Positions 1-64,000 of a stretch of DNA of 64,000 nt are shown here, piece by piece. The translations under genes and the position numbers were made by a program. How positions within the stretch are numbered: the first letter of the stretch is position 1; each line of letters opens with the position of its first letter. The notes below the pieces were generated by a model that was not told the origin of the DNA, ran no database searches, and was given only the letters and a program-made list of their open reading frames with translations. The DNA lies in the NCBI RefSeq assembly GCF_000243155.2, contig NC_018017.1:1612001-1676000 (forward strand), in the 5' to 3' direction. This DNA is from Desulfitobacterium dehalogenans ATCC 51507 (GTDB taxonomy: Bacteria > Bacillota > Desulfitobacteriia > Desulfitobacteriales > Desulfitobacteriaceae).

Positions 1-725
1 CATTGCAAAAAATCCTGACAGGAGTATTGAGAGACTATAAAGGCAGGGTTCATGTCTTAGGCACGGAAATGAAACACCGTAAAAGTTCATTTTATGAAAC
101 GATTGGCGTGGATTTTGAATTCCCCAATTTCTACGGTAAATTTACAGCACTGGAAAATCTGCAGTATTTTGCTTCCCTTTACCATAAAAAAACACTGGAT
201 CCGATGAAGTTATTGGAGCAGGTGGGGCTGCAACATGACGCCAATAAAAGAGTATCCAGCTATTCGAAAGGGATGAAGATGCGCCTGGGTTTTGTGCGAT
301 GCCTGCTGCACAATCCCCAACTGCTTTTTTTGGATGAACCCACCAGCGGACTTGATCCTTCAAATGCCAGAATCTTAAAAGATATGATGCTGGAGCAGAA
401 AAAAGCGGGAAAAACAATGATTCTTACGACCCATAACATGCATGATGCAGGGGAATTGTGCGATCGCGTAGCGTTTATTGTGGACGGTAAAATTAAAGCA
501 CTGAATACGCCACAGGCTTTTCAGGTTAGTCGCGGCACTACGGAGGTATGTTATTCCTATAGAAGGGATGGCCGTACGGTAGACAGGCGGAGCACCCTAA
601 CCCAACTGAGCAAAGATGATGAGTTTGTTAAGGCATTGCAAAGCGGCTCACTTCTAAGCATCCACTCAAAAGAGCGGACCTTGGAGGAGGTTTTTATATC
701 TTTGACCGGGAGGCAATTGCAATGA
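1..725 (+). CDS. ABC transporter ATP-binding protein, 5' end outside window
   Basis: Nucleotide-binding subunit of an ABC exporter that would power the two permeases encoded next. The frame is already open at base 1 and reads like the residues just after a Walker A (TLQKILTGVL), so the real start and Walker A lie upstream. Visible are the signature SYSKGMKMRLGF, Walker B LLFLDEPTSGLDP and the H-loop TTHNMHDA, followed by a C-terminal extension of about 70 residues. The stop overlaps the next start (ATGA), showing one operon. The substrate cannot be told; ABC-2 systems of this layout include drug and antibiotic exporters. Confidence 0.93.
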   Translation, partial: LQKILTGVLRDYKGRVHVLGTEMKHRKSSFYETIGVDFEFPNFYGKFTALENLQYFASLYHKKTLDPMKLLEQVGLQHDANKRVSSYSKGMKMRLGFVRCLLHNPQLLFLDEPTSGLDPSNARILKDMMLEQKKAGKTMILTTHNMHDAGELCDRVAFIVDGKIKALNTPQAFQVSRGTTEVCYSYRRDGRTVDRRSTLTQLSKDDEFVKALQSGSLLSIHSKERTLEEVFISLTGRQLQ

Positions 726-1426
726 GGCTTTTAATGGCGACAGCTAATGATATACGCTATCAGGCAAAATACGGTTTTTACTTCCTGTATGCATTTATTA
801 CTGTAGTGTATAGTGCCATTCTGTATTTTTTGCCCGATCAACACAAGTCAATTGGCGCCTCTCTCATTCTGCTGACCGATCCTGCAACCCTGGGCTTCTT
901 CTTTGTCGGGGGTATTTGGTTGTTGGAAAAAGATGAAGGGATACACAGGTTTTATGGCATTTCGCCATTAAAGCCTATTGAATATCTTTTGGCCAAAGCG
1001 TTATCTTTGGCGATGATCTCTACCTTGTCCGCTTTTTTTATTGTTCGTTTCAGCAACCCTGGTTCCGCAGACTATCCTTTGCTGCTTGTCAGCATCTTCG
1101 CGGGCTCCTGTATTTTTACTCTGTTGGGCCTGACGATGGCCACCTATTCAAACTCGGTAAACAGCTATATGGTCAGGGGGATTCCTGTGGGAATGGTATT
1201 GATACTCCCGCCAATGTTAGTAGCTTTTCATATCAGCCGTCCGGCTTTGGAAATTCTACCGGGTATGATCCTCTGGCAGTTGATTGATCTTTCGATTAAG
1301 GGTCAAGTTGAACCTGGAAGTATAGTGCTCTTATTTGGACTGATGATTTGGCTGGGAATTTCCACTTTTATTGCCTTGCTTCGTGTCCCATCAGCACTGC
1401 AATCGGAAGGGGGCGGAAAGAAATGA
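722..1426 (+). CDS. ABC-2 type permease subunit (234 aa)
   Basis: Integral membrane subunit with about six hydrophobic segments. The stretch 'EKDEGIHRFYGISPLKPIEYLLAK' region (after residue 60) is the cytoplasmic motif usual in ABC-2 permeases of the fluoroquinolone/antibiotic exporter type. It starts at an ATG overlapping the upstream ATPase stop and its own stop overlaps the next permease (ATGA at 1423), so ATPase and both permeases are translationally coupled. The two permeases probably form a heterodimer. Substrate unknown. Confidence 0.85.
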   Translation: MRLLMATANDIRYQAKYGFYFLYAFITVVYSAILYFLPDQHKSIGASLILLTDPATLGFFFVGGIWLLEKDEGIHRFYGISPLKPIEYLLAKALSLAMISTLSAFFIVRFSNPGSADYPLLLVSIFAGSCIFTLLGLTMATYSNSVNSYMVRGIPVGMVLILPPMLVAFHISRPALEILPGMILWQLIDLSIKGQVEPGSIVLLFGLMIWLGISTFIALLRVPSALQSEGGGKK

Positions 1427-2130
1427 AACAAACCTTTAAGTTATTTCAAATCGGCTTGCGGCAAATAACTTATGATGGCATGCTTTTAGTCCTGCTTGCC
1501 GCTCCCTTCTTATTTGGCTTGATGGTCAAGATGGGCCTTCCCAATGCAGATGCCTGGCTATATCAGCATTGGGCCTTTTCTATAAAGCCATGGTATTCTT
1601 TAGCCGATGGAATGATGATGACCTTAACTTCGATGCTGTTATCTATGGTTAGTGCCTTTCTACTGCTTGAAGAAAGGGATGAAGGAACCGGGGCTTATTA
1701 TCAAATAACTCCTCTAGAGGGATATTCTTATCTTGTGGCGAGGATAGGTTTGCCTATGGTGTGGTCTTTTCTTTGTATGATGATAGTGACCATGCTTTTC
1801 GGCATAGCCAATCTCACCTTTTTACAGATCATTGCCGCCGGGTTGATCAGTACATTAACAGGAGCAGCGCTGGCTATGATGGTCGTATCCTTAGCCGGCA
1901 ACCGGGTCGAGGGATTGGCGATATCCAAACTGGCCACTCTCAATGTTCTGGGATTATTGATGGCTTGGTTTGTCCCTATGCCCTATCAATACCTAGGGGC
2001 TTTTTTGCCTGGTTATTGGATTGGGGAAATAGTACAGCAAGGGGTAAATTGGTCTTCCTTTCTGGCAGGATTCATGATGTGTATCGCATGGATCGTTGCT
2101 TTTACTCGGAAATTTTTACGGAAAATCTGA
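1423..2130 (+). CDS. second ABC-2 type permease subunit (235 aa)
   Basis: Partner permease of the preceding gene, with the matching motif 'EERDEGTGAYYQITPLEG' and about six membrane segments. An in-frame ATG lies upstream at 1348, but the ATG at 1423 is preceded by GGGGGCGGAAAG and overlaps the upstream stop as ATGA, like the previous junction, so 1423 is preferred. No further gene of the operon follows; the next 160 bp hold one copy of a 50-bp repeat. Confidence 0.85.
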   Translation: MKQTFKLFQIGLRQITYDGMLLVLLAAPFLFGLMVKMGLPNADAWLYQHWAFSIKPWYSLADGMMMTLTSMLLSMVSAFLLLEERDEGTGAYYQITPLEGYSYLVARIGLPMVWSFLCMMIVTMLFGIANLTFLQIIAAGLISTLTGAALAMMVVSLAGNRVEGLAISKLATLNVLGLLMAWFVPMPYQYLGAFLPGYWIGEIVQQGVNWSSFLAGFMMCIAWIVAFTRKFLRKI

Positions 2131-2189
2131 ATTCTCTCCAAACCCTTGTGTGTCTGGCTGGAATGGGGCTGAAGGGCAATCCGGAATGA

Positions 2190-2239
2190 AATTGGAATAA
2201 GCAGGAATATAATAAAAGACTGGAGAATCATTGTAAAAA
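2190..2239 (+). repeat. 50-bp intergenic repeat, copy 1
   Basis: Matches 4285-4334 with four mismatches. The core is GGAATAAGCAGGAATATAAT. It sits about 50-100 bp upstream of the DUF3800 gene; the second copy is just upstream of the alcohol dehydrogenase gene. It may be a mobile or regulatory intergenic element; it contains TATAAT, but no good -35 was found at proper spacing. Confidence 0.75.
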
Positions 2240-2291
2240 TCAAGAAGATTGGCCGGGATAGATAATGAAGTAAAAAGCGGGGGAGGTACAC

Positions 2292-3437
2292 ATGAAACAA
2301 ATCTCATTGGATGATTTGAATAGGGCAGAACTGAACAATCAACCTGGGCGCACTGCTTTCATAAAAGAGTGGGGCAACTTTGAATTCGATTTCGGCCAAG
2401 AAGGTACTTCTAAGTTCTACATTGTGTGTGCAGTCATCGTGGAAGACTCAAATCTTTCCCAGTTGGAAGAATCCCTGGGAAAGATAGGCCTCACTGATGA
2501 GGACCAAGTGCGGGTCAGGACTTTAAATGAGATCATCCAGCTGGATTTTACTCTGATTCTTTTAATCGCTGATAAAGTTCGTTTCTTTCAGGATGTTCCT
2601 CTGACCAACTTTAAAGGATCGTTTGTCAAACATCTCTATGATCGACTCTATAAGAGCCTGTATCATGCCTATCCGACATTGCAGATTGCAGAAGATCAGA
2701 CAGGGATTTCCGAATTTCTGGCCGGGTTTAAGGACTATGTCGGAAGGGAGCGGCCGGTACAGAATCTCTTTGACCAGTATAATTTTGACTTCGTGGCCGG
2801 CCCTGACCGCGGACCGTCTCAGTTGGCGGAATGGATCAGCGGAACGATCAGCAGGCAGCTCCAGGGAGAAAATACTTCGGATTATCTCAATATTCTCTAT
2901 TGGAAAATCCTCAACATTGAAAAGATTCCCGGTGACAATGCCGTGAATTTGAATCCTGCCGCCGATAATCGGAAGTTTAATCAGGATATTGCCGACCTGG
3001 CTTTCCGCAAGGCCAGAGCCTATATCCGGGAACACGAAAGAGATGAAGAGATCGAGAAGAGGCTGCAGGTCAGTTTTCTCAAGTATTTGATCTTTGAAGC
3101 TCAGTATGGCAATCCCTATAAATTCATCACTTCGAAGCAAATCTTGTCTATCCTGTCCAACTATGCAGATACCCGCATCAGCAAAGATTTCCTGTATCGG
3201 AAGATCGTCGCTCCCCTCAGGGACGCGCGGGTCGTTCTGGCCAGCAGCCCCCAAGGGTATAAACTGCCTATAAGCGTAGAAGATATTTCGGCCTACCTGC
3301 ATCAAACCAACTCCATCATCGCGCCGATGCTGCACCGTATGGGGCTTTGCCGGGAGGTAATACGGCAGCAGACCGGAGGTAAGCTGGATGTATTGGCAGA
3401 GGATGAGTTCTTGAAGTATAAGAAGTATTTTGATTAA
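2292..3437 (+). CDS. DUF3800-like protein with altered active-site motif (381 aa)
   Basis: Residues 27-55 (GNFEFDFGQEGTSKFYIVCA...) match the N-terminus of DUF3800 proteins, an RNase H-like fold family that normally begins with a DESGDFGF-type motif; a second family motif appears as GPDRGPSQLAEWISG near residue 175. The usual first acidic residues are replaced here (KEWGNFEF), so nuclease activity is doubtful. The C-terminal third (from about residue 245) is helical, with a winged-helix-like stretch (TSKQILSILSNYADTRISKDFLYRK). It stands alone after an ABC operon with a GGGGGAGG ribosome site. Function unknown; family assignment is from pattern memory. Confidence 0.7.
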   Translation: MKQISLDDLNRAELNNQPGRTAFIKEWGNFEFDFGQEGTSKFYIVCAVIVEDSNLSQLEESLGKIGLTDEDQVRVRTLNEIIQLDFTLILLIADKVRFFQDVPLTNFKGSFVKHLYDRLYKSLYHAYPTLQIAEDQTGISEFLAGFKDYVGRERPVQNLFDQYNFDFVAGPDRGPSQLAEWISGTISRQLQGENTSDYLNILYWKILNIEKIPGDNAVNLNPAADNRKFNQDIADLAFRKARAYIREHERDEEIEKRLQVSFLKYLIFEAQYGNPYKFITSKQILSILSNYADTRISKDFLYRKIVAPLRDARVVLASSPQGYKLPISVEDISAYLHQTNSIIAPMLHRMGLCREVIRQQTGGKLDVLAEDEFLKYKKYFD

Positions 3438-3612
3438 TACTGAGAACCCCCGAACGGGGAAGAGTTCCATTGCTTTTTCAGCAAAGTTTCAGCAGGCCTT
3501 AAAGAGACTTTCAGGTTGCTTTAAGGATTCTCTCAGCTAAGAGGGTTATGCTGAAGGAGTAGTCTTGACCAAGGTGTACATAGAGGGTTAAGACGAAAAA
3601 GGAGGGAATTCA

Positions 3613-4161
3613 ATGAATAAAAAACTTATTGTAGGAGTATTGAGTGCAGCACTCCTGACGGTCGGGGCAACGACTGTGCTCGGAGCGGACGGGGTCGACT
3701 CCGCCAAGCTGGCGGAAATCAAGAGTCTGACTCAGCAGATGTACGGGATTCAACAGCAGATTGTGGACAAAGAAGTGGAAGCCGGTCTCCTGACCCAGGA
3801 GCAGGCAGATCATCTGAAAGAATCTATCAGCCAGAAGCAACGGCGCAGTGAAGAGGCTCTGGACAATGGTAAAGTACTGGGACTGGGTCTGGAGAAACAC
3901 CACGGTGTCGGAATGTTTAAAGCCGGTGAGCCGCTGACCGAAGATCAGATCGCGGAGTGGCTGGAACAAGCCCAGACCCGTTTGCAGGCTCAGGAAGAAA
4001 CCATGAAAAGTTCCGGAAAATTTACGGATGAGCAGATCACAGAATGGCTTGCCAAGGCTCAGGCCCGCCTGGATGAGCAAGCCGAGGCAATGAAGAACGG
4101 AACCTTTGCCCCTGGAGACAGGAGCTTTGGCAAAGGGATGCATGACAAAAATCAAATGTAA
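3613..4161 (+). CDS. secreted DUF2680-like protein (182 aa)
   Basis: Starts with a clear signal peptide (MNKKLIVGVLSAALLTVGAT, cleavage near LGA-DG). The mature part begins with a helical segment typical of DUF2680 (QQIVDKEVEAGLLTQEQADHLKE), then two copies of an LT/FT-[ED]-[DE]-QI-x-EWL-x-[QK]AQ-x-RL repeat about 32 residues apart. The protein is very charged and rich in Gln and Glu and probably works outside the membrane. AAAGGAGGG precedes the ATG. It is monocistronic, closed by a strong terminator. Role unknown. Confidence 0.8.
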   Translation: MNKKLIVGVLSAALLTVGATTVLGADGVDSAKLAEIKSLTQQMYGIQQQIVDKEVEAGLLTQEQADHLKESISQKQRRSEEALDNGKVLGLGLEKHHGVGMFKAGEPLTEDQIAEWLEQAQTRLQAQEETMKSSGKFTDEQITEWLAKAQARLDEQAEAMKNGTFAPGDRSFGKGMHDKNQM

Positions 4162-4213
4162 AAAATTCGCTCTAATTCGGGATGATGGGCATAATTATAC
4201 CGCTCATTCCCTG

Positions 4214-4239
4214 AAACGCCCCCCTGGGGGCGTTTTTTC
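4214..4239 (+). terminator. intrinsic terminator after DUF2680 gene
   Basis: A GC-rich hairpin of AACGCCCCC and GGGGGCGTT is followed by TTTTTTCT. Confidence 0.92.
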
Positions 4240-4284
4240 TATGTAATCTTCCCTTAAGTTACCGGAAAACTCAGCCCCCAAGGG

Positions 4285-4334
4285 AATTGGAATAAGCAGG
4301 AATATGATAAAAGCCTGGAGAATAATTGCAAAAA
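4285..4334 (+). repeat. 50-bp intergenic repeat, copy 2
   Basis: Second copy of the element at 2190-2239 (46 of 50 bases identical). It ends about 25 bp before the alcohol dehydrogenase start, so it is in the 5' leader or promoter region of that operon. Confidence 0.75.
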
Positions 4335-4359
4335 CGCCCAATCAAAAGGAGCGAAAAGC

Positions 4360-5577
4360 ATGTATGAATTCTATTGCCGCCTCTATCAGACCCTATTTCG
4401 CATGGCCGCCTATGTTCTCCCCTGGCGCCGGCCGGAACTTCTGCAGGGAGAGAACAGCCTACAAAAGCTGCCTGCTCTTATCAAGAAGAAGGGAATCGAA
4501 CGGGTCCTGGTTGTAACCGACAAAGGTCTTTCCGCATTGGGGCTGATGGAGGGATTTTTAAGCGGTTTAAGGGATGCGGGGATTGTTTTTTTTATCTATG
4601 ACCGGACTGTCCCCAATCCCACGGTGGATAATATTGAGGAGGCCCTGGGGTTATACACATCGGAAGGATGCCAAGGGATTGTGGCTTTCGGCGGGGGATC
4701 GCCCTTGGATTGTGCCAAAGGGGTGGGGGCCCGTCTGGCCAGACCCCATAAAACAATGTCCCAACTGCGGGGAACCCTGAAGATCAGAAAGGCAATACCG
4801 CCCCTCTTTGCCGTGCCGACTACTGCGGGGACGGGCAGTGAGACCACCCTTACTGCGGTGATCACGGACAGCGCAACCAAGGAAAAGTATCCGGTCAACG
4901 ACCTGGCCCTGATTCCCCATGTGGCCGTACTGGATCCGGTGCTGACCCTTAAACTGCCGCCATCCCTCACAGCCACTACAGGGATGGATGCCCTCTGCCA
5001 TGCCGTTGAAGCTTATATCGGCCGAAGCAACACCCGGGAAACGAAAGAATACAGCAAAAGGGCAACCGCCCTGATATTCGAAAATCTCTACAAAGCCTAC
5101 GCCGACGGCACCGACCTGGAGGCCCGTGGCCGCATGCTCCAGGCTTCTCATGAAGCAGGGCTGGCTTTTACCCGGGCCTATGTGGGCAATATTCATGCCA
5201 TTGCCCACGCCTTGGGTGCGTTGTACTCCATCCCCCATGGTCTGGCCAATGCCGTGCTGATGCCTTATGTTTTGGAATATTATGGTCCGGCTGCTCAGAG
5301 CTCCCTGGCGGAGCTGGCTGATTGGGCCGGTCTCGTGGCAGCAGGAGATAGTACAGCGGACAAGGCCGCTAAATTCATCGCGGCCATTCAAGAGCTGAAC
5401 AGGGTAATGCAGATTCCCGATCATATAGAGGGAATCGCTGAACAGGATTTGGACGCCATCGCCGCAAGAGCCTATCGGGAAGCCAATCCTTTTTACCCTG
5501 TGCCTAAAATTTTGAGTAAAATGGAATTTGTCAAGATTGTCCAAATGATCCGTAAGGAGGAGGGAGCAACGGAATGA
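4360..5577 (+). CDS. iron-containing alcohol dehydrogenase (405 aa)
   Basis: Group III (Fe-dependent) NAD(P) alcohol dehydrogenase, interconverting alcohols and aldehydes in the cytoplasm. The dinucleotide-binding GGGSPLDCAKG is at residues 111-121 and the PTTAGTGSE motif at 153-161. The metal ligands expected from FucO-type enzymes are present: D210, H214 (MDALCHAVEAY), H279 (NIHAIAHALG) and H293 (IPHG). AAAGGAGCG precedes the ATG. The stop overlaps the aldehyde dehydrogenase start (ATGA), so the two probably carry out consecutive alcohol/aldehyde/acid steps. The natural substrate is not evident. Confidence 0.93.
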   Translation: MYEFYCRLYQTLFRMAAYVLPWRRPELLQGENSLQKLPALIKKKGIERVLVVTDKGLSALGLMEGFLSGLRDAGIVFFIYDRTVPNPTVDNIEEALGLYTSEGCQGIVAFGGGSPLDCAKGVGARLARPHKTMSQLRGTLKIRKAIPPLFAVPTTAGTGSETTLTAVITDSATKEKYPVNDLALIPHVAVLDPVLTLKLPPSLTATTGMDALCHAVEAYIGRSNTRETKEYSKRATALIFENLYKAYADGTDLEARGRMLQASHEAGLAFTRAYVGNIHAIAHALGALYSIPHGLANAVLMPYVLEYYGPAAQSSLAELADWAGLVAAGDSTADKAAKFIAAIQELNRVMQIPDHIEGIAEQDLDAIAARAYREANPFYPVPKILSKMEFVKIVQMIRKEEGATE

Positions 5578-6944
5578 AAGATACTGCACAGATTTTGGAG
5601 AAACAGCATCTCTATTTCGCCGGCGGGGAGACGTTGAAACGCGACTTCCGGAAAAAACAGCTCTTGGTTTTACAAAAGGCCGTACAGGAGAGTGAGACTG
5701 CCATCATGACGGCGCTGCAAAAGGATTTAAACAAATCTTCCTTCGAAGGGTATGCCACTGAAATCGGCATCGTTCTGGAGGAATTGCGGTTTATGCTGAA
5801 AAATCTGGACCGCTTCACCAGGCCCCGTAGAGTCAGAACGCCGCTGGCCCATTTCCTTTCCACCAGCACGGTTTACCAGGAACCTTACGGCGTTGTCCTG
5901 ATCATGTCTCCCTGGAATTATCCCTTTCAACTGACCATGGCCCCCTTGATCGGGGCTATAGCGGCTGGGAACTGCGTTCTGGTGAAACCGTCGGCTTATT
6001 CCCCCCATACTTCCGCTGTGATCCAAAAGATCATTGGCGAGTGTTTTGACGAACGCTATGTGGCGGTAGTGGAAGGGGGGCGTGAGGTGAACCAGGCGCT
6101 GCTGGAGGAAAGATTCGACTATATCTTTTTTACCGGCAGTGTAGCCATCGGTAAACTCGTGATGGGGGCGGCGGCCCGGCATCTGACCCCGGTTACCCTG
6201 GAGCTGGGGGGCAAGAGCCCGTGCATTGTGGATGAAACGGCTCATCTGGCCCTGGCGGGCCGACGCATCGCCTGGGGAAAATATCTGAATGCCGGGCAAA
6301 CCTGCGTGGCCCCGGACTATGTCCTGGTCCATAAAAGCAAAAAGGAAGCTTTGATCGAAGAAATCCGCAAAAGTATCCGGCAGTTCTATGGAGAAGAGCC
6401 CCATCACAACAGAGATTATCCCAAAATCATCAACGAGAAACATTTCGACCGTCTCCTTGGTCTTATGAACAGCGGGATCGTGGCAGCCGGCGGCCGCTTT
6501 AACAGGGAAACCCGCCAGATTGAACCCACTGTCCTGGACGCAGTCGCCTGGGACTCACCCGTGATGCAGGAGGAGATTTTCGGCCCTATTCTGCCGGTGC
6601 TGGAATTTGAAGAGGTATCAGAGGTCATCGGGCTGATCAATGCCAGGCCGAAGCCTCTCGCCCTCTATCTCTTTACCACCTCGGCGGCTCACGAGCAGGA
6701 GATTCTCAGCCGTATCTCTTTCGGGGGCGGTTGCATTAATGATACGGTGGTTCATTTGGCGACTTCCCATATGGCTTTCGGGGGCGTGGGGGAGAGCGGG
6801 ATGGGCGGCTACCATGGGGAGGCCAGTATCCGGACCTTCTCCCACAGCAAAAGTATCCTGAAGAAAAGCAATCTCCTGGATGTTCCGCTGCGCTATCCGC
6901 CTTTCAAGAATCACCTGAGTCTGTTGAAGAAGATTATGAAATGA
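5574..6944 (+). CDS. aldehyde dehydrogenase, class 3/fatty-aldehyde-like (456 aa)
   Basis: NAD(P)-dependent oxidation of aldehydes to acids. Motifs: MSPWNYPFQL (111-120, cofactor and oxyanion region), FFTGSVAIGK (186-194), ELGGKSP with catalytic E210, and NAGQTCVAPDY with nucleophile C244. The short length of about 456 and the hydrophobic C-terminus (PLRYPPFKNHLSLLKKI) fit the ALDH3/coniferyl- or fatty-aldehyde branch. It is translationally coupled to the upstream alcohol dehydrogenase. The coupled pair may detoxify or ferment medium or long-chain alcohols (inference). Confidence 0.93.
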   Translation: MKDTAQILEKQHLYFAGGETLKRDFRKKQLLVLQKAVQESETAIMTALQKDLNKSSFEGYATEIGIVLEELRFMLKNLDRFTRPRRVRTPLAHFLSTSTVYQEPYGVVLIMSPWNYPFQLTMAPLIGAIAAGNCVLVKPSAYSPHTSAVIQKIIGECFDERYVAVVEGGREVNQALLEERFDYIFFTGSVAIGKLVMGAAARHLTPVTLELGGKSPCIVDETAHLALAGRRIAWGKYLNAGQTCVAPDYVLVHKSKKEALIEEIRKSIRQFYGEEPHHNRDYPKIINEKHFDRLLGLMNSGIVAAGGRFNRETRQIEPTVLDAVAWDSPVMQEEIFGPILPVLEFEEVSEVIGLINARPKPLALYLFTTSAAHEQEILSRISFGGGCINDTVVHLATSHMAFGGVGESGMGGYHGEASIRTFSHSKSILKKSNLLDVPLRYPPFKNHLSLLKKIMK

Positions 6945-7019
6945 GCGGATTGGTCAATATAGTAGTAGTCAGATCAAGCGCAACAATCTCAAAAGACTGA
7001 AAAAACAGGAGGATTTACA

Positions 7020-7202
7020 ATGGATAATTATGAAGCCGTTTTGAACTTTTTCGCCAAAGCCGGTCAGCCCGCCCGCACCGGAGATGTGGCGGAGGCCATC
7101 GGAATCGACAAAAAAGAGGTTGAAAAGATTATGAATACCCTCAAAAAAGAAGAGAAAATCGTTTCACCTAAAAGGTGCTTTTGGGAAATCAATAAAGCCT
7201 GA
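7020..7202 (+). CDS. 60-aa winged-helix DNA-binding protein
   Basis: A whole minimal winged-helix domain: AVLNFFAKAGQPARTGDVAEAIGIDK is followed by the recognition-helix region KKEVEKIMNTLKKEEKIVSP and a short basic end. Such single-domain proteins resemble the DNA-binding part of MarR/ArsR-like regulators. ACAGGAGG lies at good distance before the ATG. It is closed by a strong terminator. It could regulate the dehydrogenase operon just upstream, but nothing in the sequence proves it. Confidence 0.7.
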   Translation: MDNYEAVLNFFAKAGQPARTGDVAEAIGIDKKEVEKIMNTLKKEEKIVSPKRCFWEINKA

Positions 7203-7204
7203 AC

Positions 7205-7248
7205 AAAAATATCTCCTGCTTCTCGGTGAGTAAGCAGGAGATATTTTT
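7205..7248. terminator. strong hairpin terminator
   Basis: A near-perfect 17-bp stem (AAAAATATCTCCTGCTT and its complement) with a 10-nt loop, A-rich before and T-rich after, works in either direction. It ends the 7020 gene. Confidence 0.9.
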
Positions 7249-7307
7249 ATAGGAAGAAGTCACTCAAGCATCATTCATGTAACCTAAAATTTACATATCT
7301 TAATCTG

Positions 7308-7336
7308 TTGACAAAAGAATATAAGAGAATTAAACT
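7308..7336 (+). promoter_or_regulatory. sigma-A promoter of the MarR/exporter operon
   Basis: TTGACA at 7308-7313, 17-bp spacer, TAAACT at 7331-7336, about 70 bp before the MarR start. Downstream AT-rich sequence with TTAA arms around CTAG (7352-7365) could hold the autoregulator site, but no clean palindrome was found. Confidence 0.75.
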
Positions 7337-7405
7337 TTACTATGTCAATTGTTAAGCTAGTTAATATTTAATATACTTACCAAATAACAAAAGAGAGGTA
7401 GAGAA

Positions 7406-7840
7406 ATGCATAGTAGCAATGCTGAGAAAATCAATGAAATTATGGAGAAATTTCGTAGAAATAGGATCAATAAAAAAAAGACCGGTGAGATTCCGCGCAG
7501 TGAGCTCAATCTACTCAAGGTGATCAAAATGAACAGCATTGAAGAGCAAGGGGCAACCATGTCATCTCTGAGTGATCATTTAGAAATCAGTAAATCGGCG
7601 GTATCACAGATGGTTAATCATCTGGAGGATGAAGGCTATATTGAGCGGCTGTTTACGAAGAATGACCGAAGACTTGTCTATGTTCGTCTGACTGTTGAGG
7701 GCGAGCAGTATATGGCACAAAGATACCAGAAATTCCTGCAGTCCATGACCGAGATCTTTAACCGCATGGGAGAAAAAGATACGGAAGAATTGCTTCGACT
7801 GTTAGAGAAACTCTATGACATCGTCAATGATAAGGACTAA
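7406..7840 (+). CDS. MarR family transcriptional regulator (144 aa)
   Basis: Dimeric winged-helix repressor. The recognition region ATMSSLSDHLEISKSAVSQM (residues 50-70) and the wing ERLFTKNDRRLVYVRLT are typical of MarR. It is the first gene of an operon with two ABC exporter halves and an adaptor, so it likely senses an exported toxic compound and represses the operon. AGAGAGGTAGAG precedes the ATG. The gene at 13236, after the operon, is a clear paralog with the same layout of motifs. Confidence 0.9.
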   Translation: MHSSNAEKINEIMEKFRRNRINKKKTGEIPRSELNLLKVIKMNSIEEQGATMSSLSDHLEISKSAVSQMVNHLEDEGYIERLFTKNDRRLVYVRLTVEGEQYMAQRYQKFLQSMTEIFNRMGEKDTEELLRLLEKLYDIVNDKD

Positions 7841-7875
7841 GACAAAAGATCTAACCATGGGGTGGAGGAGGCTAC

Positions 7876-9609
7876 ATGATTAAATTAGTTAAGTATTTAA
7901 AATCCTATTACGGATTTATTCTTGGTGCCATTGCCTTACTGTTTTTACAAGCCAACTGCGATTTGGCTTTACCGGATTATATGTCGGATATCGTCAATAC
8001 CGGAGTCATGACAGGAAATACGAATTATATCCTAAAAACGGGGACGACCATGCTCCTGATCACTCTTTTAGGAACAGCCGCTTCCGTGACGGTGGGCTAT
8101 TTTGCCTCGCTGACGGCGGCAGGGGTCGCCCGGGATTTGCGCTCGGACGTTTTTAAGAAAGTAGAACGGTTTACCCATGCTGAGTTCGATCACTTCTCCA
8201 CGGCTTCCCTAATTACACGGACGACCAACGATATTACCCAATTACAAACTGTGTTAGTCATGATGATTCGTCTGGTGTTTTATGCTCCGATTCTGGGTGT
8301 GGGCGGGGTTATCAAGGCCATTTCCAGCAGTCCGTCCATGTCCTGGATTATCGGGATTGCCGTCCTCTGTCTAATCGGGGTCGTGATCATCTTATTTATC
8401 GTGGTCATACCTAAGTTTAAAATCATTCAATCCCTGATCGACCGCTTGAATTTGGTGGCTCGGGAAAACATCGAAGGAATGCTGGTGATTCGGGCATTCA
8501 ACACCCAAAAGTTCGAGGGTGCCCGGTTTGACAAAGCCAACCGGGACCTGCTGGAGACGAATCTTTTCGTCAACCGGGCTATGGCACTGATGATGCCGGT
8601 TATGATGCTCATTATGAATCTGGTAACAGTGATTATCGTTTGGGTAGGTGCTAAACATGTTTCAGCCTTTCAAATGGGTATTGGCGACATGATGGCCTAT
8701 ATGCAATATGCAATGCAGATCATTATGGCCTTTTTAATGATGTCCATGATGTTTATTATGTTTCCGCGGGCAGCGGTGGCAGCGGATCGGATTGCGGAGG
8801 TTCTGGAGAAAGAGGAAAGCATTGCCGACCCTAAGGAGCCGGTCAGCTTCAGAGAAGATTTTCAGCCCACGATTGAATTCCGGAATGTGAACTTTGCTTA
8901 TCCCGGAGGGGAAGATGATGTCCTGCACAACATTAACTTCGTTGCCAAAGCAGGTCAGACCACGGCCATTATCGGTTCCACAGGCAGCGGTAAGTCAACC
9001 CTGCTGAACCTGCTCATGCGTTTTTATGATGTGACTGCCGGTGAAATCCTTGTGGATGGTCAGGATATCCGCACCGTCACCCGGAGATCCCTACGGGAAA
9101 AAATCGGATATATTCCCCAAAAGAGTATTCTTTTCTCGGGTTCCATCCGCTCCAATCTAGCCTATGGAGATAAGAGCGCTACCCAGGAAACCTTGGCCAA
9201 GGCAGCGGAGATTGCTCAGGCCACCGAATTTATCGAGGCCAAGGAAGAGGGCTATGACTCGATCATTGCCCAAGGCGGAACGAATGTTTCCGGAGGTCAA
9301 AGGCAGCGCCTATCCATTGCGAGAGCTTTGGTAAAAAATGCACCAATCTATCTTTTTGATGATAGCTTTTCCGCTCTTGATCTCAAGACCGATCGGAATC
9401 TGCGGGCGGCTTTGAATCGGGAAACCGGGAACAGTACGATTCTTCTGGTGGCCCAACGGGTCAGCACGATTATGAATGCCGAACAAATTATTGTTTTAGA
9501 CAATGGCCGTATTGTGGGTAGAGGGACTCACAATGAACTTTTGAAAACATGCGAAGTCTATCAGGAAATCGCTTATTCGCAATTAAGTGAGGAGGAACTG
9601 GCGAGATGA
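7876..9609 (+). CDS. heterodimeric ABC exporter half with degenerate site (577 aa)
   Basis: Six-helix exporter domain (about residues 10-310) fused to an ATPase domain. Walker A GSTGSGKST near 367 and signature NVSGGQRQR near 470 are intact. The Walker B is IYLFDDSFSALD, so the catalytic Glu is Asp, and the switch histidine is Gln (VAQRVST). This is the pattern of the non-catalytic subunit in heterodimers such as TM287/288, LmrCD and BmrCD. The next gene, overlapping by ATGA, supplies the complementary half. Substrates of such pairs are usually drugs or lipophilic compounds; the real one is unknown. Confidence 0.93.
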   Translation: MIKLVKYLKSYYGFILGAIALLFLQANCDLALPDYMSDIVNTGVMTGNTNYILKTGTTMLLITLLGTAASVTVGYFASLTAAGVARDLRSDVFKKVERFTHAEFDHFSTASLITRTTNDITQLQTVLVMMIRLVFYAPILGVGGVIKAISSSPSMSWIIGIAVLCLIGVVIILFIVVIPKFKIIQSLIDRLNLVARENIEGMLVIRAFNTQKFEGARFDKANRDLLETNLFVNRAMALMMPVMMLIMNLVTVIIVWVGAKHVSAFQMGIGDMMAYMQYAMQIIMAFLMMSMMFIMFPRAAVAADRIAEVLEKEESIADPKEPVSFREDFQPTIEFRNVNFAYPGGEDDVLHNINFVAKAGQTTAIIGSTGSGKSTLLNLLMRFYDVTAGEILVDGQDIRTVTRRSLREKIGYIPQKSILFSGSIRSNLAYGDKSATQETLAKAAEIAQATEFIEAKEEGYDSIIAQGGTNVSGGQRQRLSIARALVKNAPIYLFDDSFSALDLKTDRNLRAALNRETGNSTILLVAQRVSTIMNAEQIIVLDNGRIVGRGTHNELLKTCEVYQEIAYSQLSEEELAR

Positions 9610-11492
9610 GTGCTACAGAAAAACAAACAGGGTCCGGGCCTGGTCGTCAGGGTCCGGGCGGAGGCAGAGGGGTTTTTGGCGGTCCGCCCGGGGGGCCTGG
9701 CGGGGGTGAAAAGGCCAGGGACTTTAATAAGACGCTCCGAACCCTGATGGGGTATTTAACCCCCCATAAAACAACGATCTCCATCGTGATCTTTTTTGCC
9801 CTATTCTCCACCGTATTCACGATTGTCGGACCTAAATTACTGGGCAAAGTCACCACGAAACTGGCGGAAGGGTTATTCGCCTGGTATAACCAAACGGGGC
9901 TCCTAACGGATTTCGATTATATCGGTAAAATTATTGGGGCCTTGGTGGTTCTTTATGTGATCTCCTCCATTTGCTCCTACGTTCAAGGGTATCTGATGTC
10001 TGGGGTGGCCATGGATGTCACTTACAGACTACGGAAAGAGATTTCGGAAAAGATGAACCGGATCCCTTTGAATTATTATGATACGAGAAACCATGGAGTC
10101 GTCCTGTCCCGGATTACCAACGATGTGGATCTGATCAACCAAACCCTCAATCAAAGTTTAAATCAAATCATCACTTCGGCGGCGAGCATCGTCGGTATTT
10201 TGATCATGATGCTGTCCATCAGCTGGATGATGACAGCGGCCGCTTTGCTGGTTATCCCCTTATCTCTGGGGATTGTGGGAGTGGTGATTAAACGCTCTCA
10301 GCGGTTCTTTAGAGAGCAGCAACACTCATTGGGTGAGCTGAACGGCCATATTGAAGAAATGTATGGAGGCCATAATATTGTTCAGGCCTTCAATGGAGAA
10401 GCTGAATCCGTAGCCTTTTTTGAGCGGGTCAATGACCAACTCTATCATTCTGCCTGGAAATCCCAATTTGTCACAAGCATTATGATGCCGGTGATGAGTT
10501 TCGTAGGTAACCTGGGCTACGTGGTGGTCAGTATTCTCGGAGGGTATCTGGCTGTTAAAAGAGTTGTGGACATCGGAGATATTCAAGCCTTCATTCAATA
10601 TATGCGTTCCTTTACCCAGCCCATAGCCCAGCTCTCCTCCATATCCAATACCCTTCAGTCCACAGCGGCTGCGGCTGAACGTGTCTTTGAATTTTTAGCG
10701 GAAGCAGAAGAAACTCCGGAAACAGCTCATCCGGTTACCTTAGATCAGTTCAGCGGCCATGTTCGTTTTGAACATGTGAATTTTGGCTACAGCAAGGATA
10801 AACAAATCATTCATGACTTCTCCGCGGATATCAAAGCCGGACAGAGAGTCGCCATTGTGGGTCCCACAGGGGCGGGTAAGACCACGATCATGAAGCTTTT
10901 AATGCGCTTCTATGAAATTGACAGTGGAAGAATCCTGATCAGTGATCATGACATTTATGACTTTAGCCGCCATGACCTGCGCTCCTTGTTTGGCATGGTG
11001 CTCCAGGATACCTGGCTCTATAATGCTTCAATTAAGGACAATATTCGCTATGGTACCTTTGAGGCAACGGATGAAGAGGTCATAGAAGCAGCCAACGCGG
11101 CCCATTGCGATGAGTTTATCCGTGCTTTGCCAGGGGGGTATGATATGGTTCTGAATGAAGAGTCCAGCAATATCTCCCAGGGACAGAAGCAGTTGTTTAC
11201 CATTGCCCGGGCGATCCTGGCCGACCCGAAGATTTTAATATTAGACGAGGCTACCAGTTCCGTGGACACCCGAACGGAAATATTGATTCAAAAAGCCATG
11301 GAAAATTTAATGCGTAACCGAACAAGTTTTGTCATTGCCCACAGACTCTCCACGATCCGGGATGCGGACATGATTTTAGTGTTAAGAGACGGTGATATCG
11401 TGGAACAAGGAAATCACGAGGAATTGTTAGCGAAGAATGGATTTTATGCCGATCTTTATCAGAGCCAGTTCGAAGAGGCCGAAGCAGTTTAA
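9606..11492 (+). CDS. heterodimeric ABC exporter half with catalytic site (628 aa)
   Basis: Partner of the previous gene. It has a Gly/Pro/Arg-rich N-terminal tail (about residues 8-35, e.g. GPGGGRGVFGGPPGGPGGG) before the membrane domain. Walker A GPTGAGKTT (near 417), Walker B ILILDEATSSVD with catalytic Glu, and H-loop VIAHRLST are intact, but the signature is ISQGQKQ instead of LSGGQ. That is the expected complement: in the dimer its weak signature faces the partner's weak Walker B, leaving one active and one degenerate ATP site. It overlaps the upstream gene by ATGA. Confidence 0.93.
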   Translation: MSATEKQTGSGPGRQGPGGGRGVFGGPPGGPGGGEKARDFNKTLRTLMGYLTPHKTTISIVIFFALFSTVFTIVGPKLLGKVTTKLAEGLFAWYNQTGLLTDFDYIGKIIGALVVLYVISSICSYVQGYLMSGVAMDVTYRLRKEISEKMNRIPLNYYDTRNHGVVLSRITNDVDLINQTLNQSLNQIITSAASIVGILIMMLSISWMMTAAALLVIPLSLGIVGVVIKRSQRFFREQQHSLGELNGHIEEMYGGHNIVQAFNGEAESVAFFERVNDQLYHSAWKSQFVTSIMMPVMSFVGNLGYVVVSILGGYLAVKRVVDIGDIQAFIQYMRSFTQPIAQLSSISNTLQSTAAAAERVFEFLAEAEETPETAHPVTLDQFSGHVRFEHVNFGYSKDKQIIHDFSADIKAGQRVAIVGPTGAGKTTIMKLLMRFYEIDSGRILISDHDIYDFSRHDLRSLFGMVLQDTWLYNASIKDNIRYGTFEATDEEVIEAANAAHCDEFIRALPGGYDMVLNEESSNISQGQKQLFTIARAILADPKILILDEATSSVDTRTEILIQKAMENLMRNRTSFVIAHRLSTIRDADMILVLRDGDIVEQGNHEELLAKNGFYADLYQSQFEEAEAV

Positions 11493-11527
11493 GATTCGTT
11501 TGGGTTGAAAAAAAGGAGGAGCGTATC

Positions 11528-13075
11528 ATGGGAGTGCAGTTAAAAACCGAAGAACAGCAACAGCTTAAAGCCAAGGGCAAAAAAAGCAAGAAAGGGGTAT
11601 TTCTAACCATCTTAACAGTCATCGTCTTGGTTGCCGGTTGTGCAGGGTTCTACTATTTTAATGAGAACAGCCGCTATTTCTCAACGGATAATGCTAAAGT
11701 GACAGCGAAAATGGTTACCATTACCCCCAACGCTTCAGGAGAATTACTGGAGTGGAAGGTAAAAGAGGGCGATCAGGTAGAGAAGAATCAAGTTCTCGGA
11801 CGCCAGGCGGTTTTACCTTATATCACCTCACCGATTCAGGGCACGGTTATTAAAAACAACACCATTCAAGGGCAAGCCGTAACTCCTGCTTCACAGTTGG
11901 CGGTCATTGCGGATACAGATAATCTCTACATTGGGGTTAATATCGAAGAAACAGATATCGTCAAGATTAAGGTGGGTCAACGGGTGGACGTAAAGCTGGA
12001 CGCCTATCCGGGTGTAACCTTTCCTGGGAGGGTTCAGGAGATAGACAGGGCTACCCAAACTTATTTCTCCGGCACCTCAAGCTTCAGTACCAGCGGTACC
12101 TATGCCAAGGTAACTCAGTTGATCCCTGTCAAAGTGGTTATTGAGAACAAGGACAATCTTCCTTTGACCTTTGGGATGAATGCCACGGTGAAAATTCACA
12201 TTAAAGAAGAACCTGTGAACACTCCTGTAGGAGATCAAGGGGGCGAAACCTCTGACTCTCAGCAAGCCATCCATTACAGCAGTGTCATTGAAGCCGCAGA
12301 TCAAATGGGGGTCATCCCCAATGTTAGCGGTAAAGTCAGCAAGATTAATGTAAGCATCGGCCAGCGTGTCGAAAAGGGAGATGTGTTATTCCAACTGGAC
12401 AGCACGGATCTGGAGTTACAGGTGAAGCAGGCCGCAGCCAGCTATAACGCGGCAGTTACTTCCTATAATCATAATAAAGCTTCCTATGACAGCCAAGCCG
12501 CAATTACCCCGGCCCAGATTGCCTACAATGAGGCTATGGATAACTATACCCGCATCAAGGCACTCTATGATGGCGGGGCGGTATCAGAGGTTGAACTGAA
12601 TCAAGCCAAAGACAAAGTAGATATCACCCATGCCCAACTGCAGGCAGCTCAGAATTCAGCTAAAGGAGCTGTCGATGCAGCCTCTGCACAAATGGCCAGT
12701 GCTAAGGCCGGATTGGACATTGCCCAAAAGAAATTGGACGATTGTATCGTGAGAGCTCCCATGGCTGGAGAAGTGGCTGCCAAAACCATTGATGTAGGTA
12801 TGATGGCTTCTCCACAAGCAGCCGCCATGACCTTGATCAATACTCAAGAGGTGAAAGTGCATATCAATGTTACCGAAACGAATATTTCCAAGATAAAAAT
12901 CGGAAGTACAGCTGAGGTAAAAGTACAAGCCATTAACGCTGGTGCCCAGGGTAAAGTGGTCAATATCGCCCCTGCCTCAGATGCCAAGACCGGCATGTTC
13001 CAAGTCGAAATTCTGGTTGAGAATCCGGATAGCCTGTTTAAAGCGGGGATGATCTGTGATGTGGAACTAATGTAG
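11528..13075 (+). CDS. membrane-anchored efflux adaptor with two HlyD-like modules (515 aa)
   Basis: A single N-terminal membrane segment (residues about 23-43) is followed by two adaptor-like modules in tandem. Module 1 (about 60-235) has a lipoyl half (GELLEWKVKEGDQVEKNQVL), then directly the barrel part (IGVNIEETDIVKIKVGQRVD), with no coiled-coil hairpin. Module 2 (about 265-515) has a lipoyl half (GKVSKINVSIGQRVEKGDVL), a coiled-coil hairpin rich in Ala/Gln (about 305-415), the second lipoyl half (CIVRAPMAGEVAAKTID) and a barrel. Normal HlyD/EmrA-type adaptors have one module. It follows the exporter genes by 35 bp with AAAGGAGGA and likely works with them. Confidence 0.88.
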   Translation: MGVQLKTEEQQQLKAKGKKSKKGVFLTILTVIVLVAGCAGFYYFNENSRYFSTDNAKVTAKMVTITPNASGELLEWKVKEGDQVEKNQVLGRQAVLPYITSPIQGTVIKNNTIQGQAVTPASQLAVIADTDNLYIGVNIEETDIVKIKVGQRVDVKLDAYPGVTFPGRVQEIDRATQTYFSGTSSFSTSGTYAKVTQLIPVKVVIENKDNLPLTFGMNATVKIHIKEEPVNTPVGDQGGETSDSQQAIHYSSVIEAADQMGVIPNVSGKVSKINVSIGQRVEKGDVLFQLDSTDLELQVKQAAASYNAAVTSYNHNKASYDSQAAITPAQIAYNEAMDNYTRIKALYDGGAVSEVELNQAKDKVDITHAQLQAAQNSAKGAVDAASAQMASAKAGLDIAQKKLDDCIVRAPMAGEVAAKTIDVGMMASPQAAAMTLINTQEVKVHINVTETNISKIKIGSTAEVKVQAINAGAQGKVVNIAPASDAKTGMFQVEILVENPDSLFKAGMICDVELM

Positions 13076-13111
13076 GGTCTTTGCGGAGCGGTGAGCTCAT
13101 CTTAAGCAAAA

Positions 13112-13151
13112 GGACCGTTGCAGCGAATTAGTGTTCGTTTGGCAACGGTCC
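13112..13151. repeat. inverted repeat after the exporter operon
   Basis: Arms GGACCGTTGC and GCAACGGTCC are perfect, with a 20-nt loop containing CGAA and TTCG. There is no T-run right after it, so it may be a weak terminator, an mRNA 3' end stabiliser or an operator between the exporter operon and the second MarR gene. Confidence 0.6.
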
Positions 13152-13235
13152 GATGTTCTATTCCGGGATAAAAAAGGGTAATTTAAATTAAATATAGAAA
13201 TAAAAGAAAAACAAAAGGAAAGGGCGGGAAAGTTC

Positions 13236-13682
13236 ATGCAGGAAAGTAAGACAGTGAGACTGTTTGAGACTATCAAAAAATTCCGCAGGCTGAGCCTGAA
13301 TTTCCGGGGAAGTGGGGAAATTCCTCACCGGGAAATTATGATGCTGAAGCTGATTAAGCATCACTCAGGCAAGGGAGGAATAACCATTTCGACCTTAAGT
13401 GAGCATTTTGAGATCAGCAAACCGGCGGTTTCGCAAATGATTAACGCCCTGGAAGACAAGAATTATGTGGAGCGGATTACTACTAAGAGTGACCGCCGCA
13501 TGGTATATGTTCGTCTGACTGAGCTTGGGGAAGAAGCCTTAGCCGAAGCCTTTCATGAGATGCAGGGGAAGTTGGAGATTTATTTGGAGAAGATGGGGGA
13601 ACAGGATATGGAGAATTTGATCGCCCTCTTGGATAAACTCCATCGGATCATGAAGGAAGATATTCATGAGGAAAAGGAATAG
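13236..13682 (+). CDS. MarR family transcriptional regulator, paralog (148 aa)
   Basis: Same architecture as the MarR at 7406, sharing blocks such as EIPxxExxxLKxIKxxS, SxHxEISKxAVSQMxNxLED and DRRxVYVRLT. The recognition region is ITISTLSEHFEISKPAVSQM. The two copies bracket the exporter operon, suggesting duplication of a regulator at this locus. GGAAAGGGCGGGAAAG precedes the ATG. It may control the same exporter or sense a different ligand; this is inference. Confidence 0.88.
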   Translation: MQESKTVRLFETIKKFRRLSLNFRGSGEIPHREIMMLKLIKHHSGKGGITISTLSEHFEISKPAVSQMINALEDKNYVERITTKSDRRMVYVRLTELGEEALAEAFHEMQGKLEIYLEKMGEQDMENLIALLDKLHRIMKEDIHEEKE

Positions 13683-13791
13683 TGAAACCGGCTTAGTATC
13701 TATGGAGGATAAGATCACCTTCGTCGAATAGGGGCAAAAACGTTATGAAAAATTGCCTTCCTTAGTTTGCATATTCCTGTGACGATAGGTC

Positions 13792-13885
13792 TAATATAAG
13801 AAAAGGACTGACGTGCTTGCGACACGCCAGCCCTACAGGCTGTCTAACCGGAAAACGGTTAGCCCAATTTGTTGGTTATATAAGA
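13792..13885 (+). ncRNA. candidate antisense antitoxin RNA, ends uncertain
   Basis: A possible -10 (TAATAT, 13792-13797) precedes sequence with hairpins at 13812-13826 (GTGCTTGCGACAC) and 13848-13862 (AACCGGAAAACGGTT) and points at the toxin terminator. In known type I loci of this kind the antisense RNA converges on the toxin 3' end. The start is a guess; the -35 is weak (TTGCAT, 19-bp spacer). Confidence 0.4.
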
Positions 13886-13926
13886 AATAACCGCCGCTTT
13901 TGAGCAGGGGCGGTTATTTCTTTTTG
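13883..13926. terminator. bidirectional terminator at the toxin 3' end
   Basis: Stem of GAAATAACCGCC and GGCGGTTATTTC with flanking A and T runs. On the minus strand it ends the small toxin mRNA; on the plus strand it could end a facing antisense RNA coming from about 13800. Confidence 0.8.
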
Positions 13927-13994
13927 GTCGTGACTAATACCATAAGCGTGGCAAATGCAATTGCAAATGTCAATGCTTCGTAAACCGTCATCAT
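13914..13994 (-). CDS. putative holin-like type I toxin (26 aa)
   Basis: A very short gene starting ATGATG and encoding MMTVYEALTFAIAF, then ATLMVLVTTKKK: an M-x-V-Y-E-A-L start, one hydrophobic helix and a basic Lys tail. This is the pattern of the small holin-like membrane toxins of Firmicute type I toxin-antitoxin loci (TxpA/BsrH-like families). GGAAAGGGGTGGT supplies an excellent ribosome site. A strong terminator follows directly. The region 13800-13880 on the plus strand, structured (GTGCTTGCGACAC, AACCGGAAAACGGTT), is the likely place of the antitoxin RNA. Family call is from pattern recognition; toxicity is inference. Confidence 0.72.
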   Translation of the reverse strand: MMTVYEALTFAIAFATLMVLVTTKKK

Positions 13995-14120
13995 ACCACC
14001 CCTTTCCTGAAAAGGAAGAGGCTAACCGTCCCAAGCAGCCTGTACCGTCTGTATAACACATTTTGCCAAATGCGAAAAAAGCGAGTCTTTTTCAGCCATA
14101 CGAAGTTAATTGTTTTAAGA

Positions 14121-14176
14121 ATATAGACTGCTCGGTCAAATTTTGTTATGATAATAATTGACCGAGCGGTCTATAT
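14121..14176. promoter_or_regulatory. paired TetR operators
   Basis: Arms ATATAGACTGCTCGGTCAA (14121-14139) and TTGACCGAGCGGTCTATAT (14158-14176) are inverted copies with one mismatch. Each arm contains its own dyad (GACCG-AG-CGGTC in the right arm), the shape of TetR-type half-site pairs. The spacer holds -10-like TATGAT/GATAAT. The site lies 16 bp before the TetR start, so autoregulation is very likely. Confidence 0.85.
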
Positions 14177-14191
14177 TTTTGGAGGCTTTTC

Positions 14192-14815
14192 GTGAAAAGA
14201 GAAGAAAAAAACCTGAGGACAAGACAAAAAATTATGCAAGGCGCGTTAGCTGAGTTCGGTGAGAAAGGTTACGAACAGGCAGCGCTGAATGATATCTGCA
14301 AAAGACATAACCTTTCCAAAGGCATCATCTATCACTACTTTAAGAGCAAGGATGAGCTGTATCTTGGCTGTGTGGAGGAGTGCTTTGCGGCTTTGATCGT
14401 TTTTCTGAGGAAAATAGGGTGTGAGGACGGCGGAGAACTTGAAAAGGGGCTACAGAGCTACTTTGATGCAAGGCTTAGATTTTTCAGCCAAAACCCCTGC
14501 TATTTTAAGATCTTCTGTGATGTGATTACCAATCCTCCAGGTCATTTAAAAACAGCGATTGCTGAGATCAAAAAGGACTTTGACGAATTGAATGTGCGAA
14601 TATTCACCAGAATTTTAAGCCGGACCACGCTAAGAAATGGCATCAGTCTGGAGGAAGCCGTAGAAAACCTTTGCCGGTTCCAAAATTATTTTAATTTGGA
14701 ATATCAAAGGGCGCTTGAGGAATGTCCGGATATAAAAGCTCTGCCCAAACTTCACGAGGAAAACTGCAGAAAATTTGTGGACATATTATTTTACGGAATC
14801 ATAGAGAGGGTATGA
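14192..14815 (+). CDS. TetR family regulator (207 aa)
   Basis: N-terminal TetR helix-turn-helix (residues 8-55: RQKIMQGALAEFGEKGYEQA, then DICKRHNLSKGIIYHYFKSKDELY). The C-terminal ligand domain is not distinctive. A GTG start is used, with GGAGG 6 bp upstream. Twin operators sit immediately before it and a cation/proton antiporter gene follows 1 bp after its stop, so it most likely represses the two-gene operon. Confidence 0.92.
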   Translation: MKREEKNLRTRQKIMQGALAEFGEKGYEQAALNDICKRHNLSKGIIYHYFKSKDELYLGCVEECFAALIVFLRKIGCEDGGELEKGLQSYFDARLRFFSQNPCYFKIFCDVITNPPGHLKTAIAEIKKDFDELNVRIFTRILSRTTLRNGISLEEAVENLCRFQNYFNLEYQRALEECPDIKALPKLHEENCRKFVDILFYGIIERV

Positions 14816-14816
14816 A

Positions 14817-16064
14817 ATGATGACCACTATTTTGATGATCCTGCGCCTTTGGGCAGCAGTTGTCCTGGCTGTATTTGCGGGAAGGCTGGTTGCAAAAATC
14901 AAATTACCGTCCATATTGGGCTGGCTGATAGCCGGAATGGTTTTAGGTCCCTATGCCTTAGGACTCATCCATCAGCCGTTGCTTGATGCTGGCTGGTATA
15001 AAACGCTTATGCGTATTTTGGAATGTGGGATAGGTCTGATGATAGGTACCGAGCTTGTGTGGAAAACCATTAAAAAATCCGGTAAGCAGATTATTGTTAC
15101 CACCCTTACCGAATCGATGGGTACTTTCGTGCTGGTCACACTTTCCTTTGGGGCTATTTTTTACCTGACCGATATTCCGCTCTATCTCGCCTTTTTGTTT
15201 GGCAGCATTGCGCTTGCTACCGCACCGGCTCCCGCCCTGTCCATCATTCGTGAGTTTAACACCAATGGGCCAGTAACCAAAACCCTGATGCCGATGGCGG
15301 CACTGGACAATATTGTGGCCGTGGTGGTCTTTTTTTCGGCGGTGTCTGTGGTGTCCGCCAATATAACGAGTGAAAAAATGCCGTTATACCTGATTGTCCT
15401 GACCCCATTTCTACCGCTCATCATTGGCGCTGGGGTAGGATTACCCGCAGGGCAGGTGCTGAAAAAACAGAAAAACCCCAGGCTAAGCCTTGCAACCCTT
15501 ATTGGGTTCATTTTGGCAGCAGCAGGCATGGGGTTTATTTTTGTCAACTTGATTTTTCCGGGAATGATGCTTAACTTTATGCTGATCGGCATAGCTTTTT
15601 CGACTGTATTTGCCAATATTGTTTCAGAAGAAAAGCTGAAAGAGCTTATGGTATTATTTTATCCAATTTTGGGTGTTTCCATGATTGCTGTTATGCTCAA
15701 TCTCGGCACCCCCCTTGACTATCATCTGATTTCAGGAGCAGGAGTTTTTACGGCTGTCTATATCTTAACAAGGACACTGGGCAAATACTTTGGGGCTTAT
15801 TGGGGTGCGACAGTGACCAAGGCGCCGGAGACCGTCAAGAAATATTTGGGCCTTACTTTACTGCCCCATTCCGGAGTTTCACTTGTCTTTACAGGTATTG
15901 CCGTTTCTATGCTGGCCGTACCCGCCCCGCAAGAAGCAAAGACCATTCAAGGCACGATAGCGGCTGCTGCCATAATCAATGAGATTATCGCTGTTTTGAT
16001 GGCCAAGAAGGGCTTTGAGCTGGCTGGAGAGATGGAGTCGAAAAAGGACATATTGCAACTATAA
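14817..16064 (+). CDS. cation:proton antiporter family membrane protein (415 aa)
   Basis: About twelve hydrophobic segments and the Na_H_Exchanger/CPA fold hallmarks: an early KLPSILGWLIAGMVLGP segment and the discontinuous-helix-like stretches SIALATAPAPALSII (about 135-150) and ALDNIVAVVVF (about 160-172, Asp in the membrane). It is predicted to exchange Na+ or K+ for H+ across the cytoplasmic membrane. TetR control is unusual for a housekeeping antiporter and suggests an inducible, perhaps compound-linked role (inference). Confidence 0.87.
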   Translation: MMTTILMILRLWAAVVLAVFAGRLVAKIKLPSILGWLIAGMVLGPYALGLIHQPLLDAGWYKTLMRILECGIGLMIGTELVWKTIKKSGKQIIVTTLTESMGTFVLVTLSFGAIFYLTDIPLYLAFLFGSIALATAPAPALSIIREFNTNGPVTKTLMPMAALDNIVAVVVFFSAVSVVSANITSEKMPLYLIVLTPFLPLIIGAGVGLPAGQVLKKQKNPRLSLATLIGFILAAAGMGFIFVNLIFPGMMLNFMLIGIAFSTVFANIVSEEKLKELMVLFYPILGVSMIAVMLNLGTPLDYHLISGAGVFTAVYILTRTLGKYFGAYWGATVTKAPETVKKYLGLTLLPHSGVSLVFTGIAVSMLAVPAPQEAKTIQGTIAAAAIINEIIAVLMAKKGFELAGEMESKKDILQL

Positions 16065-16146
16065 TCACATATGTTCAATTATAGGCAAGAGCGTATAATT
16101 TGATAAATACTGTGGCTGTGGAAAACTCTGAGAGGCGGGAGAAAAG

Positions 16147-16239
16147 GTGTTGAAGGCAGCCGAGCAGATCATGAAGATTTACAATGCATTGAAGGAGGAC
16201 TTAGACCTCTCCAAAGAGAATAAGCATGCCCAGTTGTAA
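16147..16239 (+). CDS. possible 30-aa ORF
   Basis: GTGTTG start, encoding LKAAEQIMKIYNALKEDLDL and a charged end, with GGGAGAAAAGG upstream and a terminator overlapping its stop. The amphipathic sequence and proper signals make it plausible, but it could also be the last piece of a lost gene. No family recognised. Confidence 0.35.
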   Translation: MLKAAEQIMKIYNALKEDLDLSKENKHAQL

Positions 16240-16275
16240 CCGGCATCGCCTTAACAGCGGTGTCGGTTTTGTTTC
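16237..16275 (+). terminator. intrinsic terminator
   Basis: Stem AACCGGCATCGC with GCGGTGTCGGTT (two non-Watson-Crick positions), loop CTTAACA, then TTTTGTTT. It isolates the antiporter operon from the PadR operon. Confidence 0.8.
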
Positions 16276-16339
16276 AGCCGAATTTATCATAGAGCTGAGT
16301 TTGACAGCTAAAAAACTGAACCCTTTTGTATCAAGCCAA

Positions 16340-16391
16340 TTGACAGAACAAGTAACTTGCGATACAATATAGCAGTAATATGTATTGCAAG
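16340..16391 (+). promoter_or_regulatory. PadR operon promoter with overlapping operator
   Basis: TTGACA at 16340-16345, 17-bp spacer, TACAAT at 16363-16368. An inverted repeat, CTTGCGATACAATAT (16356-16370) and ATATGTATTGCAAG (16378-16391), covers the -10. ATACA/TGTAT arms are typical of PadR operators, so the first gene should autorepress here. Confidence 0.85.
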
Positions 16392-16411
16392 ATACCTGAG
16401 GAGGACTAATT

Positions 16412-16774
16412 ATGATTCCTTCACAAATGCTTAAGGGAATGTTAGAAGGATGTATCCTAGAAGTCATACGCAAAAAGGAAACCTATGCTTATGAGATTTC
16501 GGAGCAATTAGAGAAATATGAATTTGGAACCATATCAGAAGGAACTATATATCCGATTATTTTACGTTTACAGAAAAGCGAGATGATCGAAGCAACCCTA
16601 CGGGATTCCAAGAGTGGGCCGCCACGGAAATACTATCATTTGACGGAAAAAGGGGTTGCTGCTCTGGCCCAGTTTAAGGAAAATTGGCAAGAGCTTGAGT
16701 CTGCTATAAATCAACTATTTATGGAGGTGGAGGAAGTTGAAGAAGGCCACGAAGGAATCATTGAAGAAAAATAA
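16412..16774 (+). CDS. PadR family transcriptional regulator (120 aa)
   Basis: PadR winged helix: MLKGMLEGCILEVIRKKETYAYEISEQL, then GTISEGTIYPIILRLQKSEMI and the wing PPRKYYHLTEKGVAAL. The C-terminus is a short dimerisation helix (subfamily 2 size). GAGGAGG precedes the ATG. Its 3' end overlaps the next gene in another frame, so both are co-translated. It probably represses its own operon through the palindrome over the -10. Confidence 0.93.
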   Translation: MIPSQMLKGMLEGCILEVIRKKETYAYEISEQLEKYEFGTISEGTIYPIILRLQKSEMIEATLRDSKSGPPRKYYHLTEKGVAALAQFKENWQELESAINQLFMEVEEVEEGHEGIIEEK

Positions 16775-17393
16775 CCTACGGGAAAAAGAGATTTTTAAAG
16801 AAAACCAAGAAGTTTATACAAATATGATTGTTTACATTAGAAGTTCTAATATGACCGAATATAATCAGGAAGTTGTAAGAGAAGATATTATCAATATGAT
16901 ATTAGATGGTCAGCAGCGGGGGGATACTATTCAAAAGATAATGGGAGGTAATTATAAGGAGGTATGTGATGAAATCATCGCTGCCATGCCGAGGAAAACC
17001 CCAAAAGAAAGAATAATGGACTTTGTAGCCATTATTCTTAGTGCCTTATGGGTCTTGGGGGTTATAGCTCTAGTGGAAAATCTAATTACTGATTTATTGG
17101 CGGAGACTAAAAGTTTTAGGTTCATATTGACGGTAGGAGATAGTATTAATGCAGCAATCATTGTTTTGGCAGCAATTGCAATCTACTATTATGTTTCTAA
17201 GACCGCCTTTAAGACGATGAAGGAAAAGAGGGTAATCTCATTTTTGAAGCTTTGGTTAGTTTCCTTTGTTGTCATTGGTCTGTTAGTCTTATGCAAAGTA
17301 TATTTTACAACAGCTGTTCTAGAGATTCCTTTAACTCTGGCGGCTATCCTTGTTTTGGCTATTTTTCTTATTAAGAGAATAGTGGATAGATAA
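16737..17393 (+). CDS. PadR-linked membrane protein with HAAS-like N-terminus (218 aa)
   Basis: Soluble N-terminal helical part (residues 1-85; EYNQEVVREDIINMILDGQQ and GGNYKEVCDEII resemble the DUF1048/DUF1129/HAAS-type domains found next to PadR genes), then four hydrophobic segments (about 92-112, 128-150, 165-185, 192-212). The TTG start overlaps the PadR gene by 38 bp and has GGAGGTGGAGG upstream. Function unknown; such proteins are usually co-regulated with PadR and may act in envelope stress. Confidence 0.72.
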   Translation: MKKATKESLKKNNLREKEIFKENQEVYTNMIVYIRSSNMTEYNQEVVREDIINMILDGQQRGDTIQKIMGGNYKEVCDEIIAAMPRKTPKERIMDFVAIILSALWVLGVIALVENLITDLLAETKSFRFILTVGDSINAAIIVLAAIAIYYYVSKTAFKTMKEKRVISFLKLWLVSFVVIGLLVLCKVYFTTAVLEIPLTLAAILVLAIFLIKRIVDR

Positions 17394-17499
17394 ATCTTAT
17401 CATTATTACACAAGCCATCCTGAAACACGTTATAATTGGGGGAGGCTGTATCAAGAGACTGCCTTTTGCGAAAAAGTAATGAGTAGGGAGGAGTTAAGA

Positions 17500-18012
17500 A
17501 TGAAGGTTCTAATAGTCATTGATATGCAGAATGATTTTATTGACGGAGCACTTGGTACGAAGGAAGCTGTAAAAATTGTTGATACTGTAAAAAGGAAGAT
17601 TGATAGTTATCTCGCTGCTGGTGACAAGGTCATTTATACACAAGATACCCATACTGAGGCCTACCTTCAGACACAAGAAGGACAAAAGCTGCCCGTAGAG
17701 CATTGTATAAAAGGGACGCCCGGCTGGGAGATTTCCCAAAAGGTGTATGTGAGCGGATGTCAGGTGATTGAAAAGCCTTCTTTCGGTTCAATAGAGCTTG
17801 CTGAATTGATTACAGGGATGAAGGAAATACAGTCTATCGAGCTGATCGGCCTTTGTACGGATATCTGTATTATTTCCAATGCAATGATTTTGAAGGCAAA
17901 AATGCCGGAGATTCCGATGGTGGTTGATTCATCCTGTTGTGCAGGTGCGACTTTGGAAGGGCACCAAAACGCCCTATATGCCATGAAGACCTGTCAGATT
18001 GAGGTGATCTGA
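17500..18012 (+). CDS. isochorismatase-family cysteine hydrolase (170 aa)
   Basis: Nicotinamidase-like alpha/beta hydrolase: VIDMQNDFIDGALG gives the catalytic Asp, EKPSFGS the catalytic Lys region, and GLCTDICIISNAM the nucleophilic Cys. The Asp and His of TQDTHTEAY could bind metal as in PncA. Size and motifs fit nicotinamidase (nicotinamide to nicotinate) but other amide substrates are possible. An upstream in-frame ATG (17479) exists; 17500 is chosen because GGGAGGAG lies 7 bp before it. Confidence 0.85.
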   Translation: MKVLIVIDMQNDFIDGALGTKEAVKIVDTVKRKIDSYLAAGDKVIYTQDTHTEAYLQTQEGQKLPVEHCIKGTPGWEISQKVYVSGCQVIEKPSFGSIELAELITGMKEIQSIELIGLCTDICIISNAMILKAKMPEIPMVVDSSCCAGATLEGHQNALYAMKTCQIEVI

Positions 18013-18034
18013 GAATTAAGGTGTTGTCTATAAA

Positions 18035-19432
18035 TCAATTATAGATTCTTTCCTGATCCTGCATGGAAAACCCTTCTGTTTTTACATCACTCATCTTCAG
18101 CGTATTATCTTTTACTTCCACCTGCTTCAGCTTCTTCACAGCCCCATAAGGTTTTTCTAAGGAAAGCTCTTTTCCTCTCCCGGATAGGACCCAGAGGGTC
18201 TTATATCCCCGGGGGGTGGTGTAGAGCTTTTCTTCTCCTTGGCCGTCGGTAAAATAGATCAGCAGGTTGATCTTATGCTCATTAGCATATTCAAAAACCG
18301 GGGTGAAGCGGGTGCCTCCGCGGATATTGAGCCGGTCTTTAACATCTTTTAAGGTTTTGACCTTATACACCCGTCTGATGTCATTGTCGCATTCGACAAT
18401 GGTGATGTCATGATTATAATTTTTAACGATGGCCAGAACTTCTTTGATCGCTTGATTAAATTCCTGATCACTGATGCTGCCGCTGATATCAAGGGCGACG
18501 AGGATTTTAGCTTTATGACTTCTTAGTTGGCCTCTTAAATCCAAGCGTTCAGGCTGTCTCCTGTTTCTGCGGGTGACGGTCTTTTTATGATTGCTGGGAA
18601 CTGTTCCCATCAGCCGTTTAAGATAAAAATTCCAGGGGAGTTCCCCTTGGCTGTTGCTCAGGGAGGAGATCATGCTCTCCAAATAACCGGGAACGCTCCC
18701 TTTTTGAGCATGGGCAATAAACTTCTCCGTAAACTCCTGGAGGGTCTTATCATCCGTATCGCTGGATTCTTCCCAAAGGTCATGGGCCTTTTCTGGATCA
18801 ACCTCTGTTTTTATTTCATCAGCATCTTTGTTCTCATCAGGCTCATCGGCTTCAAATAAGTCCAGGAGGGCTTGAATTTCTTCTACATAATATTCGAAAG
18901 GTTTAAAGGGCAGGAGTTTTAAAGAATAATGCAGATTGACCCATTCCAAGGTCACGGAATAGGGGGGAAGATCCTCCAGATAGGCGTTGACCACGATATT
19001 CATGGCCATATTGATGGCTAAAGCGTTGTAGCGGCTTTTCAATTCTTTGGCCCGCCATAAATGCCCGGACAGGATATGGAGTATTTCATGTTTGATGGTG
19101 CTTTCCATCTGCCTGAGATTGAGATTCAGGAAAAGCATGGGGTTAAAATGAAGAACATACTTAGCCCCTTTAAAATTCACCCCGGTTGGGCTGGCGAGAT
19201 CAAAGCGGATTTCCCGGGACATCTGCATTAAAAAATAGCCATAGAAATTATCCTTGTCTTCCAGCAGGCTGAGATTGACTTTATCCACCAGGCCGAAGAA
19301 TTCTTCCTTGAACTCCTGGGGGATAGGGACCCCGGTCTGCTGTCCCTGGCGTTGTGAGTGATAAAACTCCTCCATAATGAGGGTTGCCTTTTCATAAAGC
19401 GTTTGAACCTGGTTCTCAAAATTACTTGTCAT
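18035..19432 (-). CDS. VWA domain protein with HExxH metalloprotease-like region (465 aa)
   Basis: DUF2201-type architecture. The N-terminal half carries STIKHEILHILSGHLWR (HExxH plus third His, about residues 110-128), a putative zinc site. A charged acidic linker (about 190-235) leads to a C-terminal VWA domain with MIDAS DISGSIS (about 327) and TDGQGE. It is the last gene of a three-gene minus-strand operon, 6 bp after the AAA ATPase. MoxR-type ATPases and VWA proteins act together as metal-dependent chaperone or maturation machines; the client here is unknown. Confidence 0.88.
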   Translation of the reverse strand: MTSNFENQVQTLYEKATLIMEEFYHSQRQGQQTGVPIPQEFKEEFFGLVDKVNLSLLEDKDNFYGYFLMQMSREIRFDLASPTGVNFKGAKYVLHFNPMLFLNLNLRQMESTIKHEILHILSGHLWRAKELKSRYNALAINMAMNIVVNAYLEDLPPYSVTLEWVNLHYSLKLLPFKPFEYYVEEIQALLDLFEADEPDENKDADEIKTEVDPEKAHDLWEESSDTDDKTLQEFTEKFIAHAQKGSVPGYLESMISSLSNSQGELPWNFYLKRLMGTVPSNHKKTVTRRNRRQPERLDLRGQLRSHKAKILVALDISGSISDQEFNQAIKEVLAIVKNYNHDITIVECDNDIRRVYKVKTLKDVKDRLNIRGGTRFTPVFEYANEHKINLLIYFTDGQGEEKLYTTPRGYKTLWVLSGRGKELSLEKPYGAVKKLKQVEVKDNTLKMSDVKTEGFSMQDQERIYN

Positions 19433-19438
19433 AAGAAA

Positions 19439-20566
19439 TCACCTGATTGAACCATAGGATTCGAAATAGGAATCGACAAAGTCTTCATTCTCAATGGCCT
19501 GCAGATAGATTTCCGGGTAGCTGTTTTTAATATCCTTCATGATGCCGATCTTTAAATCCACTGGGTAGAGTTTTAAAAAAGCAACCAACCTATCCATAGA
19601 GAACTGAGCGTCATCGGGAGACTTTTTAAGATGAGATTCCAGGGTTTTGAGAATATTCCTGGCGGAGAGATAAAGCCGGGTATGGCTTTCCCCTTTGACC
19701 TTGTCCCGGAGGGATTCCGGCAGGGAAGTTCCCGAAAAAACGTCGTCATAAGAGATAAGCGGGGAATAATCGGATTCTACAAAGCTCACAAATTCTTCGG
19801 CAATCACCCGTCCCACATTCCCTTTAACCACATTGAGGAACACAGAGCGGGGGATAGAGTCCTTGTTCTCTTTATAAATCTTATAACTGCTGGAAATCCG
19901 TTCATAGCTGCGGGGGGTGGCCCGGAGATCATCTTCGTTGATCTTATGCAGATATTCAGGGAAGGTGGAGATAAATTCAATCACCTTGGGCTCAATTCCG
20001 GCTCCGATGGCCCAATCGATCCACTGATTATGCTCAGGTTCCATAGTCAGCCAGACAAAGCGATTTTCCTGGGCGGCATCCATATCCACCACCTGGTAAT
20101 CAAAATCTGAGCCGTATTTGCTGGAAGGATTCATAGCGGCCAGGATGTTGACTCCTTCAGGTAAATTATAGCCGTTGATCTCCCGGTTGAGGATCAGATT
20201 CATCAGTTCCTGCTGGACCGTATGTTCACAGCGGTTGATCTCGTCGATAAACAAAAGAACGGTTTTGCCCTGAGCTATTTCTTCATCGATTTCCCGGAGT
20301 TTATGATGAACGGCATAGATCGTACTTTTCTTTTCCAGGGGACTGTCTTGCTCATTTCCTGCTCGGTAAGTTTCGATGGTTGGCAGGCCGCCGATTTCAC
20401 CTTCTTTCAGAAGATTCCCGTTGATAACCACCAGGCTCCACTGGTTTTTCTGTGCCAGTTCCTTGGCTAAGGCTGTTTTGCCGATGCCGCTTTCCCCGAT
20501 GATCAAGGGGACCTCTCCCGTGGCCAGGACTAAGTCAACACTTTTGAGAGTGTCTGTATAATTCAT
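19439..20566 (-). CDS. MoxR/RavA-like AAA+ ATPase (375 aa)
   Basis: Single AAA+ module: Walker A GESGIGKTALAKE (about 23-35), Walker B VLLFIDEINR (about 103), sensor-1 NILAAMNPSS (about 140) and an arginine-finger area (QENRFVWL). The C-terminal 150 residues are helical. It sits between the DUF4116 repeat gene (14 bp upstream) and the VWA gene (6 bp downstream). It is predicted to remodel a target using ATP, with the VWA protein as adaptor. Confidence 0.9.
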   Translation of the reverse strand: MNYTDTLKSVDLVLATGEVPLIIGESGIGKTALAKELAQKNQWSLVVINGNLLKEGEIGGLPTIETYRAGNEQDSPLEKKSTIYAVHHKLREIDEEIAQGKTVLLFIDEINRCEHTVQQELMNLILNREINGYNLPEGVNILAAMNPSSKYGSDFDYQVVDMDAAQENRFVWLTMEPEHNQWIDWAIGAGIEPKVIEFISTFPEYLHKINEDDLRATPRSYERISSSYKIYKENKDSIPRSVFLNVVKGNVGRVIAEEFVSFVESDYSPLISYDDVFSGTSLPESLRDKVKGESHTRLYLSARNILKTLESHLKKSPDDAQFSMDRLVAFLKLYPVDLKIGIMKDIKNSYPEIYLQAIENEDFVDSYFESYGSIR

Positions 20567-20580
20567 AATGGCTCCATCTC

Positions 20581-21384
20581 CTATACCTTCAGTTTTTCAT
20601 CTACAGCTACTTTTTTTGCTTTTTTACTGCCATATTGATAAATAAACATGATCTTGTCCAGGGGCATCTGACTGCTGCTTTTATGGATAGTATGGGAATT
20701 GAGAAAATCCCGCACGTATTTTTCCTCGACGTCTTCCTGGGCTAAGGTCTCCTTTAGAACTTGCTCCAGTTCGGCTTTGGAGATATCTTTCAGCACATAT
20801 TTAATCACAAGAATATTGACTTTCAGGAATTCCAGAATCTTCTCTTTGGTCAAATCTTTAACAAAGGTGATGGCGCTTTCGTGATTTTTGATCGCCAGCA
20901 GCTCAGCCTGAGGGGTGGGAGAATCGATATACCTTAAGGCATCATGGCTGATTCGGACAGCTTCTTTCTGGGCGCTGGGGCAGGGGGCTTTGATGAATCT
21001 GATCGAGTCGACATGTTTGCGCACGGCTAAGAGCTGCAGTTCTTCACTGGGATTCTTAACATATTTAATGGCCCAGCCGGCTTGATCGATGGCCAATTTA
21101 ATGATCGTTTCCCCGGGGTTTTTAATGTGCTCTAAATTAACCCAGCTATCCTTGATGGCTTTGATCATCATCTCTTCCGTTGGATCATCGATAAATTGGA
21201 TGGCCCGGCTGTTATTGGCCAGGGCCAATTCCTGCATCTCCCGGGTGGGATTTTCGATATATTTTAAGGTCAGGCCGTTTTTTTGCACAGCCAATAACTT
21301 TATCTCATCGGGGGGATCGGTGATGTAGGCTATGGCGTTGGGATTGCTCTTTATTATTTCCATAAGTTTTGCTTTTTCCATCAT
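20581..21384 (-). CDS. DUF4116-like repeat protein (267 aa)
   Basis: At least seven tandem repeats of about 23 residues from residue 8 to 175, pattern N-[PA]-x-x-I-x-[FY]-[IV]-x-[ND]-P-[TS]-x-E-x-x-x-x-A (e.g. NSRAIQFIDDPTEEMMIKAI, GWAIKYVKNPSEELQLLAV). This is the DUF4116/leucine-rich-like helical repeat type, expected to make a binding surface. The C-terminal 90 residues are charged. It is the first gene of the operon and could be the client-recognition part of the AAA/VWA machine (inference). Confidence 0.8.
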   Translation of the reverse strand: MMEKAKLMEIIKSNPNAIAYITDPPDEIKLLAVQKNGLTLKYIENPTREMQELALANNSRAIQFIDDPTEEMMIKAIKDSWVNLEHIKNPGETIIKLAIDQAGWAIKYVKNPSEELQLLAVRKHVDSIRFIKAPCPSAQKEAVRISHDALRYIDSPTPQAELLAIKNHESAITFVKDLTKEKILEFLKVNILVIKYVLKDISKAELEQVLKETLAQEDVEEKYVRDFLNSHTIHKSSSQMPLDKIMFIYQYGSKKAKKVAVDEKLKV

Positions 21385-21512
21385 GTGCGTTCCTTCTGTG
21401 GTTATTTTGTAGGGGATCTCAATAGTATGATTATACTACCGGATTAAATAAGGGTCTATATGATGGTGCAGCTCTGAAGATAGCAAAGTGTACCTGTCTG
21501 AATATATTTTTA

Positions 21513-21577
21513 TTTACAATTTCTTTTCTATTATATATGATTAGATTATTGTGAAATATTTTATAGAAAAGAAATTG
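21513..21577 (+). promoter_or_regulatory. ald promoter with perfect 15-bp inverted repeat
   Basis: TTTACA (21513-21518), 17-bp spacer, TATGAT (21536-21541). CAATTTCTTTTCTAT (21517-21531) lies within the spacer and its exact inverted copy ATAGAAAAGAAATTG (21563-21577) lies in the leader, 31 bp apart and just before the ribosome site. It could be a pair of operators or an mRNA hairpin. Confidence 0.8.
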
Positions 21578-21594
21578 GATAAAAGGTGAGTAAA

Positions 21595-22710
21595 ATGATT
21601 ATTGGAATACCAAAAGAAATTAAAATCTATGAAAATCGGGTAGGCATGCCTCCTGCCGGTATTGACGCTCTTGTTAAGGCCGGTCACATTTGTTATCTGG
21701 AAAAATCGGCCGGCTTAGGCAGTGGTTTTACGGATGAGGAATATAGAGAGGCCGGTGCACTTATTCTTGATACTGCCCAAGAAGTCTATGAACGAGCAGA
21801 GATGATCGTTAAAGTTAAGGAACCCTTAAAATCGGAGTATTCTTTTTTAAGGGAAAACCAAATCCTCTTCACCTATCTTCATTTGGCTCCGAATCATGAG
21901 TTGACACAAGCCCTTTTGGAGGCTAAGGTAGTCGGTATAGCTTATGAAACAGTAGAGCTTCCTAATAGATCATTGCCGCTGCTGGCACCTATGAGTGAAG
22001 TAGCCGGTCGCATGGCCATTCAAGTAGGTGCCCATTTGCTGGAAAAGACCAATGGCGGAAGAGGGATGCTTTTGGGTGGCGTCTCAGGGGTGGAGCCGGC
22101 TAAGGTCGTTATCATCGGCGGCGGTAATGTGGGCATTAATGCTGTGAAGATCGCAGTCGGATTAGGTGCTCAGGTTATCGTGCTGGATGTCAGCGGCGCC
22201 AGACTGGCCTATCTGGATGATATTTTTGGCGGTCGGGTCGTTACCTTGATGTCCAATAATTATAATATTGCCAAAGCGGTTAGGAGAGCCGACTTAGTTA
22301 TTGGTGCCGTACTAATTCCCGGTGCCAAGACCCCTAAGGTGGTTACTGAAGAGATGGTAAAAACCATGAAGCCTGGTGCGGTACTGGTCGATGTGGCCAT
22401 TGACCAAGGTGGAGCCATTGAGAGTATGGATCGTGTTACCTCCCTTGATGATCCCTATTTCATTAAGCATGATGTGATCCACTATTCAGTAGGCAATATG
22501 CCTGGAGCAGTGCCTCGGACATCGACCATGGCTTTAACGAATGCAACCTTGCCCTATGTATTGAGAATTGCTAATTTGGGTGCTGAAAAAGCGATGCTTG
22601 AAGATGAAGCACTAAGAAAAGGACTTAATTTATACAAAGGAAAGTTGACGATTAAGACGGTTGCGGAGGCTCAAGGCTTAGAGTATACCTCCAGTGAAGA
22701 ACTCTTTTAG
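21595..22710 (+). CDS. ald: alanine dehydrogenase (371 aa)
   Basis: Oxidative deamination of L-alanine to pyruvate with NAD+, or the reverse. Full-length match to the AlaDH/PNT family: [10 protein letters not shown] start, [19 protein letters not shown], substrate-loop [19 protein letters not shown] and the Rossmann motif [15 protein letters not shown] (about 169-183). The C-terminus ends [14 protein letters not shown] as in Bacillus Ald. The ATG at 21595 is preferred over the in-frame GTG at 21586 because AAGGTGAG then serves as ribosome site and the length becomes the usual 371. Monocistronic, with a striking inverted repeat in its promoter. Confidence 0.95.
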
Positions 22711-22757
22711 ATTTTAAGAAAAATTTCGCACTATCTTTAGATGACTTACCGATAAGC

Positions 22758-22818
22758 AAAGGACCTGTAGAAAACCTTGATGAGAAAAGGTTTTCCATAG
22801 GTCCTTTTGAGTTTTTTT
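22758..22818. terminator. bidirectional terminator between ald and methyltransferase gene
   Basis: A 21-bp nearly perfect stem begins with AAAGGACCTGTAGAAAACCTT and is followed by TTTTGAGTTTTTTT. It serves two convergent genes. Confidence 0.92.
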
Positions 22819-22824
22819 ATTGGA

Positions 22825-23517
22825 TTAGCCCTTGGTCCATTTGGCTACGACAAACCCGGGATTGCCCTCCCTTTTCTTCTCCAGAAGAAGAGCCTCGGCT
22901 GCTGTTTGAATATTCGGCGGGAAGAAAAGACATTCCCCGATTTCGGCAGGTGCCCCGATCTGCCAGGAAGATATCTCTTCTTTGGTATAAAGGGCGGCAC
23001 GGGCAAAGACGGAATCCGGCTTCCTGCGGACTGCCTCCTCATAGTAGTCGCTCCAGGCGCTCTCACCGGCGATAAGTCCGATCAGCAGACAACCCCCGGG
23101 CTTTAAATGATTGAACAGTTTTTGCAGGACCTTTTCCGGTTCCGGGACGAATTCAAAGGCGGTCATGGAAAAAATCCCATCATAGGTCTCCAGCTGATCC
23201 AGAATTTCGGTAATATCCGCGTGCCACCAGTGCACAGGTTTGGTTTGGGGAGTGGTTTCCTGAAGAGCCGCGATTTTCTTTTGGGCCAGATCCATCATTT
23301 CTCCGGAAATATCTATAGCAGTGACCTCGTAGCCTTCTTGGACGAGCCAGCTTGTATATTGTCCGGTACCGCAGCCGATCTCCAGAACCTTGGGACCTGG
23401 GGCTTTGAACATGGACTGGGCCAGGTGACGTTCGACTTGATCGGAGACGGAGCCAAGCTCGGTATCATACCAGGAATCATAATGTGCTGCAACGGGGTCA
23501 AAAAGTGCTTTATTCAT
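22825..23517 (-). CDS. class I SAM-dependent methyltransferase (230 aa)
   Basis: Methyltransferase_11-type fold. Motif I VLEIGCGTGQYTSWL (about 45-59), acidic motif AIDISGEMMDLA (about 68-80), motif II-like GIFSMTAFEF and KPGGCLLIGLI. The substrate is not evident; small-molecule or quinone-type methylases look alike. AGGGTGATC precedes the ATG. A single gene facing ald across a shared terminator. Confidence 0.88.
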   Translation of the reverse strand: MNKALFDPVAAHYDSWYDTELGSVSDQVERHLAQSMFKAPGPKVLEIGCGTGQYTSWLVQEGYEVTAIDISGEMMDLAQKKIAALQETTPQTKPVHWWHADITEILDQLETYDGIFSMTAFEFVPEPEKVLQKLFNHLKPGGCLLIGLIAGESAWSDYYEEAVRRKPDSVFARAALYTKEEISSWQIGAPAEIGECLFFPPNIQTAAEALLLEKKREGNPGFVVAKWTKG

Positions 23518-23655
23518 TGGTGATCACCCTCTGTCTTATTTTTAAGTTTAAGTTTCTACTTCTTGCTTTTTAATTCCTTCTTCAGTGAGCTTTTAGTCGA
23601 CTTCATTTCATGGCGTAAACGATTTTGAAAAAGGGGATAGAAAGGGGGGCGCGCA

Positions 23656-23707
23656 TTGACAAATCTTCAATCAAATCATATGATAATATAGTCCATAGTT
23701 GGACTAT
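23656..23707 (+). promoter_or_regulatory. SMR/MarR operon promoter and palindromic operator
   Basis: TTGACA (23656-23661), 17-bp spacer, TATGAT (23679-23684). Directly downstream, ATAGTCCATAGTTGGACTAT (23688-23707) is a perfect 8-4-8 palindrome at the transcription start, a likely repressor site for the MarR protein of the operon. Confidence 0.88.
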
Positions 23708-23728
23708 TTTTGTATGAGGAGGATTTCT

Positions 23729-24052
23729 ATGCAATGGGTTTATTTAGCCCTGGCTATTTTACTTGAAATTTTTGGGACAACACTAATGAAAATGTCCGAT
23801 GGACTGACTAAAATGCTGCCCACCGCAGGAATGTTCCTGGCCTATGCTTTATGTTTTGGTTCCTTGGCCTTGGCATTAAAGAAAATACCCGTTAGCGTGG
23901 CCTACGCCGTATGGTCGGGAGTGGGAATTGTAATTATATCGGTGATAGGAATTCTGGTGTTCAAAGAAACCATCAACACCCTGAAAGTTGTATCCATAGT
24001 CCTTATTGTAGCGGGAGTGGTGGGTTTGAACTTAAGCGGTACGGCTCATTAA
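23729..24052 (+). CDS. small multidrug resistance (SMR) efflux protein (107 aa)
   Basis: Four-helix SMR transporter. The helix-1 signature WVYLALAILLEIFGTTLMK contains the essential membrane Glu, followed by KKIPVSVAYAVWSGVG and the last helix SIVLIVAGVVGLNLSG. The family works as antiparallel dimers exporting cations (drugs, guanidinium) against protons. ATG 23729 is chosen for AGGAGG at 23717; an ORF extension upstream has no signal. It lies in an operon with a MarR regulator 29 bp downstream. Confidence 0.95.
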   Translation: MQWVYLALAILLEIFGTTLMKMSDGLTKMLPTAGMFLAYALCFGSLALALKKIPVSVAYAVWSGVGIVIISVIGILVFKETINTLKVVSIVLIVAGVVGLNLSGTAH

Positions 24053-24081
24053 TCAGCTTAGCATCATTCATGAAGGAGATT

Positions 24082-24537
24082 ATGGATATGGATGATAATA
24101 TTCTGGAACAGATTGATACTTATTATGATTTTTGGTTCCAGATTAACGATATCTATCGTGTTTGGGCACAGAAACATAATACCAATGAAACGACGGTATT
24201 TATACTTCATGTCATTGATGCCGGCGCACCTTTTTGTACCCAGAATGAAATCGGAAATAAACTTTTTTTGCCGAAACAAACGGTTTCCATCGTCCTTTCC
24301 GGACTTGAGAAAAAGGGATATATTGTGAGGGAACCCAATCCCAGCGACCGCAGAAACAAGATTGTTAAATTTACAGAACAAGGTGCTCACTATGCACGCG
24401 GCATACTTGACGAACTCAGAGCCATGGAATTAGAAGCCTTCGCCAGTATTCCGCCGGAAAAGCGCCTGGCGATATCGGAAACATTTTCTTTGCTGGCAGG
24501 GTCTTTAAGCAAAGCTTCTCTAAACCGCTTGGGATAG
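24082..24537 (+). CDS. MarR family regulator of the SMR operon (151 aa)
   Basis: Winged helix with CTQNEIGNKLFLPKQTVSIV and LEKKGYIVREPNPSDRRNKI, the typical MarR wing. AAGGAG lies just before ATG 24082; ATG 24088 two codons on would have better spacing. Placed after the SMR gene, it likely binds the 20-bp palindrome at 23688. Ends at a terminator. Confidence 0.88.
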   Translation: MDMDDNILEQIDTYYDFWFQINDIYRVWAQKHNTNETTVFILHVIDAGAPFCTQNEIGNKLFLPKQTVSIVLSGLEKKGYIVREPNPSDRRNKIVKFTEQGAHYARGILDELRAMELEAFASIPPEKRLAISETFSLLAGSLSKASLNRLG

Positions 24538-24560
24538 TTCATTCCAAGCGGTTTAATTTA
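24521..24560 (+). terminator. terminator overlapping the MarR stop
   Basis: Perfect arms TAAACCGCTTGG and CCAAGCGGTTTA, then AATTTAT; the MarR stop codon lies in the loop region. Confidence 0.8.
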
Positions 24561-24585
24561 TAAGGTTAATGTGAGAAGGTTATTC

Positions 24586-24645
24586 TCAGACTAGAGGTTG
24601 GATCAGCTCTTCTATACGGCGAATTACCGCTTGAGAAATATTCAT
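24586..24645 (-). pseudogene. N-terminal remnant of an HTH gene (19 codons)
   Basis: ATG with an excellent ribosome site (TTTTGAGGTGAT) encodes MNISQAVIRRIEELIQPLV, then a stop. The first 15 residues are like the start of small XRE/Cro regulators that continue with a helix-turn-helix. Everything after that is missing, so this is a gene start whose body was lost, or a real micro-ORF. Confidence 0.45.
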
Positions 24646-24713
24646 GCTATCACCTCAAAAAGAAACGCTATCCTTATAATTCACAGGATAGCTGCCAAAC
24701 AAAATAGGTTTAC

Positions 24714-24911
24714 TTATTTTATCCTGCGTTTAAATGTCGAGATAATCCACCTTGTACTGCCATAGCTTTGAGCGGCAGCCACTGTGCTTACTAGTTCCCA
24801 TCCTTGTGAACCTAATTGGTTCAGTTCATTTTGGAATGTATTTTTGTCAACTTTACCCCCTAATATTCCTTTAGCATCAGTAAACAGTGTTTTGTACTCG
24901 AAATTTTCCAT
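24714..24911 (-). CDS. DUF4177-like small protein (65 aa)
   Basis: MENFEYKTLFTDAKG, then LNQLGSQGWELVSTVAAAQS and a basic FKRR end: the beta-alpha-beta pattern with the conserved LN-x-LG-x-x-GWELV motif of DUF4177. Start placed at ATG 24911 because the upstream in-frame TTG overlaps the GGAG ribosome site. Function unknown for the family. Confidence 0.8.
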   Translation of the reverse strand: MENFEYKTLFTDAKGILGGKVDKNTFQNELNQLGSQGWELVSTVAAAQSYGSTRWIISTFKRRIK

Positions 24912-25002
24912 AGTCTCACGCTCCAATTATAGCTGTTTTAAAATGACATATTACCCCAAAACATAATAATAAATAAACTGTAAACCGTGTATCCCGAGTG
25001 GT

Positions 25003-25425
25003 TCATTCAATAATAAAATCTTCCGAACTAAAATTAGTATAGTACCGTCCTGTATTTGCCGTAAATTTTAACACGCAATAGTCTGGGTCGGTAACACCTT
25101 GCGGATAGTACATAGTGTCACCCTCTTGCCATATCATTTCCTTGCTGGCCGCATCTTCCAATACTTCCATCACACCCTTAAGCATGACACCACGAAAAAA
25201 TCTTTTATCACAAAAGTATATACATGCTTTGGGATTCTCACGGTATTGAGCCACACGCTTTGATGAAGTGTTGGTTGTGAAATAGAAAGTTTTGATATCA
25301 TCTCGTTTTCTTGGCGGCAACATGGCCTTTAAGTTTGGAAAGCCTTCGTCATCAACCGAACCTATGAAAGAAACACTTTGTTTATCAATTAAATTGCCGA
25401 TGGTCTGCTTTATATCCTTCATCAT
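25003..25425 (-). CDS. pyridoxamine 5'-phosphate oxidase-like flavoprotein (140 aa)
   Basis: Split-barrel FMN-binding fold (general stress protein 26-like): SVSFIGSVDDEGFPNLKAML, KTFYFTTNTSSKRVAQYREN and KACIYFCDKRFFRGVMLKG follow the PPOX pattern. It ends with a C-terminal strand pair (RYYTNFSSEDF). Likely binds FMN, F420 or heme; the substrate is unknown. Adjacent ATGATG starts; GAGGATG upstream. A second distantly similar protein lies at 56699. Confidence 0.85.
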   Translation of the reverse strand: MMKDIKQTIGNLIDKQSVSFIGSVDDEGFPNLKAMLPPRKRDDIKTFYFTTNTSSKRVAQYRENPKACIYFCDKRFFRGVMLKGVMEVLEDAASKEMIWQEGDTMYYPQGVTDPDYCVLKFTANTGRYYTNFSSEDFIIE

Positions 25426-25637
25426 CCTCTATCAGCCCCTTATCAGTCTATTTGAGGCAATTATAACTCATCATTTCCAAATGGTAAATTACCCGCTTTT
25501 ATTGGTTAGCCGATAAAAGCAATTAACCCTTAAATTATTGTCCCATCATAGGTAAAAAAGCTATAATGATGTTGGAATATATGTAAAGGGTATAGATATG
25601 GGGGTAATGCAAGGATACTGCCTAAGGAGCTGCGATT

Positions 25638-26528
25638 ATGATGGAATTCATTCCTGCCAAAACGATTCTATCCGGGTATGCTGAAAACAACCCTTGGTTT
25701 GGCTGCAATTATACTATGAATATCTACAAAGGCTGCTGTCATGGCTGCATTTACTGTGATAGCCGGAGCGAATGCTACAGAGTGGATCATTTCGATGAGG
25801 TAAGAGCTAAGGATAACGCCCTTGCCTTAATTGAGCGCGAGCTCAACTCAAAACGTAAAAAGGGCGTTGTCGGCACAGGAGCCATGAGTGATCCATACAA
25901 TCCATTTGAAAAAGAATATGAGCTTACAAGAGGTACTTTGGAGCTGATCAACCGGTATGGATTTGGTGCGGCGATTGCTACAAAAAGTGATCTGATTGTC
26001 CGGGATATAGAACTTCTTAAGGAGATAGGCAAGCATTCACCGGTGCTGGTAAAGATAACGGTTACCACTGCCGATGATTTGCTGTGCAGTAAAATCGAAC
26101 CTCATGTAGCCCTTTCATCCCGGCGGCTTGAAGCAATTGAAAAGCTGACTCAAGAAGGGATTTTTGCCGGTATATTATTAATGCCTGTGCTGCCGTTTAT
26201 TGAAGATACAGAGGAGAATATCAGCCGGATTATTGATCTTGCTCATCAAAAAGGGGCAAAATTTATCTATCCTGCTTTCGGAGTAACCTTAAGACAGAAT
26301 CAAAGGGCATGGTACTATAGAAAATTGGATGAATTATTTCCATCCATTAAAGAAAAGTACATAGAGAGCTATGGGAACGCTTATGAATGCCGTTCCCTTA
26401 AGGCCAGGGAATTGTGGAGTTTATTTCGGGATAAATGCGACCAATACGGGATTCTTTACAAAATGCCGGACATCATAGCGGGTTACAAAGGGTCTTGCCG
26501 GATGGAACAACTTTCGTTGTTTGAGTAA
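25638..26528 (+). CDS. radical SAM protein of the SPL (photoproduct lyase-like) family (296 aa)
   Basis: Radical SAM enzyme: Cys33-x3-Cys37-x2-Cys40 (GCCHGCIYCDSRS) binds the 4Fe-4S cluster. The surrounding NPWFGCNYTMNIYKGC, TGAMSDPYNPFEKEYELTRG and TLRQNQRAWYY match the Rv2578c/SplB-related group, which is shorter than true spore photoproduct lyase. A role in nucleic-acid repair or modification is the family expectation, unproven here. AAGGAGCTG precedes the ATG. The C-terminus QLSLFE is typical of the group. It opens a run of nucleic-acid-linked genes. Confidence 0.88.
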   Translation: MMEFIPAKTILSGYAENNPWFGCNYTMNIYKGCCHGCIYCDSRSECYRVDHFDEVRAKDNALALIERELNSKRKKGVVGTGAMSDPYNPFEKEYELTRGTLELINRYGFGAAIATKSDLIVRDIELLKEIGKHSPVLVKITVTTADDLLCSKIEPHVALSSRRLEAIEKLTQEGIFAGILLMPVLPFIEDTEENISRIIDLAHQKGAKFIYPAFGVTLRQNQRAWYYRKLDELFPSIKEKYIESYGNAYECRSLKARELWSLFRDKCDQYGILYKMPDIIAGYKGSCRMEQLSLFE

Positions 26529-26679
26529 GCCCTTCTGAATGGTTTACAATCAAAACCCTCCACTATGACACCAGGCTTTTCCGCAATGATATTGTAGCAG
26601 AATAGGAGGGGGGTGATATAATTTAGATGAATACTTATAAGACGGAAATTCAAAAGCGTATAGCGTTTCGGAGGCAGAA

Positions 26680-27012
26680 ATGGATGAAAGAATAATTGCG
26701 GAAATACTAAAATTTCGTGATGAACGTGGATGGAAACAATATCACAATCCTAAAGATCTCGCCATATCCCTTTCTCTGGAAGTAGCGGAACTATTGGAGA
26801 ACTTTCAATGGTCATCTTCCGAAGAGGCTGTTAGTAAACGGATTCCTAACATTAGAGAAGAACTTGCGGATGTGCTGATTTATTCGGTGCTGTTTGCCGA
26901 GGCGGTTGGCCTGGACTTGAACGATATTATCATGGAAAAGCTCAGTATGAATAACCAAAAATATCCTATTGAAAAAGCCTTTGGCAAAAAAGAAAAGTAT
27001 ACGGAGTTATGA
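26680..27012 (+). CDS. MazG-type nucleotide pyrophosphohydrolase (110 aa)
   Basis: All-alpha NTP pyrophosphatase. The Mg-binding motifs LSLEVAELLENFQW (ExxE) and IREELADVLIYSV (ExxD) are intact and the size fits the dCTPase/RS21-C6-like branch. It hydrolyses (d)NTPs to monophosphate and PPi, cleaning damaged nucleotides or draining the pool. Its stop is 1 bp before the start of the DUF2075 gene, so the two form one tight unit. TTTCGGAGGCAG precedes the ATG. Confidence 0.9.
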   Translation: MDERIIAEILKFRDERGWKQYHNPKDLAISLSLEVAELLENFQWSSSEEAVSKRIPNIREELADVLIYSVLFAEAVGLDLNDIIMEKLSMNNQKYPIEKAFGKKEKYTEL

Positions 27013-27013
27013 C

Positions 27014-28966
27014 ATGCTTGTTTATGCTGAATTAAAAAAAGACTTTATGCAGCACGTTCGGGATAACCGGATCTCCGATATGATCCTTGATTCTATGAAA
27101 CGGAAATTCGGGCGCGGAGTTGGAAGATCTGAACAGCAGTCCTGGCAGGTTTCCCTGCAGTTTATGCGCAACATTCTCGACGACACAGCAATTCCGGATA
27201 ATTCGGGAATTGCAATTGAATATAATATTCCGCAGACCGGAAGAAGAATCGACTTCATTATTTCGGGATATGACGAGAATAGAAGCGGAAATGTCATCAT
27301 TATTGAGCTTAAACAATGGGATGAGGCGAAATTGTCAAGATTGAACGATCACGTTCAAGTCGCGCCATACGGTGATGTCCGACATCCTTCATATCAGGCC
27401 TGGTCCTATAAAACACTTATGGAGGATTACAATACGACCATTCAACAGGAGCAGATTGGCTTATATCCGTGTGCTTATCTTCATAACTATAAAGAAGATG
27501 AAAACGTACCGGTTATCAGAAATTCATTCTACGAAGAGTATTTGCGTGAAGCCCCAGCTTTTCTGAAGAATGACAGTGAAAAATTGCGCAGTTTCATCAA
27601 ACGGTTCATCAAACATGGCGATAAAAAAGAAGTGCTTTATAAAATAGATGCCGGTAAGATTCGCCCGTCCAAAAATCTGGCCAATTGTCTCGCCTCTTTG
27701 ATGGCGGGCAAACGGGAATTCGTTCTTATCGAAGAACAAAAAACCGTTTATGAAACGGCATTGGCTTTAGCTGATACAGTGACCGGAAAGAAGAAGCGTG
27801 TACTCATTGTCAGAGGAGGACCGGGAACAGGGAAATCTGTTGTTGCAATTAATTTAATCGTTGAATTGACGAAGCGGGAAAAGCTGGTTCACTACGTGAC
27901 AAGCAACGCGGCCCCGCGGGCGATATACGAGGCGAGACTATCCGGTGAGATGCGCAAAACCCGTATCTCCAATATGTTCAAGGGGGCAACCGTTTATCAG
28001 GGTTTAGAGGAAAATGCCATGGATGTATTGATCGTTGATGAGGCGCATCGCTTGAGTGCTCGTAACCTCCTCAATACGTATAAAGGAAATCAAGTTAAGG
28101 ACCTGATCAATGCTGCGAAGCTAACCGTATTTTTCCTGGACGAAGCACAAAAAGTACTGATCGAGGATATTGGCAGTGAAGAGGAAATCGTCAAACAGGC
28201 AAAGGCTTTCGGCGCGGAAGTGACGGTAAAGGATTTGCCATCTCAGTTCCGCTGCAATGGATCTGATGGCTATCTTGCATGGCTTGACACTACGCTTGGC
28301 ATTCGTGAAACGGCAAATATGACCCTTGAAGGTATTGATTACGATTTCAGGATAATAGACTCTCCCGCTGAATTACACCGCTTGATTCGCGAAAAAAATG
28401 TGTCGGTGAATTTCGGAAGCGGGTCGAGAATGGTTGCGGGGTATTGTTGGCCATGGGCCAGCAAGAAAAATCCCATAGCTACAGATATCAATATCGGAGA
28501 TTATCAGGTCAGATGGAACAAAAGCAGTGATGGATCTCTGTGGGCTATTGCGGAAGATTCAATTGAGGAGATAGGGTGTATTCATACTTGCCAGGGACTC
28601 GAGTTTGATTACGTCGGTGTAATTATCGGTGAGGATCTGATCGTTAAGGATGGTGTGATCGTAACCCAACCTGAAGCCCGTGACAAAGTGGATGCCAATA
28701 AAACCCTTCGAGGCTATAAAACGATGATAAAGGATAAGGATCCCTCTGTTGTGGAAAAGGCGAAGCTCATGGCGGATGAGGTCATTCGGAATACCTATAA
28801 GGTACTGATGACGCGAGGGCAAAAGGGGTGTTATGTTTACTGCTGTAATAGAGAATTAGCCGAATATCTGAAAAGCAGGATTAGTGGTCCCCGTTATAGC
28901 TGTAATGAAAAGAGCTATTCAATGGCGGCAGAAGAGCCTAACAAGAAGTATAAAGGAAGAGAATAA
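27014..28966 (+). CDS. DUF2075 P-loop NTPase with nuclease-like N-terminus (650 aa)
   Basis: Residues 1-200 hold a PD-(D/E)xK-like core: RRIDFIISGY (Asp near 79) then VIIIELKQW (E97-x-K99). The DUF2075/superfamily-1-helicase-like domain follows: RGGPGTGKSVVAINL (about 268-282), LIVDEAHRL (about 338), VFFLDEAQKV, LPSQFRCNG and the late motif IHTCQGLEFDYVGVIIG (about 520), then KVLMTRGQKG. It therefore looks like a nuclease-helicase. Start 27014 is taken, 1 bp after the MazG-like stop; an in-frame extension inside mazG is less likely. Probably DNA or RNA processing, possibly defence. Confidence 0.85.
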   Translation: MLVYAELKKDFMQHVRDNRISDMILDSMKRKFGRGVGRSEQQSWQVSLQFMRNILDDTAIPDNSGIAIEYNIPQTGRRIDFIISGYDENRSGNVIIIELKQWDEAKLSRLNDHVQVAPYGDVRHPSYQAWSYKTLMEDYNTTIQQEQIGLYPCAYLHNYKEDENVPVIRNSFYEEYLREAPAFLKNDSEKLRSFIKRFIKHGDKKEVLYKIDAGKIRPSKNLANCLASLMAGKREFVLIEEQKTVYETALALADTVTGKKKRVLIVRGGPGTGKSVVAINLIVELTKREKLVHYVTSNAAPRAIYEARLSGEMRKTRISNMFKGATVYQGLEENAMDVLIVDEAHRLSARNLLNTYKGNQVKDLINAAKLTVFFLDEAQKVLIEDIGSEEEIVKQAKAFGAEVTVKDLPSQFRCNGSDGYLAWLDTTLGIRETANMTLEGIDYDFRIIDSPAELHRLIREKNVSVNFGSGSRMVAGYCWPWASKKNPIATDINIGDYQVRWNKSSDGSLWAIAEDSIEEIGCIHTCQGLEFDYVGVIIGEDLIVKDGVIVTQPEARDKVDANKTLRGYKTMIKDKDPSVVEKAKLMADEVIRNTYKVLMTRGQKGCYVYCCNRELAEYLKSRISGPRYSCNEKSYSMAAEEPNKKYKGRE

Positions 28967-28967
28967 T

Positions 28968-29005
28968 AAAAAATGAAGCAGGTGCTAGTACTGCTTCATT
29001 TTTTT
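28968..29005. terminator. bidirectional terminator
   Basis: AAAAAATGAAGCAG and CTGCTTCATTTTTTT form a 14-bp stem. The XRE stop codon (28996-28998) lies in the right arm, so two convergent genes share it. Confidence 0.92.
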
Positions 29006-29304
29006 AGGCCTTTGATTATTTCATGAATGTTGGTTATTTGCTTTTCGTCCAAGGTCTTTAAATCCTCGATGATCTCCCTTATTAAAGCCGGATAGCTTGT
29101 GCTTTCGTCAAAGAATTCCTTGGGGGAGATTTTGAAGTATTCGCAGATATAAAAGAATACTTGCATAGAGGGCATGGATTTTCCGTTTTCAATATGATTG
29201 ATATAGTTTTCATTCTGCCCAATGGATAAGCTCATATCACGGGCAGAAACCTTTTTCATAGTTCTCAGTTTGGCAATTCGCTCAGATAGAAATTTTTCAT
29301 ACAT
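28996..29304 (-). CDS. XRE family transcriptional regulator (102 aa)
   Basis: N-terminal Cro/CI helix-turn-helix: ERIAKLRTMKKVSARDMSLS, then GQNENYINHIENGKSMPSMQ (residues about 8-60), followed by a short SinR-like C-terminal part (FYICEYFKISPKEFFDE). ATG 29304 has GGTGGTGG upstream; the in-frame GTG 12 bp earlier overlaps that site. Its promoter region shares TACAATATTGTA boxes with the divergent gene at 29453, so it should regulate both itself and that gene. Confidence 0.9.
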   Translation of the reverse strand: MYEKFLSERIAKLRTMKKVSARDMSLSIGQNENYINHIENGKSMPSMQVFFYICEYFKISPKEFFDESTSYPALIREIIEDLKTLDEKQITNIHEIIKGLKK

Positions 29305-29321
29305 ATGTACCACCACCTATA

Positions 29322-29426
29322 TACAATATTGTACATTTCATTAAAGATATATTCACAATATCTGAAGTCCTGTTTTAATTGACGTACAATATTAAATATT
29401 GTAATATTGAATGAATTACAATATTA
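29322..29426. promoter_or_regulatory. divergent regulatory region with TACAATATTGTA boxes
   Basis: Box 1 TACAATATTGTA (29322-29333) is a perfect palindrome near the XRE start. Box 2 TACAATATTAAATATTGTA (29385-29403) is a perfect 19-bp palindrome lying exactly between TTGACG (29379-29384) and TAATAT (29402-29407), a 17-bp-spaced rightward promoter. Half sites occur at 29355-29361 and 29416-29425 (TTACAATATT). The XRE protein is the obvious binder. Confidence 0.88.
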
Positions 29427-29452
29427 GAAGGCGTGAAGGGTGGCAAACCGGT

Positions 29453-29692
29453 ATGAATATGAGAAATATATATCGTAAAACTGCAAAAAAACATGGTGTA
29501 ACTGTTGCAGAAGTTAAAAAGGGCATGCAGGCAGCTATTGATCTTGCTTACACAAAAACTGACAAATCCGATCGTGAAAAGATGATGCAAGAGAGTATAC
29601 CTCGTAGGAGTGAAGTACCTACAGCGGGTGAATTTGTTGAATCTGTAGCTCATAAATTGCTAAAGGAGATGGTAAAAGCTGAGAGAGGCTGA
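29453..29692 (+). CDS. small helical protein under XRE-type control (79 aa)
   Basis: MNMRNIYRKTAKKHGVTVAE, then VKKGMQAAIDLAYTKTDKSD and a C-terminal VESVAHKLLKEMVKAERG. The N-terminal KIYRKxAxxHGVSVxEVKxxMQxAID pattern resembles small Clostridial proteins linked in annotation to Spo0A-like or phage genes; function unknown. Start at 29453 because transcription from the promoter at 29379-29407 begins near 29414, after the longer ORF's first codon, and GAAGGGTGG precedes it. Divergent from its presumed repressor. Confidence 0.65.
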   Translation: MNMRNIYRKTAKKHGVTVAEVKKGMQAAIDLAYTKTDKSDREKMMQESIPRRSEVPTAGEFVESVAHKLLKEMVKAERG

Positions 29693-29772
29693 ATTGAACT
29701 TAAAAAAGGTGCTGGAGATGCTGAGGCGGAAAAGGTAGACAGCACGACTTTCGGAAAAATAGCAGCTTAAGA

Positions 29773-29809
29773 AGATCAAGGGGCGGCCAGACGGCCGCCT
29801 CTTGATTTA
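29773..29809. terminator. GC-rich hairpin between convergent genes
   Basis: AGATCAAGGGGCGGCC, AGAC loop, GGCCGCCTCTTGATTT. Likely a shared terminator for 29453 (+) and the DUF2922 gene (-). Confidence 0.75.
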
Positions 29810-29815
29810 GAGCAC

Positions 29816-29875
29816 GACCAATGACCCTGCTGAGCCCCCGTTTAAGCTTGAGGGGGATCGTACATGTCATTGGTC
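29816..29875. repeat. nested inverted repeat over the DUF2922 gene end
   Basis: Outer arms GACCAATGAC and GTCATTGGTC (10 bp, perfect) enclose an inner CCCCC...GGGGG stem around TTTAAGCTTGA. The right outer arm lies inside the DUF2922 coding sequence, so the mRNA end folds into a long hairpin. Confidence 0.65.
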
Positions 29876-30081
29876 ATCGTTCCCACGATCCGAATATCTC
29901 TCTTTCCGGTCAGCTCTCCGCTGGCGGAAAGAAAGATATTCTTTTCAATAACCGTATCCATAGCGGCTTCGATTTCACCTTTGGTCAAGTCCGGCCTGGG
30001 GTCATCCAGGCTGAAGGAAAACGCTTTGTTACCCGTCGTATTAAAGGTCAACCGCAGAACCGTTTTGTTTATGATGGCCAT
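29842..30081 (-). CDS. DUF2922 family protein (79 aa)
   Basis: MAIINKTVLRLTFNTTGNKAF, then DDPRPDLTKGEIEAAMDTVI and a short C-terminal strand (KRDIRIVGTM). This is the usual DUF2922 pattern; the family is paired with DUF1659 across Clostridia and Bacilli, as here 35 bp apart. Function unknown. AAAGGAGGTGC precedes the ATG. Confidence 0.85.
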   Translation of the reverse strand: MAIINKTVLRLTFNTTGNKAFSFSLDDPRPDLTKGEIEAAMDTVIEKNIFLSASGELTGKRDIRIVGTMTNDMYDPPQA

Positions 30082-30116
30082 CGCTGCACCTCCTTTCTGG
30101 TCAATGCTTCCGAGAG

Positions 30117-30341
30117 TTACTCGTCTATCAGATCGAAATTCTTCCTGAGAATCGTCTGAATCACCAGGCGTTCGCTCAGGCCGAATAAAGCTGCCGCCAC
30201 ATCATAAATATCTTGGTCCGTGGCGTTAGCTTTGACATTGTTCAGGCTTTTTTGCCTGATGATCGGAGTGCCGGAGGGGGTTTCGCCCACTTGATATCTT
30301 ATCACTACCGTCGAACTCAATGGATAAGCTACTACACCCAT
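30117..30341 (-). CDS. DUF1659 family protein (74 aa)
   Basis: MGVVAYPLSSTVVIRYQVG, then SLNNVKANATDQDIYDVAAAL and a C-terminal LVIQTILRKNFDLIDE: the DUF1659 signature (beta hairpin, then helix). The start at 30341 has AGAAAGGAGGGTG; longer readings lack it. First gene of the DUF1659-DUF2922 pair. Role unknown. Confidence 0.85.
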   Translation of the reverse strand: MGVVAYPLSSTVVIRYQVGETPSGTPIIRQKSLNNVKANATDQDIYDVAAALFGLSERLVIQTILRKNFDLIDE

Positions 30342-30548
30342 GTGCGTCACCCTCCTTTCTGCAGTATTGACCGGCCGGGAGAACCCGTCCTGTCCGTTTA
30401 TCTTATGGGCTTGTTCATCCGGAGGTGACAGAGGCAAGGACGGCTTTGTTAAGGAAGGGTTATTCTTAAAAATATCATTTGGTTCGTCACACTTAAGACC
30501 TTGACCGCATAGTCTATGAATAGATTAACCAAAAAGGACGCGGTAATC

Positions 30549-30956
30549 ATGATCATGAACTATGTCTTTCCGGCCATCGTCGAGTACAATGCCCTATCGG
30601 GCAGGTATATCGTCATTTTCCCGGATCTGCCGGACCTTATCTGCCAGGGGGAAACACCGGAAGACGCTTTTCACCAGGCGGAGCTTTCTTTGGAGATTTA
30701 TCTATATCGTATGGAAAAGGACAAGAAACAGGTCCCGGAAGCCTCCGATCCTGCAAACTGGCAAAAGCGGGAGGACGCCGTGGTCATTGTGCTGGAAGCT
30801 GATATGTTGGAGGTCCGGCGGGCCCTTGATAAGAAATCGGTTTCCAAATGTATCATGATTCCTAAATGGTTAAAGGATCTGGGGGAAGAAAATGGTGTGG
30901 ATTTCGTCCGAATCCTGAAGGAAGGGTTAATGGATGAGCTGGGAATTCCCGATTAA
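30549..30956 (+). CDS. HicB-like antitoxin-type protein without HicA (135 aa)
   Basis: N-terminal HicB fold: YVFPAIVEYNALSGRYIVIF, PDLPDLICQGETPEDAFHQAELSLEIYL, matching the partly degenerate RNase H-like HicB domain. The C-terminal half carries a second segment (VSKCIMIPKWLKDLGEENGVDF) that resembles a ribbon-helix-helix-like DNA-binding part. No HicA-sized gene with the double-stranded-RNA-binding fold is adjacent. It is followed 15 bp later by a DUF3102 gene. AAAAAGGACG precedes the ATG; in-frame extension to 30516 is unlikely. Confidence 0.75.
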   Translation: MIMNYVFPAIVEYNALSGRYIVIFPDLPDLICQGETPEDAFHQAELSLEIYLYRMEKDKKQVPEASDPANWQKREDAVVIVLEADMLEVRRALDKKSVSKCIMIPKWLKDLGEENGVDFVRILKEGLMDELGIPD

Positions 30957-30971
30957 AGGCAGGGAACCTTG

Positions 30972-31796
30972 ATGGAGGATTTGAGCATAGAACGCACGCC
31001 GCTTTTAATTGCGGCTGAAATAAATACGATTAAACATCAGGTGAGCAAAGTTCTTCTCTTCAGTGCCATCGAGATCGGCTGCCGCCTGGCGGAGGCCAAA
31101 AGTCTGATCCCCTATGGGGAATGGGGCAAGTGGCTGGAAGAATCAGTAAGTTACTCTCAGAGAACAGCAAACAACCTGATCCGCCTGTTTGAGGAGTATG
31201 GATCCAATCAGCCTGCTTTACAAGATTCGCAAGCGCTTGCCAAACTGAACTACACCCAGGGAATCATTCTTCTGGGCGTCCCGGAGGAGGAACGGGCTCA
31301 GTTTATTGCAGAGCTGGATCTGGAAAGCATGTCAACAAGGGAACTGCAAAAGGCGGTTCAAGAGCGGAACCGGGCTGCGGAAGAACGGGACCGGGCCCTG
31401 CAAGAAAAGACAGAACTTCAGCAAGCCCTGGCGGACCAGGACGGCCAGATAACTCGGCTGAGCGACGAACGGGACAACCTAATAACAAAAGTGGAAGAGT
31501 TGAATCAAGCCAAAGCAAAGAGCGAGGCCAGGGCCGAGAAGCTAAGCCTGGATCTGAAAAACCTTAAGCATGATACTTCCGCCCAGGCCATCGACCGGAT
31601 GAGCAACAGGCTTGATCAGGCTTACCACAAGAGCAAGGCCAATAAAGTTGCCTTTTTATACGAGAGCCTGGACCGGAACTTCAGGGAACTTTTGTGGGAG
31701 TTGAAGGAATTTGCCAAGCAGGAGCCGGACACTTATAAAGTCTACAAAGATAAGATCGTAAATTTCTTGGCGGAGGGCTTAAAAGCGAAAATGTAA
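30972..31796 (+). CDS. DUF3102 coiled-coil protein (274 aa)
   Basis: DUF3102 domain at residues 8-85 (IAAEINTIKHQVSKVLLFSA, GCRLAEAKSLIPYGEWGKWL, SQRTANNLIRLFEEYG), a helix-turn-helix-bearing module of phage and plasmid proteins. A long coiled coil rich in Glu, Arg and Gln follows (about 110-200), then a short helical C-terminus. ATG 30972 follows AGGCAGGGA. In phages such proteins accompany replication or host-takeover genes; here it shares a unit with the HicB-like gene. Confidence 0.82.
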   Translation: MEDLSIERTPLLIAAEINTIKHQVSKVLLFSAIEIGCRLAEAKSLIPYGEWGKWLEESVSYSQRTANNLIRLFEEYGSNQPALQDSQALAKLNYTQGIILLGVPEEERAQFIAELDLESMSTRELQKAVQERNRAAEERDRALQEKTELQQALADQDGQITRLSDERDNLITKVEELNQAKAKSEARAEKLSLDLKNLKHDTSAQAIDRMSNRLDQAYHKSKANKVAFLYESLDRNFRELLWELKEFAKQEPDTYKVYKDKIVNFLAEGLKAKM

Positions 31797-31856
31797 AATA
31801 AAATGAAACCCCTTTATCCGAATGGTAAATATACGGATAAAGGGGTATTTTATTTC
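31797..31856. terminator. bidirectional terminator after DUF3102 gene
   Basis: ACCCCTTTATCCG and CGGATAAAGGGGT form the stem, with AAAATAAAAT before and ATTTTATTT after. Confidence 0.9.
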
Positions 31857-32115
31857 AGCTCCACCCTGTACCATTTCCAAGCTGGTGACCTCGATGATCT
31901 CCCCGTGAACTGTACATTGGTCTATAGCATGCATTTCTGTTGTTAGAATATCGATACGGTCGGGCCACGGGCAGGAAACCATGCGGCCCGGAGCCCTTTG
32001 CGGATCAGCCTGCCATTGTTGCAGCAGCTCGGGTGTCACATAATCGCTATAATATTCGGCAATGCTGGCAGCCGCACTATCTGGAGGGGGAGAGGAGCAA
32101 CACAGCTTTTTTTAT
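31857..32115 (-). pseudogene. internal fragment of an unrecognised protein gene
   Basis: An open frame reads [40 protein letters not shown], then HGEIIEVTSLEMVQGG before running into the terminator. It looks protein-like but has no proper start or end: its upstream side collides with the erm 3' end (about 32110) and its downstream side ends at the terminator arm (about 31857). It is probably a piece of a resident gene cut by the erm-carrying segment. No family recognised. Confidence 0.55.
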
Positions 32116-32943
32116 CTTCGGCCATCTGAATTTTGGAACATGCTTCACCATTGTTTCAAATATGAGTCCCCATTGCCGTTCCGATAAAGTCGCAACTGTA
32201 ACCTCATTCTTTATGCGAAGACTAGTTTTTAAATGCTTAATTTGAGGTGGTGTAAATACACCTCTCAATGCTAAATCGATAGATAATTGGGGGTTTTTAA
32301 GCACATAAGCGACTAATCCCCAAAAGATTAAATAATCGCTATAAGGTACAATCGGTTTAGCTTTTCTGTTTATGGTAATCATTGCGGAATCAACCCTTGG
32401 TGGTGGAGAGAAATTCTTACTTGAAATCGCTTTAACATACTGAATATCAAACCACATTTTCCAAGCGATTACATATGGATCTTTCACAAAATTTGACGTG
32501 AATCTTTTGGCTGCACCTTTTTCCATTACGATAACTCCTCTTTGAAAACCGTTTGATGGGTTATTAAGAAGCATTTTCATAATCGGTGTTGTAATGGCAT
32601 ATGGAATATTTGAAACAACTACAAAATGCTCTCGAGGTAGCGAAATTTTTAATATATCCTGCTCGATTATCACTGTATTTTTCATTTCAAGCTGTTTTAA
32701 TTTCTTTATAAACTTTTGATCGTATTCAACAGCGACAACCTTTCTTGCTTGATTACTTAAAACCAATGTCAATCCCCCTTTTCCGGCACCTAAGTCTAAA
32801 ACTATATCATGAGTGCTGATTTTTGCTTGATCTACAATCTCATTAATCAGCTTCTTATTATGAATCAAATGTTGCCCGCTAAAATTGGGGGAATTCCCAG
32901 TGGTAAATTTTCTATTTTGATTCTTTTTCCTTCTTCTTGTCAT
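32077..32943 (-). CDS. erm: Erm 23S rRNA adenine-N6 methyltransferase, Erm(D)-like (288 aa)
   Basis: SAM-dependent methylation of A2058 in 23S rRNA, giving macrolide-lincosamide-streptogramin B resistance. [20 protein letters not shown] (17-36), motif [10 protein letters not shown] (49-57), the adenine-binding [18 protein letters not shown] (112-129) and MEKGAAKRF are as in Erm(D)/Erm(K). The end after FRWPKIKK differs from Erm(D) and is read from the neighbouring gene fragment. AAAGGGTTG precedes the ATG. A roughly 390-nt leader with peptide and terminator hairpin indicates inducible attenuation. Mobile origin is likely because of the broken gene beside it. Confidence 0.92.
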
Positions 32944-32979
32944 TCAAACAACCCTTTCTTACTTTAAGGCTCTGAACGC

Positions 32980-33012
32980 AAAAAAAGCCACAGACATAGG
33001 CGTCTGTGGCTT
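32980..33012 (-). terminator. attenuator hairpin in the erm leader
   Basis: On the minus strand AAGCCACAGAC and its complement form a perfect 11-bp stem with a 6-nt loop, followed by TTTTTTT, only 37 bp before the erm start. It would stop leader transcription unless an alternative fold forms. Confidence 0.88.
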
Positions 33013-33136
33013 CCAGTAAACAGGATCAATTTTGTGGTAAGACAAAATGAATTGTGGCGTATTAAAAAACTGAATAGCACCAAATAGACTTTCAATAGCT
33101 TAAAAGCTAAAGAAAGTGCTCATAACAATATAAAAG

Positions 33137-33166
33137 GAAAGATTGAATAATCAGTCTTTCCTCTCA
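33137..33166 (-). repeat. leader hairpin in the erm 5' region
   Basis: GGAAAGATTGA and TCAGTCTTTCC pair with one mismatch. It is one of several stems between the leader peptide and the attenuator. Other pairing segments lie at 33030-33065 (CACAATTCATTTTGT / ACAAAATTG). Confidence 0.6.
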
Positions 33167-33258
33167 TTAACAAAAATATTTTAATGAAGATTGTTAAAAA
33201 TGGGCGGACTTATCCCGTTTACTCTGTAAGCGAAAACAGAGCCTTCGAACTTATTAAA

Positions 33259-33297
33259 TTACCAGTTCAAAGCACGGAAAGTAATAATAACACCCAT
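33259..33297 (-). CDS. erm leader peptide MGVIITFRALNW (12 aa)
   Basis: Short ORF at the start of the erm transcript, with AAGGAGGG 12 bp before its ATG. Its end (TFRALNW) faintly recalls the Erm(D) leader end (RFPTLNQ), which stalls ribosomes with macrolides. The classical R-x-R stall motif is absent. Stalling here would shift the leader fold and spare the attenuator at 32980. Confidence 0.65.
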   Translation of the reverse strand: MGVIITFRALNW

Positions 33298-33344
33298 AGT
33301 TTTTAACAACCCTCCTTAGTTTAATTACGTTAAATGCCGTGTAC

Positions 33345-33373
33345 ATTATAATTTTAACTATAGATAAAGTCAA
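33345..33373 (-). promoter_or_regulatory. erm promoter
   Basis: On the minus strand TTGACT (33373-33368), exactly 17 bp, TATAAT (33350-33345). Transcription should start near 33338, giving a leader of about 395 nt. Confidence 0.9.
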
Positions 33374-33410
33374 TGAAAACATTACTTGCTGATAATCCGA
33401 ATACCCAAAA

Positions 33411-33444
33411 GAAATAACCGCCCCTAGCGGATGGCGGTTATTTC
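33411..33444 (-). terminator. katG terminator
   Basis: GAAATAACCGCC and GGCGGTTATTTC form a perfect 12-bp stem, followed on the minus strand by TTTTGGG. The same stem sequence ends the small toxin gene near 13900. Confidence 0.85.
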
Positions 33445-33464
33445 AGATCTAATCTGCTGTTGTC

Positions 33465-35776
<2,312 letters not shown>

Positions 35777-35808
35777 GATGGTAAAGATAAATTTAAAACT
35801 TATAAAAT

Positions 35809-35833
35809 AAATCATCAGATGAACTGATGATTT
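35809..35833 (-). terminator. terminator after the SDR gene
   Basis: AAATCATCAG and CTGATGATTT, then ATTTTATA on the minus strand, between the SDR gene and katG. Confidence 0.75.
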
Positions 35834-35962
35834 ATGTGTTATTGATTATATTTCTTCTCCATCCCATTACTATTCTCCTGTTCATTTGGTACTAAAGTTT
35901 AGGATTTTTGCTTGGGCAGGCAGAGAAGAAAGGGTGATGTAGTCTACGATCTGCATCTAAAT

Positions 35963-36724
35963 TTAAACGCAGGTGTAACCCCCATCAATGGGTAAAATGG
36001 CTCCGGTTACATAGGATGATTCATCAGCCGCTAAGAAGCAAGCGGCTGAATTCAATTCACCGGAATTTCCGTAACGTTTAAGGGGGACGGTACGCTCCAT
36101 ATAAGCCTTGAATTCTTCCGTCTTCAGAGTATCGGCGGTCAATTCCGTTTCAAAATAACCTGGGCAGATACAATTTACGGTGACACCACGGTCAGCCCAT
36201 TCTGCTGCCAAGGCGCGGGTGAGGTTGACGACCCCACCTTTAGCTGCATGATAGGCGGAAGCAGGTGTAGCTGAGTTTCCTACCATTCCGTACATGGAGG
36301 AAATATTGATAATGCGCCCATAACCGGCTTCCAGCATGACTTTACCAAATTCACGGGCGGTACGAAAGACACCGGTCAGGTCGACGGATAGATTGTGTTC
36401 CCATACTTCATCGTCCATTTTTTCGGCGGGCATAACGGAGCCGATTCCGGCGTTGTTAATGAGTATATCCACTTTGCCGAACCGGTTTAGAGCAGCTTGA
36501 ACGGCAGCTTGGACAGAAGCCAGTTGAGTCACATCACAAGGAATTGGATAAGCCTTAACACCATATTGACCTTCTATATCTTCTGCGACTTTACGCAATC
36601 TGTCTTCACGGCGGGCCAGCAGCACCACATCGGCACCTTGTTCAGCCAGCCCATGAGCCATTTGCATACCTAATCCACTGGACGCTCCGGTAATAACAGC
36701 CACACGGCCTTGCAAATTAAACAT
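35963..36724 (-). CDS. short-chain dehydrogenase/reductase (253 aa)
   Basis: Classical SDR Rossmann enzyme using NAD(P)H. Cofactor motif ITGASSGLGMQMA (about 12-24), NNAGIGS, catalytic Ser (NISSMYG) and Y-x-x-x-K (YHAAKGG), followed by CPGYFETELT. The C-terminus LPIDGGYTCV is typical of FabG/gluconate 5-dehydrogenase-like members. The arginine after the first strand pair (ARREDR) suggests NADPH preference. ATAGGAGGATAAGAAC precedes the ATG. Substrate unknown. Confidence 0.92.
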   Translation of the reverse strand: MFNLQGRVAVITGASSGLGMQMAHGLAEQGADVVLLARREDRLRKVAEDIEGQYGVKAYPIPCDVTQLASVQAAVQAALNRFGKVDILINNAGIGSVMPAEKMDDEVWEHNLSVDLTGVFRTAREFGKVMLEAGYGRIINISSMYGMVGNSATPASAYHAAKGGVVNLTRALAAEWADRGVTVNCICPGYFETELTADTLKTEEFKAYMERTVPLKRYGNSGELNSAACFLAADESSYVTGAILPIDGGYTCV

Positions 36725-36834
36725 GTTCTTATCCTCCTATAGTTAACAGTAATTCATTGTATTTGTGAACTTAGTATGCACTGCAAGGACAAAAGTAATG
36801 ATAGAAGAAGGATTAATAATTAGATTATCCATGT

Positions 36835-37629
36835 TTATTGTTTGCTGCAACGCACATGCTTGCAATAGGAGCGGAAAAGGCAAAGCCACTGCACATAAAG
36901 GATTTCGCCGGTTACAAAATCACTAATATCTGCTTCCCGAAAAACCCGGGATAACTGTTTTTGGGTAAATATACGCCTGAGTCCGGCCCGATTGCCTTGT
37001 AAAGCGCGTGTAATAAAGTGCTCATAATTGCGCCATTGAGCGGGGGATATATCCGGCTGTGTCTTTTTCTTTAAGTGAAGCAGTACCACATCCACACCAG
37101 GCTTGGGATGGAAATCCTCCCGAAGAAAATGGTAGACGATCTTCAGATCGAACACCGGCTTTATCATGAGCGATCTCAGTGTTTCATGGGGTTTGCCCAT
37201 AAAGCGCCTGGCTGCACCTTTTTCCATGGTCAGCCACGCTTCTGCCGGCGGATTTCGGCTTTCTGTCAGCTTACGAAGAATAGCGGTGGTATGACAGAAA
37301 GGAATATTGGCAAAGACTTTATAGTCTCCAGAAGCGGGGAGCCGCCATTTCAGGAAGTCTTGATGATATAGGTGCAGATTTGCAGAATCGTTAAATTTTT
37401 GGTGAAGCCTATCATATAATTTTTCATCGATCTCAATAGCGGTTACTTTCCGGCAGCTTTCAACAAGCAAGCCGGTTATATGGCCTTTTCCCGGACCAAT
37501 TTCAATGACATGATCATTGGCGCCGATTGTGGTTCGAGAGAGCAGGCTTTTAATGGTTTTATATCTGGTCAAGTAGTTTTGAGATACCCAAAGGGGCAAG
37601 GTTTGCCCTTGGCTTCTATTTTTGGACAT
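36835..37629 (-). CDS. erm: second, divergent Erm family rRNA methyltransferase (264 aa)
   Basis: KsgA/Erm-type N6-adenine methyltransferase. LPLWVSQNYLTRYKTIKSLL, motif I VIEIGPGKGHITGLL (41-55), IEIDEKLYDRL, VFANIPFCHTTAILRKL (105-121) and MEKGAARRFMGKP. The adenine motif is NIPF rather than NIPY. It is clearly different from the erm at 32077, so not a duplication of it, and is not KsgA because of its length and the MEKGAA segment. AGAGGTG is the ribosome site, located in a leader hairpin, and a 10-codon leader peptide precedes it: inducible expression is likely. Confidence 0.87.
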   Translation of the reverse strand: MSKNRSQGQTLPLWVSQNYLTRYKTIKSLLSRTTIGANDHVIEIGPGKGHITGLLVESCRKVTAIEIDEKLYDRLHQKFNDSANLHLYHQDFLKWRLPASGDYKVFANIPFCHTTAILRKLTESRNPPAEAWLTMEKGAARRFMGKPHETLRSLMIKPVFDLKIVYHFLREDFHPKPGVDVVLLHLKKKTQPDISPAQWRNYEHFITRALQGNRAGLRRIFTQKQLSRVFREADISDFVTGEILYVQWLCLFRSYCKHVRCSKQ

Positions 37630-37633
37630 AAAA

Positions 37634-37680
37634 AATACACCTCTTTTTGTTCTATTCGAGTCGAAAAAAGGTGCACGAAA
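37634..37680 (-). promoter_or_regulatory. hairpin covering the second erm ribosome site
   Basis: On the minus strand TGCACCTTTTTTC pairs with AAAAAGAGGTG, which includes the Shine-Dalgarno AGAGGTG (37644-37638), followed by TATTTTTTATG. It can both hide the start and, with the T-run, stop transcription. Confidence 0.7.
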
Positions 37681-37726
37681 ACAGAGGAAGAGTGTTTATA
37701 CTTCCCTTATTGTTCCGCACACCTTA

Positions 37727-37768
37727 TTAACGAATCCGAATAAACCAAATACCAAACATAGGTGTATT
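37727..37768 (-). CDS. second erm leader peptide MFGIWFIRIR (10 aa; ORF 37727-37759)
   Basis: Short ORF ending in R-I-R just before the stop, which fits the +x(+) macrolide arrest motif of Erm(D)-type leaders. GGGAGG lies 13 bp upstream. The bases just before its ATG, AATACACCT (37768-37760), are exactly complementary to AGGTGTATT at the erm ribosome site (37642-37634), so occupation of the leader start would free the erm start. Confidence 0.68.
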   Translation of the reverse strand, partial: NTPMFGIWFIRIR

Positions 37769-37795
37769 GAAGCCTCCCAATCAAATTATAGGATC

Positions 37796-37823
37796 ATTAT
37801 ACAAAAAACAAAGGTATTGTCAA
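37796..37823 (-). promoter_or_regulatory. promoter of the second erm
   Basis: Minus strand TTGACA (37823-37818), 16 bp, TATAAT (37801-37796); another TATAAT follows 5 bp later. The leader is about 160 nt. Confidence 0.85.
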
Positions 37824-38093
37824 TACAATCCTTGTTCATATCGGATTCTATGCAAAAATTGAATGATGCAATATCGGAAGACAGCCTCCCCAAAAATCGA
37901 TTATAGTGGAGGTGGAATAGCCGCCGTTTGTCCCAGTGGCTGAAATCAAATTTCCCTTCCTATATAAAAGCTACAAAAGTGAGTGAAGATGTCATGCCAT
38001 GAAATGGGGAAGTGTGGCATAATAAACAGGTGGACCAGGAATCGAAAGACAGATTCACCTTATGTAACGCAAGTAACTTAAGGAGGTGTCCGG

Positions 38094-38663
38094 ATGACGC
38101 TCAGTGAAGAAGAAAGATGGAAAGCTGTGCTTGATTGCGATCCGATCTATGATGGAAAGTTTTTTTACGGCGTAAAAACCACGGGGATTTTCTGCCGTCC
38201 CTCCTGTAAATCTAAAAACCCTAAGCGGGAGAATGTGATTTTTTTTGACACCGCTGCCGAGGCGCGGGCCTGGGGACTGCGGCCCTGTAAACGCTGCCGG
38301 CCTGATTTGGCGGAATTCCAACCGCAAAAAGAGCTGGCTGAAAAAATCAAAGGGGTATACGACCTTTATTATTCCGATCACGGCCGGGTACGGGAAGAAC
38401 TGAAAAAGCTTGGCGTCAGCCGGAACCGTATGAGTCAGGTGTTTTATGCACACTATGGGAAGATTCCGGGGGAGTATCTGAATACGTTGCGCATTGCCTC
38501 TGCTCAAAAGCTGCTGATCCATACCCAGGGCAGCACTTTGCAAATTGCTCTGCAAAGCGGGTTTGAGAGTCTTTCCACCTTTTACACTCAGTTTCGGCGG
38601 TTGACCGGGGTGTCGCCCAAAGAATATCGTTGTTCCGTTCTCCGGAGGGAGGAAAGTCGGTGA
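38094..38663 (+). CDS. adaA: AdaA-like methylphosphotriester-sensing regulator (189 aa)
   Basis: N-terminal Ada zinc domain with the four cysteines C34, C38 (FCRPSC), C65 and C68 (CKRC); the first would accept a methyl group from DNA phosphotriesters. C-terminal AraC helix-turn-helix pair (residues 95-185: VREELKKLGVSRNRMSQVFY, LQIALQSGFESLSTFYTQFRR). Lacks the methyltransferase domain of E. coli Ada, like Bacillus AdaA. AAGGAGGTGTCC precedes the ATG. It should switch on alkylation repair; the ogt gene 640 bp downstream, beyond a repeat, is the natural target. Confidence 0.93.
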   Translation: MTLSEEERWKAVLDCDPIYDGKFFYGVKTTGIFCRPSCKSKNPKRENVIFFDTAAEARAWGLRPCKRCRPDLAEFQPQKELAEKIKGVYDLYYSDHGRVREELKKLGVSRNRMSQVFYAHYGKIPGEYLNTLRIASAQKLLIHTQGSTLQIALQSGFESLSTFYTQFRRLTGVSPKEYRCSVLRREESR

Positions 38664-38704
38664 GCATTGGTGCTAGTGGCTGTGGGGGGATTGGCCTGAA
38701 AGCT

Positions 38705-39262
38705 GATTCTCCAGGATTTTGCTTTCGGCGTTCACTCTATAAGCTGCGCGGAGTAATCTAATCGCTCAAGACCTCCGCTGCGTCGGGTTCCCGGCTAAAT
38801 CGGCTCCTGCCTCATAGCCGGTTGGAAACGTCCTGTTTCCAACCCGACTCCGCTGCAGTCTTTTCGCGAAGATTGCTTACCTGCTCGCTTAGAATCCGTT
38901 CTCTGCCTTAAAGCAAAATCCTTGGGCTGTCTTTTGCCACCACCTGCGGCATGGCCGCCTACCCTGAAGAAAGCACAAAAAGAACTCAAAAGAAAAGCCG
39001 AAAAAGACCCGCAAGAGTAGCTTTACGCACAAAAGCGAACGGATTTCACTGTGTATAAGGCAGCTAAGGCTTCTGCTTCGCTTCACTCACCATAAGCCAA
39101 GCTTTCTTTAAGCGGAAGGGCGACGAGGTCAATGAGGCTTTCTTAACATAGCGGAGCCGCCGGTTCACATCAGGTATTACCCGGAGGTTTGGCGGAGCTG
39201 TTAAGAAAGGTGAATTGACCAGCCCTGGAGCTATGGAGAGAGCGTTGTACGTAAAGCTACTC
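38705..39262 (+). repeat. composite intergenic repeat, copy A
   Basis: Two blocks shared with 53488-54030. Block 1 (38705-38934) has imperfect ends AGGATTTTGCTTT / AAAGCAAAATCCT and inner inverted segments. It holds a 67-bp nested insert (38782-38848). Block 2 (39018-39260) is framed by GTAGCTTTACGCAC and GTACGTAAAGCTAC. Between them A is shorter than C. No credible gene is inside; it separates adaA from ogt. Confidence 0.85.
38782..38848 (+). mobile_element. 67-bp nested palindromic element, copy 1
   Basis: Starts GTCGGGTT and ends AACCCGAC (8-bp inverted ends) with inner stems CCGGCTA/TAGCCGG and TTGGAAAC/GTTTCCAA. It is flanked by TCCGCTGC on both sides (38774-38781 and 38849-38856). The repeat copy at 52059 lacks it and has TCCGCTGC once, so this is an insertion with an 8-bp target duplication. 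Identical to 53565-53631. Confidence 0.85.
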
Positions 39263-39305
39263 TCCCCAAGCAACTTTTTCACCTTCTAAAGGAGTGATTT
39301 AAGAA

Positions 39306-39833
39306 ATGATTTATACATGCACCATCAGTACCCCTCTCGGCCCCGCCACAGCATCTGCTGAAGAAGAAGCCCTTACCGGGCTTTGGTTTATCGGACAAAA
39401 ATATTATCCCGCTCAAACGGATGCCTGGGACAATGAACCGGAGCATCGGGTTTTTCAGACTCTGCAGACCTGGCTGGACAATTATTTTTCCGGCAGAGAA
39501 AGTGCTGCCGTCCCCTTTCCCGAGCTGGCCCCCAAAGGGACGGATTTTCAAAAAGCGGTTTGGGACATCCTTCTGGAGATTCCCCATGGCCGCCTTACCA
39601 CCTATGGGGAAATTGGTAAAAAGCTGGCCGCCACCAGGGGGTTATCCTCCATGTCCGCCCAGGCTGTAGGTGGTGCGGTGGGGCATAATCCTATCTCTAT
39701 TCTTATACCCTGTCATAGGGTGGTGGGTGCTAGCGGAAGCCTGACCGGTTATGCGGGAGGTCTGGAAAAGAAGAAGGCTTTGCTCCGGCTTGAGGAGGCG
39801 GACCTTACATCCAGAAAGCTGTTTGAAGTCTGA
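39306..39833 (+). CDS. ogt: methylated-DNA--[protein]-cysteine S-methyltransferase (175 aa)
   Basis: Suicide repair of O6-methylguanine by transfer to Cys136 in the invariant IPCHRVVGASGSLTGYAGG (134-152). The DNA-binding helix (LTTYGEIGKKLA) precedes it. Normal length for the single-domain enzyme. CTAAAGGAGTG precedes the ATG. It was probably linked to adaA before the repeat inserted; the response regulator starts 22 bp after its stop. Confidence 0.95.
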   Translation: MIYTCTISTPLGPATASAEEEALTGLWFIGQKYYPAQTDAWDNEPEHRVFQTLQTWLDNYFSGRESAAVPFPELAPKGTDFQKAVWDILLEIPHGRLTTYGEIGKKLAATRGLSSMSAQAVGGAVGHNPISILIPCHRVVGASGSLTGYAGGLEKKKALLRLEEADLTSRKLFEV

Positions 39834-39855
39834 AGAAATCAGAGGAGAAGCGGTG

Positions 39856-40554
39856 ATGAAACAGAAGATTTTACTTTTAGAAGATGATATAAGCCTGATT
39901 GATGGTTTGCAATATGCTTTGAAAAGAAATGGATTTGAGGTCGAAATCACCCGTACAGTCCAGGAGGCCAGGGAATGTCTAGCCAAGGAGCACTACGATG
40001 TGTTGCTCCTTGACGTTACCTTGCCGGACGGGACAGGCTTTTCGGTATGCGAAGAGGTGAGGGAGAAGGGGAGTCAGGTCCCCATTATCTTCCTGACCGC
40101 TGCGGATGAAGAAGTCCATGTCATCCGCGGCTTAGACAGCGGCGGGGACGATTATATTACCAAGCCCTTTAAGCTGGGGGAATTATGTTCGCGGATCCGG
40201 GCCCTTCTGCGCCGTGCCGGAGCTTCCCAGCCCTCTCCATCATCAACCCTTGCTTGTGGCGATCTTTCCATTGATCTGCTGGGCAGCCGTGTTCTCCTTA
40301 AAGGCAAACCGCTGGAATTAACCCATGCCGAATACCGGCTGCTATGCTTATTGGTGCGCAACGCCGGACGTGTGGTCACCCGCAACGTTATATTGAATGA
40401 ATTATGGGATGGCACCGGGGACTTTGTGGACGATAATACCCTTTCCGTTTATATCCGCCGTCTGCGGGAAAAGGTGGAGGACGACCCGTCCCATCCTGAA
40501 CATTTGATAACGGTCCGGGGTTTCGGTTACCAATGGAGAGAGGTGTCGGAATGA
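39856..40554 (+). CDS. OmpR-family response regulator (232 aa)
   Basis: Receiver domain with acid pocket EDD (near residue 8) and phospho-acceptor Asp in VLLLDVTLPDG (about 52), K in ITKPFK (about 102). C-terminal winged helix (about 130-228: ELTHAEYRLLCLLVRNAGRV, then VDDNTLSVYIRRLREKVEDD). Start taken at ATG 39856, after GAGGAGAAG. Overlaps the kinase start (ATGA). With the kinase and the FtsX-type transporter it resembles systems for antimicrobial-peptide sensing (inference). Confidence 0.94.
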   Translation: MKQKILLLEDDISLIDGLQYALKRNGFEVEITRTVQEARECLAKEHYDVLLLDVTLPDGTGFSVCEEVREKGSQVPIIFLTAADEEVHVIRGLDSGGDDYITKPFKLGELCSRIRALLRRAGASQPSPSSTLACGDLSIDLLGSRVLLKGKPLELTHAEYRLLCLLVRNAGRVVTRNVILNELWDGTGDFVDDNTLSVYIRRLREKVEDDPSHPEHLITVRGFGYQWREVSE

Positions 40555-41780
40555 GTTTTTGGCGAGAAAAACAATCCCGTCATTTCTGTTATGGTTTAAT
40601 CCTTCTTTCCACTCTTTTGCTGGGCTGGAGCTGGCTTTTGTGCATGGGTCAGACCCAAGCTGCCAAGGAAATGCTCTTGTCCCACGATAGTGCCATGGTC
40701 GGTGCTCTTCTGAAGCAAGGTGTACCACCGGATGTGATCGCCTCCGCGGTGGGGAGCACCCAAGATGATGGAGCAGGGAAAAGCTTACTCAGACAGCTGG
40801 GTTATACAGAACAAACCGCCTCTCATTACCTGCCCGCCGTCTCCGGTTTTGCAGGAGCTACCTTTCAATTTGTTCTTTCGGGTACATTCATCTTTATCCT
40901 CCTTCTCCTTGCTTTCTGCTGGCTTTTTCTTATAAGAAGGGAACGGCTGTATCGTCAGGCTTTACAAGTCATCGGCGGGTTTTCCGAAGGAGATTTTACA
41001 GCCCATTTGCCGCGCTCCGATGAGGGAACTTTGTCCCGGCTCTTTGCTGCCGTGGAGAGCCTTGCCTCGGCACTGCAGGCCAAGGGGGAAACTGAATACA
41101 AGGTCAAGGAGTTTTTAAAAAGCACCATCTCGGATATTTCTCATCAGCTGAAAACACCCCTGACCGCCCTTACGATGTACAACGAGATTATCTGGGAAGA
41201 GCCGGATAATCCCGCCATCATCACAGAGTTTTCCCGAAAAACAAAGGCGGCTCTCAGCCGTATGGAGCAATTGATCCAGTCCCTTCTCAAAATCACCCGC
41301 CTTGATGCAGGAAGTATAGCCTTTGAAAAAGCACCCCGGCGGATCTCTGAGATCATAGCTCAAGCGGTTGAGGAATTAACCACACGTGCCGGGAGTGAAG
41401 ACAAAAAGATCAGTGTAAGCGGACAACCGGAGGAAGAGCTTAGCTGTGACCTGCAGTGGACGAGGGAGGCTGTGGGAAATATTATCAAGAATGCCTTGGA
41501 TCACACCGCTCCCGGCGGTCATATCCACATTTCCTGGGAACGCTCTCAGGCCATGGTGCGGATTGCTATTGCCGATGATGGAACGGGTATTGCTCCGGAG
41601 GATCTTCACCATATTTTCAAACGGTTTTACCGCAGCAAACAGGCCAAAGATACCCAGGGAGCCGGTCTCGGCCTGGCCTTGGCCAAAGCCATTATTGAGG
41701 GGCAGGGAGGAGTCCTGTCCGTTCAAAGCATGCAAAATGCGGGCACAACCTTTACGATATCCTTCCTTACGGAATTGTAA
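40551..41780 (+). CDS. sensor histidine kinase (409 aa)
   Basis: Two membrane segments (about residues 15-35 and 105-130) flank a short extracellular loop. A HAMP-like linker follows, then HisKA with DISHQLKTPLTAL (His about 198) and a HATPase domain with N box (IIKNALDHTA), G1 IADDGTGIA, F box and G2 GAGLGLALAK. The ATG at 40551 overlaps the regulator stop and is preferred to the in-frame ATG at 40533. Partner of the regulator before it. Confidence 0.94.
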   Translation: MSFWREKQSRHFCYGLILLSTLLLGWSWLLCMGQTQAAKEMLLSHDSAMVGALLKQGVPPDVIASAVGSTQDDGAGKSLLRQLGYTEQTASHYLPAVSGFAGATFQFVLSGTFIFILLLLAFCWLFLIRRERLYRQALQVIGGFSEGDFTAHLPRSDEGTLSRLFAAVESLASALQAKGETEYKVKEFLKSTISDISHQLKTPLTALTMYNEIIWEEPDNPAIITEFSRKTKAALSRMEQLIQSLLKITRLDAGSIAFEKAPRRISEIIAQAVEELTTRAGSEDKKISVSGQPEEELSCDLQWTREAVGNIIKNALDHTAPGGHIHISWERSQAMVRIAIADDGTGIAPEDLHHIFKRFYRSKQAKDTQGAGLGLALAKAIIEGQGGVLSVQSMQNAGTTFTISFLTEL

Positions 41781-41843
41781 GGTGAGATTCACCTCAATGT
41801 AAGCTGTATCCCTTATCTTTTAAGGGAAGGAGGTAAGGAAGTT

Positions 41844-42527
41844 ATGGACATTCTGAAGGTTGAAAAGCTTTGTAAAACCTATGGAACACGAGAAGCCCAG
41901 GTCCAGGCCTTAAAAGAGGTTTCTTTTACTATGGAAAAAGGGGAATTTGCGGCGGTGGTCGGTGAATCCGGCTCCGGCAAAAGCACTTTGCTGAACTGCA
42001 TCGGCGGTTTGGATAACCCCACCTCCGGCGGAGTCTTTCTGGAGGGCAGAAATCTCTTCAGTATGAAGGAAAGAGAGCGGACCGTTTTCCGACGTAGAAA
42101 TATTGGCTTTGTCTTTCAGTCCTTTCAATTGATCCCGGAATTAACGGTGGAGCAGAATATTATTTTTCCCCTTCTGCTGGACTATCAAAAACCTGATCCC
42201 GGTTCAGTCAAGGAGATTTTAGAGGTATTGGGGCTGACGGAACGCAGGAATCATCTTCCCAGCCAGCTTTCCGGCGGTCAGCAGCAACGGACGGCTATTG
42301 GCCGTGCTTTGATTACCAAGCCCATGCTGATCCTGGCCGACGAGCCCACGGGGAACCTGGACAGCAAGAACAGCCGGGATGTCATGGATTTGCTTCTGAA
42401 AGCCTCCCGGCACTATCAGCAGACTATTTTGATGATTACTCATAATATTAATCTGACTTCCTCGGTAGATCGCGTCCTGAAGGTAACGGACGGTGTGCTT
42501 GCCGATCTGGGAGGGATGAGGGGATGA
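41844..42527 (+). CDS. MacB/LolD-type ABC ATPase (227 aa)
   Basis: Walker A GESGSGKSTLLN (about 38-49), Q-loop VFQSFQLIPELT, signature SQLSGGQQQRTAIGRAL (about 138) and Walker B LILADEPTGNLDS. The GNLDS end is characteristic of the MacB/LolD/BceA class that moves substrates out of the membrane rather than through it. GGGAAGGAGGTAAGG precedes the ATG. The stop overlaps the permease start (ATGA). Confidence 0.95.
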   Translation: MDILKVEKLCKTYGTREAQVQALKEVSFTMEKGEFAAVVGESGSGKSTLLNCIGGLDNPTSGGVFLEGRNLFSMKERERTVFRRRNIGFVFQSFQLIPELTVEQNIIFPLLLDYQKPDPGSVKEILEVLGLTERRNHLPSQLSGGQQQRTAIGRALITKPMLILADEPTGNLDSKNSRDVMDLLLKASRHYQQTILMITHNINLTSSVDRVLKVTDGVLADLGGMRG

Positions 42528-44860
42528 AAAGCTATCTGGACCTCATCCCTATTTCCGCCAAGGTTCATAAAAAACAGAGCAGAATGACCCGGATTTGTAT
42601 TGTTCTGGCCGTATTTCTGGTTACCGCTATTTTCGGTATGGCTGATATGGAACTACGCAGCCAACAATTGCAGGAGATCAAAAAAGGCGGCAACTGGCAT
42701 GTATTGTTCTCCGGTATTGATGAACACACTGCCGCCATGATCGCCGCCAGGCCGGAGGTTAAATTCTCGGGTTGGTATACCTATCTTGGTGAGAAAGAGG
42801 AGTATACCCTTTCCGGAAAATCCGTGGCTGCCGTTGGTTTAGATAAGAATACATTTGAGGAAATGCTCCCTACGCAGATCACGGAGGGAGTCTACCCAAC
42901 CGGAGAAAATGAAGCTGCCCTGACTGTAAACGCGAAAAGTGGTATGGGGATCAACCTGGGGGATATCATCACACTGGAGCATTCCGGTTCTGAACCGGTA
43001 CAGCTTACTGTGGTGGGTTTCGTTGAAGGGACTTCCCAATTGCTGAAGCAGGATACCCATGCCTTGCTCCTTACCACCGAGGGATTGCGTTCCTCCATTC
43101 CCCAGGAGGGCTACACAAGCCAATATATGGTTCAGCTCTCTCCCTACTGCACTATGCAAAAAGTGATTGCCGATATAACAAAGCAATACGGACTTGCCGA
43201 TCAGCAAGTCCTGGAAAATGGAAATTTGCTGGCGGTGCTGGGCCAAAGCGATAACAATTATGTGCTTGGACTCTATGGTATCGCCGGGGTTTTGTTCATC
43301 GTGGTCTTGCTGGCTGGGGTTCTCATGATTGCCGGCAGTCTGAACAGCAATGTCATGCAAAGGACGGAGTTTTTTGGGATGCTGCGCTGTCTGGGAGCGA
43401 CCCAAAAGCAAATTATGAGGTTTGTCCGCCGGGAAGGGATGCAATGGTGCAAAACGGCTATCCCTTTGGGACTAGGCATGGGAATCATGGTCGTGTGGGC
43501 GCTTTGCGGGGTTCTGAAAATTTTAAGCCCCGGTTATTTTTCCGAGCTGCCGACCTTTGGCATCAGTTGGATCAGTATCCTGTCCGGTATAGCGGTAGGT
43601 ATCGTTACGGTGCTCTTAGCCGCCCAATCCCCGGCCAAAAAAGCGGCCCGTGTTTCACCCCTGGCCGCAGTTTCAGGGAATGCAAACTCTGTTCAGCCCA
43701 TCTCCGGAGCGGCCAATACCACTCTTTTTAAAATCGAAACCGCCCTTGGTATCCATCATGCCACATCAAGCAAAAAGAATTTCCTATTGATGGTGGGCTC
43801 TTTCTCGCTCAGCATTATCCTTTTTCTTTCCTTTTCAGCTACCGTTGATTTTATGCATCATGCCGTCAGGCCATTAAAACCATGGACACCGGATCTTTCC
43901 ATCGTGAGCACGGATAATACCCCCTCAGTATCCAATGGTCTTCTGGAAGAGCTGCGTGACCATAGGGCAGTTAAGCGGGCATATGGCCGGATGTTCGCCT
44001 ATGATATCCCGGTCAAAGTGAAGGGGCAAGAGAGGACCATCAACCTGATTTCTTATGAAGATTATCAGTTCACATGGGCGCAGGACAGCCTGATCGAAGG
44101 TTCTCTGGATGAAGGGGCTCAGAAGAAAGATCAGGTATGGGTTGTTTACGATTCAGAAAATCCGTTGCAGGTGGGGGACCAGCTCGCCCTTAGTTTCGGA
44201 GAGGTCCCAAAAGAGGTTAGGGTAGCGGGAGTGCTTTCCACCAGTCCTTTTTCCAGTGTGGAGGGTGTGGATTCGGTGATTTGCTCGGAAGGGACCTTCC
44301 GGGAATTGACTGGTGAAAGGAACTACACGATTATCGATATTCAGCTTTCCTCAGGGGCAACGGATGAAGATGTGGATGAGATTCGCTCTTTGGCCGGTCC
44401 CGATGTCCGGTTTTCCGATCAGCGGGCCGGCAACCGTGAAGGGAGGGGAGCTTTTTACTCCATGGCTTTATTCATCTATGGCTTTTTGGCGGTGATCCTG
44501 CTCATTACCGTCTTCAATATCGTGAACAGTGTGGCTATGAGTGTGGCGGCCCGTTTGAAACAGTATGGGGCCATGCGGGCTATCGGCATGAGTGACCATC
44601 AGCTTGTCAAAATGGTAAGAGCGGAGGCAATTACCTATGCCGCCGCCGGAAGTAGTGTCGGCTGCATTTTGGGGGTGACTCTGCATAAACTGGTGTTCGA
44701 GAAAATGATTACCTCCCATTGGGGTGATCCCTGGCAGCTCCCCCTTGGGGAACTTAGTCTGATCGTGGCCATTGTCATGATCACATCACTTCTTGCCGTC
44801 CATGGTCCGGCCAAACAAATTCACACTATGTCGATTGTGGATACCATAAGTGCCAAGTAA
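42524..44860 (+). CDS. FtsX/MacB-like ABC permease (778 aa)
   Basis: Two FtsX units: a membrane helix near residue 25, a large extracytoplasmic domain (about 45-240), three helices (about 250-370); then a second helix (about 425), a second extracytoplasmic domain (about 450-640) and three C-terminal helices (about 650-770). MRCLGATQKQIMRFV-like (here LRCLGATQKQIM) and MRAIGMSDHQLVKMV are the coupling motifs. With the ATPase and two-component genes it forms a likely antimicrobial-peptide or lipoprotein-handling module. Confidence 0.92.
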   Translation: MKSYLDLIPISAKVHKKQSRMTRICIVLAVFLVTAIFGMADMELRSQQLQEIKKGGNWHVLFSGIDEHTAAMIAARPEVKFSGWYTYLGEKEEYTLSGKSVAAVGLDKNTFEEMLPTQITEGVYPTGENEAALTVNAKSGMGINLGDIITLEHSGSEPVQLTVVGFVEGTSQLLKQDTHALLLTTEGLRSSIPQEGYTSQYMVQLSPYCTMQKVIADITKQYGLADQQVLENGNLLAVLGQSDNNYVLGLYGIAGVLFIVVLLAGVLMIAGSLNSNVMQRTEFFGMLRCLGATQKQIMRFVRREGMQWCKTAIPLGLGMGIMVVWALCGVLKILSPGYFSELPTFGISWISILSGIAVGIVTVLLAAQSPAKKAARVSPLAAVSGNANSVQPISGAANTTLFKIETALGIHHATSSKKNFLLMVGSFSLSIILFLSFSATVDFMHHAVRPLKPWTPDLSIVSTDNTPSVSNGLLEELRDHRAVKRAYGRMFAYDIPVKVKGQERTINLISYEDYQFTWAQDSLIEGSLDEGAQKKDQVWVVYDSENPLQVGDQLALSFGEVPKEVRVAGVLSTSPFSSVEGVDSVICSEGTFRELTGERNYTIIDIQLSSGATDEDVDEIRSLAGPDVRFSDQRAGNREGRGAFYSMALFIYGFLAVILLITVFNIVNSVAMSVAARLKQYGAMRAIGMSDHQLVKMVRAEAITYAAAGSSVGCILGVTLHKLVFEKMITSHWGDPWQLPLGELSLIVAIVMITSLLAVHGPAKQIHTMSIVDTISAK

Positions 44861-44911
44861 ATGGATACTCTTGTTGCCTATATCAAAGGAAGACTCAAAA
44901 AAGAAGATTAA
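44861..44911 (+). CDS. possible 16-codon ORF
   Basis: ATG directly after the permease stop encodes MDTLVAYIKGRLKKED. No ribosome site of its own, but it could be translated by coupling. It may be a decayed gene end. Low support. Confidence 0.2.
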   Translation: MDTLVAYIKGRLKKED

Positions 44912-44914
44912 TGG

Positions 44915-44950
44915 AAAAAACCCGGTTCGACTAAAGTTGACCGGGTTTTT
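44915..44950. terminator. bidirectional terminator
   Basis: AAAAACCCGGT and ACCGGGTTTTT-type arms (AAAAAACCCGG / CCGGGTTTTT) shared by the transporter operon and the convergent PHP gene. Confidence 0.9.
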
Positions 44951-44965
44951 ACCTTGGCGATAATG

Positions 44966-45805
44966 TCATGCCGATAAACCTCCTCTAGTAAAGACTGTCG
45001 GTTTATCTCCTATTTTTATCATGGTTGGCTTTCTGTTGGTATAGACGGTCACGTAATTAAATCCTGCTCTTCTGATCAGTTCCATACCTTCCGGGATGCC
45101 TTTGCCCACATCTTCAGCCCAATGGGCATCCGAACCCACCGTAATAATCTCTCCGCCCAGCTCCTTGTAGAGGCGGATAATATCCAAGCCCGGCAAGCAT
45201 TCCTTAGAGGATTGTCTGAGCCCGGAAGTGTTCACTTCGATCCCTTTGCCTTTTTGAATGACGATCTTAAGAATCTCTGCCAACTGTTCCTGATAATCCA
45301 TAAGGTTGGCGCGCAGCTGGTAATTGGCTGCATAGCGCTTGACCAGATCCAGGTGCCCGAGACAATCGTAATGGTCCCATTGGGCTAAGGTTTTGAGTTC
45401 CAGCAGGTAGATGGCACAATAGGTGGCCAGGTTTTCCGGAGTGTAGTGTACTTCTCCAAAATCCACGTTATTCGGCAGGCGATGGGCAGAGCCGAGAACA
45501 TAATCATAGGGGTACTCTTCAATGAGCTTAAGTGAATGCTTGGAAAAACGATGAGGCTGGCCCAACTCCACTCCGCTCTTGATCTTTATTTTCCCCTCAA
45601 AGCGCTGGCGGGCTTCAGAGATCTCGGAAAAATACTTTTTCCCATTATACTGCAAATACTGTTCATTACCTGAAGAGGGCTCGAAGTGATCGGTTATGGC
45701 GATTTCCTGCAAACCACGGGCGATGGCTTTATCGCAGAGGGTCGTAATCTCATCATGGGCATCGCTTGAGTTCAGGGAATGCATGTGATAATCCATTAAA
45801 AACAT
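44966..45805 (-). CDS. PHP-domain histidinol-phosphatase-like enzyme (279 aa)
   Basis: Metal-dependent phosphatase. Metal-binding motifs DYHMHSLNS (H-x-H, about 4-12), ITDHFEP, KSGVELGQPH, LGSAHRLP, CLGHLDLVKRY and TVGSDAHWAEDVG follow the HisJ/HisK pattern (histidinol phosphate to histidinol). No other his genes are nearby, so it may act on another phosphate ester. The start at 45805 has GGAGG 5 bp before it. Confidence 0.88.
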   Translation of the reverse strand: MFLMDYHMHSLNSSDAHDEITTLCDKAIARGLQEIAITDHFEPSSGNEQYLQYNGKKYFSEISEARQRFEGKIKIKSGVELGQPHRFSKHSLKLIEEYPYDYVLGSAHRLPNNVDFGEVHYTPENLATYCAIYLLELKTLAQWDHYDCLGHLDLVKRYAANYQLRANLMDYQEQLAEILKIVIQKGKGIEVNTSGLRQSSKECLPGLDIIRLYKELGGEIITVGSDAHWAEDVGKGIPEGMELIRRAGFNYVTVYTNRKPTMIKIGDKPTVFTRGGLSA

Positions 45806-45857
45806 AGTGTCCTCCATATAGTTTATTATTTTCCTCTTCTACTATAGCAGGGCATTG

Positions 45858-45893
45858 TTAACCGGCCTTTATGGTTCTATTAAAGGACGGTTA
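45858..45893. repeat. inverted repeat after the large HTH gene
   Basis: TTAACCGGCCTTTA and TAAAGGACGGTTAA pair with one interruption around an 8-nt loop. No clear T-run on either side; possibly a processed or factor-aided end. Confidence 0.5.
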
Positions 45894-45913
45894 AAATTGG
45901 ATGGATTCAAGGA

Positions 45914-47506
45914 TTATGAATCTGATTTCAGATATAAGGCGGATTTGAGAGAATCGATTTCCTGCTGGAGCCAGGCGATAACCTCTGCTTTTTTTTTCAT
46001 CACGGGGGCGATTTGCTGCCAGAGTATTTGGAAATACTCCTCTACGGCGTTGACCGTCATGGGCTCGTGAATGGAAAAACGCATGGGTGCAGTATTCGCT
46101 GGTCCCAAGATCTCGACGATGGCGGCATGCCTTTCTTTAAGCAAGCAAGATACATTTTTCTCAAATCCGGGAATGATCGCGTTCTTCCTGACAAAGGCGA
46201 TAGAGTAATGATCGTAGGTCTTCAGAAGGGAGATCATATGTTGCAGGAAGTCCACCACTTCTTCCATTTCCAGATCCACCGCAGAGAACCCGATGGAATC
46301 ATAGAGGAAAAATTGCCGGTTTTTCACGAGATAACTTAAGCTATCAAGTGTATAGATATCTTTGTATTCGTAGATTTCAATGTTGGACTGGAAAGATTCC
46401 AGACACTTTTGGTGGAAAGCTATGGCTGAAACCATTTCTTGCTGGGAGGCCTTTCTTTTCTGCAAAAGCTTCTTATAGAGAGGAAGAGGAAGGGTAAAGG
46501 TACTGAAACCATCTTTATAAAGGAACCGATTGCCGATGGCTTCTTCGCACTCCATATACGAGCTGTAGAAACTCTCTTCTTTTTCTGCCGGATAGTTCAT
46601 AAGCAAAGGGGTTGCGGAAGCCTGGGTAAGCCTAACCCAATACTCTTCATAGAAGGAGATGGCCAGAGGGTTTTTGAGATAGAGAGCGCAGCAGTTATTG
46701 ACCTGAGTAAAAAAACAAGACAGGACCCCGGTTTCAGGAACGATAATATAGTCCTTGCCGAGAGCCAAGGAGTCGTAGCTTTTGAGATAGTAGAGATAAA
46801 GTTGGTCTGTTCCAATTAGAGGTTTTAAAAAATTGAGCAAATCCATCATCCGCTGTACGTCATGAGTGATTCGCAGCAGATAGTGGACTTCACAGCCCTG
46901 AGTCATTAAGTCCAACAGCATGGTTTGGAAGTGTCGGAGATCTTCTTCGCTGGACATATAAAAAAATACATCATTGAAATAAGTGATGTATATTACTTTT
47001 TTTCTTTTATGGGTTTGCAGTGCCAAGCCTAAAAGATGCCTGAAGGCTGAAGCAACATTATGGGTTCCGGCAATGATCTTGTCCTCATGGGACATACTGA
47101 CCACTTCATTAAAAAAAGGCGGATTCGCCATTGTTTTTTTGTATTTAAGCAATTTTTTAGATTCCTTAGTGTGCTTTTTATGATTGCTGAGGGAAATCCC
47201 CTGGGCTTCAAAAAGCACTTTTTTAATCTTTTCTTCATTGCAGTCCGTTCCAGCATCAACACTAAAAACTCTTTCAAATAGCTCGTTAATGAGCTGGATT
47301 TGCAAAGAGTTCTTAATGTTGGCTGATAAAAACTGTGTGATTGCTTCTATGTAATTCGAGTTATACGATGGAATCCTTTTCCCATTTACCCATCGGTTAA
47401 CAAGGGAGCCATCCACATTAAGAGCTTTTGAAAGTCTGTTGATACTCACTCCCAGTGCAGAAAGCAGGTATTTCAGACAATGGGCAAAATCAACGGATGT
47501 GTTCAT
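45914..47506 (-). CDS. large HTH-domain protein of unknown function (530 aa)
   Basis: N-terminal lambda-repressor-like helix-turn-helix (FAHCLKYLLSALGVSINRLS, KALNVDGSLVNRWVNGKRIP; residues 8-45). The remaining 480 residues show no motif I recognise: a mixed alpha/beta part with RKKVIYITYFNDVFFYMSSE and several Tyr/Phe-rich stretches, and a charged C-terminal helix (VMKKKAEVIAWLQQEIDSLK). It could be a one-component regulator with a big sensor part. It is alone, divergent from the HD-GYP gene, and its target is unknown. Confidence 0.75.
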   Translation of the reverse strand: MNTSVDFAHCLKYLLSALGVSINRLSKALNVDGSLVNRWVNGKRIPSYNSNYIEAITQFLSANIKNSLQIQLINELFERVFSVDAGTDCNEEKIKKVLFEAQGISLSNHKKHTKESKKLLKYKKTMANPPFFNEVVSMSHEDKIIAGTHNVASAFRHLLGLALQTHKRKKVIYITYFNDVFFYMSSEEDLRHFQTMLLDLMTQGCEVHYLLRITHDVQRMMDLLNFLKPLIGTDQLYLYYLKSYDSLALGKDYIIVPETGVLSCFFTQVNNCCALYLKNPLAISFYEEYWVRLTQASATPLLMNYPAEKEESFYSSYMECEEAIGNRFLYKDGFSTFTLPLPLYKKLLQKRKASQQEMVSAIAFHQKCLESFQSNIEIYEYKDIYTLDSLSYLVKNRQFFLYDSIGFSAVDLEMEEVVDFLQHMISLLKTYDHYSIAFVRKNAIIPGFEKNVSCLLKERHAAIVEILGPANTAPMRFSIHEPMTVNAVEEYFQILWQQIAPVMKKKAEVIAWLQQEIDSLKSALYLKSDS

Positions 47507-47738
47507 GCATATACCTTCTTTATTTCCTTCTTTTTCATTATAAAGATTTATGGATATTTGTCTTAAAAAGATGTTCAGATGTCATAGCCATGGTTATGAC
47601 ATCTGAGTGAAAATCGTTTCATTCTTCCAGATAACATTATAATATGATTCTTATATGAAGATTAACGACATATTTTATCTGGAAACGACATTAAGCAAAC
47701 TTTTCTTCCCGATGACTTTAATGATTAAGGTGATAAAG

Positions 47739-48272
47739 ATGGAAGACAGAACCGTGATAAAAACTATAAATGCTGAAGGCATCATTGGTCAGCATGGATA
47801 TAGAGTTTCCCGGCTTTGTGTAAGTATGGGAAGGCAATTAGGCTTAACGGAAAGGGCTATCACAGAACTCAGTATTGCGGGGCTTTTTCATGATCTTGGC
47901 AAGATAGCTGTCTGCAGAGCTATTCTTGAAAAACCCGGAAAGTTGACCACAGAAGAGTATACGGAGATAAAGCGTCACTCGGAAATAGGATACAGAATCC
48001 TCGGTTCGGTCAGAGGAATGGAAAACATGGCGGAATTTGTGCTTTATCACCACGAGCGTTGGGACGGCAAGGGCTATCCCCGGCAGCTCAAAGGCGGAGA
48101 GATTCCTTTATATTCCCGTGTGATCGGTCTGGCCGATGCTTATGATGCCATGACTAACAACCGGAGCTACCGCAAGGCCCTATCCAAGAAAGCGGCTATC
48201 CAGGAGTTATTAAGGAATTCAGGGACACAATTTGATCCGGAGCTGGTGGGGGAATTTATTAAGACACTGTAG
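47739..48272 (+). CDS. HD-GYP domain phosphodiesterase-like protein (177 aa)
   Basis: HD at LFHDLGKIAV (His51, Asp52) and the extended HHERWDGKGYPRQLKGGEIP segment (about 100-120), then RVIGLADAYDAMTNNRSYR: the full HD-GYP signature of cyclic-di-GMP hydrolases. No receiver or sensor domain is attached. Start placed at ATG 47739, preceded by TTAAGGTGAT; an extended ORF to 47655 has no ribosome site. A chemoreceptor gene follows 60 bp downstream, suggesting a link with motility signalling. Confidence 0.92.
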   Translation: MEDRTVIKTINAEGIIGQHGYRVSRLCVSMGRQLGLTERAITELSIAGLFHDLGKIAVCRAILEKPGKLTTEEYTEIKRHSEIGYRILGSVRGMENMAEFVLYHHERWDGKGYPRQLKGGEIPLYSRVIGLADAYDAMTNNRSYRKALSKKAAIQELLRNSGTQFDPELVGEFIKTL

Positions 48273-48331
48273 GGCAGCTTGCAAGCCACGCTTATAAGGC
48301 GCGAAACATAAACAAAAGGGGGTAACAAACA

Positions 48332-50047
48332 ATGCAACGATTTCGCAATATGAAAACGGCCTCAAAAATTAATAGTTTAATACTGCTCATGGCGGTATTT
48401 CTTGGACTTGTCGGCTTTGTAGGGATATATTCCGCCCATAATTTGGCCGCTTCGATGGAAAGTATGTACCAAAATAACCTGCTCCCTATCAAGTGGCTGA
48501 ATGGGGCCCGGGGACAAACCAGGGCAGTGGAGGCTCTGACTCTTGAATTATTTATCACTCAGGATCAAAATAGGCAGCAAGAGATTCTCCAGGACATTCA
48601 AGAGCGGGTCGCGGAAGTAGATACCCTTCTCAGTGACTTTAGCAAGGAAGTTACGGATCCATACGAACAAGAACGGTTTCCGAAGCTGATGGATGAATTG
48701 CAGGCCTACCGTGTCGAAAGAGATAAAGCCGTAGATATGGCAATAGCGGGGAAGCAGGATGAGGCTTTTAGATATTTTTCTGCCAATGCTGCAGACAATA
48801 TCAATGTTGTGAATGTTGTTTTGAAGGAACTTGCCGATTATAATGCTCAGATTGCCGATGAGGCAGAGATAAAAAGCAAGTCGACGGCATCCATGACAAC
48901 TAAGTTTATGGTGGGTTTGACTTTGGCTGCCATTGTTCTGGCTGTGGGTATTGGTCGGTTTATCGCCAGGATGATTTCTAATCCCCTGATTCAGTTGGAA
49001 GGTACCGTTATGGAAATCTCCCAGGGGAACCTAACCGTTGAAAAATTGGATATATCTTCTGAAGATGAGATTGGCCAACTGGCTGCGGAAGTTAATGCTA
49101 TGACGGAAAATTTAAGAGTTTTAATTGAAAATATAACCCACACAGCGGAGCAAGTCGCAGCTTCGTCAGAGGAGTTGACAGCCAGTGCCGAGCAGTCTGC
49201 CTCGGCTACGAATCAGATCGCCGCAACCATTACCGAGGTGGCGGCAGGAGCAACCAGGCAGGAAACCGCTGTTGATGATACAGCTTCAATTGTAGAACAG
49301 ATGTCGGCAGGCATTCAGCAGATCGCAGCTAATGCCAATAGTGTTTCAAGGTCTGCCGATATGACAACCCATGCGGCCGGTCAAGGGGACAAGGCGGTGA
49401 ACGCCGCCGTGAACCAGATGAAAAACATTGAAAAAACGGTAGCAGGCACGGCACAGGTCGTGACGCAGCTAGGGGAGCGATCGAAAGAAATCGGTCAGAT
49501 TGTGGATGCTATTTCCGGAATTGCCGCCCAAACTAATCTCCTGGCACTGAATGCGGCAATCGAGGCGGCTCGTGCCGGTGATCAAGGCAGAGGGTTCGCC
49601 GTCGTTGCCGAGGAAGTACGCAAGCTGGCGGAGCAATCCCAAGAAGCGGCTAAGCAAATTGCCGATCTGATCGCGGAGATCCAGAAGGAGACCGATAGCG
49701 CGGTCAAGGCTATGAACGAAGGTACCCATGAAGTCAAGGTCGGATCGGAAGTGGTGAACTCTGCCGGAGAGGCCTTTAACGAGATCGTAGGCCTGATCGG
49801 TGAAGTTTCCACCCAAGTCAGGGAAATCTCAGCAGCCATTCAGCAGATGGCTTCCGGAAGTCAACAAATTGTGGATTCGGTACGGGATATTGACCGCATC
49901 AGCAAGGAAGCATCCAGTCAAACTCAGACCGTTTCGGCTGCTACCGAAGAACAGTCCGCATCTATGGAAGAAATAGCGGCATCCAGCGAGGAACTGGCTA
50001 AAATGGCGGAAGAGCTGCAGAGCTCGGTTAGGAAGTTCAGGATATAG
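48332..50047 (+). CDS. methyl-accepting chemotaxis protein (571 aa)
   Basis: First membrane helix about residues 12-33, a four-helix-bundle ligand domain (about 35-185), second helix about 190-212, HAMP (about 213-265) and the long signalling coiled coil. The tip signature [20 protein letters not shown] (about 415-435) is intact. It ends SSVRKFRI with no CheR-docking pentapeptide. AAAAGGGGG precedes the ATG. Ligand unknown. Confidence 0.95.
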
Positions 50048-50087
50048 AAAATTTGGGATATGGCCTCAGGGATTTAAAATAGCATTA

Positions 50088-50140
50088 AACAGCGCCTTTA
50101 TGTTTCAATTGAATCGTAAAGGCGCTGTTTTTTAATTTTT
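50088..50140 (+). terminator. intrinsic terminator after the chemoreceptor gene
   Basis: AACAGCGCCTTTA and TAAAGGCGCTGTT form a perfect 13-bp stem with TTTTTT after it. Confidence 0.93.
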
Positions 50141-50287
50141 TACTCCTTGTCTTTATGATTCATTTTAATTACTGGTATGATAATAGTACCAGACAACGGT
50201 AAATTTTTTTTAAAAAGTTTTGCGAAAAGTTGCTTTTGACTTCGTTGTATAGAGTGTAAGAGCTTTTACAAGGAAAAGGGGGAAACC

Positions 50288-50860
50288 ATGAAGACCAATA
50301 ACAATGTCATAGGGCGCTTGAAAAATAGAGAGGAAGATGCTCTGGAATTTATTATGGATGAATACTTCCCTTTAGTGAAGGGGATTGTCCGTCAAGTCCT
50401 GCTTCCTATAGGAAGTAGGGAGTTGGCGGAGGAATGCATCAGTGATGTTTTCCTTGCCGTTTGGCATCATGCGGAAAAATTTAAGGGGGAAGGGGAGGAG
50501 GATTTCCGCAAATGGCTCTGCGCCATCGCCAAATACAGGGCTATTGACTTTTATCGCCGGGAAAGAAAATGCGTTGAAATTCCTTCTTCCGATCGTAAGG
50601 GGATAGATTTGTTTCCGCCCCAAGAATCAGCAGAGGAGCAGGTGCTGTTTAAGGAGAACACAAAGGAAATGAAAAAGCTGCTGAACTCCTTTTCTTCTAC
50701 GGACCGCAACATATTTATTATGAAATTCTTTTGGGGTATGCCCTCTGAAGAGATATCCAGGAAATTAGGACTGACGAAATCTGCTGTCGATAATCGTATT
50801 TACAGGAGTAAAAAACAGCTGGTAAAAGGTGTTTTGAGCATAGGAGAAGGGGGAAATTAA
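50288..50860 (+). CDS. ECF-type RNA polymerase sigma factor (190 aa)
   Basis: Region 2 (residues 15-90: EDALEFIMDEYFPLVKGIVR, AEECISDVFLAVWHH, KWLCAIAKYRAIDFYRRER) and region 4 (about 125-180: LNSFSSTDRNIFIMKFFWGM, SEEISRKLGLTKSAVDNRIY). The following gene, 2 bp away, encodes a DUF4179 membrane protein, the usual anti-sigma partner of this ECF group. AGGAAAAGGGGG precedes the ATG. Likely autoregulated; no confident ECF promoter was fixed. Confidence 0.92.
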   Translation: MKTNNNVIGRLKNREEDALEFIMDEYFPLVKGIVRQVLLPIGSRELAEECISDVFLAVWHHAEKFKGEGEEDFRKWLCAIAKYRAIDFYRRERKCVEIPSSDRKGIDLFPPQESAEEQVLFKENTKEMKKLLNSFSSTDRNIFIMKFFWGMPSEEISRKLGLTKSAVDNRIYRSKKQLVKGVLSIGEGGN

Positions 50861-50862
50861 CC

Positions 50863-52014
50863 GTGAAAGATCTCTATGAATTTTTTAATGAGATAGATAT
50901 TGACTTGAATGAGTTTGAAGAGGCGGAGGTGGATGAGCTGGAAAAGTCGAGAGTCAAAAAAAGGGTAAGAGAAAGGATTGCCGAAACCGGTCATTCGGGC
51001 GGACTGAAGAAACGGAGAAAAAGCAAGGGAATGGTGGCTGTAGCTGCTGCCATGATTATGACGGTAGGACTCTCCGGTTTTGGTTTGGCTTTTCCCGCTT
51101 ATGCCAAGGAAGTTCCTGTCATCGGCGATATTTTTCGATTTTTAGATGACGGACGTACGGGGGTGTATGATTTATATACGGAAAAGGCCTTGGACATCGA
51201 TATGGTCAAAGCAGACAATGGCATCGAAGTGACGCTGAATCAAGGCGTTTATGACGGAAAAACCTTATCTTTCACCTATACCATAAAAACGGAAAAGGAT
51301 TTTGGGGAAAGACCCTATTTGAATAGCGAAGTTGATGTTGATTTTGCCCAGGGCTCCACAGGCGGCGAGCAGTTAAAGAGAGTCAGTCCCGGCGTCTATG
51401 TGGGGCAAAGCAACTATACATTTTTCAGTGAGGAGGAAGCCCGGGATTCGATTTCTTTCCGCTGGAAGATTTCCGGGATGACAAACATGGAGGAGGGAGC
51501 AGAACCCAAAGAAAATAAAAAGACACCATGCAAGCTGAATTTCAGCGTATCCTTAAATACTCTGGACTATACCGTGGTCAAGATTGATGCCAATCAGGAT
51601 CAGGTTCAGAATGTGGCTATCAGCTTAAACCGCCTCTCCATAACCCCCATCAATACCCTTCTCTACTACTCCGAGATAGTTCCTAACACTCTTTCCCATG
51701 CAGCCCAGATGGATTGGGAAATCAAGGATGATTTGGGCAATGTCTATGAGTATGAAGGGAATGGGGGGCATGGCAAAGTTGGTGATAAAATGACTGAAAT
51801 GGAACATATTATCACCTTTAAACGCCTTGATCCCAAGGCGAAAACCCTGTTGATCACGCCGACCTTGAAACTGGTTCCTACCCAGGGTGGCGGTGTGGAA
51901 TTTGATGAAAACGGCCATGAAACCCGGTTCAGCTACGAAGGGCTGCCGGAGGGGGTCACTGCCGGAGAGTGGACGATGAAGCCGATTAGCGTAGACCTTA
52001 GCGCTGTGAACTAA
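50863..52014 (+). CDS. DUF4179 anti-sigma-type membrane protein (383 aa)
   Basis: A cytoplasmic N-terminus of about 60 residues rich in Glu, Lys and Arg binds the sigma factor (inferred); one membrane helix (about 62-82: AVAAAMIMTVGLSGFGLAF); then the DUF4179 extracytoplasmic domain (about 85-260), including YAKEVPVIGDIFRFLDDGR and a beta-rich C-terminal part. GTG start 2 bp after the sigma stop, with AGAAGGGGG. It senses envelope signals and releases the sigma factor. Confidence 0.9.
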   Translation: MKDLYEFFNEIDIDLNEFEEAEVDELEKSRVKKRVRERIAETGHSGGLKKRRKSKGMVAVAAAMIMTVGLSGFGLAFPAYAKEVPVIGDIFRFLDDGRTGVYDLYTEKALDIDMVKADNGIEVTLNQGVYDGKTLSFTYTIKTEKDFGERPYLNSEVDVDFAQGSTGGEQLKRVSPGVYVGQSNYTFFSEEEARDSISFRWKISGMTNMEEGAEPKENKKTPCKLNFSVSLNTLDYTVVKIDANQDQVQNVAISLNRLSITPINTLLYYSEIVPNTLSHAAQMDWEIKDDLGNVYEYEGNGGHGKVGDKMTEMEHIITFKRLDPKAKTLLITPTLKLVPTQGGGVEFDENGHETRFSYEGLPEGVTAGEWTMKPISVDLSAVN

Positions 52015-52058
52015 AGCCTTATACATTCTGCCTTGAAAAAGACCTCTTGAAAGTTAAG

Positions 52059-52341
52059 TCTCCAGGATTTTGCTTTCGGCGTTCACTCCATAAGCTGCGC
52101 GGAGCAATCTAATCGCTCAAGACCTCCGCTGCAGTCTTTTCGCGAAGATTGCTTACCTGCTCGCTTAGAATTCGTTCTCTGCCTTAAAGCAAAATCCTTG
52201 GGGTTGCCTTTCGGGCTTGAGCGGTGCAGATGTGGGATAAAGCTACCCGATCCGAGGAGTCTTTTTCATCATCTGATGATGTCGCAAGAGGCGTGGAGCC
52301 TACTCTGAGAAAGATCCGCGAGCTTAGCTTTGCACACAAGA
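52059..52341 (+). repeat. composite intergenic repeat, copy B (partial)
   Basis: Block 1 (52059-52203) aligns to copies A and C but lacks the 67-bp insert: CTCCGCTGCAGTC is uninterrupted at 52124-52136. The following 50 bp match copy C (GCTTGAGCGG, GGGATAAAGCTACCCG), then it diverges, with a degenerate block-2 start (TTAGCTTTGCACACAAG) at 52324. It separates DUF4179 from the adaptor gene. Confidence 0.85.
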
Positions 52342-52342
52342 T

Positions 52343-52387
52343 AACGAGGAAGACCTGTTCCATCTAAGGACGGGTCTTCCTCGTTTT
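52343..52387. terminator. bidirectional terminator
   Basis: AACGAGGAAGACC and GGTCTTCCTCGTT, perfect 13-bp stem. TTTTG follows on the plus strand. It ends the adaptor operon (minus). Confidence 0.85.
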
Positions 52388-52409
52388 GTGGCATTTTCAG
52401 CGAAGTCAA

Positions 52410-53414
52410 TCAGTCGGGAAGGACGATCTCCGCTTTTTCGCCGATTTTTAAGGGGGTTTCGGGGGCCAGGTTGACTTTGATCTTCATGCTTTCTTTATTC
52501 TTATTGGCAGAAGTCTGCATGTCCTTGGGGGTATATTGGGCCTTAACATCAATAAAGCTGACGGTTCCTGAGTATTCCTTCTCTCCGGAGTGGATGACCA
52601 CGTTTTGTCCGTAGCTTATTTTGGGCAGATACTCCTTGGGCAGATAAGCCACCAGGTGTTTTTCTGTTTCCGAAGCGATATCGATGAGATCAAATCCGGG
52701 GGAGACCATATTTCCGGGCAGATAATTCCTGCTGATAACCGTTCCGTCCTGAAGAGCGGTAAGGGTGTATTTAGCTAAATTATCCTTGGTCTGGCGGATT
52801 TGTACTTCAGTTAAAGCTACATCGGCTTGAGCGGCGGCGATTTTTTCCTGGGGAGTTCCTTTTTGCAGCAAGGTCATTTGCTGGCGGGCATTATCCAATT
52901 GCAGGGCCGCCGTGGTAACGGCGGCTTCTGCCAGATCCACCTGGTATTTGAGCTTATCCAGTTCAGCCTGAGGGAGTGCGCCGGCTTTCTGGAGAACCTG
53001 AGCATCTTCATAATCTTTCCTGGTCCGGTCCTGAGCCAGCTGGGCATTGGCATTGGCTATTTCCGCCAGCTTCACGCTATTTGCAGACTGCTTCAAGGCC
53101 TCAGGGTCAGCTCCGGTCTTTAATTCGGCCAGGATCGCCTGTTTCCTGGCCAGGGTCTGCTCCAACTGTTCCAGAGCATACCGTTCATTGCGGTCATCCA
53201 GCACGGCCAGAACGTCACCGGCTTTAACGGTTTGGCCAAGCTCCACAGCCTGTTGGCTGATTTTCCCGGACACTTCGCTGTAATGGGCATAGATGCTTGT
53301 CTCCACGATTCCTTCCAAGACCAGGCCGGAGGTAGGAGAACAGCCAACTGCGGTTAAGATCATGGCCATAAGTCCGGTGAAAATAAGCCCTGAGTGTAGT
53401 GTTCGCATATTCAT
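52410..53414 (-). CDS. HlyD-family efflux adaptor lipoprotein (334 aa)
   Basis: Signal peptide with lipobox (LTAVGC, Cys near residue 25) followed by the adaptor fold: lipoyl half GKISQQAVELGQTVKAGDVL, a long coiled-coil hairpin (about 70-200, Ala/Gln/Leu-rich), the second lipoyl half TVISRNYLPGNMVSPG and a barrel domain. ATG 53414 has GAGGAGGAA. It is the last gene of a TetR-linked ABC-2 system; the permease gene lies 640 bp upstream, beyond a repeat. Confidence 0.9.
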   Translation of the reverse strand: MNMRTLHSGLIFTGLMAMILTAVGCSPTSGLVLEGIVETSIYAHYSEVSGKISQQAVELGQTVKAGDVLAVLDDRNERYALEQLEQTLARKQAILAELKTGADPEALKQSANSVKLAEIANANAQLAQDRTRKDYEDAQVLQKAGALPQAELDKLKYQVDLAEAAVTTAALQLDNARQQMTLLQKGTPQEKIAAAQADVALTEVQIRQTKDNLAKYTLTALQDGTVISRNYLPGNMVSPGFDLIDIASETEKHLVAYLPKEYLPKISYGQNVVIHSGEKEYSGTVSFIDVKAQYTPKDMQTSANKNKESMKIKVNLAPETPLKIGEKAEIVLPD

Positions 53415-53564
53415 AACCTTATGTTCCTCCTCAGTTCGATTAGGTTTGTGCACATTATCTGCTCTGAAAAAGATATCAATGTAAGTTGATTCTCCAGGAT
53501 TTTGCTTTCGGCGTTCACTCCATAAGCTGCGCGGAGCAATCTAATCGCTCAAGACCTCCGCTCC

Positions 53565-53631
53565 GTCGGGTTCCCGGCTAAATCGGCTCCTGCCTCATAG
53601 CCGGTTGGAAACGTCCTGTTTCCAACCCGAC
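53565..53631 (+). mobile_element. 67-bp nested palindromic element, copy 2
   Basis: Base-for-base identical to 38782-38848. Flanks are TCCGCTCC and TCCGCTGT, a decayed form of the 8-bp duplication. Confidence 0.82.
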
Positions 53632-53850
53632 TCCGCTGTAGTCTTTTCGCGAAGATTGCTTACCAGCTCGCTTAGAATCCGTTCTCTGCCTTAAAGCAAA
53701 ATCCTTGGGCTGGCTTTCGGGCTTGAGCGGCGCGGATGTAGGATAAGCTACCCGGACCAGACAATACTTTTCATCCCCAGCCGGTGCCGCCTGCGGCATA
53801 GACGGTTAACTTGAAAAGACCTGGAAAAGAATCGAAAAAGACCGATAAGC

Positions 53851-54029
53851 GTAGCTTTACGCACAAAAGCGAATGGATTTAGCGGAGGGGCGTCCAGGTC
53901 AATGAGGCTTCTTTAACATAGCGGAGCCACCGGTTTACATCAGGTATTACCCGGAGGTTTGGCGGAGCTGTTAAGAAAGCGAGTTGACCAGCCCTGGAGC
54001 TATGAAGAGAGCGTTGTGCGTAAAGCTAC
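53851..54029 (+). mobile_element. 179-bp MITE-like block with 14-bp inverted ends
   Basis: Ends GTAGCTTTACGCAC and GTGCGTAAAGCTAC are perfectly inverted. The related block in copy A (39018-39260) has one mismatch in its ends and is longer inside. No ORF of note; probably moved by a transposase in trans. Confidence 0.65.
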
Positions 54030-54053
54030 CCGACCCGGACAACACATTTCACC

Positions 54054-55070
54054 CTAGATCCGCCGATATTTCTTAAGAAGCAAGGTATTCAAAATTATGA
54101 ACAACACGGAACAGGCCAGGATAATCCCCAAATCCCCGGCGATGACCGCAAAACCGCTGCCCTTGATCATCACTGCGGTCAGCGCATCGGCGATATAATA
54201 GAGAGGCATAGCGTAACCCACGACCTGCATACCGGCAGGCAGATCAAATAAACCGGAAAAGAAAACCTGGGGGACGATAATCAGGGGGATAAATTGAATC
54301 ATCTGGAACTCATTATTAGCCAGAGTGGAGGCCAGGATTCCTAAAGTCAGGGCGATCATGGCCGTCAGGAGGGTAATGAGCAGAATCAAAGCAAAGGAAC
54401 CGATCATCATCACCTTAAGGACATAGACACAGTACCAGGAGATGAGGAAGGATTGCAGGATCGTAAAAAGACCGAAACCCAGGACATAGCCCACCACGAT
54501 CTCCCAGCGTCGGACCGGAGTGGAAAGAAGTTTCTCCAGGGTCCCTGAGGTTCTCTCCTGCAAGAAAGAAATACCCGAAACCAGGAAGACAAAAAAGAAA
54601 ATAATAAAGCCGATTAAAGTCGCGCCAAAGTTATCAAAACTCGGCAAATCCTCCTGGCCATAGACATAATTGACCTCAGACTTAAGATCCGGCCTGGAGA
54701 GCATAGAGGACATCTTAGCCTGCTCCAATGCGGCCAGAGCGACTTTGGCCTTGGTGGGATTGCTGCCGTCCACTTCAATCGTGGATTTCCCGCCGCTGAT
54801 GCTGATCGTGGCAATGACTTCCCCCTGCTCCAGAGCCCGGCGGGCTTCACTCTCGCTGTACCGTAAGCCTCTGACGTTTTGTTCCTCAAGTCTATCCTCA
54901 AATCCCGCCGGGGCATTGATTACGGCCACATTCACAACAGGAACGGTATCGGCCAGAATAAAATAAACCAGGGTGAGGAGAAACACAGGGGCTACCAGCA
55001 TCAGAGCCAGTGTGCGCCGGTCATGCCGCAATTGATTTAAAATCCGGAAGGCTAAAGCTCTAACTCTCAT
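54054..55070 (-). CDS. ABC-2 type permease, YhgE/DrrB-like (338 aa)
   Basis: One N-terminal membrane helix (about 20-40), an extracytoplasmic part of about 130 residues (including VEVDGSNPTKAKVALAALEQ), then five helices. LQERTSGTLEKLLSTPVRRW (about 190-210) is the diagnostic ABC-2 cytoplasmic motif. ATG 55070 lies 10 bp inside the ATPase gene, so the two are coupled; GGAGGACAGC is the ribosome site. Drug or polymer export is expected. Confidence 0.9.
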   Translation of the reverse strand: MRVRALAFRILNQLRHDRRTLALMLVAPVFLLTLVYFILADTVPVVNVAVINAPAGFEDRLEEQNVRGLRYSESEARRALEQGEVIATISISGGKSTIEVDGSNPTKAKVALAALEQAKMSSMLSRPDLKSEVNYVYGQEDLPSFDNFGATLIGFIIFFFVFLVSGISFLQERTSGTLEKLLSTPVRRWEIVVGYVLGFGLFTILQSFLISWYCVYVLKVMMIGSFALILLITLLTAMIALTLGILASTLANNEFQMIQFIPLIIVPQVFFSGLFDLPAGMQVVGYAMPLYYIADALTAVMIKGSGFAVIAGDLGIILACSVLFIILNTLLLKKYRRI

Positions 55071-55845
55071 TGTGCTGTCCTCCATAATAGATGAAAGCTT
55101 CTTCGATGCTGTTGACTCCGATCCTCTCCTGAAGCTCCCGGGAAGTGCCCTTGGCGATCAGGCGCCCATCCCTCATCATAGCCAGGCTATGGCATTTATC
55201 CGCTTCATCCATCACATGGGTTGTGACCAAGATGGTAACCCCCTGCCCGGCCAATGTGTTCAATTCTGCCCAGATATCTCTTCTTAAGAGAGGGTCAATT
55301 CCTACCGTAGGTTCATCTAAAACTAAAACCGGCGGATTATGGAGAATGGCAATAGCCAGGGAGAGCCGCCGTTTCATGCCGCCGGAAAAAGCCTGAACCG
55401 GTTTGTGGAGATGTTCCGTAAGATTGACCAGCTCCATGACTTCAACCGTCCTTTTTTTGATTTCTCCCTTGCTCATTCCGTAAATTGCTCCGAAAAACTG
55501 CAGATTTTCCTCCGCAGTCAAAGAACCATAGAGGGCATCGGACTGGGCCATATAGCCCACCTTGTTCATTAAGCTCAGCTGGGGCATTTTCTCACCGAGG
55601 ACATACGCTTCCCCTGAAGTAGCTTCCAGGATTCCGGCGATGATTTTGACGACGGTGGTCTTGCCGCAGCCGGAAGGGCCAAGCAAGCCATAAATCTGAC
55701 CATGGAGAATTTCCAGGTCAATATCTTTGAGGACATGCTTTTTGCCAAAGAATTTATTCACATGCTGCACGACGACGCCATGGGGATCTTCCGGACCGGG
55801 AGAATTATTTTTGCTCTTATTCTGTTTCATCAGTGTTTTCAGCAT
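55060..55845 (-). CDS. ABC-2 transporter ATPase (261 aa)
   Basis: After a hydrophilic N-terminal tail (about 20 residues) comes the ATPase fold: Walker A GPSGCGKTTVVK (about 53), signature VQAFSGGMKRRLSLAIAIL (about 150), Walker B VLVLDEPTVGIDP and switch TTHVMDEADKC. Belongs to the drug-type (DrrA/YadG-like) class. ATG 55845 follows AGGGGGGACAG. The first gene of the operon, divergent from a TetR gene. Confidence 0.93.
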   Translation of the reverse strand: MLKTLMKQNKSKNNSPGPEDPHGVVVQHVNKFFGKKHVLKDIDLEILHGQIYGLLGPSGCGKTTVVKIIAGILEATSGEAYVLGEKMPQLSLMNKVGYMAQSDALYGSLTAEENLQFFGAIYGMSKGEIKKRTVEVMELVNLTEHLHKPVQAFSGGMKRRLSLAIAILHNPPVLVLDEPTVGIDPLLRRDIWAELNTLAGQGVTILVTTHVMDEADKCHSLAMMRDGRLIAKGTSRELQERIGVNSIEEAFIYYGGQHNES

Positions 55846-56030
55846 CTCTGTCCCCCCTAAAGGCAAGCCTATTTATTGAACAATGAGTTGATTATTTTCC
55901 TGATTTGATTATAATCAAACCATAATAAGCCTTCAAGAGACAAAACAGGGCCTTATGACGGTTAATAAACATTTTGCTTTAATTTGTTCATTTATATGCA
56001 AAAGTTTTAAGCAAAGGGGAGGAATCGCTC

Positions 56031-56636
56031 ATGAATCCGAATGAAGACCGGCGCATTATCCGGACCAAAGAGGCCATTCGCAATGCTTTGGTTGCCTTGA
56101 TCGAAGAAAAGGGATTTGACGCTTTATCCGTCAAGGATATTACAGCGAAAGCCAATATCAACCGAGGTACTTTTTACCTCCACTATAAGGATAAGTTTGA
56201 TCTGCTGGATAAGACTCTGGAAGAGGTCACCAAGGACATGGAGAATATTATCTTGAAAATCACGACTCTCTCCACAGCGGATTTTGTCGATACGCGAATA
56301 CCCCTGACAATCGTGGTCAGATTGTTTGAGTATTTCAATGACAATGCCTCCTTAATGCAAGCCATATTATCAACAAAAGGGAATTATGCTTTACAAACTC
56401 AAATTAAAAAATTAATGTGGAGCAATATATTCGAAAAGAATTATGTCACATTAATCAAAAAAGAAAAGCTATTGGTACCCAGCGAGTATCTGGTTTCTTA
56501 TATCGCTTCCGCTCATTTTGGGGTGATTCAGGAATGGCTGGATAGAGGACGGCGGGAAACACCGGAGGAAATGGCAAAAATTCTTGTCAACATCACCTTC
56601 CACGGCCCGCTCTTTGCAGCCGGAATCTTCACTTAA
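56031..56636 (+). CDS. TetR-type regulator, DhaS/YbiH-like (201 aa)
   Basis: Helix-turn-helix at residues 8-58 (RTKEAIRNALVALIEEKGFD, then DITAKANINRGTFYLHYKDKFDLL). The RRIIRTKEAI start and C-terminal domain follow the TetR_C_DhaS-like group. AAGGGGAGGAATC precedes the ATG. Divergent from the ABC-2 operon, 185 bp apart; it probably represses that operon. No clean palindrome was pinned down in the gap. Confidence 0.9.
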   Translation: MNPNEDRRIIRTKEAIRNALVALIEEKGFDALSVKDITAKANINRGTFYLHYKDKFDLLDKTLEEVTKDMENIILKITTLSTADFVDTRIPLTIVVRLFEYFNDNASLMQAILSTKGNYALQTQIKKLMWSNIFEKNYVTLIKKEKLLVPSEYLVSYIASAHFGVIQEWLDRGRRETPEEMAKILVNITFHGPLFAAGIFT

Positions 56637-56637
56637 A

Positions 56638-56676
56638 AGCAAACGGCGGACCGGACTGAACCGGCCGCCGTTTGTT
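56638..56676. terminator. terminator between TetR and PPOX genes
   Basis: AAACGGCGG(ACCGG) pairs with CCGG(C)CGCCGTTT, then TGTT. Confidence 0.85.
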
Positions 56677-56698
56677 CAACTTCTGTTTAATTAAAAGG

Positions 56699-57094
56699 TT
56701 AAAAAGTGATCACCCGGGGAGCTTCGGTAAAGGAGGAGAATGTCGCAGTAGCATCTTTCAGGTAAAAGACGATGGTGTTGTCATCGTCCGCTTTATACAT
56801 TCCCTGCAGGGAAGGGTAGGCATCCAGCAGATCCTGCTTGGCTTCCAGACGGTCGTCCTCAACAGCCACCGCTGCTACCCGAATCCACTTGCTGCCGTCG
56901 AGGACGGCGCAGATTTCGATTTTGGGATTGGTTTTTAACTGTCGGTAGACATCTTTGACCTTGCCGGTTTGAATATAGAGCTTGTTTTCAAAAATGTTGA
57001 CGGTGCCGAAAGGCCGGACGCGGGGCTGATCGCCCTCTTGAGTTGCCAGGTAATAGGTTCCGCACTGTTTCAAAAACTCATAGACTTCCCGCAT
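56699..57094 (-). CDS. pyridoxamine 5'-phosphate oxidase-like protein (131 aa)
   Basis: Split-barrel flavoprotein: TYYLATQEGDQPRVRPFGTV (11-30) is the FMN phosphate-binding strand pair, followed by KVKDVYRQLKTNPKIEICAV. Relatives are annotated as nitroimidazole resistance- or general stress-type proteins. Divergent from an HxlR regulator, a common pairing for redox-responsive flavoproteins. No distinct ribosome site beyond GAGGATT was seen. Confidence 0.87.
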   Translation of the reverse strand: MREVYEFLKQCGTYYLATQEGDQPRVRPFGTVNIFENKLYIQTGKVKDVYRQLKTNPKIEICAVLDGSKWIRVAAVAVEDDRLEAKQDLLDAYPSLQGMYKADDDNTIVFYLKDATATFSSFTEAPRVITF

Positions 57095-57225
57095 GCTTGA
57101 ATCCTCCGTTTCTTAGGGATTGACTAGGAATCCCTTTATCGCTATTATTGAAACATGATGGGATAGTTAATTCAAGTACGATCATTTAGTATAGTAAGTC
57201 TAAAATAGGATACTGAGGAGAAGGT

Positions 57226-57564
57226 ATGGAAAAAGATTTATATGGGATTTGCCCCTATGTGACGGCCCAAAAATTGCTTACAGGAAAATGGACTCTGCTG
57301 ATCATGTACCATTTAAGCCTTAAGAATATGCGCTTTAATGAACTGCAAAGAGCCCTTCCCAGTTTGACCCAGGCGACTCTGACCAAGCAGCTGCGGATGA
57401 TGAGCGATAACGGCTTGATTATTCGCACTGTATATGATCAGATACCGCCCAAGGTGGAGTATTCACTCAGTGAGCTGGGTAAACGGTTCAGCCCGGTTTT
57501 GGATGCTATCCAGGAATGGGGAAACGAATATATTGACTTTCTGAAAAGCAAAGCCGGTACTTAA
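57226..57564 (+). CDS. HxlR family transcriptional regulator (112 aa)
   Basis: HxlR winged helix: CPYVTAQKLLTGKWTLLIMY (about 7-26, including the redox-capable Cys and the KW motif), MRFNELQRALPSLTQATLTK, IPPKVEYSLSELGK wing. GAGGAGAAGG precedes the ATG. Likely controls the divergent flavoprotein gene, perhaps sensing aldehydes or electrophiles through its N-terminal Cys. Confidence 0.93.
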   Translation: MEKDLYGICPYVTAQKLLTGKWTLLIMYHLSLKNMRFNELQRALPSLTQATLTKQLRMMSDNGLIIRTVYDQIPPKVEYSLSELGKRFSPVLDAIQEWGNEYIDFLKSKAGT

Positions 57565-57595
57565 AAATTCCTGGTTTTGTGCAGTGAAACCCTTG

Positions 57596-57640
57596 AAAGG
57601 ACTTGTCATCACTAAAAGAGTGGCTCAAGTCCTTTATCTA
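57596..57640 (+). terminator. hairpin after hxlR-like gene
   Basis: AAAGGACTTG and CAAGTCCTTT, 20-nt loop, then ATCTATTT. Confidence 0.75.
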
Positions 57641-57832
57641 TTTCAGCTTTTATCTGCTTCAGAAGGATAGTTGGCGTAGGAAAAAACACTTTTAAGAAGA
57701 ATTTAAATGAAATTAAAGCCGCTTTTAAGAAATTTCTAAGAATTTTTCTCCCTAATTTTAAGAACTAAGTTTTATAATGTAGTTAGCAGTCTTCGTTAAA
57801 CTTATTACTTAGTGAAAAGGAAGTTAAGAGAG

Positions 57833-58537
57833 ATGCTAACTATCATTCAAAATACAGTTCGAAATGTCAAGCCACTTTGTCTCATGCTGTCCATTCCACT
57901 GTTGAATATTATTTATGGTCTGCTTAATAATACTGACCGTGGGGTCTACAGCATGGTGACAGACCTTGATCTGCATACCCCTTTTTTGAAAATATTTGTT
58001 ATACCTTATTTAATTTGGTATTTTTTCATATTCGGAACCTTAGTCTTCTTTTGCTTTAAGGATAAGAAACTCTACTATCGGACCCTGACGGCGGTAAATC
58101 TTGGCTTGTTGGCATGTTACGGGATCTATTTCATTTTCCAAACCCATGTTCCCAGGCCGGAGCTGGTTGGTCATGATTTTTTGACGAAGCTGGTTGCTCT
58201 TGTTTATAGCAATGATCAGCCCTATAACGCTTTTCCAAGTATCCATGTCCTCATGAGCTTTTTGATGATTAAAGGGATCAATAAGTACCAGGGTAAAAAC
58301 TATCTGAATATGTCCATGGTGTATTTGAACGTGATCTTAATCATCTTATCGACTGTATTTATTAAGCAGCATGTTATTTTAGATGTTTTTGCGGCTATCG
58401 TATTAGGCAGCCTGATTTTCGATCTGGTTTTTTATGCAAATATGGAGGAATTGTGGGCAAGGCTTAGGCTAAAGACCCCCAGCTTGGGGCTGCTGATGAA
58501 AAAAGAACAGAAATCTAACTCCACTTTCCGTGTGTGA
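57833..58537 (+). CDS. PAP2-superfamily membrane protein, copy 1 (234 aa)
   Basis: About six membrane segments with PAP2/IPC-synthase-type catalytic motifs: QTHVPRPEL (C1-like Arg), NAFPSIHVLMS (C2 with His) and KQHVILDVFAA (C3 His/Asp). Predicted to hydrolyse or transfer lipid phosphates at the membrane. ATG 57833 has AAGGAAG at good spacing; the earlier GTG (57812) has none. A tandem paralog follows at 58797 with the same leader sequence. Confidence 0.87.
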   Translation: MLTIIQNTVRNVKPLCLMLSIPLLNIIYGLLNNTDRGVYSMVTDLDLHTPFLKIFVIPYLIWYFFIFGTLVFFCFKDKKLYYRTLTAVNLGLLACYGIYFIFQTHVPRPELVGHDFLTKLVALVYSNDQPYNAFPSIHVLMSFLMIKGINKYQGKNYLNMSMVYLNVILIILSTVFIKQHVILDVFAAIVLGSLIFDLVFYANMEELWARLRLKTPSLGLLMKKEQKSNSTFRV

Positions 58538-58570
58538 CAGTAAAATTACGGCAGGAAGCTGGAAAGTATA

Positions 58571-58606
58571 GCCTCGGGGACTGATTCCCCGGGGTTTTTC
58601 ATTTCT
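58571..58606 (+). terminator. intrinsic terminator between the PAP2 copies
   Basis: CCTCGGGGA and TCCCCGGGG, then TTTTTC. Confidence 0.88.
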
Positions 58607-58796
58607 GGGCTTACTAAGCACACTCAAAAGAGAAAGAGTTTAGTTTTATTCTATAAAAAATTAATAAATTCCCAAGAATTCTTTTGCTTATTGTTAAGAA
58701 CTAAGACCTATAATGCATATAGCGGCGTTCTGGTGAACCTTGACCATGTGCAGAATGATTAAGGTCTATGACTAAGTGAAAAGGAAGTTAAAAGAG

Positions 58797-59498
58797 ATGC
58801 AAACAATACTTCAGAACCTCAGGCCCCTTTGTTTAATGTTGACCATTCCTCTTTTGAATATTTTCTATGCTTTGCTCAACAATGCTGATCGGGGAGCCTA
58901 TAGCCTGGTGACAGACCTTGACCACGCTATTCCCTTTTTAAAAGCCTTTATTGTGCCTTATATAATTTGGTATTTTTTTATTTTCGGAACCTTGGTCTAC
59001 TTTTGTTTTAAGGATAAGAAAGTTTACTACCGGACCCTGTTGGCTCTTGATCTTGGCTTGTTGGTATGTTACGGGATCTATTTTCTTTTCCAAACCCAGG
59101 TTCCCAGGCCGGAACTCGTTGGCCATGATGTTTTGACGAAGCTGGTCGCTCTTATTTATAGCAACGATCAGCCCTATAACGCCTTTCCAAGTATTCATGT
59201 CCTCTTGAGTTTTTTAATGATTAAAGGGATCAATAAGTACCAAGGTAAAAACTATCTGAATATCTCCCTTGTTTACTTAAATGCGGTTTTAATCATTTTG
59301 TCGACTCTCTTTGTTAAGCAGCATGTTATTTTAGATGTCCTTGGGGCTATAGTGCTAGGCAGTGTGATGTTTGACCTGGTTTTTTATGCGAATATGGAGG
59401 AGTTACGGGCAAGGCTCAAGAAACCATACTTATTATTGATGTTAAAAAGAAATCAGAAGTCTGAAATCCGTCTTCAGCAGGGTAGGGGGGTAAAGTGA
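58797..59498 (+). CDS. PAP2-superfamily membrane protein, copy 2 (233 aa)
   Basis: Most residues are shared with copy 1, including FKDKKVYYRTL, QTQVPRPELVGHD, SNDQPYNAFPSIHV and KQHVILDVLGA. The upstream parts also match (TTAAGAACTAAG, TATAATG, then GTGAAAAGGAAGTTAA), so promoter and gene were duplicated together. Differences are spread along the gene; both copies look functional. Terminates near a degraded methyltransferase gene. Confidence 0.87.
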   Translation: MQTILQNLRPLCLMLTIPLLNIFYALLNNADRGAYSLVTDLDHAIPFLKAFIVPYIIWYFFIFGTLVYFCFKDKKVYYRTLLALDLGLLVCYGIYFLFQTQVPRPELVGHDVLTKLVALIYSNDQPYNAFPSIHVLLSFLMIKGINKYQGKNYLNISLVYLNAVLIILSTLFVKQHVILDVLGAIVLGSVMFDLVFYANMEELRARLKKPYLLLMLKRNQKSEIRLQQGRGVK

Positions 59499-59542
59499 TT
59501 GAGGTGTGCTGTTGATGTGTTCCCGTAGACGTATCATGTGGA

Positions 59543-59983
59543 GTGCATAATAATGATGACATAGTATTCTTTGAGAAATACAGCAAAATAGATCGCTCTA
59601 CAAAAGGGCTTTCCGGTGCGGGCGAATGGAAAACACTCCAAAAGTTACTTCCTGATTTTAAGGATAAGCGCGTACTGGATTTAGGCTGCGGGTTCGGCTG
59701 GCATTGTCAATATGCTATCGAGCATGGTGCCAATGCTGTCACAGGAGTTGATATTTCCGAAAAAATGCTGACGGTAGCAAAAGAGAAAACAGATTCGAAA
59801 ATTCGCTGTATCCAGATGCCTATTGAAGATATCGCTTTTGGTGAAAACTCATTTGACGCAGTAATTAGTTCGCTTGCTTTTAGTTTGAAACTACGAACTA
59901 ATGGTTATTTGAATTATCTGACCGATAAACAGGAATTTGTCATCAAGATAAAGTTTCTTTGCTGTAATGAAAAACGAACTTAA
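59543..59983 (+). pseudogene. truncated class I methyltransferase
   Basis: Residues up to about 113 are a normal SAM methyltransferase (VLDLGCGFGWHCQYAIEHGA, GVDISEKMLTVAKEKT, SFDAVISSLAF). After ISSLAF the family sequence stops and unrelated AT-rich codons follow to the stop. The start is also poor: GTG with no ribosome site. The break at about 59884 lies upstream of the IS110 transposase, so insertion or deletion linked to that element probably destroyed the gene. Confidence 0.75.
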
Positions 59984-60115
59984 CTAGAAATTTATCAATG
60001 AGGAGCATTCCTGTAGTAGTCAAAAATGAGCTTTGTCAAAAAGAAGACCTCACGTTACAATTTGAAAGGACTGTTGGCCAACAGAATCCAATCAAAATAA
60101 CGGAGGTCATCCCCA

Positions 60116-61399
60116 ATGAATTTTACACAAAACGAGAAGCTAAAGCAACTATCTGAAAGAAGTATTGTGATCGGAGTGGACATCGCCAGCGAGCTTCATT
60201 ATGCCAGGGCATTTGACTGGCGAGGAGTCGAGCTGGGCAAGGTCTTCAAGTTTGAAAACAACGCTGAAGGATTCAAGGATTTCCATGCATGGATTGAACG
60301 TTTAAAAAGGCAAGCACAAAAGGAATGCATAGTGGTAGGCGCAGAACCAACCGGTCATTACTGGTTTAGCCTGGCATCTTACCTAAAAGAGCAAAGTATT
60401 AAGCTGGTCCTCGTCAACCCGTTCCATGTAAAGCGTAGTAAGGAGCTTGATGACAACCACCCCAGCAAAACGGATGCTAAGGATCCCAAGACCATCGCTA
60501 AGCTGGTCATCGAGGGCAGATACAATGAGCCCTATATCCCGGAAGGAATCTATGCAGAACTGCGAATAGCAATGGCCTGTAGGATGCGCATCCAAAAGGA
60601 ATTGAACAGTATAAAAAATCGCATTCAGCGGTGGCTGAAGATCTACTTTCCCGAGCATGAAACGGTATTTGGAAAGTTTGATGCCACAAGTAGCATGCTG
60701 GTATTGCAAGTTGCTCCGCTACCTAAGGACATTGAAAGGCTTGGAGTAGAAGGAATCAACCGAATTTGGAGAGACAACAAGTTGAGAGCAGTGGGAATGA
60801 AAAGGGCTAAGAGCCTGTATGAAGCTGCTCAGAAGAGCATTGGTTGCACCGAAGGAGAGTCTTGTTCCCGAATGGAAATTCAGCTATTACTCCAAGACTA
60901 TCACACTAAAACGGCACAATATCAGGCAGTCACTGAAACCATTGATGGGTTGTGTTGTCAAATCCCCGAAGTAGCCAAGTTACTTGAAATTAAAGGTGTT
61001 GGCCTTGTTACTGTGGCAGGTTTTCTCTCCGAAGTTGGGGATATCAAGCGTTTTAATTCTCCAAAGCAAATTCAAAAACTTGCGGGCTTAGCCTTGCGAG
61101 AGAGTAGCTCGGGTAAGCACAAAGGACAGACCACGATCAGCAAGCGCGGCCGCGCACGACTAAGGGCGATTCTATTTCAGGCAGTAATGCCACTCGTCGC
61201 AAAAAACGCAGAGTTTGCAGAGATACACAACTACTATACGACCAGGAGTAAGAACCCTCTGAAGAAGAAACAATCGTTAATTGCCTTAAGCTGTAAACTG
61301 ATTCGGGTGTTCTACGCCATATTAACAAAGGGTACAGACTATGACCCGAAGAAGCTCATTACAGACATACATCGCCCAGCTGAGTATTTAGCTGCGTAA
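60116..61399 (+). CDS. IS110-family transposase (427 aa)
   Basis: DEDD recombinase of RNA-guided IS110 elements. RuvC-like part: VIGVDIASELHYARAF (Asp22), VVGAEPTGHYWFSL (Glu), HPSKTDAKDPKTIAKL (two Asp). C-terminal Transposase_20 part: IKGVGLVTVAGFLSEVGDIK, NSPKQIQKLAGLALRESSSG (the serine region), KRGRARLRAILFQ. Full length for the family. AACGGAGGTCATC precedes the ATG. It appears intact. Confidence 0.95.
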   Translation: MNFTQNEKLKQLSERSIVIGVDIASELHYARAFDWRGVELGKVFKFENNAEGFKDFHAWIERLKRQAQKECIVVGAEPTGHYWFSLASYLKEQSIKLVLVNPFHVKRSKELDDNHPSKTDAKDPKTIAKLVIEGRYNEPYIPEGIYAELRIAMACRMRIQKELNSIKNRIQRWLKIYFPEHETVFGKFDATSSMLVLQVAPLPKDIERLGVEGINRIWRDNKLRAVGMKRAKSLYEAAQKSIGCTEGESCSRMEIQLLLQDYHTKTAQYQAVTETIDGLCCQIPEVAKLLEIKGVGLVTVAGFLSEVGDIKRFNSPKQIQKLAGLALRESSSGKHKGQTTISKRGRARLRAILFQAVMPLVAKNAEFAEIHNYYTTRSKNPLKKKQSLIALSCKLIRVFYAILTKGTDYDPKKLITDIHRPAEYLAA

Positions 61400-61745
61400 G
61401 AGGAATAGTAGCGAAACCATAAGAAACAAACGATCTTTGGGTTAAAGCGTCACCCCAGAAGCGAATAATCTAGGTAACCTAGCAAGACAAAAGAGCTGGT
61501 AGTCAGTCGCATAGTTCACCATTAGAGCAAAGACTCGGTTGAGGAGCATAACTGACACCCAATCATGGATAGGTGGAACGAAGGAATTTAGGGCAGGTTT
61601 TAACCTTGACCCTGTTAGACATGGGAGGTTTACCACCGTGAGAATAATGGGTTTACAACGGCCAACATATGCCAAAAAAGCAGACGTTTGCTTTGCTATA
61701 CCCAAATTCTCTGAATTAGGCATTCTATGCGAATTCTATCCGTGG
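61400..61745 (+). ncRNA. candidate bridge-RNA region of the IS110 element
   Basis: Non-coding right end with several short inverted segments (GGGAGGTTTACCACC near 61623) and no frame of coding quality. By analogy with characterised IS110/IS1111 elements it could encode the bispecific guide RNA. Extent and loops are not resolved here. Confidence 0.35.
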
Positions 61746-61827
61746 TGAGCTAGTTTGTTTGGTAAGGAATTCTATGAAAAAGCGAGATATTCAAAGAAAA
61801 TCAAAAGATATTATAGGGAGGTGCTCT

Positions 61828-62349
61828 ATGTTGGAAAGAGCAATATATTTAATCACTGGCGTTATGGCGTCTGGAAAATCAACAGTTGCGGAACTGCTTG
61901 CCTCAAAAATGGAAAAAGGTGTGCATCTGCGCGGCGATGTGTTTCGCCGAATGATTGTATCAGGACGTGCCGAGATGTCCGCACAGCCGTCCGATGAGGC
62001 TATCCGGCAGTTGCATCTGCGCTATCGCTTGACCGCAGATGCTGGAAAAACCTATTATGACAACGGATTTTCCGTTGTTTTGCAGGACAACTACTACGGA
62101 GAAGAAATATCCCGCATATTGGATATGTTGAAGGACTATCCTGTTCAAATAATAGTACTCTGCCCGAATGTAGAGACTGTAAAAAAGCGTGAAAAAATGC
62201 GGGGAAAGATCGGTTATACTGGCTTTACGGTAGAGGCTTTGTATGCGGATTTCATGAAGGAGACTCCAAAAATCGGCTTTTGGCTGGATACCTCGGAACA
62301 GTCCCCCGAACAATCAGTCGAGGACATTTTGTTACACTTTGCGGAATAA
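61828..62349 (+). CDS. P-loop ATPase/kinase-like protein (173 aa)
   Basis: Walker A ITGVMASGKSTVAELL (about 9-24), an Asp-Arg region (HLRGDVFRRMI), then QDNYYGEEISRIL and a lid-like arginine-rich part (KKREKMRGKIGYTGF). This is the AAA_33/zeta-like small kinase fold seen in phosphotransferases such as chloramphenicol phosphotransferase-like enzymes. Start at ATG 61828 with ATAGGGAGGTGC; the ORF upstream to 61759 lies in the IS border. The substrate is unknown. Confidence 0.8.
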   Translation: MLERAIYLITGVMASGKSTVAELLASKMEKGVHLRGDVFRRMIVSGRAEMSAQPSDEAIRQLHLRYRLTADAGKTYYDNGFSVVLQDNYYGEEISRILDMLKDYPVQIIVLCPNVETVKKREKMRGKIGYTGFTVEALYADFMKETPKIGFWLDTSEQSPEQSVEDILLHFAE

Positions 62350-62394
62350 TAGAGTTGGAGAGAATTATATGCCTAATAAAATATGAGGTTTATA

Positions 62395-62846
62395 ATGGAT
62401 ATAACAACAGATAGACTTAAAATCAGATCCTTTAGAGAAACGGATATTGAAGATCTTTTTGAAATTTATAGCAATAAAAATACCTGTCGGTTTTTATTGC
62501 ATGAACCATGGACTTCATCTACCAAAGACGAAGAATTTCAGAAGAAGTTGGTAACTAATCAGCTTACCCAAGACACAGCTATCAGTTTAGCTTGTGAGTT
62601 GGATAATAAGGTTATAGGTGATATTTCAATATGGTATACAGAAATGAAAGAAACCGTTGAAATTGGTTTTGCCTTTAATGATGTATATTCAAGAAAAGGT
62701 TGCCCCATTAATTTAGAAAAGAGAATTTAGTAAAGTACATTTTAGATAGCATTAAACTAAATAGTCAGTTTTGTGACGGAAATACAACTTTTATGAAAAA
62801 ATTACGAGTTTATCAAAGAAAGTATAAAAATTCAAATTTGAACTAG
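62395..62846 (+). pseudogene. frameshifted GNAT N-acetyltransferase
   Basis: ITTDRLKIRSFRETDIEDLF, ISLACELDNKVIGDISIWYT and VEIGFAFNDVYSRKG follow the RimJ/RimL-type acetyltransferase start. The frame breaks at about 62700-62725 and the C-terminal part continues in another frame: LVKYILDSIKLNSQFCDGNT, then MKKLRVYQRKYKNSN to a stop at 62844. One indel (with loss of the acetyl-CoA GxGYG region) therefore inactivates it, unless it is a sequencing error. Confidence 0.8.
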
Positions 62847-63342
62847 ATGATGTAATTCATAAACTGAGCGAATTGCAAAACAGTAAGTAAGGTATCAGAC
62901 TCCACCAAGGAACGAGTGGGTCTTCATGACATCATTTTTGTATCCTCAAGGCATATTGGAGACGGTAGTAAGGATTGAAAGGAAATAGTTGAAATAGCTG
63001 GATTGAAGGTATCTTAAGAGAATATATAGGTGTGTTTCTGTTCCCTTAGACGATGAGTTTAGGGGGATTTTTGTTAATTTAAAAATCTAAGTTAGATGCA
63101 ACCACTGGAGCCATTTATCAAAAGTGAAGAAAAAAAAGGTAGCAGATGCAGCTTCTTTTGCTGTCGATATTCTTCGCAAAAATATGAAAGTGATAAACTA
63201 TTTCCAATGTTATTTGGAATAACAATCAAGAGATTAATTTTGATGCTAATTTATCCTATGCTAATACCGAAATTATAGAGGATGTATCTGTTAAGTATGA
63301 TTTTGCTAGGAAATTGTTTGAAATAGAACCTAATCAATAGAG
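62847..63342 (+). pseudogene. decay zone with gene fragments
   Basis: No intact gene. Readable scraps: FELDDVIHKLSELQNSK ending at 62890, KVADAASFAVDILRKNMKVI near 63130-63190 and INFDANLSYANTEIIEDVSV, KYDFARKLFEIEPNQ ending at 63341. They lie in different frames and look like ends of degraded reading frames. The AT content is higher than in the surrounding genes. Confidence 0.5.
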
Positions 63343-63546
63343 TGTATAAGGGAGTATAAAGGAGTTTATCTTTATATAAAACCCTTTACTTCTGCGTATT
63401 AGTGTCATCACCTGGCCCCAACCCACGTTGAGTGCGATGACGAATAGTGCCATTGAAATATCACAAGGATTAGAAAAAGAACGATATTCTTCCGCAAGAC
63501 GTTGTAATTGAGCATTGGATTTTAACCGGATAATATAATATACCAC
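63334..63546 (-). pseudogene. transposase fragment, DDE type
   Basis: The frame begins MVYYIIRLKSNAQLQRLAEE, which resembles the post-catalytic 'YVIRLKANA' part of IS1380/IS4-group transposases, then breaks off into unrelated residues. There is no start signal and no catalytic core. A relic of an old insertion in the decay zone. Confidence 0.5.
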
Positions 63547-63642
63547 TATCTTTTCAAAAGAACCGTGAATAATTCAGGTTACATATGAATATTGGAGTTT
63601 AGCGACAACTACGTTGACAAATACCGTTTCCTATAAAAATAA

Positions 63643-63670
63643 AACTGCAGGTCCCAAAGAACCTGCAGTT
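63643..63670 (-). terminator. terminator of the pilT-like gene
   Basis: AACTGCAGGT and ACCTGCAGTT form a perfect stem; on the minus strand TTTTATTTTT follows. It lies about 135 bp after the pilT stop. Confidence 0.85.
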
Positions 63671-63804
63671 GTCGTACTCTGTTTATAAAATTTAACAAGA
63701 GGCAGCGGGAAAAGCGATGTTCCTGGTCTCAACAGTGCGAATGAAATCGGCAGGATACCTGAGCCGGGCGCCAAAATTATGAAAGCAACCAACACGGAGG
63801 CGAT

Positions 63805-64000
63805 CTATAAACCTAACTTTTTCTTCATTGCATCAGGATACAGGCTATGCGTCAAGGCGTTTTCCGCGGTAATCAATCCTTCTTCGTACAGGGTCAGCAA
63901 GCTTGTGTCCATGCTGACCATTCCATAATCTGCCGAGGAGTAGATCGTCGAATCGATCTGATGGGATTTGGAGTCCCGGATCATGGTCCGGATCGCGTTA
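63805..64000 (-). CDS. pilT: type IV pilus retraction ATPase PilT, C-terminal 64 residues
   Basis: The frame runs in from beyond the right edge and reads AIRTMIRDSKSHQIDSTIYS, MVSMDTSLLTLYEEGLITAE, then NALTHSLYPDAMKKKLGL and a stop at 63805. The 'AIRNLIRExKxxQI' segment and 'MxxMDxSLxxLYxxGxIxxExA' end are typical of PilT (twitching motility retraction ATPase). The N-terminal PAS-like and Walker regions are outside the window. Confidence 0.87.
   Translation of the reverse strand, partial: NAIRTMIRDSKSHQIDSTIYSSADYGMVSMDTSLLTLYEEGLITAENALTHSLYPDAMKKKLGL

Follow-up and report, generated by a model that had tools for sequence, protein, structure and literature searches.

The locus examined here, at positions 26,680 to 28,966 of a 64,000-nucleotide stretch of Desulfitobacterium dehalogenans ATCC 51507 DNA (contig NC_018017.1; the whole stretch is called the window), encodes a MazG-type nucleotide enzyme immediately followed by a large DUF2075 protein. 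It raises the question of whether the two genes form one unit and whether this unit acts in defence against phages, as had been proposed in a first-pass annotation.

Gene layout and protein domains

The 110-aa MazG-like ORF (26680-27012, + strand) ends with a TGA codon at 27010-27012, 1 bp before the ATG (27014) of the 650-aa PF09848/DUF2075 protein (27014-28966, + strand), in agreement with the spacing originally reported. The start codon of the 650-aa protein was backed by relatives starting at the same residue in the alignment. The features of the locus are as follows:

26670..26674, + strand: GGAGG ribosome-binding site of the MazG gene (sequence inspection)
26680..27012, + strand: MazG-like nucleotide pyrophosphohydrolase, 110 aa, dCTP-pyrophosphatase-like (PF12643; PDB match)
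27003..27006, + strand: GGAG ribosome-binding site of the nuclease-helicase gene, within the 3' end of the MazG gene (sequence inspection)
27014..28966, + strand: predicted 650-aa nuclease-helicase, PF09848/DUF2075 (ORF, Pfam match)
27014..27703, + strand: predicted N-terminal PD-(D/E)XK nuclease domain, residues 1-230 (conservation, AlphaFold2, fold comparison)
27794..28846, + strand: predicted SLFN-g3 superfamily 1 helicase core, residues 261-611 (PF09848; VIA-align)
28969..29003, no strand assigned: hairpin with A and T flanks, probable terminator common to the pair and the convergent XRE gene (RNA fold)

The hairpin (-17.2 kcal/mol, z -3.73, with 1 of 200 shuffles equally stable) was absent from the consensus scan, in which the loop limit is 8 (the loop here is 9). 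A promoter scan gave 12 weak sites against 7.1 expected by chance, and no promoter is therefore claimed. Neither RNA families at gathering score nor tRNAs were found within the 64-kb window.

The MazG-like protein matched PF12643 (E 6.5e-21, 74.8 bits; cut-off 27) and PF03819 (24.6 bits; cut-off 22), and in the PDB it matched dCTP pyrophosphatase 1 (6sqw, E 1.4e-17). In an alignment of the window MazG with 25 pair-associated MazGs, the ExxE...ExxD metal ligands (E34, E37, E61 and D64) were identical in 26/26 sequences, and W18, H22, N91 and Y95 were likewise kept in all 26. The residues aligning with the latter four presumably contact the nucleotide in dCTP pyrophosphatase, and dCTP or modified dCTP are putative substrates of the enzyme. 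No second MazG homologue was found in the same genome at E <= 0.001, and none of the PADLOC models matched MazG when the window pair and its relatives were scanned.

Because the full-length AlphaFold model of the 650-aa protein was poor (pLDDT 63.9), the N-terminal domain was folded alone, giving a pLDDT of 88.6 and a pTM of 0.86. In this AlphaFold2 model the elements H38-55, E65-70, E79-86, E92-100, H125-139 and E149-156 follow the helix-strand-strand-strand-helix-strand order of a predicted alpha-beta-beta-beta-alpha-beta core, with three additional short strands between E92-100 and H125-139; the PD-(D/E)XK element order was found in the region (residues 1-200) for which structure prediction had been suggested as a check. 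The PD-(D/E)xK-like pattern noted earlier also stands, with its numbering (Asp79, E97-x-K99) shifted by one: the motif residues are D80 (on strand 79-86) and E98-x-K100 (E98 and K100 on strand 92-100), plus E69, R78, Q128 and Y132 (Q128xxxY132), all identical in the 74/74 rows of an alignment that takes in near-copies and loci fetched twice. In the VIA-align comparison, the first 19 rows were restriction-type, CRISPR-ancillary, Cap4 and EndoMS-type nucleases, which we take to be PD-(D/E)XK enzymes, all at low Z (<8), the highest being that of Cdn1 (Z 6.9, rmsd 4.4, 146 aligned). Foldseek with the nuclease-domain model gave nothing under E 0.001 (best E 0.12), and no match under E 0.001 against viral models. 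No Pfam family reached its cut-off on the N-terminal domain in the 20 members scanned, the weak sub-cut-off matches being to NERD in 3/20 and PDDEXK_4 in 1/20. Motifs and model together make a PD-(D/E)XK nuclease the very probable identity of the N-terminal domain.

Residues 261-611 matched PF09848 (E 3.9e-95, 319.6 bits; cut-off 24), which we take to be the SLFN-g3 helicase family, with DUF2075 as its older name. The helicase-like P-loop core first described from the sequence is intact: residues 268-274 (GGPGTGK) form Walker A, residues 341-345 (VDEAH) Walker B, and a late QGLE motif follows at 527-530. K274, D342, E343 and R413 are found in 74/74 rows, whereas E530 and R601 are kept in 73 and 72, respectively. 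In VIA-align, the helicase model matched UvrD, PriA, Rep, Dda and chains of the Gabija complex. The large protein is predicted to combine, in one chain, a nuclease with a superfamily 1 (SLFN-g3) helicase, which would unwind DNA or RNA at the expense of ATP. About 40 residues remain after the helicase in the window protein, which has no Peptidase_S24 tail (PF00717 was absent among the 25 families listed and in the alignment). Relatives often carry a LexA/UmuD-like C-terminal Peptidase_S24 tail with an AAG site (L034, L142, L147, L153 and L154), hinting at SOS control of these proteins. No stand-alone S24 gene was found beside S24-less copies in the loci searched, where the sole S24 frame outside a DUF2075 frame was that of L058, the gene itself being interrupted.

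Pairing and surroundings across genomes

A neighbourhood search with the window protein alone as query (E <= 1e-20; three samples of 82, 296 and 398 genomes) placed a same-strand MazG within 1.1 kb at 27/29 matched places, and at 24/26 after leaving out three centre genomes. The pair, rarity of which had been named as a point against a unit, is therefore conserved. The 18 control regions, each 20 kb long, contained no MazG. Among 296 Bacteroidota-side genomes, 15 carried the nuclease-helicase, 21 this MazG and 14 both (Fisher p 5e-18), and in all 14 double carriers the genes are neighbours, the distance between them being -4 to 17 bp in 13 and 1088 bp in one. Start-stop overlaps between the two genes occur in many loci, MazG lies upstream or downstream of the nuclease-helicase depending on the locus, and the nuclease part is PD-(D/E)XK or GIY-YIG in different MazG-paired relatives. 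In the genome_contigs set, MazG was found beside 37/44 loci and was missing at 7/44, including L032, which is 80% identical to the window protein yet has no adjoining MazG; none was found anywhere in the metagenome-assembled genome of L032. In a looser PF09848 search of 299 genomes of the same phylum, the 12 strongest loci were fetched (L001-L012, several being fragments) and six of them have an adjoining MazG, as do 4 of 9 phage and plasmid copies fetched (L075, L079, L080 and L081 among L075-L083). Outside the close family, pairing is thus weaker. The adjacency far exceeds chance, and the pair is a real module.

The pair occurs in several bacterial phyla and a haloarchaeon. It was present in 4/82 genomes of the class and 1/4 genomes of the genus, and in a sister species other genes occupy the slot of the pair. 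Plasmids also carry copies, and of the four matched records in the phage collection one is a named phage, Microcystis phage Mwe-JY31, which has MazG 14 bp upstream of the nuclease-helicase; among viral contigs, no relative was confirmed in the part scanned (2 of 8 scans). In Bacteroidota-side genomes the same MazG adjoins HNH nucleases (L177, L180 and L184) whose N-termini, in our judgement, resemble PUA/EVE, and a C5-cytosine methylase lies near L184. At L178, a MazG without helicase lies 305 bp from a SRAP gene.

Enrichment near known defence genes, also suggested at the outset, was found around the relatives: at 16 loci other than the window, 128 neighbour ORFs matched 131 PADLOC families (E<=1e-20), against 5 for 113 matched-control ORFs. 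Families among the matches listed included GajA/GajB, CBASS cyclase, effector, E1-E2 and JAB, QatA/QatC, AbiEi/Eii, ThsB and DpdF, placing Gabija, CBASS, Qat, AbiE and Thoeris systems around the pair. A Priestia plasmid copy is bordered by a DUF3578 gene on one side and a type I restriction cluster on the other. No defence island was found in the window when all 54 of its ORFs with a length of 120 aa or more were compared with PADLOC (E <= 1e-10); besides the matches of the pair itself (Nhi, AbiO and PDC-S41), only mad2, mad3, mad8 and one AriA were recorded.

Known systems and candidate functions

The PADLOC profiles of Nhi (PDLC02372) and AbiO (PDLC02350) matched the window helicase core, at residues 235-415 (5.3e-14) and 233-415 (7.2e-14), respectively. 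The Nhi match is limited to positions 180-331 of a 470-position profile and the AbiO match to the helicase core, and in both cases the N-terminal domain of the window protein is unmatched. The nuclease-plus-helicase make-up of Nhi we take from its name, and we know of no link between MazG and either Nhi or AbiO. PDC-S41 (PDLC05014), in which 'S' presumably stands for a single-gene candidate, matched residues 21-299 (profile 18-275 of 657) plus a second stretch at a low 56.7 bits; 6/8 relatives tested scored 33-64 bits and the GIY-YIG relatives L129 and L147 were unmatched. PDC-S41 appears to be a distant relative. Gabija (GajA-GajB) likewise combines a nuclease with a UvrD-like helicase, and alignment of the helicase model to chains of the Gabija complex gave Z 10.7-11.1; in Gabija, however, the OLD/TOPRIM nuclease is a separate protein and no nucleotide hydrolase partner is known. 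GajA and GajB are themselves among the neighbours of the pair (for example, L038/L158). The dCTP deaminase and dGTPase defences, which deplete nucleotides, also depend on a nucleotide-pool enzyme, whereas in the present pair this enzyme is a pyrophosphohydrolase of the MazG type that is coupled with a nuclease-helicase. Defences based on nuclease-helicases and defences that deplete nucleotides are each known, as separate systems.

In the accessible portions of the literature, staphylococcal Nhi (nuclease-helicase immunity) is triggered by phage SSB (PMC10732053), a survey of E. coli defences counts PF09848 among the Abi Pfams (PMC10121019), and MazG is a predicted, unvalidated defence domain (DefensePredictor, PMC13092281). 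The survey gives the Pfam alone, with neither 'MazG' nor 'helicase' in its accessible main text; that of PMC13092281 lacks 'helicase', with no PF09848 or nuclease-helicase partner in the available passages and figure legend, and MazG is absent from the accessible main text of PMC12839542. The pair had been called undescribed, which holds for the combination (no description of MazG with PF09848 was found in the literature searched, mostly at listing level) but not for its parts, each having been placed in a defence context.

The pair recurs in microbes that are not related to one another, mostly amid genes for defence against viruses, which suggests that it is a little-known two-part defence against viruses and other foreign DNA, and we consider a two-gene anti-phage (anti-mobile-DNA) module the probable explanation. 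Phage protection by this module is inferred, as are its trigger, the DNA on which it acts and the nucleotides that MazG hydrolyses: the nuclease-helicase would load on invader DNA (replication or recombination intermediates, free ends or SSB-coated single strands), then travel along it and cut, and MazG would hydrolyse dCTP-type nucleotides during the attack, leaving the invader unable to re-copy its DNA. The depletion step, one of several roles that MazG might play, is more tentative than the module, and we would give it somewhat less than an even chance. If this explanation is true, two adjacent genes would join DNA attack with control of the precursors for repairing or copying the attacked DNA, and the pair would be a small, clear test object for MazG as a predicted defence domain (PMC13092281, as far as accessible).

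It is possible, if rather doubtful, that MazG is instead a sanitiser removing modified dCTP, such as 5-methyl- or 5-hydroxymethyl-dCTP from degraded phage DNA, whereby the host would avoid incorporating it and becoming a target, or the phage would be unable to protect its DNA; the module would still be a defence. The HNH nucleases beside the same MazG and the methylase near L184 would fit this role, but Pfam recognised no modified-base reader, either among the scanned DUF2075 proteins or in any of the three HNH proteins. A function of MazG as antitoxin or nucleotide sensor, restraining the nuclease at a normal dNTP pool and releasing it when a phage alters the pool, appears unlikely: the very tight spacing, the many start-stop overlaps and a MazG partner that stays constant while the nuclease type changes are consistent with it, but the full conservation of the MazG active site (26/26) points to catalysis, and some loci have no MazG. 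The sanitiser and regulator roles differ from the best explanation only in the job of MazG.

A housekeeping pair for DNA repair or oxidative stress, in which MazG would clean oxidised dCTP, the nuclease-helicase would process damaged DNA and the islands would be incidental, is decidedly improbable. A housecleaning role is known for some MazG enzymes (for example, from the accessible part of PMC3855555), the L178 MazG lies near a SRAP gene, the LexA-type tails of relatives point to the SOS response and the window copy is outside any defence island; against this stand the patchy presence, the same-site replacement in the sister species, the plasmid and phage copies and the strong defence-gene enrichment at other loci. 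That the genes are chance neighbours in this genome, as the MazG-less loci (7/44, and 6/12 in the looser family search) might suggest, has a negligible probability in view of 27/29 paired places and the Fisher p of 5e-18.

More speculatively, the anti-phage module may represent a wide, undescribed class with a constant dCTP-type MazG and an exchangeable nuclease (PD-(D/E)XK-helicase, GIY-YIG-helicase or HNH), the S24-tailed helicase forms of which would be RecA-triggered, that is, SOS-licensed nuclease and nucleotide destruction. In these forms, RecA filaments on invader single-stranded DNA would trigger self-cleavage at the intact Ala-Ala-Gly site, switching on or releasing the nuclease-helicase, and MazG would meanwhile remove precursors for repair copying. 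If true, immunity in the S24-tailed relatives would be linked to the SOS signal within the effector itself.

Genes flanking the pair

Genes for an rSAM protein, an XRE regulator, HicB and a DUF3102 protein flank the pair as first described, but genome comparison marks them as separate units. The XRE gene was rejected as regulator of the pair: it is convergent and set apart by the hairpin, and its region (window 29000-29656) recurs, 78-79% alike, in genomes G330 and G312, both of which lack a match to the 650-aa protein, as well as in G305, where such a match lies on a different contig. The rSAM and HicB genes were rejected as members since both persist in the sister genome G301, from which the pair is absent. 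The DUF3102 gene was set aside because a second copy lies elsewhere in the same genome, window positions 30941-31851 (DUF3102 gene) and 29816-30540 (before HicB) being 87-88% alike to a copy at G000:C1:4095200-4096831.

Gene layout and predicted domains of the pair

The two genes were resolved as adjacent reading frames separated by one base between the MazG stop codon and the nuclease-helicase ATG, each with its own Shine-Dalgarno-like site, in agreement with the 1-bp gap between a MazG and a 650-aa DUF2075 protein described in the first-pass annotation.

Coding features of the pair
26680-27012, + strand, MazG-like ORF (by ORF reading; stop codon TGA)
27014-28966, + strand, 650-aa nuclease-helicase (start codon ATG)

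A longer ORF for the 650-aa protein, starting at TTG, was superfluous because its homologues begin at the methionine of 27014. The MazG protein matched PF12643 (6.5e-21), a pyrophosphatase structure (PDB 4qgp; 1e-21) and dCTP pyrophosphatase 1 (6sqw; 1.4e-17). Its metal ligands E34, E37, E61 and D64, as well as W18, H22, N91 and Y95, were identical in 26/26 aligned MazGs (the window copy and 25 pair-associated ones), and no second homologue was found in the 4.32-Mb genome.

The 650-aa protein matched PF09848 (3.9e-95) over residues 261-611, and no Pfam family scored above its cut-off on the N-terminal nuclease domain. Residues 1-230 were modelled separately (pLDDT 88.6, pTM 0.86; alignment of 20 sequences), and the predicted succession of secondary structures (helix 38-55; strands 65-70, 79-86 and 92-100; helix 125-139; strand 149-156) matches that of PD-(D/E)XK enzymes. 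This model puts D80 on strand 79-86, the second, and E98 with K100 on strand 92-100, the third; the helix that comes next carries a QxxxY pair (128, 132). E69, R78, D80, E98, K100, Q128 and Y132 were identical in 74/74 aligned rows, a number that includes near-copies (mostly from Halomonadaceae) and loci fetched twice, so that the effective number is smaller. The model and the invariant residues support the nuclease reading of the N-terminal domain; the motif reported previously is present, but its residues are D80 and E98-x-K100, each one higher than first numbered. The first 19 VIA-align rows for the nuclease domain were restriction-type, CRISPR-ancillary, Cap4 and EndoMS-type nucleases, which we take to be PD-(D/E)XK proteins; they included Cdn1 (Z 6.9, rmsd 4.4, 146 residues aligned), Can2, VC1899 and Kpn2I, with Shedu, LmuA and Avs3 further down. 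Every VIA-align Z was below 8, and the best Foldseek E-value was 0.12. The full-length model was poor in the helicase part, the core of which aligned with superfamily 1 helicases, among them UvrD, Rep, Dda and Gabija-complex chains.

Association of the two genes across genomes

Whole-genome searches used the 650-aa protein alone as query, and were thus blind to MazG, in 82 genomes of the window's own class and in 296 and 398 genomes of two further phyla, labelled Bacteroidota and Pseudomonadota because their centre genomes, G380 and G375, carry the Flagellimonas locus L065 and the Marichromatium locus L051, respectively; the searches gave no group names of their own. The 4, 15 and 10 places found had a same-strand MazG within 1.1 kb in 4/4, 14/15 and 9/10 cases (27/29 in total), or in 24/26 without the three centre genomes (the window's own, G380 and G375), which were known beforehand to carry the pair. 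Two places were unpaired: L094, which is one and the same locus as L139, and L112, where genome G975 has its second copy, with internal stop codons. When MazG served as query (E <= 1e-10) in the same 296 genomes, it was found in 21, including 14 of the 15 nuclease-helicase carriers (Fisher p 5e-18), or 13/14 with the centre genome left out. The two genes adjoined in all 14 co-carrying genomes, separated by -4 to 17 bp in 13 and by 1088 bp in one. Conservation of the pair, on which its earlier description as a unit depended, is thereby supported.

MazG was absent from all 18 control regions of 20 kb, and accompanied the gene at 37/44 genome_contigs loci; the exceptions were L032, L050, L062, L063, L064, L073 and L074, with the gene beginning close to a contig end in L050 and L064. 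Pairing was less frequent in looser samples. A PF09848 search covered 299 own-phylum genomes; of the 12 strongest loci retrieved from it, L001-L005 and L007 have an adjacent MazG (6/12), and L006 and L008-L012 do not. L008 and L010-L012 were partial PF09848 matches, L012 with internal stop codons, and tblastn with the window protein gave no match at L006 or L008. Among phage and plasmid regions, MazG was adjacent in 4/9 (L075, L079, L080, L081), lay about 4 kb off across the record start in plasmid L076, and was not found beside the gene in L077, L078, L082 and L083. In the Marivirga plasmid (L080:4390-8742) the DUF2075 gene is split into several reading frames and the adjacent MazG gene is intact.

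Variable gene order, nuclease type and C-terminal tail

MazG is the downstream rather than the upstream gene in Halomonadaceae and in a small number of other cases. A second helicase branch carries an N-terminal GIY-YIG nuclease, recognised by Pfam in L129, L147, L153 and L154 and suggested by sequence motif in L132 (Pfam negative), L148-L152 and L155; these 11 forms made up one supported group in the helicase-core tree (96/95), and MazG adjoins all of them. The Bacteroidota set has 22 MazG places. The nuclease-helicase adjoins 14 of them, HNH nucleases adjoin three (L177:5874-7207, L180:4232-5474 and L184:5389-6619) and a short GIY-YIG/DUF2075 reading frame adjoins one (L179); a whole or partial nuclease gene is therefore the neighbour in 18/22. 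The remainder comprised L178, with MazG 305 bp from an SRAP gene, and L181-L183, more distant MazGs (35-37% identity) with neighbours that were not recognised. The N-termini of the three HNH proteins appear PUA/EVE-like, and a C5-cytosine methylase lies near L184.

A C-terminal Peptidase_S24 domain (LexA/UmuD-like) was found in L034:6001-8388, L142:240-2711 (- strand), L147:8788-10977 (- strand), L153 and L154, with either a PD-(D/E)XK or a GIY-YIG nuclease; the window protein lacks it. A tail-profile search placed it in 47 nuclease-helicase frames, mostly from Halomonadaceae and with some places counted more than once. Without exception, the 11 tails that were aligned (the one further row, L144, is tailless) keep AAG before the domain, GESMN with its serine and the lysine region V/I-K-x-Y, which we take to be the residues of LexA/UmuD-type self-cleaving proteins. 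The S24-tailed PD-(D/E)XK forms need two changes on the tree, and may have had a single origin.

Genomic surroundings and likely function

Thirty-five regions around the gene were collected (L124-L158; L131 had no match to the pair's profiles), 16 of them with a matched control from the same genome 120-200 kb off (about 30-50 kb for L175); controls L160 and L176 had no matching test region and were unused. With the pair excluded, random samples of neighbour ORFs of at least 150 aa (128/150 test, 113/204 control) matched 131 versus 5 PADLOC families at E <= 1e-20, a tally of families rather than proteins in which a single protein can match many. One locus, L158 (the same place as L038), had been recognised by eye as a Gabija/AbiE neighbourhood before the test. 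Among the 25 of the 131 families listed were GajA, GajB, AbiEi, AbiEii, CBASS and Qat parts, ThsB, DpdF and PD-Lambda-2_B. Defence surroundings were thus seen in relatives, whereas 54 ORFs of the window (120 aa or longer; PADLOC families, E <= 1e-10) showed no defence island; the matches there were the nuclease-helicase's own, one AriA, and mad2, mad3 and mad8, taken to be of a generic regulator or ATPase type. By eye, the pair of Litchfieldella xinjiangensis (L038/L158) lies between apparent Gabija and AbiE systems. The Priestia plasmid copy has a DUF3578 gene on one side and type I restriction genes on the other. On the Hymenobacter plasmid (L077:5001-8987) restriction-modification genes precede two tandem DUF2075 genes, and the stretch contains no MazG.

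The nuclease-helicase is rare in its own class (4/82 genomes) and genus (1/4). The flanks match those of sister genome G301 at about 84-90%, but there the slot of the pair (window about 26644-30481) is filled by acetyltransferase, MerR-type regulator and ABC transporter genes, as named from sequence reading.

Taken together, the pair probably constitutes a two-gene defence module. The nuclease-helicase would attack foreign DNA while it replicates or recombines and MazG, in parallel, would destroy dCTP-like nucleotides, a depletion step that we propose only tentatively. Rival readings are that MazG removes modified dCTP, for self-protection or un-masking, or that it controls the nuclease. Less likely is that the pair acts in repair or stress, the latter also entertained in the first-pass annotation. 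PADLOC models for Nhi and AbiO match the window protein in the helicase core only, whereas PDC-S41, a weak match, spans more of it; no PADLOC model matches MazG. PF09848 serves as an Abi Pfam (PMC10121019) and MazG is listed with predicted, unvalidated defence domains (PMC13092281); no description of the pair was found in the largely open-access literature searched.

A role in the unit for the flanking genes, which had been listed alongside the pair, was not supported. Divergent from the XRE gene lies a 93-aa protein like the Spo0A DNA-binding C-terminal domain (29411-29692; PF08769, 1.3e-10), and AT-rich palindrome-like repeats seen by eye between the two genes (29310-29420; ACAATATTGT and variants) are probable operators. 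A second copy of the DUF3102 gene (30941-31851) and of the stretch that precedes the HicB-like gene (29816-30540) lies elsewhere in the genome, 87-88% alike (G000:C1:4095200-4096831), and many relatives have weaker matches to them. An ORF at 32077-32943 (- strand) resembles, by eye, an Erm-type rRNA adenine methyltransferase.
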